Shown here: one piece after another, positions 1-32,554 of the stretch
Numbering within the stretch: the first letter of the stretch is position 1
Layout of the letters: each line of letters starts with the position of its first letter
Source: Acidobacteriota bacterium
GTDB taxonomy: Bacteria; Actinomycetota; Actinomycetes; S36-B12; CAIYMF01
Assembly (NCBI GenBank): GCA_025449595.1
Contig: JANWJC010000155.1
Span: 1-32,554, forward strand
Length of the DNA stretch: 32,554 nt
Direction: 5' to 3'
Translations under genes and position numbers: made by a program
Notes under the pieces: model-generated
Database searches by the model: none
What the model was told of the DNA's origin: nothing
Seen by the model: only the letters and a program-made list of their open reading frames with translations

Positions 1-703
1 CGACCTCGATCTGCTCGGCCTCGGGGTCGAGGCACGCCCGCCAGTCGATCACGCCGTCGGAGGTGGAGTAGACCGAGAGGTACGGGACCTGCGCCGGGAA
101 GTCGCCTCGCAGCAGGTCGCGCACCTGGCGGGCGCAGTCACCAGCGATGCAGTCGGTGCCCATGACTCCGGGTACGCCGAGGGACTGCAGCAGCGTGAGC
201 ACCTGGATCTGAAACGCCAGGGTCGCGTTGACGGCGAGCGGGTCCAGGTTGGGCGTCGCAAGGGTGATCAGGCCGGCCACCAGCTCGGGGCGGCGCATCG
301 CCACCAGCTTGCCCAGCGTGCCGCCCCGGCTCCACCCGACCAGGGCTACTTTGTGCCCCGTGCGCGCCACGGCGTGCAGGAGACGCGCCTCCACCGCATC
401 GGCCATCTCCAGGGTGCATCCCGCGTTGGGCGCGATGTGCGATCCCGAGGTCCAGTGCCCGCGCCGTCGCAGCTCGTCCGACAACGCGGTGAGCGCGAAG
501 TCGCCGGACAGAAATCCGGGGACGAGCAGCACCGGGATCCGCTCGGGATCCACGACCGTCCGCCTGCGACGGTGCGAGATCAGTGCACCGGCGACCTGGA
601 ACATGGACAGCTCTTCGCGCACCGTGGTGCGGACGTCGGGACGGAACGCGGCGGGGCGGGGTATGTCGTCGCCGTACCACTCGATCCGATCTTGACCTGT
701 CAC
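1..703 (-). CDS. alpha/beta hydrolase (lipase/esterase-like), runs off the left edge
   Basis: Reverse-strand reading gives TGQDRIEWYGDDIPRP...ERIPVLLVPGFLSGDF...VALVGWSRGGTLGKLVAMRRPELVAGLITLATPN..., with the GxSxG nucleophile elbow GWSRG. GTG start candidate at 703. The ORFs listed here are other frames. Confidence 0.75.
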   Translation of the reverse strand, partial: MTGQDRIEWYGDDIPRPAAFRPDVRTTVREELSMFQVAGALISHRRRRTVVDPERIPVLLVPGFLSGDFALTALSDELRRRGHWTSGSHIAPNAGCTLEMADAVEARLLHAVARTGHKVALVGWSRGGTLGKLVAMRRPELVAGLITLATPNLDPLAVNATLAFQIQVLTLLQSLGVPGVMGTDCIAGDCARQVRDLLRGDFPAQVPYLSVYSTSDGVIDWRACLDPEAEQIEV

Positions 704-926
704 AACATCATTGTGCGCCAGCTGCGCGTCGCGGACACCTCGGGACACGTGGTTCGCGTTCCTGATCGGCCGCCGGCACGAACAGGTGGCGCTGAAACTG
801 GTTCGTACCGCTCGGATCCGGTCGTCGTGCTCAGGTTCACAGTCCGTGCACAGGCGGCTCACCCGGACGGGTCAATAACCGGACCCCGGGCATGACAGTG
901 CGCCACCGAACCAGCATGATCTGCCT

Positions 927-3566
927 ATGGCTGGGGGACGGCCGGGCGCTGTCACGAGGATCGCCGACGCGCTTCGCGCGCCAGGCGCCCTCGACGACCC
1001 AGAAACCGTGGCCGCTGCCGAGGAGGTCGGCCTCGGCATCATCTCGGTCGACGGCGCCGGGCGGGTGCGCTGGAGCGACTCGGCGTACCGATGGCACGGC
1101 CGACCACGCTGGCAACGCGTGCGCACCGTCGAGGACTCGCTAAGCGAGGTTCAGGTGGGGGGCGATGAGTTGCGCGCTGTCTACGCCGCGCTGGCGACGG
1201 GCTCGGGATCGTCCCAGGACGCCGGGGTCCGCTACATCGTGACGGGCGAGCACAAGGTGGCCCACACGGTCTATCTGCTGCCGATCGGACGGGGCACGGC
1301 GCTGGTGTCCGGCCGGCCCTTCGAGGCAGAGGAGTGGGACGGCTCGCCAGCTGCACCGGCCGAGCCCGCCGAGCCCACGGTCCCGTCCGACACGGTTGCG
1401 CGCGCGTTGGAGGAGATCGTGGGCTCCCAGGACGTGCCGGAGTCCGCGGTGACCGGTGCGGTCCTCACGGCAGACGTCACGATCGACCTGACCGACTCTG
1501 CGCGCGCCGGCCTCGACGCCGGGTCTCGGGTCGACGAGCCGGTCTCGGAAGCGGCCAGAGACCCTCGCCCCTCTCAGTGGCGGGAGCTGTTCGTCTCCAG
1601 CCCGGTCGCGATGGTGCTGCTGGACCGGGACGACCACCTGCACCAGGCGAACGACGCGTTCTGCGCCCTCGTCGGCGCCGGGCGGAACCAGGTGCTGGCC
1701 CTGGACTACGGACCCCTGCTCGCAGCCGCGATCGAGGCGTCAGCGCTCGATGACGGGTCGGCCGAGGCCGCCGAACACACTGGCCAGTCGGCCGCCGAGC
1801 ACCGCTTGCGCCGCCCGGACGGGGATCAGCGCTGGGTGCGGCTGCGTACCGCCGTGGTGGAGCTCGAAGGTGCGCTGCACCGTCTGGTCACTGTCGAGGA
1901 CCTCACCACCGTCCGGGAGACGGAGTACCGGTTGCGCCGGGAGGCGTTGCACGACCAGCTGACCGGCCTGCCGAACCGTCGGCTCCTCGTGGACCGGTTG
2001 GACCGGGCGCTGACTCGCGGCCGTCGTACGCAGGCGGGGGTGGCTGTCTTCTTCATCGACGTGGACGACCTCAAGCGGGTCAACGACACGTACGGCCACG
2101 CCGGCGGTGACCTGATGATCGTGACCGTCGCGCGGGCTCTGCGGGCGGCGCTGCGCGACGCGGACACCTTGGCCCGCATCGGCGGCGACGAGTTCGTCGC
2201 GGTCTGCGAGGACCTGGACGATGGTCGCTCGCTCGACGAGGTCGGCGACCGTCTCATCCATGCCGTCAACGCGCCGCTGGTCCTCGACGGCGACCACGTG
2301 ACAATCTCGCTAAGTGTCGGGGTCGCGACGCCGCATGAAGGCGGCGAGGACGCCGAGAGCCTGCTCGAGCGAGCAGACGCGGCGATGTATCGGGCCAAGG
2401 CCGCCGGCGGTGGCCGACTGTCGACGAGCCCACGTCCTGGTACGACGGGCGGCGAGGCCGAGGTCGCGATCGCCGACTGGCTCGCCGCGATGTCGGCGGG
2501 CCAGCTCCGGCTGGAGTATCTGCCGGTCGTACGGGCCGACGACGGACAGGTGCTCGGCGTCGAGGGCCGGTTGCGCTGGCGCCATCCCAGCCTGGGTGAG
2601 CTCACCGCGATCGACCTGCTGGACAGCCCCGGTGCGAACCGTGCCACCGCCGAGCTGGTGCGCTGGTCGGTCCGCCAGGCATTGACGGACGTCCAGGCCG
2701 CCACACCGGCAGGCAGTGGGCCGCTGACCTTGTGGCTGACCGTCCCGTTCCGGGCGCTCGTGCAGCACGGCGTGGCGGACGCGGTGGCGGTGGCGTACCG
2801 GGATCAGCACGGGCGCAACGTGCCCCAGCTCGTCCTCGAGATCCAGGAGCGCGGCCTCGCGTCGTTGATCCGACGTGGCAAGCCGCCGCGTGAGCTGGAC
2901 CGGCTGGTGTCCGCTGGGCCGGTGTCGGTCGGGGTCGGCAGGTTCGACGGCTGCGCCCTGCCTCTTGGCATCCTTGCCCGGCTCCCGCTCGGCAGCGTCA
3001 AGCTCCACCGTGATCTGGTCAACGACGCCACGCACGCCGAAGCGCCGGCAATGGTGATGACAGGCCTGGTGACCGGGGTGAACACTCTCGGGGTTGTCAC
3101 GGTTGCGTCGGGGGTCGACCATGCGGAGCACCTGCGGATGGCGCGCGCGGCTGGAGTCGTTGCGGTGCAAGGAAAATTTGTGGGGAACAGCGTGTCGGCA
3201 AAGGAGCTGGCAGATGTCCTTGCGCTGACCCCGGTGTGGTTCGCGAAGGATTCAGCGGCGCTGGAGACCCCCGAACTGCGGTCGACCGCGCTGTCGGCCG
3301 TCGTCCCAACGGCGCCGGTCGCTGCGGCTGTGGCCGCGACCCGGTCCGAGCTGCTGCTCGCGGGTGAACGGATCGACCTGACCGTCGACATCGGAGAGGC
3401 GCTGGCGGCGGAGACAGGCGTGCCGCTGCCCGGTGACTTCGTGCCCGGCGCCCCGGGTCAGGTGGACCGGTCCGGCGGCGACGCGGGGACGTCGCGGCCT
3501 GATACCGGCCCGCACCTGCTGCTGCGTCCACCGAGGCTGACCCCCATGGTCGCCAACGCCTCGTGA
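927..3566 (+). CDS. PAS-GGDEF-EAL (degenerate EAL) cyclic-di-GMP signalling protein
   Basis: PAS-like region SSPVAMVLLDRDDHLHQANDAFCALVG; HDQLTGLPNRRLL...ARIGGDEFVAV; I-site RDAD five residues before GGDEF; EAL-like region GVEGRLRWRHPSLG...LEIQERG...VKLHRDLV. Confidence 0.93.
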   Translation: MAGGRPGAVTRIADALRAPGALDDPETVAAAEEVGLGIISVDGAGRVRWSDSAYRWHGRPRWQRVRTVEDSLSEVQVGGDELRAVYAALATGSGSSQDAGVRYIVTGEHKVAHTVYLLPIGRGTALVSGRPFEAEEWDGSPAAPAEPAEPTVPSDTVARALEEIVGSQDVPESAVTGAVLTADVTIDLTDSARAGLDAGSRVDEPVSEAARDPRPSQWRELFVSSPVAMVLLDRDDHLHQANDAFCALVGAGRNQVLALDYGPLLAAAIEASALDDGSAEAAEHTGQSAAEHRLRRPDGDQRWVRLRTAVVELEGALHRLVTVEDLTTVRETEYRLRREALHDQLTGLPNRRLLVDRLDRALTRGRRTQAGVAVFFIDVDDLKRVNDTYGHAGGDLMIVTVARALRAALRDADTLARIGGDEFVAVCEDLDDGRSLDEVGDRLIHAVNAPLVLDGDHVTISLSVGVATPHEGGEDAESLLERADAAMYRAKAAGGGRLSTSPRPGTTGGEAEVAIADWLAAMSAGQLRLEYLPVVRADDGQVLGVEGRLRWRHPSLGELTAIDLLDSPGANRATAELVRWSVRQALTDVQAATPAGSGPLTLWLTVPFRALVQHGVADAVAVAYRDQHGRNVPQLVLEIQERGLASLIRRGKPPRELDRLVSAGPVSVGVGRFDGCALPLGILARLPLGSVKLHRDLVNDATHAEAPAMVMTGLVTGVNTLGVVTVASGVDHAEHLRMARAAGVVAVQGKFVGNSVSAKELADVLALTPVWFAKDSAALETPELRSTALSAVVPTAPVAAAVAATRSELLLAGERIDLTVDIGEALAAETGVPLPGDFVPGAPGQVDRSGGDAGTSRPDTGPHLLLRPPRLTPMVANAS

Positions 3567-3573
3567 GCAGTTC

Positions 3574-3924
3574 TCAGCCGTAGCCGAGTTCGTGCAGACG
3601 GTCGTCATCGATCCCGAAGTGGTGCGCGATCTCGTGCACCACAGTGATGTGGACCTCGCGGACGACCTGACGTCGGTCGTGGCAGATCGACAGGATCGGG
3701 TTCCGGTAGATCGTGATCTGGTCAGGCATCGCGCCGGCGTAGCTGAAGCCTCGCTCGGTGAGCGGGATGCCGACGTAAAGGCCCAGCAGACCCGGCTGGT
3801 CGGCGGGTGCGTCGTCCACGACGGAGATGACGACGTTGTCCACGAGTCTCGCCAGCTCGACCGGGACGCTGTCCAGCGCCTCAGCCACCAGGTCCTCGAA
3901 CTCGTCGATCGCGATGTCCAGCAC
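3574..3924 (-). CDS. minimal zincin-like metallopeptidase (MMP/PF06262-like)
   Basis: C-terminal VVHEIAHHFGIDDDRLHELGYG contains HExxHxxGxxDxxLHELG; about 116 aa. Confidence 0.88.
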   Translation of the reverse strand: MLDIAIDEFEDLVAEALDSVPVELARLVDNVVISVVDDAPADQPGLLGLYVGIPLTERGFSYAGAMPDQITIYRNPILSICHDRRQVVREVHITVVHEIAHHFGIDDDRLHELGYG

Positions 3925-3943
3925 CCCTCGATCCTGCCCTGCG

Positions 3944-3996
3944 GGGAGGTGCCGGTCACCGTCGCAGGGAGGTGCGGGTCACCGTCGCAGGGAGGT
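3944..3996. repeat. 23-bp tandem direct repeat, 2.3 copies (GGGAGGTGCSGGTCACCGTCGCA)
   Basis: 3944-3966 and 3967-3989 differ at one base; partial third unit gggaggt at 3990-3996. Confidence 0.85.
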
Positions 3997-4108
3997 CCGC
4001 ACCAGGGCGAGTCTTCCCGGCCGGACGCGTACCCGCCTTTTGGAGCCGGGCGTCCGCGTCGTCTATGCTTCACCGGTCCCCGACAGGTGGCGTCGGGTGC
4101 CACTAAAG

Positions 4109-4181
4109 GCCCCCATCGTCTAGCGGCCCAGGACACCGCCCTTTCACGGCGGCAGCACGGGTTCGAATCCCGTTGGGGGTA
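4109..4181 (+). tRNA. tRNA-Glu(TTC)
   Basis: Acceptor GCCCCCA/TGGGGGT, anticodon loop CTTTCAC, T-arm CGGGTTCGAATCCCG. Confidence 0.95.
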
Positions 4182-4217
4182 CGTCAAGAAGGTCAAGGCT
4201 CCGGAACTCGGGGTCGA

Positions 4218-4291
4218 GGCCCGGTAGCGCAGTTGGTTAGCGCGCCGCCCTGTCACGGCGGAGGTCGCGGGTTCGAGTCCCGTCCGGGTCG
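4218..4291 (+). tRNA. tRNA-Asp(GTC)
   Basis: Acceptor GGCCCGG/CCGGGTC, anticodon loop CTGTCAC, T-arm CGGGTTCGAGTCCCG. Confidence 0.95.
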
Positions 4292-4484
4292 CAACACTGT
4301 GTGATGAAGATCTGTGTGATGAAGCCCCCTACTGTCTCGCTCCGCTCGTCAGCGGGCCCAACGCGCGGTGCGTTAGACGCACCGCACACGCCCCAACGAT
4401 GCGCCCGATGTCGAGTGCGCGCCGGTCGATCGGCTACGATCACCCGGCACACGAGCAGGAGGTTCCGCCTTCGCCGTGCTGTCT

Positions 4485-4558
4485 GGCCAGGTAGCTCAGT
4501 TGGTACGAGCGTCCGACTGAAAATCGGAAGGTCGGCGGTTCGACCCCGCCCCTGGCCA
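4485..4558 (+). tRNA. tRNA-Phe(GAA)
   Basis: Acceptor GGCCAGG/CCTGGCC, anticodon loop CTGAAAA, T-loop GTTCGACCC. Confidence 0.95.
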
Positions 4559-4586
4559 CCTCATCACCGCGGGTCAGAGCCCTAGG

Positions 4587-4619
4587 GGCGGATCTTGCGG
4601 CCATCGCAAGGATCCTCCG
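4587..4619. terminator. candidate hairpin downstream of tRNA-Phe
   Basis: ggcggatcttgcg / cgcaaggatcctccg imperfect inverted repeat around ccat, 29 nt after the tRNA; no T-tract. Confidence 0.4.
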
Positions 4620-4875
4620 TCTCTCACAATCACTTCAGGTGAGCGCCCAGACTGCGGTCCAGTCCCGAGTGGTGCTGCGGCGACACCCATGGTTCATTGG
4701 CCGCTGCTGCCTGGTGGCGCCTTACGCACCGACCCGCCGCCCGGAGGAGTCGACCGACGGCATCGGCTCAATGCCGCTGAACCAGTTCCTCGTTGCGGTC
4801 TGCCGACAGGCGGAGCGCGCCCTGGACCTCACCGTCACAGCCAGTGTCGGCCCCGACGATAGATTCCCGACATGA

Positions 4876-5391
4876 CCGGGGGAGATCAGCTGTACGCCGA
4901 GCAGCGCGCCCCGCTCACCGCGGCCGGCCGGCACGTCGGTCTCCGGCTCGGCATGGCGAGTGCTGCGCTTGGGGTCGTTGACCGGGATCACCGTTACGGG
5001 CCTGGTCTACGCGACGGTGCTCGCCCCGTACGTCCATCTGACCGGGTGGGCCATGGTTTACAACTGCGTCTTCCATTACGCCATGCCCGCCGCCGGTGTC
5101 GTCGGGTTCCTGCTCATCGGGCCGCGGCTCCGGCTGCGGGCCCGGGATCTCGTCTCTATGGTGTGGCCGGTGTTGTGGCTTGTCTACACGATGGTGCGAG
5201 GCGCGCTGCTCCATCCAGAGTTCACCGGCTTCGCGTCCGCCCCCAGCCATTACCCGTAAGAGTTCCTAGACGTGGATCGGGTATCGCTCATCGAGGTCGT
5301 CGGATCCATCGCCTTCCTGTCCTTGCTCATCGCCGGGATCGGCGTCGCCTACATCGGGGCCTCCCGATGGCTCGACAGCCGTCAGCCTTGA
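4876..5391 (+). pseudogene. Pr6Pr-like integral membrane protein remnant
   Basis: Frame 1 reads WRVLRLGSLTGITVTGLVYATVLAPYVHLTGWAMVYN...VWPVLWLVYTMVRGALL...HYP*EFLDVDRVSLIEVVGSIAFLSLLIAG...RWLDSRQP*. Internal TAA at 5257-5259; the N-terminal helices of the family are absent. Confidence 0.7.
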
Positions 5392-5789
5392 CCGGCGACA
5401 TAACCGAGAACGCCGGCGGCATCTCGTACACCACCGCGAACACGTCCTACTCGGCCGGTCGATGGGTCGTGTACGCCGCGGCCATCATCGTGTGCGCGGC
5501 CGGGGTGTCCAGCAGCTACTCCGCCCAGCGCGACTACTCGTTCGAGGACTCCGGCGACCCCGCCTCGAACGTCCGCCGGCTCCACCTGCCGATCCTGCCG
5601 ACCGCCGCCGGCACGGTGTCGATGGCGATCTACGGCCTCACCGTGCCGGGATCACCGTTGCAGTCCGAGGTCTCGGGCACGGCGTTCGGCGTCTGGAGTG
5701 GCTGCCTTGCCGTCGGAGGCGGCGTCGTGATGTCGATCTTCGCGCCGTTCCTCGGCAAGGGCAACGGCGCGACGGGAAAACCCGGATGA
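5367..5789 (+). CDS. small multi-TM hypothetical protein
   Basis: C-terminal part of ORF 4872-5789: GRWVVYAAAIIVCAAGVSSSYSAQRDYSFED...TAAGTVSMAIYGL...GVWSGCLAVGGGVVMSIFAPFLG; ATG at 5367. Confidence 0.55.
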   Translation: MARQPSALTGDITENAGGISYTTANTSYSAGRWVVYAAAIIVCAAGVSSSYSAQRDYSFEDSGDPASNVRRLHLPILPTAAGTVSMAIYGLTVPGSPLQSEVSGTAFGVWSGCLAVGGGVVMSIFAPFLGKGNGATGKPG

Positions 5790-5837
5790 CCGGTCGCCTG
5801 GCACGCCGCTCGGTCTCGGACGGACTCTGTTGGACCC

Positions 5838-6365
5838 TCAGCGTCGTCGCCGCCGCGCACGCCGGTGCAACCCAGCAGCGGACACCGGTGACAGGGGAGC
5901 GCCGAACGGGTCGATGAACATGGCACATGGCCCGGTGGGGCTCGGCACGGTGTCGTCGAGGACCTTGATCGTGTAGCTCAGCGCGTCCCCGTCCAGGTGC
6001 GGATCTTGGATCACCACCACGGCATCCGTGGGAGGCCGGTCGCCCGGCTCGGCGAACGAGGGGACGGCGTTCGGGGGGTTCTCAGCGAAACTGTTGCCCC
6101 CGTCACGCCAGTTGGCGACGAACTGTCGGGTCGACATGTGTCCGACCTCGCGTTGGGGACGATCGGCGAAGTACAGCGTCGAGGGCGACAGGCCTCGCAA
6201 CGTGATGGTTCCCCGGGTGCTGGTCATGCTCGCCGCCGTGTGAACGAACAGCTGCCGGTGCCTTCGGTCGCTCGTCGACGGCGTGTCTGCGACGACGGGT
6301 GAACGTGTCGCGCGAACGGTACGTGTAACTGGTGGACCGTCCGTCACACGCATGGGAGGACTCAT
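5838..6365 (-). CDS. conserved hypothetical protein (exact start uncertain)
   Basis: LFVHTAASMTSTRGTITLRGLSPSTLYFADRPQREVGHMSTRQFVANW...NPPNAVPSF...SYTIKVLDD resembles a widespread unnamed bacterial family (xLFVQTA...TLYFSDRPxR...NPPNA). Confidence 0.65.
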   Translation of the reverse strand: MSPPMRVTDGPPVTRTVRATRSPVVADTPSTSDRRHRQLFVHTAASMTSTRGTITLRGLSPSTLYFADRPQREVGHMSTRQFVANWRDGGNSFAENPPNAVPSFAEPGDRPPTDAVVVIQDPHLDGDALSYTIKVLDDTVPSPTGPCAMFIDPFGAPLSPVSAAGLHRRARRRRR

Positions 6366-7482
6366 GTCAAGAACATTGCGACTTACACCTCACGGCCTGC
6401 GTATCGCGGGCTGCGTGGTGCTCTTGAGTGCCGCGCTGACCTTCCCCGCCTCTCCGGCGCTCGCGTCGGGGGGAGGCTTCCTCGGCGGGCTGGACGACAT
6501 CAAGACGGTCGCCAGCACAGTCCCGGCGAACGGCGACGTCAATCCATACGGCGTCGCGGTGGCGCCGACCACGGTCGGCCACCTGCACCGGGGTGATGTT
6601 CTGGTCAGCAACTTCAACAACTCGACCAATGCTCAGGGCACCGGCACAACGATCGTGGAGATCACTCCCGGCGGGCGCAGAAGCGTCTTCGCGACGGTGC
6701 ACGAGTCGCAGGTACCGGGCGGCGTGGGCCTGACGACTGCCCTGATCGCGCTGCGCTCGGGCTGGGTCATCGTGGGGAACCTGCCGACCACCGATGGGAC
6801 GTCCGCCACTGCCACCGCAGGATCCTTGCTGGTCATCGACCCATGGGGTCATCTGCGCGAAGTCTGGAAGGGCCATGGGATCAACGGCCCGTGGGACGCG
6901 ACCGCCGCCGACTTCGGGGACCAGGCAGTCCTGTTCGTGACGAACGTGCTGAACGGGACAGTGGCGCACTCGCCTGCCACCGTGTTCCGAGGTACCGTCC
7001 TGCGGCTGCGGATCGCCCTGACCGGGTCGATGCCCAGGATCGAGTCGACGCGGGTGATCGGGTCAGGCTTCCCGGAGCGGACCGACCCCGCGGCTCTGGT
7101 CGTCGGCCCCACCGGGGTCGCACTCGGCTCCGACGGGACGCTGTACGTCGCCGACACCGTGCGCTCACGACTAGCGGCGATCCCCTACGCCCTCACCCGG
7201 GTGACCAGCGCAGGCGACGGCGCGACGGTGCGCAGCGGTGGACCGCTCAACGGTCCGCTGGGGCTGGTCGCCGTCCCTGGCGGGGACCTGGTCTCGGTCA
7301 ACGCCGGCGACGGGCGCGCGGTCGAGGTGAGTCCCGACGGGCGTCTGATCGCAGTGCGCTGGCTGGACAAGTCCGGCTCCCCGCCTGGCGCAGGCGCACT
7401 GTTCGGGCTCGCGGTGGCAAACCGTGGGCACACCCTGTACTTCGTTGACGACGCCACCAACACCCTGCAACTACTGCACTGA
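6364..7482 (+). CDS. secreted NHL/SMP-30-like beta-propeller protein
   Basis: Signal peptide MSRTLRLTPHGLRIAGCVVLLSAALTFPASPALASG; repeated blades such as GVALGSDGTLYVADTVRSRLAAI and GLAVANRGHTLYFVDDATNTL. Confidence 0.8.
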   Translation: MSRTLRLTPHGLRIAGCVVLLSAALTFPASPALASGGGFLGGLDDIKTVASTVPANGDVNPYGVAVAPTTVGHLHRGDVLVSNFNNSTNAQGTGTTIVEITPGGRRSVFATVHESQVPGGVGLTTALIALRSGWVIVGNLPTTDGTSATATAGSLLVIDPWGHLREVWKGHGINGPWDATAADFGDQAVLFVTNVLNGTVAHSPATVFRGTVLRLRIALTGSMPRIESTRVIGSGFPERTDPAALVVGPTGVALGSDGTLYVADTVRSRLAAIPYALTRVTSAGDGATVRSGGPLNGPLGLVAVPGGDLVSVNAGDGRAVEVSPDGRLIAVRWLDKSGSPPGAGALFGLAVANRGHTLYFVDDATNTLQLLH

Positions 7483-7495
7483 CGTCGGTCGACCG

Positions 7496-7532
7496 CCCGG
7501 TCCGGTGGGTAAGCGCAACCCAACGGACCGGG
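7496..7532. terminator. hairpin terminator candidate after the NHL-like gene
   Basis: cccggtccggtgggt-aagcgca-acccaacggaccggg: 15-bp stem with one mismatch, 7-nt loop. Confidence 0.6.
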
Positions 7533-7620
7533 CACGGCCGTTCATCACATTCGCGGCTCATTAGGGTCGACGGCAGCTGTTTTGTGAGCGTGGTTTCAGG
7601 AGGCCCAGTGGGAGTGCTCG

Positions 7621-8347
7621 ATGATCCAGAATGCCTGCCAGGGGACAAGGGTGCGCCGCGACGAGCCAGGGACCTCCATCTGCGCGGTGGAGGCGACCGG
7701 GCCGGTCCCTCACGTCGTCATCACGTACGACGACGGCCCGGAACCTGGTGGGACCGAAGGGATCTTGGCGGCGCTGGCAGCCAAGGGAGCAATTGCCAGG
7801 TTCTTCGTCCTGCTCTCCCGCGTCCGGCGATACCCCGAGCTGTTCGCAGAAATGGTCGCGGGCGGGCACGAGATCGACCTGCACGGCGGGGACCACCGGT
7901 CACTTCCCGGCCTGGAACCCGCTGTGGTGCAGCGGAATACGGTTGAGGCGAAGCAGGAGCTGCAGGAGATCCTCGGACGCTCGGTGCGATGGTTCCGGCC
8001 TCCGTACGGGGACCAGTCCCCGGCCAGCTGAGGCGCTGTCAAGAGCACTGGGCTCACGTCGGTCCTGTGGACCACCACACTCCTGGACTGGGGAGGACGT
8101 GCCCATCGAAGAGCGACTGGCCGAGGCGTCCAAGTTCCAGGGGCCCGGCGCCATCCTGCTCGCCCACGACGGCTTCGCCGGACCGGAGGACGGCGTAGAC
8201 GACGGACCGCCGCCGCAGTTCGACCGCGGCGAGCTCACCGGCCTGCTGCTCGACCACTACGCCGCGCGGGGGCTCGTGGGCTGCTCGCTCGGTGAGGCGC
8301 TGGAATCGGGTAGCCCGATCGAACGAAGCTGGCTGACCCACGAGTAG
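7621..8347 (+). pseudogene. polysaccharide deacetylase (NodB homology), disrupted
   Basis: ORF 7621-8031 has ITYDDGPEPGG, DLHGGDHRSLPG and WFRPPYGDQSPAS, then TGA (8029-8031). Homology continues in frame as GAVKSTGLTSVLWTTTLLDW, then shifts frame to DVPIEERLAEASKFQGPGAILLAHDGF...GCSLGEALE. Confidence 0.8.
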
Positions 8348-8430
8348 ACCCAACGGGCCGCCAGAGTTCCTTGATTGCAGTACGGCTTCGACGAAGCGCT
8401 GACCATTGCGCCCGGAGGTAGCATTCGGCG

Positions 8431-9033
8431 GTGCGCAAGCGGTGGCGTGTCGGGCTGTCCGCGGCCGTCGTGGGATGCGTGTTGCTGGCTGGCTGCTCGA
8501 GCACCACCGGCGTCGGTCACGTTGCTGCCACGACACCGGGGGGCGGCTCGATCGACGCGATCGGTGTCACGACGTACGCCCCCGGGCAGCGCCCTTCGAT
8601 CCCAGACCTTTCCGGGCCCACTCTGGATGGCAGCACTCTCTCCCTGTCGTCGCTGAAAGGGCACGTGGTCGTGCTCAATGCCTGGGCATCGTGGTGCGAC
8701 CCGTGCCGGAACGAGTCTCCGGCGCTGGGTCGACTGGCCAAGCAGACGGCTGGGCTGGGGGTGAGGTTCGTGGGGATCGACGAGCAGGACACCCCTGACT
8801 CGGCGCGCAAGTTCGCAGCGAGCGCGGGCACCACATATCCGCACCTCATCGACGAGGACGGCAGCATGCTGGGCAGCCTTCGCCTCGTTCCGCCCGCGGC
8901 CATCCCGAGCACGCTCGTGCTCGACCGTTCCGGGCTGGTCGCGGGCCGGATCATCGGACCGATCGACGCCACAAGCCTGGCAGCGCTCATCAGGGCCGTC
9001 GCCAGCGAGGCGGTGAATGCGGCCGGAGGGTGA
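8431..9033 (+). CDS. TlpA/ResA-like thioredoxin-fold lipoprotein
   Basis: Lipobox VLLAGCSS; VVVLNAWASWCDPCRNESPALGRLAKQ (CxxC active site). Confidence 0.88.
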   Translation: MRKRWRVGLSAAVVGCVLLAGCSSTTGVGHVAATTPGGGSIDAIGVTTYAPGQRPSIPDLSGPTLDGSTLSLSSLKGHVVVLNAWASWCDPCRNESPALGRLAKQTAGLGVRFVGIDEQDTPDSARKFAASAGTTYPHLIDEDGSMLGSLRLVPPAAIPSTLVLDRSGLVAGRIIGPIDATSLAALIRAVASEAVNAAGG

Positions 9034-9160
9034 CCCGTTGGCACCTGTCGACACAATCCGTCCGCGGATGTCTGGTCAGGATGACATAGCGGCCCTACGC
9101 TGTCGGCCGTCGGTGGTGATCATCCGACTGGCTCACATAGGGGCGTCCACGTTGACAACC

Positions 9161-10078
9161 GTGACCGGCAAGGAAGGCCGCGAATCCACGCGCGGCACCG
9201 TACGGGCGTATGTGGAGCTCACCAAACCGCGCATCATCGAGCTGCTGCTCGTGACGACGCTCCCGGCGATGTTCCTGGCACAGCGAGGGCTGCCACCGCT
9301 GGGACTCACGGTCGCGACGCTCATCGGGGGGTCGCTGGCCGCAGGGAGTGCCAACGCTCTGAACTGCTACGTGGACCGCGACATCGACGCGATCATGAAG
9401 CGCACCTCGGCGCGACCGTTGGCCGTCGAGGGGAAGCGGGCTCGAGTGTCACCGCGATCCGCCTTGGTTTTCGGTGTGGCACTTGGGGTGCTGTCGACCT
9501 TACTGCTGTGGGTGACGACCAATCCGCTGGCGACCGCGCTCACGGTCGCGGCGATTGTCATGTACGTCCTCGGCTACACGATCGGCCTGAAGCGCAGAAC
9601 ATCGCAGAACATCGTGTGGGGCGGCTCGGCCGGCTGCATGCCCGTCCTCATCGGCTGGGCGGCCGTAACCGGGGGACTGGCGTGGTCGGCGCTGTTGCTG
9701 TTCCTGGTGGTCTTCTTCTGGACACCGCCGCACTTCTGGGCCCTTGCCATGCGCTTCCGCGACGACTATGCGAGTGCCGGTGTGCCAATGCTCCCGGTGG
9801 TGGCCTCGGCGCGAAGGGTCACGACGCACATGCTCTGGCACAGCTGGGCGATGGTGACCTGCTCACTGCTGCTCGTCCCGGTGGCGGACACGGGGCCGAT
9901 CTACGCCGTTCCGGCGGTGGTCCTCGGAGCAGCCTTCCTACGCGAGGTCTATCGGCTGCGGCAGCGTGTGCTGGGCGGCACCGATCCGCGCCCGATGCGG
10001 CTGTTCCAGTTCTCGATCACCTATCTGAGCCTGCTGTCGCTGGCTGTCGTCGCCGCTGTCCTTATCCCGGTGCCCTGA
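9161..10078 (+). CDS. ctaB: protoheme IX farnesyltransferase
   Basis: YVELTKPRIIELLLVTTLPAMFLAQRG, NCYVDRDIDAIMKRTSARPL, FFWTPPHFWALAMRFRDDYASAGVPMLPVV. Start GTG 9161 or TTG 9152. Confidence 0.95.
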   Translation: MTGKEGRESTRGTVRAYVELTKPRIIELLLVTTLPAMFLAQRGLPPLGLTVATLIGGSLAAGSANALNCYVDRDIDAIMKRTSARPLAVEGKRARVSPRSALVFGVALGVLSTLLLWVTTNPLATALTVAAIVMYVLGYTIGLKRRTSQNIVWGGSAGCMPVLIGWAAVTGGLAWSALLLFLVVFFWTPPHFWALAMRFRDDYASAGVPMLPVVASARRVTTHMLWHSWAMVTCSLLLVPVADTGPIYAVPAVVLGAAFLREVYRLRQRVLGGTDPRPMRLFQFSITYLSLLSLAVVAAVLIPVP

Positions 10079-10242
10079 CGCAGGACACGCGTCATCGTCG
10101 TGTCAGCGTCGGTCGGGGGATCTTGAGCCGCTCCGTAACGGGAGCAGCATCGGCTCGCCCAGTGTCAGCAGAGGCGAGACAATCTGATGAAGACGGCCCG
10201 CTTTGCTAGCGGGCTCGGCCGGACCTGGGGCACACGTCCCCG

Positions 10243-11052
10243 GTGAGCACTCCCACTGACGAAGAATCGCCACCGCTGTCCGGGTCGCCACCGGGTTCGG
10301 AGCATCCGCGGCCCGCGTGGTACCTCAGGCACGCCGGCCTGCTGGCGGTGACGATGATCGTGCTCGTGGTCCTGTTCGCGGTCGGCGCCATCGCCCTGCT
10401 GCATCGTGCGGCTCCCGCCGCGAGCCCCGCCGGAACATCGACGGCGCCGGTACGCGCTACCGGGATCCCGGACACGGTGTCCACGTCGGTCGCCGACCTC
10501 ATGGGCCTGTCACCGGTGCCGACCACGGCGGCACCCCCGTTCACACTCACCGATCAAGCCGGGCGGACGGTGTCGTTGGAATCGCTGCGCGGCCATCCCG
10601 TCGTTCTCGAGTTCATGGACCCGAACTGCGTCGACATCTGCCCTATCGTGTCTCAGGAGTTCGTCGACGCCGCAAAGGATCTCGGGCCAGCAGGACGTGA
10701 CGTGGTCTTTCTGGGGATCAACGTCAACCCGTTCCACACCGACGTCGCGTCCATGGCGACCTACTCCAAGGCGCACGGCCTGGACGCCGTGGCGACCTGG
10801 CACTTCCTCACGGGTCCGTCGAGCGACCTTGCACCCGTGTGGGGCGACTACAACGTGACGGTCAGCGCGCCGAACCCGAGCGCCGACGTGATCCACACCT
10901 CGGTCGTCTACTTCATCGATCCGGCCGGCCAGGAGCGCTATGTGGCGTTCCCCATGGTCGACCACAAGGCCGACGGCAGCTCGTACCTTCCCGTGGATCA
11001 GACCGCTTCCTGGGGTCGGGGAATCGCGCTCGTCGCCCGGTCTATGGACTGA
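10243..11052 (+). CDS. SCO1/SenC family copper chaperone
   Basis: TM anchor; PVVLEFMDPNCVDICPIVSQEF with CxxxC; late conserved His in DVIHTSVVYFIDPAG. Confidence 0.9.
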   Translation: MSTPTDEESPPLSGSPPGSEHPRPAWYLRHAGLLAVTMIVLVVLFAVGAIALLHRAAPAASPAGTSTAPVRATGIPDTVSTSVADLMGLSPVPTTAAPPFTLTDQAGRTVSLESLRGHPVVLEFMDPNCVDICPIVSQEFVDAAKDLGPAGRDVVFLGINVNPFHTDVASMATYSKAHGLDAVATWHFLTGPSSDLAPVWGDYNVTVSAPNPSADVIHTSVVYFIDPAGQERYVAFPMVDHKADGSSYLPVDQTASWGRGIALVARSMD

Positions 11053-11072
11053 GCGATCGGCAGCGGCCCCAC

Positions 11073-11762
11073 TCAGGCCTGCCAGACGACCAACTCGTCA
11101 TCGTCGCGCTGCCCGCGACTGTCTGCGCGCACGAGGCGCCACCATGACACCGCGATGAGGACGGCGAAGAACCACCACTGGACGACGTAGATCGCGTTCT
11201 GGAAGTGGAACTCGACCGGAGCCCCGTTGTCCGGGGGCGGCGACGGGACGGGCTGGAGCGAGAGAGGGTCGGGCGGGGACTGGGCCGTGCGCACGAGGAA
11301 GCCGGACCGCTGCCTCGCCTCAACCCCCCTCGCCGCGAAGCTGCCTTGCTGCACCCGGCCGGTGAGAGTCACAGGGCCATCAGGCGGCAGGGTCAGCGAT
11401 GCATCCGGGCCGGACACCCACCCGCGCACGACTAGAACGCGGGTGGAGTCGCTCATCACGAGGGGCGTCACGACCCAGGAGACGGCCTGGCCCCCGAGAG
11501 CATGACCCGGGTCGAGGTACTGACCGCGCGCGTCGTAGGACCCCGAAACCGTCACCTGCCGGGCAACGTCTCCGCTGGGCACCGACGTGCCGGCCGGCAC
11601 GAGCTGGTCCAGGGGGACGGCCACCGGCTCCGAGCTGTAGCCGTCGACGGGGCGATACACGCGGCCGAACTGCCACGCACCCAGCAGCAGGCAGGCCGCT
11701 AAAACGGCGAGCGCCGAGAGCGTGATGGCGATGCGGCTGCGGCCGTTTTCGGGCGGGGGCAT
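11073..11762 (-). CDS. SURF1 family cytochrome oxidase assembly protein
   Basis: N-terminal TM ...CLLLGAWQFGRVYRP; GQYLDPGHALGGQAVSWVVTPLVMSDSTRVLVVRGWV; C-terminal FHFQNAIYVVQWWFFAVLIAVSWWRLV. Confidence 0.9.
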   Translation of the reverse strand: MPPPENGRSRIAITLSALAVLAACLLLGAWQFGRVYRPVDGYSSEPVAVPLDQLVPAGTSVPSGDVARQVTVSGSYDARGQYLDPGHALGGQAVSWVVTPLVMSDSTRVLVVRGWVSGPDASLTLPPDGPVTLTGRVQQGSFAARGVEARQRSGFLVRTAQSPPDPLSLQPVPSPPPDNGAPVEFHFQNAIYVVQWWFFAVLIAVSWWRLVRADSRGQRDDDELVVWQA

Positions 11763-12308
11763 GGGGCAGAGGCTAGGCGGGCTCCCCCGGTCTCTGGAAG
11801 AGCCTTCGGTATGCGAGCCGAGGGCCGAGTTCGTGTCTCGCGGATTCGGACCCCCTCCGTCCGGCGACGGTGCGGGCTCGTCTCGCTGAATGCTCGAACA
11901 ATTGATCCTTCCGCTGCGGACCGCACCGTGCTAGCGTCCCGCTGTCTCGTTAGTCATTCCCTGTTGACGGACGGTTGTTCGGTCGTCGCCAGGCGTCGCT
12001 GACGCCTAGGGCTGCCGATCAGGCTCATCCTGGAGGGTGAGGCAGCGTGGCTTCTGCGGCCGGATGCGCGGTCAGCTCCCGCACACCTCCGGCGACCGTA
12101 GTGAGTGCGCACGTGGCTCGTACCAAGCCGCGCAACGTCCAACTGCCGCCCGTCACCGCGGTGTCGGGCACTGCGCTTGCGCACCGACTCCGCCGCAGCG
12201 TCCATGCCGATGCCGCCATCGTCGTTGACGTCCGGTGCGGCCAGGAGCATGATCACGACCGATCGTCTCACTCTGACCAGTTGCTGCACTGCATCCAGGG
12301 AGGCTCGC

Positions 12309-12977
12309 GTGGCTAAGTCGGGACGGATCGCTGCCGTTCTCGTGGCGCTCGCTGCCGTGGTGGCTGTCGCCGCTGGCGTGGTCGTCTACCTGGTCGCCTA
12401 CCCTCCGACGGCGAGTGCCTCCCCCGTGGGATCCGCGTCGGCCGAGGTGACGATGCAGACGGTGCCGGCGTACAACCAGGACCCGGAGCCCACCTGGGTG
12501 TCGTACATGATCAAGCAGGGCGATTCGTGGGTGCACACCACGATGTTCCAGGTGCCCGCCCACAGCCTGGTCCACTTCACCGTCTACCAGTTCGACACCG
12601 GTAGCCCACTTCGCAACCCGTTCATGAACCAGACGGCGAACCTCGTGGGCGGGGCCGAGAACGTCAACGGCAAGGACGTGAGCCTCATCGACGCCAACGT
12701 GGGCGACGGCGTCGGCCACAGCTTCGCCATCCCAGCGCTGGGAGTGTCCGCGATCTTCCCGGGCGTGTCCGGCGACTCGACCAACCAGTGCGACGTCGCG
12801 GCGCCGTGCCCCATGACCTTCGACCACAACACGATCACCTTCACGATCCAGACGGGTGACCCAGGGAGTTACGCCTGGCAGTGCTTCGTCCCGTGCGCGC
12901 TCGGCTACCCGATCGGGTTCGGCGGTCCCATGTCGACACTCGGGTACATGAACGGCTTCATGGAGGTCGTGGCGTAA
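12309..12977 (+). CDS. membrane-anchored cupredoxin-like protein, CoxB-related, with partial CuA-type ligands
   Basis: N-terminal TM; GVGHSFAIPALGVSAIFPG resembles CoxB VIHSFWAINLGV; YAWQCFVPC (CxxxC) ... GGPMSTLGYMNGFMEVV. Stop overlaps the coxB start (TAATG). Confidence 0.65.
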   Translation: MAKSGRIAAVLVALAAVVAVAAGVVVYLVAYPPTASASPVGSASAEVTMQTVPAYNQDPEPTWVSYMIKQGDSWVHTTMFQVPAHSLVHFTVYQFDTGSPLRNPFMNQTANLVGGAENVNGKDVSLIDANVGDGVGHSFAIPALGVSAIFPGVSGDSTNQCDVAAPCPMTFDHNTITFTIQTGDPGSYAWQCFVPCALGYPIGFGGPMSTLGYMNGFMEVVA

Positions 12978-13984
12978 TGGCTGACACGAAGGCGTCCGAG
13001 GAGAGCAAAGAGCTGACTGACCGCGACCACCTGCGCCGCATCGGGCTCATCTGGCTGGTCCTCACGCTGGTCTGCGTCCCACTGGTGATCTTCGTCCTCG
13101 GACCGCACCTGCCGCCAGGCACCGACTCCGAACAGGCGCGCAACCAGCAAGAGGACAACACCGTGCTGGCCGCTGTGGCCACGCCGGTGCTCCTGTTCAT
13201 CTGGGTCTACATCGGTTACGCCGTGAAGAACTGGCGCATCCCCGCGGACACGCCGGTCGAGGAGCTCCAGGACGGGCCGCCGATCCGCGGGCACCGTGGC
13301 TTCCAGACCGCTTGGATCGTGATCACGTCCGTGACTGTTTTCGCCCTGTTCGTCTTCGGAACCCAGGAACTGTGGACGGACTACGGCTCGGGCACCGGGT
13401 CGGGGTCGTCGCCGGTCTGGACGCCCGCGGGCTACTCGACGAACGCCAAGGACAGCAAGCTCCTGGTGGTGCAGGTGATCGGCCAGCAGTGGCGTTGGAC
13501 CTATCGCTTCCCGCAGTACGGCGGCGTCGAGACAGACACGCTGGTGATCCCCGCCGGCAAGACGGTCCAGTTCGACGTCACCTCGCTCGACGTCATCCAC
13601 TCGTTCTGGGCCATCAACCTCGGAGTGAAGGCCGACGCGAACCCGGGCAACAACAACATTGCGTTCGTCGAGGACCCGTCCGTCGGGCCCGTGGACATTC
13701 GGTGCGCTGAGCTGTGCGGCACGTACCACGGTGCGATGGCGCAGACCGGCCAGGTGGAGAAACAGGCTGACTTCGACGCCTGGATCGCTGGGCAGATTGT
13801 CCTCCACTATGACCTGCTCCCGCAGTTGCCGGCCTACGCCGACTTCTATATCCCGCAGACCGACGGCGGGTATTACGACCCGAGCCAGGTCACGCCGCCC
13901 GCGGTGGACTCGGGTCTCCCGCCGCCCCCGCCCGCGCCCGCACCCAGCTCGGCCGCACCCTCACCCGCCCCCAGCAGTTCCTAG
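12977..13984 (+). CDS. cytochrome c oxidase subunit II
   Basis: Two N-terminal TMs, QQWRWTYRFPQYGG, VIHSFWAINLGVKADANPG, intact CuA motif DIRCAELCGTYHGAM; Pro/Ala/Ser-rich C-tail. Confidence 0.96.
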   Translation: MADTKASEESKELTDRDHLRRIGLIWLVLTLVCVPLVIFVLGPHLPPGTDSEQARNQQEDNTVLAAVATPVLLFIWVYIGYAVKNWRIPADTPVEELQDGPPIRGHRGFQTAWIVITSVTVFALFVFGTQELWTDYGSGTGSGSSPVWTPAGYSTNAKDSKLLVVQVIGQQWRWTYRFPQYGGVETDTLVIPAGKTVQFDVTSLDVIHSFWAINLGVKADANPGNNNIAFVEDPSVGPVDIRCAELCGTYHGAMAQTGQVEKQADFDAWIAGQIVLHYDLLPQLPAYADFYIPQTDGGYYDPSQVTPPAVDSGLPPPPPAPAPSSAAPSPAPSSS

Positions 13985-13998
13985 AAGGGCCGAATCGG

Positions 13999-15936
13999 AT
14001 GGCAACGGACACGACAGTCGCTGCCGGCGTCGATGCCGGCGGGATACCCGACCCTCACGTTGGGCGTGGCGTTTGGTGGCGCCGACCAGGGCTGTTCTAC
14101 GGCGTCATCGGAGCGGTGATCGGCTACGCCATTGGCACCTGGCTGGGCACATGGCTCGCCGAGGACAACCAGCAGGTCCAGGGCTTGGGCCACAATGACT
14201 TCGCCGTCACCCTCGGTTACCTCGTCGCGACGATCGGCTGGCTCGCGGGGATGGGTGCGCTCACCTACCCGCTGCAGAAGATGGCCGGTCTGCAACCGCA
14301 CGTGGAACACGAGGAGGAGCGGACACTCGGGCGCTACTTCCGCTACACGCTCGACCACAAGGTCGTCGGCGTCCAGTACCTGGTCGCGATGATCGCGTAC
14401 TTCCTGGTTGGCGGCCTGTTCGCGCTGGCGATCCGCACGGAGCTGCTCTCGCCGACCGCGCACCTCTTCCAGCCGGGCACGTACCTCGAGATCGTGGGCA
14501 CGCACGGCACAATGATGATGATGATGATGACATCGGCCATCATCGGGCCGTTCGGGAACTACTTCGTGCCGCTCATGATCGGCGCCCGCCGCATGGCATT
14601 CCCTCGACTCGAGGCACTGTCGTTCTGGATCACGCCGGCGGCGTTCCTTGTCCTGCTGTCGGGCATCCTCATCGGAGGGTTCCCGAGCGGGTGGACCGGC
14701 TATGCGCCCCTGTCCGTCGAGGCGACCCAGGGCATGGACGCCTACCTCGTGGCCTTCGGCCTCATGTCGATCTCAATGATCGTCGGTGGGTTCAACATCG
14801 TCGTCACGGTGATCAACCACCGTGCTCCGGGAATGACGTGGACGCGTCTCCCGCTCTTTGTCTGGGGGATGCTCGTGACGGGCATGCTCATGGTGCTGGC
14901 GGCACCGGTGCTCACCCTCAGCTGCTACCTGACGCTCCTGGATCGCACCGTCCAGACGTCCCTCTTCAACGTCCAGCAAGGCGGCAGCCCCTACCTGTGG
15001 GAGAACCTCTTCTGGTTCTTCGGACACCCCGAGGTCTACATCCTCGCACTGCCCGGGTTCGGTATCGCCGGAGAGTTACTACCTGTCTTCACACGCAAGC
15101 CAGCTTTCGGGTACAAGACCACGGTCGCGGGAATTGTCGGCGTCGGGCTGCTCAGCTTCTTCGTGTGGCAGCACCACTTGTTCGACAGCGGGATCAACGC
15201 CGATATGCGGCCCATGGTGATGCTCACGACGGAGATGATCTCCATCCCCACCGGGTTCATCTTCCTGGCATTGATCGGGAACCTGTGGCGGGCCAAGATC
15301 CGGCTTACCGTTCCGATGCTGTTCGTGATCGGCGGCATGCTCAACTTCCTCATCGGCGGCGTCTCCGGAGTGTTCCTCTCCGACGTGCCGACCGACACGG
15401 TCGCCCATGGCAGCTTCTTCGTGATGTCGCACTTCCACTACACGATCATGGGCGGCTACATCTTCTTCTTCTTCGCCGGCCTCTACTACTGGCTGCCGAA
15501 GATGACCGGCCGGATGCTCGACACGCGGCTCGGGAAGGTCCATTTCTGGTCGCTGTTCGTGTTCTTCAACTCGACCTTCCTGCCGCTGTTCGCGATCGGC
15601 GAGCTCGGCATGCCGCGCCGCGTGTTCGAGTACGCCGACTCGCTGCAGGCCCTAAACGTATGGGTGTCGATCTCGGCGTACCTCATCGGCGTGTCGATGC
15701 TGGTGTTCGTCTACAACTTCCTCAAGAGCACCGTGATCGACGACAAGCGACCCCTGCCGGAGAACCCGTGGGGCTCACGCGGACTCGAGTGGCTCACGTC
15801 CACGCCTCCGGCCGCCGACAACTTCGTCCGCGTCCCCACCGTCGTCTCGGGTCCGTACGAGTACGGGACCGGCGCCGGACCGATGGCAGTCATGTCCTCG
15901 CCCGGTTACCCGCGAGTGCCCGAAGGAGTGAGCTGA
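13999..15936 (+). CDS. cytochrome c oxidase subunit I (heme-copper oxidase, A-family-like)
   Basis: WENLFWFFGHPEVYILALPGFG, SFFVWQHHLFDSG, VMSHFHYTIMGG, YWLPKMTGRMLDTRLGKVHFW. Confidence 0.97.
   Translation: MATDTTVAAGVDAGGIPDPHVGRGVWWRRPGLFYGVIGAVIGYAIGTWLGTWLAEDNQQVQGLGHNDFAVTLGYLVATIGWLAGMGALTYPLQKMAGLQPHVEHEEERTLGRYFRYTLDHKVVGVQYLVAMIAYFLVGGLFALAIRTELLSPTAHLFQPGTYLEIVGTHGTMMMMMMTSAIIGPFGNYFVPLMIGARRMAFPRLEALSFWITPAAFLVLLSGILIGGFPSGWTGYAPLSVEATQGMDAYLVAFGLMSISMIVGGFNIVVTVINHRAPGMTWTRLPLFVWGMLVTGMLMVLAAPVLTLSCYLTLLDRTVQTSLFNVQQGGSPYLWENLFWFFGHPEVYILALPGFGIAGELLPVFTRKPAFGYKTTVAGIVGVGLLSFFVWQHHLFDSGINADMRPMVMLTTEMISIPTGFIFLALIGNLWRAKIRLTVPMLFVIGGMLNFLIGGVSGVFLSDVPTDTVAHGSFFVMSHFHYTIMGGYIFFFFAGLYYWLPKMTGRMLDTRLGKVHFWSLFVFFNSTFLPLFAIGELGMPRRVFEYADSLQALNVWVSISAYLIGVSMLVFVYNFLKSTVIDDKRPLPENPWGSRGLEWLTSTPPAADNFVRVPTVVSGPYEYGTGAGPMAVMSSPGYPRVPEGVS
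14512..14529 (+). repeat. (ATG)6 trinucleotide microsatellite inside coxA
   Basis: atgatgatgatgatgatg encoding MMMMMM in GTHGTMMMMMMTSA. Confidence 0.95.
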
Positions 15937-15937
15937 G

Positions 15938-16609
15938 ATGGCCGACGCCATGGTGGGCGCGCAGATGGATGAGCCCCTCGACGACGCGGCATACAACGAC
16001 GCGATCGAGCGTGCGGCTAGCCGGGGCTCCTACTGGTCGGGATCCCGACTGTTCGTGGCGCTCTCGGCAATGATGTTCGCCGGAGGCGCGTTCGCGTTCT
16101 TCTACCTGCACTCCCTGGACTCCTCCGGCATGTGGCGCACGGACGGACAGGCGCCCCCCGACTACGTCAGCGTGCCAGTCCTGGTGCTGACCCTTGGGGG
16201 AGCGGCCCTGTTCTGGGGCTATACCCGTCGGCTTCTGCGCGGCTCGGCGGTGACAACGGACTGGCTCGTGGCGACCGGCGTTTCGGCGGGGGCCTTCCTG
16301 GTGGCGGCGATCATCCAGTTCGTCGGGATGCTCAACACCGGGTTCTTCCCCGGGTCGACCGGTTATGCCTCGGTCTACGTCGCGATCATGCCGGTGTTCG
16401 CGGTCTACTGTCTCGGCACGGCCTACTGGCTGGAGACGCTGTTCGCGCGCGTGCTGCGCGTGCGGTGGGTCGTGTCGGACGAGATGCCCGCACGCGACTC
16501 CATGGAACGGACGATGTTCCTGGGCTCGGCGGTGGGAGCGAAGGCCTTCGTCGTCTTCGTGGCCCTCGTCTCCCTCATCCTGTTCCTGCTCTTCTCAGTC
16601 CTCTCCTGA
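15938..16609 (+). CDS. cytochrome c oxidase subunit III-like protein
   Basis: Multi-TM: GSRLFVALSAMMFAGGAFAFFYLHSLDSSGMWR...GVSAGAFLVAAIIQFVGMLNTGFFPG; directly downstream of coxA. Confidence 0.8.
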   Translation: MADAMVGAQMDEPLDDAAYNDAIERAASRGSYWSGSRLFVALSAMMFAGGAFAFFYLHSLDSSGMWRTDGQAPPDYVSVPVLVLTLGGAALFWGYTRRLLRGSAVTTDWLVATGVSAGAFLVAAIIQFVGMLNTGFFPGSTGYASVYVAIMPVFAVYCLGTAYWLETLFARVLRVRWVVSDEMPARDSMERTMFLGSAVGAKAFVVFVALVSLILFLLFSVLS

Positions 16610-16621
16610 AGGCGGTCGTCA

Positions 16622-16741
16622 GTGGACCTCATGGCAGATGTGAGCGCGGCCAATGACGCGCTCACGTACGTCTTCCCTGTGCTCGTCTTTCTCGGCGTGC
16701 TGCTGTGGGGCTTCTTCAGCCGCAAGAGCGACAAGTTCTGA
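16622..16741 (+). CDS. 39-aa single-TM microprotein, possible small oxidase subunit (CcoQ/subunit IV-like); absent from the supplied ORF track
   Basis: GTG(16622) or ATG(16631) to TGA: MDLMADVSAANDALTYVFPVLVFLGVLLWGFFSRKSDKF; 12 nt after coxC, same strand. Confidence 0.6.
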   Translation: MDLMADVSAANDALTYVFPVLVFLGVLLWGFFSRKSDKF

Positions 16742-16760
16742 CCCGCCAGCGGTTGCCGCC

Positions 16761-17357
16761 TCAGCCGACAAGCACACTGGGGCGGACGGCATCGAGGCCG
16801 AAGGGCACGGGTGCGGTTCCCACACTGGTCGCCGTCTTGTCGAACAGCTGCTGCGCTGCGGCGGCCTGCGTCTCCATGTCCGCCATGAGAGCCCGCAGGT
16901 GGACCAACAGCGCACCGTCCCCCGGTGTAGAGAGGAGCTGCTCGATGTCCTGCGCGACGTCGACGCCGTCCGGAAAGCACCAGGCATAGAGGTGTGCTGT
17001 CCCCTGGTCGAGCCCGAACCGGGCCAGCGAGCGCGGTGGCTGGAGCGCGCCCAGGTCCTGGATCGCGCTGTTGCCGAAGGGGGTGCAGTCCAGGGCAGTC
17101 TGGCTGGCGATGCCGGCCGCGGTCTCCCGCTGAGTCGACACCCCCGCGGTGATCTGGTTGTAGGCGCTGAGGGTCTGCTCGACCTCGAGGCTGCACGACG
17201 TCACGTCGCCGTTGACCTGGGTCGCATAAGCGGCGAAGTCGCCCCGCAGGTCCACGGCGGAGGCCTGGTGCGGCCAGTCGACGACCGCAACGAGCCCCAA
17301 CACGAGGATGACCGCCCCGGCGACCGACCAACGACGGTGCCCGAGGACCCACGGCAT
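16761..17357 (-). CDS. hypothetical membrane-anchored protein
   Basis: MPWVLGHRRWSVAGAVILVLGLVAVVDWPHQASAVDLRGDFAAYATQVNGDVTSCSLEVEQTLSAYNQI...: one N-terminal TM, then an Ala/Gln-rich helical domain. The ORF could start upstream, up to 17603. Confidence 0.6.
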   Translation of the reverse strand: MPWVLGHRRWSVAGAVILVLGLVAVVDWPHQASAVDLRGDFAAYATQVNGDVTSCSLEVEQTLSAYNQITAGVSTQRETAAGIASQTALDCTPFGNSAIQDLGALQPPRSLARFGLDQGTAHLYAWCFPDGVDVAQDIEQLLSTPGDGALLVHLRALMADMETQAAAAQQLFDKTATSVGTAPVPFGLDAVRPSVLVG

Positions 17358-17499
17358 GATGGTTGCCAACCGAACCTGACCTCTCTGTCCGGAGTGGGCC
17401 GACGCGGTCACAGTATTGCCGTGTTGCCGTGCTGAACGATACCCCGCGGTCGCGCGACGGCGCAGTTCGTCCGGTGCGCAACGAACCCGGAGGTGTTGC

Positions 17500-18369
17500 A
17501 TGGACGCGGTGACCCAACACTGGGCTTTCGACCCTTTCCTTGTCGTCGTCACCATCGTGACGGCGATCCACGGCCGGGGCTTCGCCCTCAGGATCCGCGC
17601 CATCGCCCGTGCGGGCCGCCCGGTCCGGCCCTGGATCGGGCAGGCGTTGCTGTGGTGGGCCGGGCTCGTGGTGCTCGTCCTCGCCGTGGCGTCACCGATC
17701 GACTACTGGTCGGGCACGTATCTGACCGCGCACATCGTGCAGCACCTCCTTCTCGCGTTCATCGCGCCGGTGCTGATCGTCCTCGGTGCTCCATGGCTGC
17801 CTCTCCTGCGCGGCCTGCCGCGTCCGGTCGCGCGCGGCTACGGCCGGGCCGTGCAGCGGTTGCGGTCGGAGCGACCCGGCGGTGCGGGCTGGCGAGCCGC
17901 AGCGGAGGTGGTCAGGGTGGGAGCGGCGCCGTGGACTGGTGTGGTGGCATTCAACGCCGTGATGGTCTTCTGGCACCTGCCGGGCCCGTTCGACCTGGCC
18001 GAGGCGAACGAGACCGTGCACATCTGGTTGGTGCATGGCGCATTCTTCGGACTCGGCATGGCGATGTGGATGCAGGTCGTCGGCTCCTATCCGTTCCGGC
18101 CGGTACTGCCGGCCCCGGGCCGGCTGCTCGTTCTGCTCGTCACCAACGCGACGATGGTCGTGGTCGCGATAGCGCTGGTGATGTTCAGCCACGACGCATA
18201 CCCGTGGTACTCCGCACTGCTCACCCCTGCGGTCCAGTCCACCGACCAGCAGCTGGCCGGCGGCATCCTGTGGGTGTGCGGCGAGGTGGCGCTCCTCCCG
18301 GCCATTCTGTACACGGTGGAACACTGGATGGCCGACGCCGACCACGAACCCGATCTGAGGCCGGTCTAA
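17500..18369 (+). CDS. ctaG: cytochrome c oxidase assembly factor CtaG (caa3-type family)
   Basis: DYWSGTYLTAHIVQHLLLAFIAPVLIVLGAPWLPLLRGLPRP; VMVFWHLPGPFDLAEANETVHIWLVHGAFFGLGMAMW; multi-TM. Confidence 0.88.
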   Translation: MDAVTQHWAFDPFLVVVTIVTAIHGRGFALRIRAIARAGRPVRPWIGQALLWWAGLVVLVLAVASPIDYWSGTYLTAHIVQHLLLAFIAPVLIVLGAPWLPLLRGLPRPVARGYGRAVQRLRSERPGGAGWRAAAEVVRVGAAPWTGVVAFNAVMVFWHLPGPFDLAEANETVHIWLVHGAFFGLGMAMWMQVVGSYPFRPVLPAPGRLLVLLVTNATMVVVAIALVMFSHDAYPWYSALLTPAVQSTDQQLAGGILWVCGEVALLPAILYTVEHWMADADHEPDLRPV

Positions 18370-18472
18370 CAGTGCCTCCCCCGCGGGCGTCCATCGCACT
18401 GGGCGCGGCGGGCGGTCCGGGCTCGGCCGTGTCACAGCAGCGACGCTCACCCTCGAGTGGGAGGCTGAGCCG

Positions 18473-18865
18473 GTGACCCAGGAGCGGAACGTGCTCGGAG
18501 CTGAGCTCGAGCCCTGCAGCAGCGATCCGGTGACCGGCTTCTACCGGGACGGCTGCTGCGCCAGCGGGCCGGATGACCTCGGCAGCCACTCGGTGTGCGC
18601 GGTCATGACGGAGGAGTTCCTGACGCACCAGCAACAGGTGGGCAACGACCTGCGTACACCATTGCCGCAGTGGGGGTTTCCGGGACTGGTCCCCGGGGAC
18701 CGCTGGTGTGTCGTCGCCGTGCGTTGGTTGCAGGCGTACGACGCCGGGGTCGCGGCACCTGTGGTACTCGCCTCCACCAACGCCCGTGCGCTGGAGGTCG
18801 TCCCGCTCGGCGCGCTGCAGGAGCACGCAGTCGACGTCCCCGCGGATCCGGGCGCCTTGACCTGA
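18473..18865 (+). CDS. DUF2237 family protein
   Basis: NVLGAELEPCSSDPVTGFYRDGCCASGPDDLGSHSVCAVMTEEFL...GNDLRTPLPQWGFPGLVPGDRWCVVAVRW. Confidence 0.92.
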   Translation: MTQERNVLGAELEPCSSDPVTGFYRDGCCASGPDDLGSHSVCAVMTEEFLTHQQQVGNDLRTPLPQWGFPGLVPGDRWCVVAVRWLQAYDAGVAAPVVLASTNARALEVVPLGALQEHAVDVPADPGALT

Positions 18866-18980
18866 GCCGGCCGGCCACCGCAGCCGCTCGGTGATGACGA
18901 GCCGACGGGCCCTGTGATCTTCGCCGACTCTGCTGCCGACGGCTCGGTCTGCGGGCTAACGTCCTGGCGAGGAGGCATTC

Positions 18981-20600
18981 GTGGGGGTACTGGGGGACGT
19001 TGCCAGGGTTCCGGACGTGCGACGCGTCGAGGTGGGCTGGGCCCTGTGCCTGACCGGCGGGATGATCGCCACCGTCGCGCTCCTCATCTACGCGTTCACC
19101 GCCGGCGGAGCGGCCTTGGTCGCCGCGTTCGCGGTGTCCGAGGCAGTGGTACGAGCCGTGATGTCCTCGGTCACCTCGAGCTTGGGTGACAGGATCGGAC
19201 GGGATCGACTGCTGCGGTGGACGGCCAGCCTCGCTGCCGTCTTCATGGCGCTCGCGGCATTGGCCGCGACGATGGGTGCATCACCTGGCGTGGCGATCGC
19301 GTTGGCCGTGCTGTCCTCAGGGTTTCGAGGTTCCTATCGTCCGCTGCAGGCCGCGATCCTGCCGTGGTTGGTACGCACTCCGGCCGAGCTGACGGCCGCG
19401 AACGTCACCTCGACGATCATGGAGAGCACCGGTCGACTGATCGGCCCCGCGATCGCCGGGGTGGTCCTGCTGGTGTCGAGCGCCCAGGCCGCCATCGCGG
19501 TCGCCGCTGCCTTCATCGCTCTGAGCTGGCTGAGCACGTGGCGGCTCAGAGTGCCCGACCAGTCGCTCGTCGTGCCGGATGACTCGGGCATGACCTGGCG
19601 GGACATATCGGTCGGAGCGCATGCGGTGTGGCAGGTGGGTAGGCCAGGTGGGCTCGCCGTGCTCGCGGTCGCGCAGACCTTCGCACGCGGGGTCCTGACG
19701 GTCGCGCTCGTCGTGTTCGCCCTCGAGGTGCTGCAGCTCGGTGAGGACTCAGTGGGCTGGCTCAACGCCGCGATGGGCCTGGGGGGCCTTCTCGGTGGTG
19801 TGCTCGCGGTATCGCTGGTCCGTATCACCCGGCTGGGTCGTTCGTTCGCCGCGGGTATTGCGCTGTGGGGTGTTCCGTTGCTGTTGCTGGCAGCCGTACC
19901 GCAAACGGCCGTGGCCTATCTGGCTCTGATCGTGATCGGGGTGGGCAACGCGTTCGCGGACGGAGCGATGTACACCCTGCTGCCGCGGTTGGTCGGATCG
20001 CGGATCGCGGGACGAGCCCTGGGAGCCCTTGAGCTGCTGGTCTTCGCCGGGCTCGCGGCGGGGGCTCTGGCAGCCCCGTTGCTCGTTGCCGGCTTGGGTC
20101 CACGCGGCGGATTCCTGGTCGCGGGGACGCTGATCGTCGTGCCGGTGGTGGCGTACGCCAGCCGCTTCGCACGAATAGACCGCACGTTGCCGGCGCCGGG
20201 ACCCGAGCTCGACCTGCTGCGCGGACTGCCGATGTTCCAGCACCTCCCGCTGGTCATCGTGGAGCAACTGGCGGAGAGCCTCGAGGCGCACGAGTACGAA
20301 CGTGGCGACGTCGTCATGCGTCAGGGCGCGCCGGGCGAGCAGTTCCACGTCGTACGTCGCGGCTCGGCGAGCGTGATGGTCGACGGCCGGCCGCGGCCGT
20401 CGCTCGTTGTCGGCGACTGCTTCGGCGAGATCGCGCTGCTGCGCGACATCCCTCGCACCGCCACGGTGATCGCCGGCGAGGATCTGGCGACCCTTGTCCT
20501 CCCGCGCTCGGACTTCCTGTCCGCCGTCACCGGTCACCAGACCAGTGCCGAGCACGGGCACGCACTGGCCCGCCGCCGCCTCGCCGCCGACCCCGACTGA
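18981..20600 (+). CDS. MFS transporter fused to a C-terminal cyclic-nucleotide-binding domain
   Basis: About 12-TM MFS body; C-term GDVVMRQGAPGEQFHVVRRGSASVMVDG...VGDCFGEIALLRDIPRTATVIAGEDLATLVLPRSDFL. Confidence 0.88.
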   Translation: MGVLGDVARVPDVRRVEVGWALCLTGGMIATVALLIYAFTAGGAALVAAFAVSEAVVRAVMSSVTSSLGDRIGRDRLLRWTASLAAVFMALAALAATMGASPGVAIALAVLSSGFRGSYRPLQAAILPWLVRTPAELTAANVTSTIMESTGRLIGPAIAGVVLLVSSAQAAIAVAAAFIALSWLSTWRLRVPDQSLVVPDDSGMTWRDISVGAHAVWQVGRPGGLAVLAVAQTFARGVLTVALVVFALEVLQLGEDSVGWLNAAMGLGGLLGGVLAVSLVRITRLGRSFAAGIALWGVPLLLLAAVPQTAVAYLALIVIGVGNAFADGAMYTLLPRLVGSRIAGRALGALELLVFAGLAAGALAAPLLVAGLGPRGGFLVAGTLIVVPVVAYASRFARIDRTLPAPGPELDLLRGLPMFQHLPLVIVEQLAESLEAHEYERGDVVMRQGAPGEQFHVVRRGSASVMVDGRPRPSLVVGDCFGEIALLRDIPRTATVIAGEDLATLVLPRSDFLSAVTGHQTSAEHGHALARRRLAADPD

Positions 20601-20620
20601 CCCCGCCCCCGACCCGACGC

Positions 20621-20689
20621 ACGTCACTCACGCTGTTGTCGTTTCAAGCCCTCGACCTGGCCCCGAAACGACAACACCGCAAGTGACGT
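20621..20689. repeat. long imperfect inverted repeat between convergent genes (possible bidirectional terminator)
   Basis: acgtcactcacgctgttgtcgtttc (20621-20645) versus gaaacgacaacaccgcaagtgacgt (20665-20689): 22/25 complementary, 19-nt loop. Confidence 0.8.
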
Positions 20690-20705
20690 CAATGTGGGGA
20701 GCTGA

Positions 20706-21458
20706 TCATTCGGTGGAGATGTCGACGCTGCTCGCAGTGACGGTCACAACACCATTCATCTCGGACAGTGCGACCGCCAGATCGGTCACCGAGCCACGGC
20801 CTTGCACGTGCAGCTGGACCGTCACATCGCGCGGCCCACCTCTCGTATCGTTGTCCTTTGCCTTGCCCGTCTCATGTTCTCCCCTGTCGGTGGACACCTG
20901 ACTGACCGTGAAGCCTTGTTCGGTGCAGTACGCGAGGACTCGACGCAGCACGCCTTCGCCGTCGTGGTAGGTCATGGACAACGGAGATGGCGAGTACCTC
21001 GAGTTCGGCAGCCTCGGCGCGATAGCTGTGTAGCCGGAGACGACCAGGAAGTGCCCCACGGTCGCCGCGACAGCCAGGACAGGTAGCGAGGCACCGGCCG
21101 CCATGCCCACCGCCGCCGTCAGCCAGACGACCGACGCCGTGGTCAGACCGCGGACGGAATCACGCCTGACGAAGATCAGCCCACCACCGATGAACCCGAT
21201 GCCTGTCACGATCTGCGCCGCAACCCGCGACGGGTCAACATCGACATGCAGGCCGAGCACGTCGGTGAAGCCGTACTTCGAGACCAGGACGATCAAGGCG
21301 GCGCCGAGCCCGACGATGGTGTGGGTCCGAACGCCGGCGCTCTTTTGTCGGAACTCGCGTTCCAGGCCGATAAGCGAACAGAGCACCATTGCCAGGGCAA
21401 GGTCCCCGAGCTGTTCCCACCCTTGCCCGAACGGCTCACCGATCGCAGCCAGCAGCAT
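20706..21458 (-). CDS. MgtC/SapB family membrane protein
   Basis: LALAMVLCSLIGLEREFRQKSAGVRTHTIVGLGAALIVLVSKYGF...IVTGIGFIGGGLIFVRRDSVRGLTTASVVWLTAAVGMAAG. Confidence 0.93.
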   Translation of the reverse strand: MLLAAIGEPFGQGWEQLGDLALAMVLCSLIGLEREFRQKSAGVRTHTIVGLGAALIVLVSKYGFTDVLGLHVDVDPSRVAAQIVTGIGFIGGGLIFVRRDSVRGLTTASVVWLTAAVGMAAGASLPVLAVAATVGHFLVVSGYTAIAPRLPNSRYSPSPLSMTYHDGEGVLRRVLAYCTEQGFTVSQVSTDRGEHETGKAKDNDTRGGPRDVTVQLHVQGRGSVTDLAVALSEMNGVVTVTASSVDISTE

Positions 21459-21580
21459 TCGACGGAACCTCCAGCAGTGGCTCTGATCGCCGACGGTGAC
21501 AGCGCGTACTCGTGCGCGAAGACTACGACCTAGCACGTCGGCCGGTGCGAGGGTACTCCCCTGTGCCCCGAGTCGAGTCC

Positions 21581-21600
21581 TTGACTGACTGTTCAGTCTA
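21581..21600. promoter_or_regulatory. candidate TetR-family operator, site 1 (TTGACTGACTGTTCAGTCTA)
   Basis: Dyad GACTGA-CTGT-TCAGTC immediately upstream of the FAD oxidoreductase at 21616. Confidence 0.8.
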
Positions 21601-21615
21601 TGCGAGCGTCGCGGA

Positions 21616-22821
21616 ATGGCCGGTCCTTCCTCCCACACCGCAGACGCCGTCGTTGTAGGGGGTGGAACGGTCGGCGCGTGGTGCGCCTGGTTCCTGGCTC
21701 GGGAGGGTCTGGAGCATGTGGTCGTACTCGACGAGGACACCCTCGGTCGCGGCGCCAGCAGCCGCGCGGCCGGAATGGTGCGAGCCCAGGGTGGGACCGA
21801 GATCGGGGTCCGACTTGGCATCTGGTGTCGGGATTTCTACTCCCAGCAGTACGAAACCACCGGGATCGACTCCGGGTTCGTGAAGCAGGGCTACTTCATG
21901 CCGGCGTTCTCGGCGGCGGAGGTGGCCACGGCGCACGAGCGCATCGCGATGCAGCAGCGGCTCGGCCTCGACGTCAGGTGGGTCGAGCCGGACCAGGTCG
22001 ACGCGATGAACCCGTCACTGGCGCCCGGCAGCACGATGGGGGCGTCGTACTCCCCGACCGACGGTTACGTCGACCCGCCGCGGAACGTGCTGGCGTACAC
22101 CGCGGCACTGCTCGGTGCCGGTATCGATATCCGCGAGCGCACCAGGTTCACCGGGCTTGTCACCGAAGGTGCCCGGGTGGTCGGAGCGAAGACCAGTGCC
22201 GGGACGATCTCCACCGACCGCGTGGTGCTCGCCGGTGGTACCAGGATGGCCGACCTCGGGGCAATCGTCGGCGCCCGGATCCCGGTCGGTCGCGTACGGC
22301 ACCAGGTCGCCGTCACCTCACCGCACCCCGACCTCGCCGCGAGCCGGCTGCCGATGTTCTTCGACCTTGTCTCCGGGATCTACTGGCGCCCCGAGGAGGG
22401 CGGGCTGCTGTGGGGGATGAGCAACCCGGAGGAGTCCCCCGGCCGTTCCACTGGTTTCGACTGGGCGTACTACGAGTCGATCCGCAGGCGGATGGCCGAG
22501 CTGGTCCCGGTCACGGGGCGGATCGGTGTCGCGAAGACGTGGGCGGCCACCATCGAGTTCACCCCGGACCATCTTCCGGTGCTGGGTCCGGTGCGTACCA
22601 GTGACGGACCGATCGCCGGCGCCACGATCGCGTCCGCCTGCGGGCACGGGATGATGTGGGGGCCAGCCGTGTCCCGGGTCGCGGCCGATCTGGCCCTGCG
22701 CGGCAGCACCGATCTCGTCGACGTCACCGACCTCGGGATCGACCGTTTCGACTCCGAGGGGCGCAGCAAGCTTGCTGCCGACCCGATCGCGCTGCCGTTC
22801 CCGGAGCGGGCCACTGCCTGA
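21616..22821 (+). CDS. FAD-dependent oxidoreductase (DAO family, sarcosine/dimethylglycine oxidase-like)
   Basis: ADAVVVGGGTVGAWCAWFLAREGLEHVVVLDEDTLGRGASSRAAGMVRAQGG; C-term VAKTWAATIEFTPDHLPVLGPV...GATIASACGHGMMWGPAVSRVAADL. Confidence 0.9.
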   Translation: MAGPSSHTADAVVVGGGTVGAWCAWFLAREGLEHVVVLDEDTLGRGASSRAAGMVRAQGGTEIGVRLGIWCRDFYSQQYETTGIDSGFVKQGYFMPAFSAAEVATAHERIAMQQRLGLDVRWVEPDQVDAMNPSLAPGSTMGASYSPTDGYVDPPRNVLAYTAALLGAGIDIRERTRFTGLVTEGARVVGAKTSAGTISTDRVVLAGGTRMADLGAIVGARIPVGRVRHQVAVTSPHPDLAASRLPMFFDLVSGIYWRPEEGGLLWGMSNPEESPGRSTGFDWAYYESIRRRMAELVPVTGRIGVAKTWAATIEFTPDHLPVLGPVRTSDGPIAGATIASACGHGMMWGPAVSRVAADLALRGSTDLVDVTDLGIDRFDSEGRSKLAADPIALPFPERATA

Positions 22822-22830
22822 GCGCCGTCA

Positions 22831-22866
22831 CCGGACCGCCCACTGCCTGGGCGGTGGGCGGTCCGG
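22831..22866. terminator. hairpin between convergent oxidoreductase genes
   Basis: ccggaccgcccactgc-ctgg-gcggtgggcggtccgg: 16-bp stem with one non-Watson-Crick position. Confidence 0.75.
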
Positions 22867-22886
22867 GTGGATCGAGCGCGAGGAGG

Positions 22887-24536
22887 CTAGCGGGCTTGGC
22901 GCTCCGGCAGGCGCAGCTTCTGACGGCGGCCCTGTGCCTTCTTGTCCGCGATCGCGGCCTTGGCGGCCTGCATGCCGGGGATGCCGCAGACCCCGCCACC
23001 GGCGTGGGTGGCTGAGCTCGCGTTGTACAGCCCCGCGATCGGCGTGCGGTAGTCGGCGTAGCCCGGGGCCGGCCGCATGTGGAACAGCTGCTCGAGCGAG
23101 AGCTCGCCGTGGAAGATGTTGCCGCCGATGAGCCCGTACTCCTGCTCGAGCTGGTGCGGGCCCAGGATGTCGCGGTGCAGGATCGACTTCGCGAAGCCGG
23201 GCGCCACGTCGTCGTACAGGGCGATGAGCCGGTCGGCGTACGCCTCGAGCTCCTCGGTGTGCGGCTCGAGGTTCCAGTCGTGGGGTACGTACTGCGAGAA
23301 CATCGACATGACGTGGGTGCCTTCCGGGCACAGCGTCTTGTCCATCGTCGAGGGGATGACGGTGTCGCTGAACGGTGCCGTCGAGGCTTTGCCCTCCCGG
23401 GCCTCCTGGAACGCCCGCTCGATGAACTCCATCGACGGTGCCATGTCGATCGAGCCGGTGTGGTGGTCCTGCTGGTTGTGACCGGGGTCCGCCGTGAAGC
23501 TGGGCAGCTCGGACAACGCGAGGTTGATCTTCACGACGCCGCTGCGGGTCTTCCACCGCTCGATGTCGGTGACGAAGTCCGCGGGCAGCTCCTCACGCGG
23601 GATGTGGTCCAGGAACGCCGTCTTCGGGTGCAGGCTCGTGACGACGACCGGGGCCCGCAGCTCGTCGCCGTTGTCGAGCACCGCGCCGAGGACTCGGCCG
23701 TTCTCGACGATCAGCCCGGCGACCTTCGCGTGGGTACGTACCTCGGCACCCACGCTCTCCGCGGAGCGCCGGATGGCGTCCGCGACCGCGCCCTGGCCAC
23801 CCTCGGCGTAGCCCCAGCTGCCGAGCTGTCCGTCGCCGACGTCGCCGATGGAGTGGTGTGCCATGACGTACGCGGTGCCCGGCTCGTACGGACCGGCCCA
23901 CGTGCCGATCACGCCGTTGACCGAGAGGGCGCCCTTGACCTGCGGTGACTCGAACCAGTCGTCCAGCAGGTCACCGATGCTCATGGTCATCAGCCGGGTC
24001 ACGTCGCCGATGGTGCGTACGTCCAGACCGCGGTGCGCCCACGCCAGCCGTACGGTGGCCGCGAGGTCCGCGGGACGCTGCGAGCCGATCTTCGGCGGGA
24101 CCTGCAGCAGCAGCGGCCCGAGCACGTCGGCCATCCCGCTGAGCCACGCGTTGTACTTGCCCATCGCGTCCGCATCGCGCTTGGACCACTTCGCGAACTC
24201 GTCGTAGGTGCGCTTGGGGTCCCCGTCGTCGATGAGGATCGAACCGCCCTCGGGGAATGCCCCGTAGTACGGGCCCATCGGGAACACCTTGTAGCCGAAT
24301 CGTTCCAGCTGCAGGTCCTGCAGGATCGTGGGCGGCATGAGGCTCATGACGTACGACAGCCGCGTCACCTTGAACTCCGGGGCGTCCGGCCAGGGGCTGT
24401 CGGTCGTCGCCGCGCCGCCGGTCTTGTGGCGACCCTCGAGAACGACGGTCCGGGCGCCGGTCTTGGCGAGGTACGCCGCCGCGACCAGTCCGTTGTGCCC
24501 GCCGCCTACAACGATCGCGTCGTAATTCGAAGTCAT
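22887..24536 (-). CDS. NAD(P)/FAD-dependent oxidoreductase (COG1233, phytoene-desaturase/PYROXD2-like)
   Basis: NYDAIVVGGGHNGLVAAAYLAKTGARTVVLEGRHKTGGAATTDSPWPDAPEFKVTRLSYVMSLMPP...; C-term GLYNASSATHAGGGVCGIPGMQAAKAAI. Confidence 0.92.
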   Translation of the reverse strand: MTSNYDAIVVGGGHNGLVAAAYLAKTGARTVVLEGRHKTGGAATTDSPWPDAPEFKVTRLSYVMSLMPPTILQDLQLERFGYKVFPMGPYYGAFPEGGSILIDDGDPKRTYDEFAKWSKRDADAMGKYNAWLSGMADVLGPLLLQVPPKIGSQRPADLAATVRLAWAHRGLDVRTIGDVTRLMTMSIGDLLDDWFESPQVKGALSVNGVIGTWAGPYEPGTAYVMAHHSIGDVGDGQLGSWGYAEGGQGAVADAIRRSAESVGAEVRTHAKVAGLIVENGRVLGAVLDNGDELRAPVVVTSLHPKTAFLDHIPREELPADFVTDIERWKTRSGVVKINLALSELPSFTADPGHNQQDHHTGSIDMAPSMEFIERAFQEAREGKASTAPFSDTVIPSTMDKTLCPEGTHVMSMFSQYVPHDWNLEPHTEELEAYADRLIALYDDVAPGFAKSILHRDILGPHQLEQEYGLIGGNIFHGELSLEQLFHMRPAPGYADYRTPIAGLYNASSATHAGGGVCGIPGMQAAKAAIADKKAQGRRQKLRLPERQAR

Positions 24537-24570
24537 CCCAGGTTCCTTTGACAGGGCAACGGCGGTACCG

Positions 24571-24590
24571 TTGACTGACTGTTCAGTCTA
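24571..24590. promoter_or_regulatory. candidate TetR-family operator, site 2 (TTGACTGACTGTTCAGTCTA)
   Basis: 20/20 identical to site 1; lies in the divergent region between 22887-24536(-) and tetR(+). Confidence 0.85.
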
Positions 24591-24680
24591 AGCGTCGACA
24601 CACCCCGGGACAAGGGTGGATCCGTAGCGACGTGAGGACGTGACCGGTGGAGCGAGGGCTCCGCGACCCGACGAGGAGCG

Positions 24681-25394
24681 ATGACCGCCGAACCGCGTGA
24701 GACCTCAGCGCAGGACGAACGCCGCGAACAGATGCTCGAAGCCGCCGTCGAGGTCATCTGCGAGCGTGGTTTCGCCGAGACGCGCATCGCCGACGTGGCG
24801 ACCCGGGCCAACGCGAGCCCCGCGCTCGTCATCTACTACTTCGGCACCAAGGACGGCCTGCTCACCGCCGCGTTCCGGCACTCGGAGGAGAAGTTCTACC
24901 GCAGCACCGCTTCGCTGATGGCTACCCAGCCCGACGCCGCGACGAAGCTCGAGACGCTGGTGCGGGTCACGTGCGTCAAGCAGGGGCGCGACGAGGTCCC
25001 TGGAGCGTGGGGGCTGTGGCTCGACCTGTGGGTGCAGGCGTTCCGCCACCCGGCGCTGTCGAAGGACCGTGCTGTCTTCGATCGGCGGTGGACGGCCACG
25101 ATCGGGGACGTCGTGCGCGAGGGGCAGCAGACGGGGGAGTTCGGCGAGATCGACGTCGAGAACTTCGCGATCGCCTTCGCTGCCCTGATGGACGGCTTGT
25201 CGATCCAGGTGGCGCTCGACGACGAGATCGTCGACTCGACGCGGGCACTGGCGGTGGCGATGGGCTTCGCCGCCGGCGCTCTCGGGTTCACGTGGGCATC
25301 GACTGACCGACCCGGTGCGGGCGGCACGCGGAAGCGCAAGTCCGCGCAGCGGACGGTCAGCGTCGCGTCCACGCCGCCCCGTTCAGCTCGCTGA
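24681..25394 (+). CDS. TetR/AcrR family transcriptional regulator (BetI-like)
   Basis: RREQMLEAAVEVICERGFAETRIADVATRANASPALVIYYFGTKDGLLTAAFRHSEEKFY (HTH); TetR C-terminal domain. Confidence 0.93.
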   Translation: MTAEPRETSAQDERREQMLEAAVEVICERGFAETRIADVATRANASPALVIYYFGTKDGLLTAAFRHSEEKFYRSTASLMATQPDAATKLETLVRVTCVKQGRDEVPGAWGLWLDLWVQAFRHPALSKDRAVFDRRWTATIGDVVREGQQTGEFGEIDVENFAIAFAALMDGLSIQVALDDEIVDSTRALAVAMGFAAGALGFTWASTDRPGAGGTRKRKSAQRTVSVASTPPRSAR

Positions 25395-26543
25395 CGCCAC
25401 CTTCGCCTCGTCGCCCTCCGCGAGGTCGGCGTCCTCGTCGGCCGGGGCGACCGGGCGGGTGTCGGCCGGCAGCAGCCGGGCTGCCTCGGGCGCGATGTAG
25501 GCCTTCACCGGGCTGCCTGGTTCGTACGTCGTGGCGGTCGGGCCGAGCGTGTTGGTCACGGCCGCCAGCAGCGTCTGCCCGTCGGGGAGCCGAACCACGA
25601 CGTGGGTGGTCGGTCCGAGGAAGACGACCCGGTCGATCAGCCCGGTGAACGCGCTCGTCCCGGCAGGCTGCTCGCTGTCGAGGCTGCCGAGCCGTACCTG
25701 CTCCGGGCGTACGACCACTTTGGCCGGGCCGGGAGGGCACTCGCCGAGGGCGCGCAGGTGGTAGCTGCCCAGGGTGCAGTCCGTCGTCGCCCCCTCCCGT
25801 CCGTGCACCTCGACGTCGACGACGTTCGCGGAGCCGAGGAAGCCGGCGACGTAGGCACTCGCGGGAGCGGAGTAGACCTCCTCGGGAGGTCCGCTCTGCT
25901 CGATCAGCCCCTCCGCCAGCACCGCCAGCCGGTCCGACATCGTGAGGGCTTCCTCCTGGTCGTGCGTCACGTAGACGAACGTGATGCCGACCGACTTCTG
26001 GACCAGCTTGAGCTCGATCTGCAGCTCCTTGCGCAGCTTGGCGTCCAGCGCGCCCATCGGTTCGTCGAGCAGAAGCACGGCGGGGTTGAGCACGAGCGCG
26101 CGGGCGAGGGCGACGCGCTGCTGCTGACCTCCGGAGAGCTGAGCGGGGCGCCGGGCCTTGAACCCGACCATGCGCACCAGCTCGAGCGCCTCGCCGACCC
26201 GGCGTTTGACCTCGGCCTTGGAGCTCTTCTGGTACCTCAGGCCGAACTCGACGTTGTCCCAGACCGAGAGGAAGGGGAACAGTGCGTACGTCTGGAACAC
26301 CGTGTTGACCGGCCGCTGGTTCGGGGGCAGGGGGACCAGGTCCACGCCGTCGAGGCGGATCTCGCCCTCGTCGGGGCGCTCGAAACCGGCGATCATGCGC
26401 AGGGTCGTGGTCTTGCCGCAGCCTGAGGGGCCCAGCAGGGAGAAGAACTCGCCCGCCTCGATGTCCAGGTCGATGCCGCGTACCGCCGGCTCATCGCCGT
26501 AGGACTTCTTCAGCCCGGACAGCCGAATCGCACCACCGGTCAC
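25383..26543 (-). CDS. polyamine-type ABC transporter ATP-binding protein (PotA-like)
   Basis: Walker A GPSGCGKTT, signature LSGGQQQR, Walker B VLLLDEP, H-loop YVTHDQEEALTMSDR, C-terminal TOBE-like domain. GTG start at 26543; the ORF-track extension runs through operator site 3. Confidence 0.95.
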   Translation of the reverse strand: MTGGAIRLSGLKKSYGDEPAVRGIDLDIEAGEFFSLLGPSGCGKTTTLRMIAGFERPDEGEIRLDGVDLVPLPPNQRPVNTVFQTYALFPFLSVWDNVEFGLRYQKSSKAEVKRRVGEALELVRMVGFKARRPAQLSGGQQQRVALARALVLNPAVLLLDEPMGALDAKLRKELQIELKLVQKSVGITFVYVTHDQEEALTMSDRLAVLAEGLIEQSGPPEEVYSAPASAYVAGFLGSANVVDVEVHGREGATTDCTLGSYHLRALGECPPGPAKVVVRPEQVRLGSLDSEQPAGTSAFTGLIDRVVFLGPTTHVVVRLPDGQTLLAAVTNTLGPTATTYEPGSPVKAYIAPEAARLLPADTRPVAPADEDADLAEGDEAKVASAS

Positions 26544-26656
26544 ACGACACTCCTCTTCGGGGGGCACGCTCGAGCGGGAGCGCACTCCCGGGAAGCTGGC
26601 GCCATTGTGCCCCGACCGCCCACATGGTCGAGGAGATTTCAGATGTGTTGCGAAGG

Positions 26657-26676
26657 TTGACTGAGCGTTCAGTCTA
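26657..26676. promoter_or_regulatory. candidate TetR-family operator, site 3 (TTGACTGAGCGTTCAGTCTA)
   Basis: 18/20 identical to sites 1 and 2, with both dyad arms perfect; divergent region between potA-like(-) and potD-like(+). Confidence 0.85.
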
Positions 26677-26777
26677 AGCAACCATCACCGCAACGGGCAA
26701 GGACTTGGCGGTGCCGGCGCCTTGCCAGCAGGCGCCGCGTGCGAGCGTCCGTCAACAGATCACGTCGCGGAGGACCA

Positions 26778-28079
26778 ATGCCAGACCAGACAGTCGACAA
26801 TCCTGACGAGTCGCGCGCGCATCGCTTCGTACGCCCGCCGCTGAGCCGCCGCAGCTTCCTGCAGCGCAGCGCCGTCGCCGGACTGGGAGCTGCGTCGCTC
26901 GTCGCCTTCCTCGACGCGTGCGCAAGCTCCAACATCAACGGGGCTACGCCCTCGGGCAGTCCCGGCCTGCAGATCGCCACGCCGACGAACCCGGTCCTGT
27001 GGCCCATCAGCGCGGACAACCCGGTCATCGCCGCAGGACAGAAGCCGGAGCAAGGAGGGGTGCTCCAGCTGTACAACTACGCCGACTACATCGACCCGAA
27101 CGCGGTCAAGTCGTTCGAGAAGAAGTACGCCGCGTACAACGTGAAGGTGCAGATCTCGACGTTCAACGACACCGACGAGGCCATGACCAAGATCAGGGCC
27201 GGCAGCGTGCCCTATGACATGTACTGGCCGAGCTATGACCAGATCAGCCGGCTCGTGAACGGCAAGCTGGTCCGCCCGCTGCAGCAGTCGTACATCCCGA
27301 ACATCAAGAACGTCTGGCCCTCCTTCGAGAACCCGTGGTACGACCAGCAGTGGCGCTACACCGTGCCCTACACCGTCTACACGACCGGGATCGGCTGGCG
27401 CAGCGACCAGGTCAAGCAGGACATCGGGGGGCTGAGCAACCCGTACGCGTCGCTGTGGGATCCGCAGTACCGCGGCAAGACAGCCGTCATCGACGACTGG
27501 CACACGGCGATGATGCTGCCGCTTCTCAAGGCCGGCGGCACCGACATGAACGTCACGGATCCAGCTCAGATCCAGGAGATCGGCACCCAGCTCACTGCCA
27601 TGCAGGCAGCGACCAAGCCGCGGGTGACGATCACCATGTACAACGACATCTCCACCGGCCAGCTCGGTCTGAGCCAGTTCTGGTCCGGGGACATGGTCAA
27701 CGCCGTGTCGTACCTGCCCAGCGGGCAGAGCCCGAAGGTCCTGAACTACTGGTTCCCGCCGGACGGCAAGGGATCGGTCGACAACGACCTCATGGTGATC
27801 TTGGCGAAGGGCAAGTGTCCCGTCCTGGCACACCTGTTCATCGACCACATGCTTGACACCACCACGGCCCTCGGGAACTTCTCCTACATCGGATACCAGC
27901 CGCCGCAGAACTCCATCAACCCCTCACAGCTGGTGAGTGACGGCTACCTGCCGGCGAACCTGGCCTCGTGCACCGTGCTGCCGGAGTACTTCGACGTAGG
28001 GTTCCGGCTGCTCGAGATGTCGCCGAGTGTCACGGCCCTGTGGCAGCAGCAGTGGCAGAAGTTCAAGGCCGGAGGCTGA
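26778..28079 (+). CDS. ABC transporter substrate-binding lipoprotein (PotD-like), Tat-type signal
   Basis: LSRRSFLQRSAVAGLGAASLVAFLDACASS (twin Arg plus lipobox); LQLYNYADYIDPNAVKSFEKKY...VQISTFNDTDEAMTKIRAGSVPYDMYWPSYDQISRLV. Confidence 0.92.
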   Translation: MPDQTVDNPDESRAHRFVRPPLSRRSFLQRSAVAGLGAASLVAFLDACASSNINGATPSGSPGLQIATPTNPVLWPISADNPVIAAGQKPEQGGVLQLYNYADYIDPNAVKSFEKKYAAYNVKVQISTFNDTDEAMTKIRAGSVPYDMYWPSYDQISRLVNGKLVRPLQQSYIPNIKNVWPSFENPWYDQQWRYTVPYTVYTTGIGWRSDQVKQDIGGLSNPYASLWDPQYRGKTAVIDDWHTAMMLPLLKAGGTDMNVTDPAQIQEIGTQLTAMQAATKPRVTITMYNDISTGQLGLSQFWSGDMVNAVSYLPSGQSPKVLNYWFPPDGKGSVDNDLMVILAKGKCPVLAHLFIDHMLDTTTALGNFSYIGYQPPQNSINPSQLVSDGYLPANLASCTVLPEYFDVGFRLLEMSPSVTALWQQQWQKFKAGG

Positions 28080-28082
28080 TCG

Positions 28083-29000
28083 GTGCTCAAGAAGGCGGGG
28101 CGCAAGTCCCGTGGGCGCAGGAGCCTGCTCTGGCCGGCGCTGGCAATCCCCGGCATCGTCTGGCTCGCTCTACTTTTCATCCTGCCGATGTATGTCGTGC
28201 TGGCGATCGTCTTCGGGCAGCAGGACCCGATCTTCCGCAACGCGATCCCGGTGTGGAACCCGCTGCAGTGGAACTCCGCCCAGTTCCAGTACGTGTTCTC
28301 GAACATCTTCGGTGCCAACGCCATCTACGGCCCGGCGATCCTGCGGACGATCGTCTTTGTCCTGATCGCCAGCTGCCTGTGTCTGATCGTGGCCTACCCG
28401 GTGGCGTACTTCACTGCCCGGTTGGCGGGCAGGTGGAAGGGCGTCCTGCTCATCATGCTGATCGCTCCGTTCTGGATCAGCTACATGATGCGGATGCTGG
28501 CGTGGGTGAACCTGCTGCAGAACGACGGCCTGATCAACAAGGGGTTGAGCCTGGGCGGCCTGTTCAACGTCCAGGTCGACTGGCTGGACGGGATGCCGCT
28601 GACCGTCATCCTCGGGCTGGTGTACGGCTACGTGCCGTACATGATCCTGCCGCTGTTCGCCGGCCTGGACCGGATCCCGCAGAGCTCGCTGGAGGCAGCG
28701 CGTGACCTCGGGGCCGGGCGTTTCAGCGCCTTCGTGAGGGTCACCTGGCGGCTGAGCCAGCCGGCTGTCATCGCGTCGGTCCTGATCACCTGCCTGCCGA
28801 TGCTCGGCGACTACTACACCAACGACATGCTGTCCGCCCAACCCAGCACGAGCATGGTCGGAAACCTGATCAACAACACGGTCCTGACCCCAGGCCAGAC
28901 CGGCCAGGCAGGGGCCTTCGTCGTGCTGGTCCTGGCCGCCGCGCTGCTTCCGATGCTCTGGTACGTGCGTTCCACCCGCGACGAGGGGGCAAGGTCCTGA
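28083..29000 (+). CDS. ABC transporter permease (PotB-like)
   Basis: Multi-TM; LIAPFWISYMMRMLAWVNLLQNDGLIN; EAA-loop LEAARDLGAGRFSAFVRVTWRLSQPAV. Confidence 0.92.
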   Translation: MLKKAGRKSRGRRSLLWPALAIPGIVWLALLFILPMYVVLAIVFGQQDPIFRNAIPVWNPLQWNSAQFQYVFSNIFGANAIYGPAILRTIVFVLIASCLCLIVAYPVAYFTARLAGRWKGVLLIMLIAPFWISYMMRMLAWVNLLQNDGLINKGLSLGGLFNVQVDWLDGMPLTVILGLVYGYVPYMILPLFAGLDRIPQSSLEAARDLGAGRFSAFVRVTWRLSQPAVIASVLITCLPMLGDYYTNDMLSAQPSTSMVGNLINNTVLTPGQTGQAGAFVVLVLAAALLPMLWYVRSTRDEGARS

Positions 29001-29878
29001 TGGGCTGGCTGGTCAGGTGGTGGAATGACCCGTGGCGACCGCCGCGGATCATGCGGTGGGTAACCATCCTCTACCTGGTGTGGTCGCTCGCGCCCGTGCT
29101 GGTCGCGATCCTCTTCTCGTTCAACAACGGCAAGTCCCGCACCACGTGGCAAGGGTTTTCCTTTCGGTGGTACTGGGGAGACCCCAACTTGTCGGTGTGG
29201 AACGACACCAGCATGCACACCGCGCTGGTGCACACCCTCGTGCTTGGAGTCGTCTCGACGGTCATCGCCGTGCCGCTCGGGGTCCTGTTCGCCCTCGGCA
29301 TCGACCGGTGGCACGGCAGGCTCCCGGCCGGTGCCAACTTCACGATGCTGCTGTCCTTCGTGATACCAGAGATGCTGTTGGCCGTCGCACTGCTGTTCCT
29401 CTTGACGAGCGTCACCACCCCGTTGCAGCTGGGGACCTCCGCTCAGGTGGTAGGGCTCGTCACGTTCCAGCTGTCGTACCCCGTGATCATCGTGCGCGCT
29501 CGACTGCTCACCATCGGAAAGCACTACGAGGAGGCGGCCATCGACCTCGGCGCCTCGCAGGTCGGCGCGATCCGCCGGGTGCTGCTGCCCATGCTCGGCC
29601 CGGCCATGCTGGCGAGCGCCGTGCTGGTGTTCGCCGATGTTATCGACGACTTCGTCATCGTGCGCTACCTGTCCGGAGGCTCGGATACGGAGCCGGTGTC
29701 TGTGAAGATCTACAACACGGCCCGCGCCGCGCCGACGCCCGCACTGAACGCCCTGGCCACGCTGTTGCTTTTCTCCTCGATCGCCGCAGTGGTCATCGGG
29801 TACCTGATCTACCGGTGGTTGACCCGAGGCGACGCCACGGCCAACAAGGGGATAGGCGGCTTCGCCGGCGAGCTCTGA
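29000..29878 (+). CDS. ABC transporter permease (PotC-like)
   Basis: Start overlaps the potB-like stop (TGATG); EEAAIDLGASQVGAIRRVLLPMLGPAM; LVFADVIDDFVIVRYLSG. Confidence 0.92.
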   Translation: MGWLVRWWNDPWRPPRIMRWVTILYLVWSLAPVLVAILFSFNNGKSRTTWQGFSFRWYWGDPNLSVWNDTSMHTALVHTLVLGVVSTVIAVPLGVLFALGIDRWHGRLPAGANFTMLLSFVIPEMLLAVALLFLLTSVTTPLQLGTSAQVVGLVTFQLSYPVIIVRARLLTIGKHYEEAAIDLGASQVGAIRRVLLPMLGPAMLASAVLVFADVIDDFVIVRYLSGGSDTEPVSVKIYNTARAAPTPALNALATLLLFSSIAAVVIGYLIYRWLTRGDATANKGIGGFAGEL

Positions 29879-29931
29879 GTGCGGCGAGAAACTATGCGAG
29901 CTCTGGACGGGACCTGGCCTCACGGCGTATC

Positions 29932-29951
29932 CTGACTGTGTGTTCAGTCAA
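29932..29951. promoter_or_regulatory. candidate TetR-family operator, site 4 (CTGACTGTGTGTTCAGTCAA)
   Basis: 16/20 identical to site 1; dyad GACTGT-GTGT-TCAGTC; upstream of the Rieske gene, next to a possible -10 TATCCT. Confidence 0.7.
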
Positions 29952-29969
29952 CCGAGGTCAGGAGTCGGC

Positions 29970-31154
29970 ATGGTCACCCCCGCACCGCTCGACACACAGG
30001 AGCTGCAACGCTGCGTCGGCCCCGTCGAGCAAGCGCGACTGCTGCCGCGGGGGGCGTACGTCGATGCCGCGGTGCTGGAGTGGGAGCAGCACCACTTCTT
30101 CGGTGACTGGATCTGCGCCGGACGAAGTGCTGACATCGCGGAACCGGGCATGCAGCGGGCTGTGTCGGTCGGCACGTCCGGTGTCCTGCTCACCCGCGGC
30201 GAGGACGGCGCGCTGCACGCGTTCGTGAACACCTGCCGGCACCGCGGGCATGAGCTGTTGCCGTGCGGAGAGTCGGCGACGAAGAAGTCGATCGTCTGCC
30301 CGTACCACGCCTGGTCGTACCGCCTGGACGGGAACCTGCACGTGGCTCCCGGCTTCCGCAACGTGGAGTCGTTCGACAAGGACGAGTTCAGCCTGTACGG
30401 GCTGCCGGTGCGCGAGTGGCACGGCTGGATCTTCGTCGCGCCGTCGGGCAAGGCCGGCGACTTCGACCACCACATCGGTGAGCTCGAGGCGATCGTCGCC
30501 CCGTACGCCCCGGAGAACCTCGAGGTCGTCACCACCCACGACTACGTGATCGAGGCCAACTGGAAGGTCCTGATCGAGAACTACCAGGAGTGCTACCACT
30601 GCTCGATGATCCACCCCGAGCTGTGCCGGGTGAGCCCGCCGGAGAGCGGTGAGAACATCGACCGCGACGGCGAGTGGGTCGGTGGCTGGATGGACCTGCG
30701 CGAGGGCAACGAGACGATGTCGCTGGACGGGCGCAGCTCCAGCGTCCGCATCGAGGGCCTCGACGAGCAGGAGCAGCACACGGTGATGTACATCGCCGTG
30801 TTCCCGAACCTGCTCATCAGCCTGCACCCCGACTACGTCATGACACATGTGCTGACGCCGCTGTCAGCGGGGCGTACCCACGTCGAGTGCGCCTGGGCCT
30901 TTCCGAAAGAAGCCGTGCAGCGCCCCGACTTCGAGCCGTCGAACACGATCGACTTCTGGGACATCACGAACCGGCAGGACTGGGGTGCGTGCGAGTCCGT
31001 CCAGCGTGGGCTCGCCTCCGAGCTGGCCATCCCGGGGCCGATGGCCCCGGAGGAGGACGGCGTCTACCATTTCGTGTCGATGGTGGCTGCCCGCTACCTA
31101 GGGGTGAGCACCGTCGCCGAGCTGTCCCCACCGCCGACCAGCGTTCCCGTCTGA
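29970..31154 (+). CDS. Rieske non-heme iron oxygenase alpha subunit (quaternary-amine monooxygenase-like)
   Basis: NTCRHRGHELLPC...SIVCPYHAWSYRLDG (CxH...CxxH); NYQECYHCSMIHPEL mononuclear Fe site region; ITNRQDWGACESVQRG. Confidence 0.93.
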   Translation: MVTPAPLDTQELQRCVGPVEQARLLPRGAYVDAAVLEWEQHHFFGDWICAGRSADIAEPGMQRAVSVGTSGVLLTRGEDGALHAFVNTCRHRGHELLPCGESATKKSIVCPYHAWSYRLDGNLHVAPGFRNVESFDKDEFSLYGLPVREWHGWIFVAPSGKAGDFDHHIGELEAIVAPYAPENLEVVTTHDYVIEANWKVLIENYQECYHCSMIHPELCRVSPPESGENIDRDGEWVGGWMDLREGNETMSLDGRSSSVRIEGLDEQEQHTVMYIAVFPNLLISLHPDYVMTHVLTPLSAGRTHVECAWAFPKEAVQRPDFEPSNTIDFWDITNRQDWGACESVQRGLASELAIPGPMAPEEDGVYHFVSMVAARYLGVSTVAELSPPPTSVPV

Positions 31155-31294
31155 CCGAGGGACTGGCATGATCGACAAGTGGGAGCGGGATCTGCCTGGA
31201 CAGGGCCCCAATTCTGCCCACTCGCTACTCTTGTGACTCTTCTGTGAGTTCGGCGGTGGAACCGGTACATCGCTGACCGCGTCCCGTCGGACGG

Positions 31295-31310
31295 CGGCTC
31301 ACGTGAGCCG
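31295..31310. repeat. 16-bp perfect palindrome CGGCTCACGTGAGCCG, copy 1 (upstream of the DUF222 gene)
   Basis: Direct reading. Confidence 0.95.
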
Positions 31311-32228
31311 TTCTGGGATCGGGGACTGTCGGTGGTCGGCGTTAGCGTCGGGGCATGAGTATCACTGAATTACCGTTGGCCCCCACCGGTTCCAGCCCCG
31401 ATGGGGTGGTGCCGACGTTGCAGGTGATTCCCGGTGGCCGCGGGTCGGGAGGTGCTGGGGCCAAGGAGCTGGGGGAGCAGATCTCCCCTACTGTTCGCTG
31501 ACGCTCGCAGCGGGGGCCCAGCGGGCCGGGCGGGTCGCCTCGGCGCAGTGCCGGTGGTTGTTGCTGGTCGCACAGTTCGACGCCCTGGACGGTGCGAGTG
31601 AGTATGGGTTGCCGACCACGACGCGGTGGATCTCCCATCACTGCGGGATCGCGGCCCGCACCGCCCGCGATCACCTCAAGGTCGCCCGCACCCTTGCCGC
31701 CTACCCGGTGCTCGCGGAGTCGATGGCCGCCGGGCGCATCAGCTACTCCCATGTCCGGATCATCGCCGGCACGGCCGGTGCTGATGAGCCGGACCTGGTC
31801 AGCGACCTGCTGAACCTGGCCGAGCACGGCACCGTGCACCAGCTCGAGGACCTCGCCCTTGGGCTGCGTTCGGTGGACCGTCACCTCGACGACCGGATCC
31901 GTCCCAAGCCCACACCCGGGGAGAGCTTGTTGCGAACGTGGGATCGCGACGCGCGCCGCCACTTGACCGCCCGCCTGGACCCCGAACACGGCACCGTGCT
32001 CGACGCCGCCCTTACCGCGGTGCAAGCGGTTGCCCCGGACGGGGAGCGACTCACCGCTGTGGAGGCGCTGGTCCGGATGGCCGACATTATCCTGGCCACC
32101 CTGGCCGACTCCCCGACCCCACCACGGCTGCCCCGCGGTGAGGAACGCGCCGCGCTGGTGCTGCATCTGCACGCCACCCGCGACGCCGGCCCCGCGATCC
32201 CCGACGAACCTGTGTCTGGGGCCGACAA

Positions 32229-32244
32229 CGGCTCACGTGAGCCG
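32229..32244. repeat. palindrome CGGCTCACGTGAGCCG, copy 2 (inside the DUF222 reading frame)
   Basis: Direct reading; encodes NGSREP. Confidence 0.95.
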
Positions 32245-32294
32245 CACCTCGAAGGGACCCCCGACCCCGCCCCGGCTGATTCCGGTTCCGAACA

Positions 32295-32310
32295 CGGCTC
32301 ACGTGAGCCG
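32295..32310. repeat. palindrome CGGCTCACGTGAGCCG, copy 3
   Basis: Direct reading; encodes HGSREP. Confidence 0.95.
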
Positions 32311-32345
32311 CTGCCCCTGACACCGGTGCCCGACCGACCCGGAAA

Positions 32346-32361
32346 CGGCTCACGTGAGCCG
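32346..32361. repeat. palindrome CGGCTCACGTGAGCCG, copy 4
   Basis: Direct reading; encodes NGSREP. Confidence 0.95.
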
Positions 32362-32554
32362 CACCCCAGCAGAACCGGTGGGCCGCTGCCGCTGGCGCGG
32401 TTGCAGGACGGACCCGGCATCCCCGGACACGTCCTGCAACGGTTGAGCTGCGCGTGCCGGATCCGGGTCGTGATCCACGACCCCGAACACCCCCGCAACG
32501 TGCTGGACCTGGGCCGCTCCCAGCGCCTGGTCAGCGACCAGCAGTACCGCGCCC

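Follow-up and report, generated by a model that had tools for sequence, protein, structure and literature searches.

The closest described counterpart of the locus considered here is BetI of Escherichia coli, a choline-responsive repressor, together with the palindrome TTGATTGGACGTTCAATATA in the betI-betT intergenic region of strain K-12. In Ruegeria pomeroyi, footprint and expression data place the BetI1 box over the -35, from where it represses (PMC12442346). The regulator encoded in the window (the whole stretch of 32,554 nucleotides analysed here) is a BetI-type member of the TetR family, with both domains above the gathering score (PF00440, 47.6 bits against a cut-off of 24; PF13977 (TetR_C_6), 71.9 bits against 27). 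These TetR_N and PF13977 domains are shared with E. coli BetI, to which the window TetR is 28% identical over 195 aa; the BetI equivalog scores are missed (TIGR03384 and NF001978, 103.2 against 201.3 bits and 91.4 against 118 bits, respectively). Furthermore, judged by half-sites and spacing, the palindrome found in the window is a BetI-type operator, since the E. coli K-12 palindrome has the same spacing, differing at 4 of the 18 specified consensus positions. The four copies of this palindrome very probably act as the operators of a single regulon under repressor control, the local TetR being the putative binder.

Gene content and operator motif

The cluster comprises eight genes (Table 1), and profile searches agree with the content originally proposed for it. 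The nearest matches of the DAO-family protein are sarcosine oxidase and dimethylglycine dehydrogenase, and those of PotD are polyamine-binding proteins. For the Rieske protein, the nearest solved structures are carnitine monooxygenase and two entries for ring-hydroxylating dioxygenases with a demethylase annotation (3vca and 4qup; Stc2, the stachydrine demethylase), with GbcA as the nearest NCBIfam model.

Table 1. Window coordinates of the cluster genes, candidate operators and predicted promoter elements
Feature	Position	Strand	Remarks
Operator 1	21581..21600	+	TTGACTGACTGTTCAGTCTA; upstream of DAO gene
Operator 1 promoter (predicted)	-35 TTGACT 21581-21586; -10 GAGCGT 21604-21609	+	
FAD-dependent oxidoreductase, DAO family	21616..22821	+	Sarcosine oxidase/dimethylglycine dehydrogenase-like
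COG1233 FAD-dependent oxidoreductase	22887..24536	-	CrtO/phytoene dehydrogenase-like; leftward from operator 2
Operator 2	24571..24590	+	TTGACTGACTGTTCAGTCTA; between COG1233 gene and tetR
Operator 2 leftward promoter (predicted)	-10 TAGACT 24590-24585; -35 TTGTCC 24613-24608	-	
TetR-family regulator	24681..25394	+	BetI-type C-terminal domain (PF13977); candidate repressor acting at each of the four operators and on its own gene
PotA-like ABC transporter ATPase	25383..26543	-	Start is GTG after GAGGAG, picked by inspection
Operator 3	26657..26676	+	TTGACTGAGCGTTCAGTCTA, 18/20; between potA and potDBC
Operator 3 rightward promoter (predicted)	-35 TTGACT 26657-26662; -10 AACCAT 26680-26685	+	
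Operator 3 leftward -10 (predicted)	TAGACT 26676-26671	-	
PotD-like solute-binding protein	26778..28079	+	Twin-arginine/lipoprotein-like signal; ATG 26778 by inspection
PotB-like permease	28083..29000	+	Contiguous with potD; without own operator in relatives
PotC-like permease	29000..29878	+	Contiguous with potB; without own operator in relatives
Rieske gene -10 (predicted)	TATCCT 29928-29933	+	Overlaps first two bases of operator 4
Operator 4, weaker variant	29932..29951	+	CTGACTGTGTGTTCAGTCAA, 16/20; at Rieske gene
Rieske non-haem iron oxygenase	29940..31154	+	Stc2/GbcA/CntA N-demethylase relative; likeliest start GTG 29940, alternative ATG 29970

The first-pass annotation had described two identical copies of the motif along with an 18/20 and a 16/20 variant, and re-reading of the letters found this to be exact. 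The core palindrome GACTGA-N4-TCAGTC is perfect at three of the four sites and carries a single mismatch at the remaining one, while composition predicts only 0.00025 perfect occurrences in the 9.6-kb stretch and 0.07 in the genome. That no further copy had been noticed by eye also held for the available genome (2.59 Mb, 72.8% complete), in which a scan with the 20-mer TTGACTGANNGTTCAGTCTA, allowing up to three mismatches, returned the four window sites only (0 matches for the reversed-pattern control). The 16-mer at three mismatches was dropped as evidence, since its 14 matches in the window are no more than the 14.9 expected by chance; specificity therefore rests on the strong matches and the 20-mer. 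At one mismatch, the 16-mer gave two extra matches in the genome (C10:6162 and C75:26288), the spacer being conserved in neither, and both were rejected as operators on being lost in the 20-mer scan up to three mismatches. An unlinked operator may lie in the missing part of the genome. A search of open-access full text for the motif sequence or this gene combination gave no match.

Two features flank the cluster. To its right, a different, perfect 16-bp palindrome, CGGCTCACGTGAGCCG, occurs at 31295, 32229, 32295 and 32346, i.e. four copies in about 1.1 kb against 0.01 expected by chance. At 18981-20597, a 539-aa protein is encoded whose N-terminal part is MFS transporter-like; the C-terminal part matches a region common to Pat acetyltransferase and family 2B encapsulin models and is possibly a cyclic-nucleotide-binding domain.

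Conservation across related genomes

Orthologous loci, gathered by a scan with the TetR protein (orthologues 44-62% identical), were found in Nocardioidaceae MAGs, Nocardioides ungokensis, N. guangzhouensis, N. agariphilus, N. islandensis and a Mycobacterium MAG, as well as in a genome labelled Candidatus Nanopelagicales, from a genus-mate of the window organism. Conservation of the motif at such loci had been suggested as a check, and the outcome is strongly positive. Taking the best operator match within about 260 bp upstream (at most four mismatches), a site precedes tetR in 25/25 loci, DAO in 16/16 and the COG1233 gene in 14/14 orthologues, the class III aminotransferase gene in 15/16, potD in 15/18 and the acyl-CoA dehydrogenase gene in 14/17 loci. 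The Rieske gene has a site in 7 of 16 loci, with weaker variants in most others; potB and potC together have one in 33, and random control segments gave 5 matches in 831.

When 395 genomes of the class were scanned for the exact motif without regard to genes, eight besides the window's own gave matches. Seven of these carry the orthologous cluster; in the eighth (G035), a single perfect site lies beside a tetR orthologue (62% identical) without the cluster, the best COG1233 homologue being a 39% paralogue. Motif occurrence at unrelated loci, which would have spoken against a regulon, was thus seen neither in the own genome nor among the exact copies elsewhere, all of which lie at the cluster or at a tetR orthologue. 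In the complete genome of N. ungokensis, all three perfect sites lie inside the cluster. In N. islandensis, the DAO gene is located on another contig and still has the operator. These decoupled cases (G035 and N. islandensis) link the operator to the regulator and its targets and not to a particular DNA segment.

The recognition helix SPALVIYYF, or a close version, is nearly invariant among the TetR orthologues carrying the operator. Four loci with a CAATC half-site (L016, L021-L023) have a TetR sharing an SS[A/G]L...GTRD version of the helix, and the motif is absent at two more distant TetR homologues (L025, 43%; L026, 37%).

The clusters of relatives usually add genes for an acyl-CoA dehydrogenase, an ADP-forming acyl-CoA ligase and a class III aminotransferase. 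A search for these in the own genome and the genus-mate gave paralogues only (aminotransferase 43-45%; in the genus-mate, CoA ligase 32% and acyl-CoA dehydrogenase 44%), with no CoA ligase or acyl-CoA dehydrogenase paralogue in the own genome; the window cluster is therefore either a reduced version or has its extra genes in the missing part of the genome.

Several other variations were observed among relatives. The genus-mate locus has two potD copies (L013, 4991-6289 and 10882-12117), with a perfect operator at one and a weak two-mismatch match at the other. Four Nocardioides MAGs (L014, L015, L017, L019) have two additional genes directly after tetR, one encoding a SAM-dependent methyltransferase-like protein and the other without any NCBIfam match. 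Elsewhere in Nocardioides genomes, the operator-like palindromes TGACTGAAC[AG]TTCAGTA and TGACTGANTGTTCGGTC lie near paralogous catabolic genes, namely GcvT with a COG1233 paralogue (L069, L070) and a Rieske paralogue with a short-chain dehydrogenase (L071, L072), which suggests that this genus has a whole family of BetI-like regulons whose operators are related.

Predicted promoter geometry

A conserved promoter geometry, new here, is predicted for sites 1-3, in which the left half-site would serve as a rightward -35 and the right half-site as a leftward -10. Numbering the 20-mer as 1-20, A at position 25 together with T at position 29 (TTGACT-N17-NANNNT) is found at 11/11 DAO sites against 2.4% by chance; this and the other fixed-offset counts come from related loci that are not independent, and their significance is overstated to some degree. 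In this numbering, the DAO gene begins at position 37-38 in 16 relatives; the window ATG lies at 36, so that all 17/17 loci are within 36-38. A conserved -10 located 6-8 nt upstream of the start codon, taken as the mark of a leaderless transcript, is present at 17/17 DAO and 8/9 Rieske loci. Hence, the DAO transcript is predicted to be leaderless and to start at or near ATG 21616, with the left half-site as its -35.

The leftward promoter TTGTCC-N17-TAGACT, already proposed for site 2 in the first-pass annotation, gains support from the relatives: the TTG (= CAA) of the -35 is present at 16/16 tetR sites, where chance predicts about 5%, and its spacing to TAGACT is 17-18 bp in nearly all of them (15 in one locus). 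In the rightward direction, an extended -10 (TGNTANNNT) starts at positions 27-31 in 14/16 tetR sites, the window and the genus-mate being without it. Corresponding rightward and leftward elements occur at 10/15 and 12/15 potD sites, respectively.

The Rieske site deviates from this geometry. Each copy had been placed just upstream of a transcription unit; this stands for the other three, while the fourth probably contains the start codon, which had been missed. Nine loci, including those of N. islandensis and N. agariphilus, share the operator form [CT]T[GA]ACTG[TC]NTGTTCA[GA][TA]CA[AG], consistently a poorer palindrome than at the other sites, and in all nine the operator starts inside a TANNNT hexamer. 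Positions 9-11 form an in-frame ATG or GTG in 8/9, giving the N-terminus [M/V]F(S/K/N)Q, and the most likely start codon in the window is GTG 29940, inside operator 4 and a few bases after TATCCT. Operator 4 is thus predicted to lie not over a -35 but over the points at which transcription and translation begin. At six other Rieske loci (L014, L015, L017-L020), inspection revealed nothing better than degenerate palindromes, located a short way past a TAGNNT hexamer. The chances are about even that one 20-bp sequence at the Rieske gene combines the operator with the end of the -10, the point where transcription begins and codons 1-4 ([M/V]-F-[S/K/N]-Q) of a leaderless mRNA, with the need to code keeping affinity lower and thereby setting a graded induction, across several actinobacterial families.

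Proposed regulation and comparison with known systems

The locus displays what defines a local regulon of the TetR type: an operator before the regulator and before its target units, conserved in orthologous loci and rare elsewhere. The sites could instead belong to another TetR-family protein encoded elsewhere, the local TetR having different targets, and the BetI-like palindromes before the paralogous genes of Nocardioides (L069-L072) do speak for the coexistence of several regulators with similar operators. Such an assignment is improbable in view of the operator before tetR itself in 25/25 loci, the restriction of exact copies to genomes with tetR nearby or with the cluster, and the persistence of operator and tetR together in G035, where the cluster COG1233 orthologue is missing; moreover, the local TetR is BetI-like, and the operator is similar to the one of E. 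coli BetI. It is hardly credible that the palindrome is a mobile or structural repeat between genes (an inserted element, a terminator or a non-regulatory protein-binding repeat): local duplication could, in principle, give identical copies within one locus, but the copies are flanked by sequences without extended similarity to each other, and the palindrome sits at the starts of units and not before potB/potC. Its inverted symmetry with BetI-type spacing and its fixed position relative to promoter elements across families also argue against a repeat, and the phylogenetic footprint already contradicts one.

Some TetR-family proteins act as activators, and the existence of these members leaves room for activation at all or some of the sites. 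Nevertheless, an activating role is very improbable, as the operators overlap the -35/-10 or the transcription start, positions which normally exclude polymerase, and the R. pomeroyi BetI box that likewise covers the -35 is repressive (PMC12442346).

With repression by the local TetR as the preferred reading, a dimer on each operator would block RNA polymerase when ligand is absent. At sites 1-3, one bound repressor could silence both directions because the half-sites double as rightward -35 and leftward -10; for the Rieske gene, the block would act on initiation and probably be less tight than at the other units, because the weaker operator 4 lies just after the -10, over the starts. The ligand, probably an imported amine or betaine or an intermediate derived from it, would release the repressor and switch on PotABCD-like uptake and breakdown (Rieske oxygenase, DAO and COG1233 oxidases) together, with TetR limiting its own synthesis. 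From this promoter geometry, in which one operator apparently holds the start codon of a leaderless transcript, a clear prediction follows for the relative strengths of repression.

As to function, the nearest matches of the Rieske, DAO and PotD proteins suggest that an amine or betaine is imported and then N-demethylated or oxidized step by step. The analysis joins a Rieske oxygenase, two FAD oxidases and a Pot-type importer in one putative inducible pathway, probably for an amine or betaine, to which relatives add the acyl-CoA dehydrogenase, the ADP-forming CoA ligase and the aminotransferase; the ligand that releases the repressor would provide a direct handle on the substrate. The likeness of the relatives' CoA ligase to the DMSP lyase DddX was considered as a hint at a propionate-betaine substrate but not adopted, as 3-hydroxypropionate-CoA ligase is equally similar. 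In N. islandensis, an unlinked ferredoxin-reductase-type gene with NAD-binding and Fer2 domains (L074 2861-3802; G019:C10:70860-71801) is preceded at about 16 bp by the near-perfect site TTGACTGACTGTTCAGACAA, and its product could plausibly supply the Rieske oxygenase with electrons. A reductase was not retained in the core regulon, given that only this candidate has the operator and homologues in other genomes are without the site.

Among described enzymes, the Rieske N-demethylases Stc2, GbcA and CntA rank high among the solved structures and NCBIfam models matched by the window protein, which stays far below the GbcA equivalog cut-off (NF058607, 211.1 against 670 bits); in contrast to these systems, the window cluster contains no reductase gene. 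With respect to PotABCD, PotA passes the TIGR01187 subfamily cut-off (357.4 against 355.6), while PotB, C and D have Pot proteins as best matches, far below the equivalog cut-offs; unlike in PotABCD, the transporter is split into divergent potA and potDBC, and something other than a polyamine may be its substrate. As a local regulon of a BetI-like TetR, the system is of an ordinary kind; the conserved promoter overlap and the start codon within an operator are less so. A DNA motif can now be assigned to a BetI-like TetR subfamily, together with a regulon conserved in several families of actinobacteria. The window regulon, with its PotABCD-like transporter, Rieske oxygenase and FAD oxidases, is unlike that of BetI with betA, betB and betT, none of which belongs to the eight-gene cluster or to the further genes conserved in the clusters of relatives. 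It further differs in having several operators and in the half-site (GACTGA, against GATTGG in the E. coli BetI operator). A divergent gene arrangement is common to BetI systems and the window locus, and placement of the operator over the -35, predicted for window sites 1-3, is shared with R. pomeroyi BetI1 (PMC12442346).
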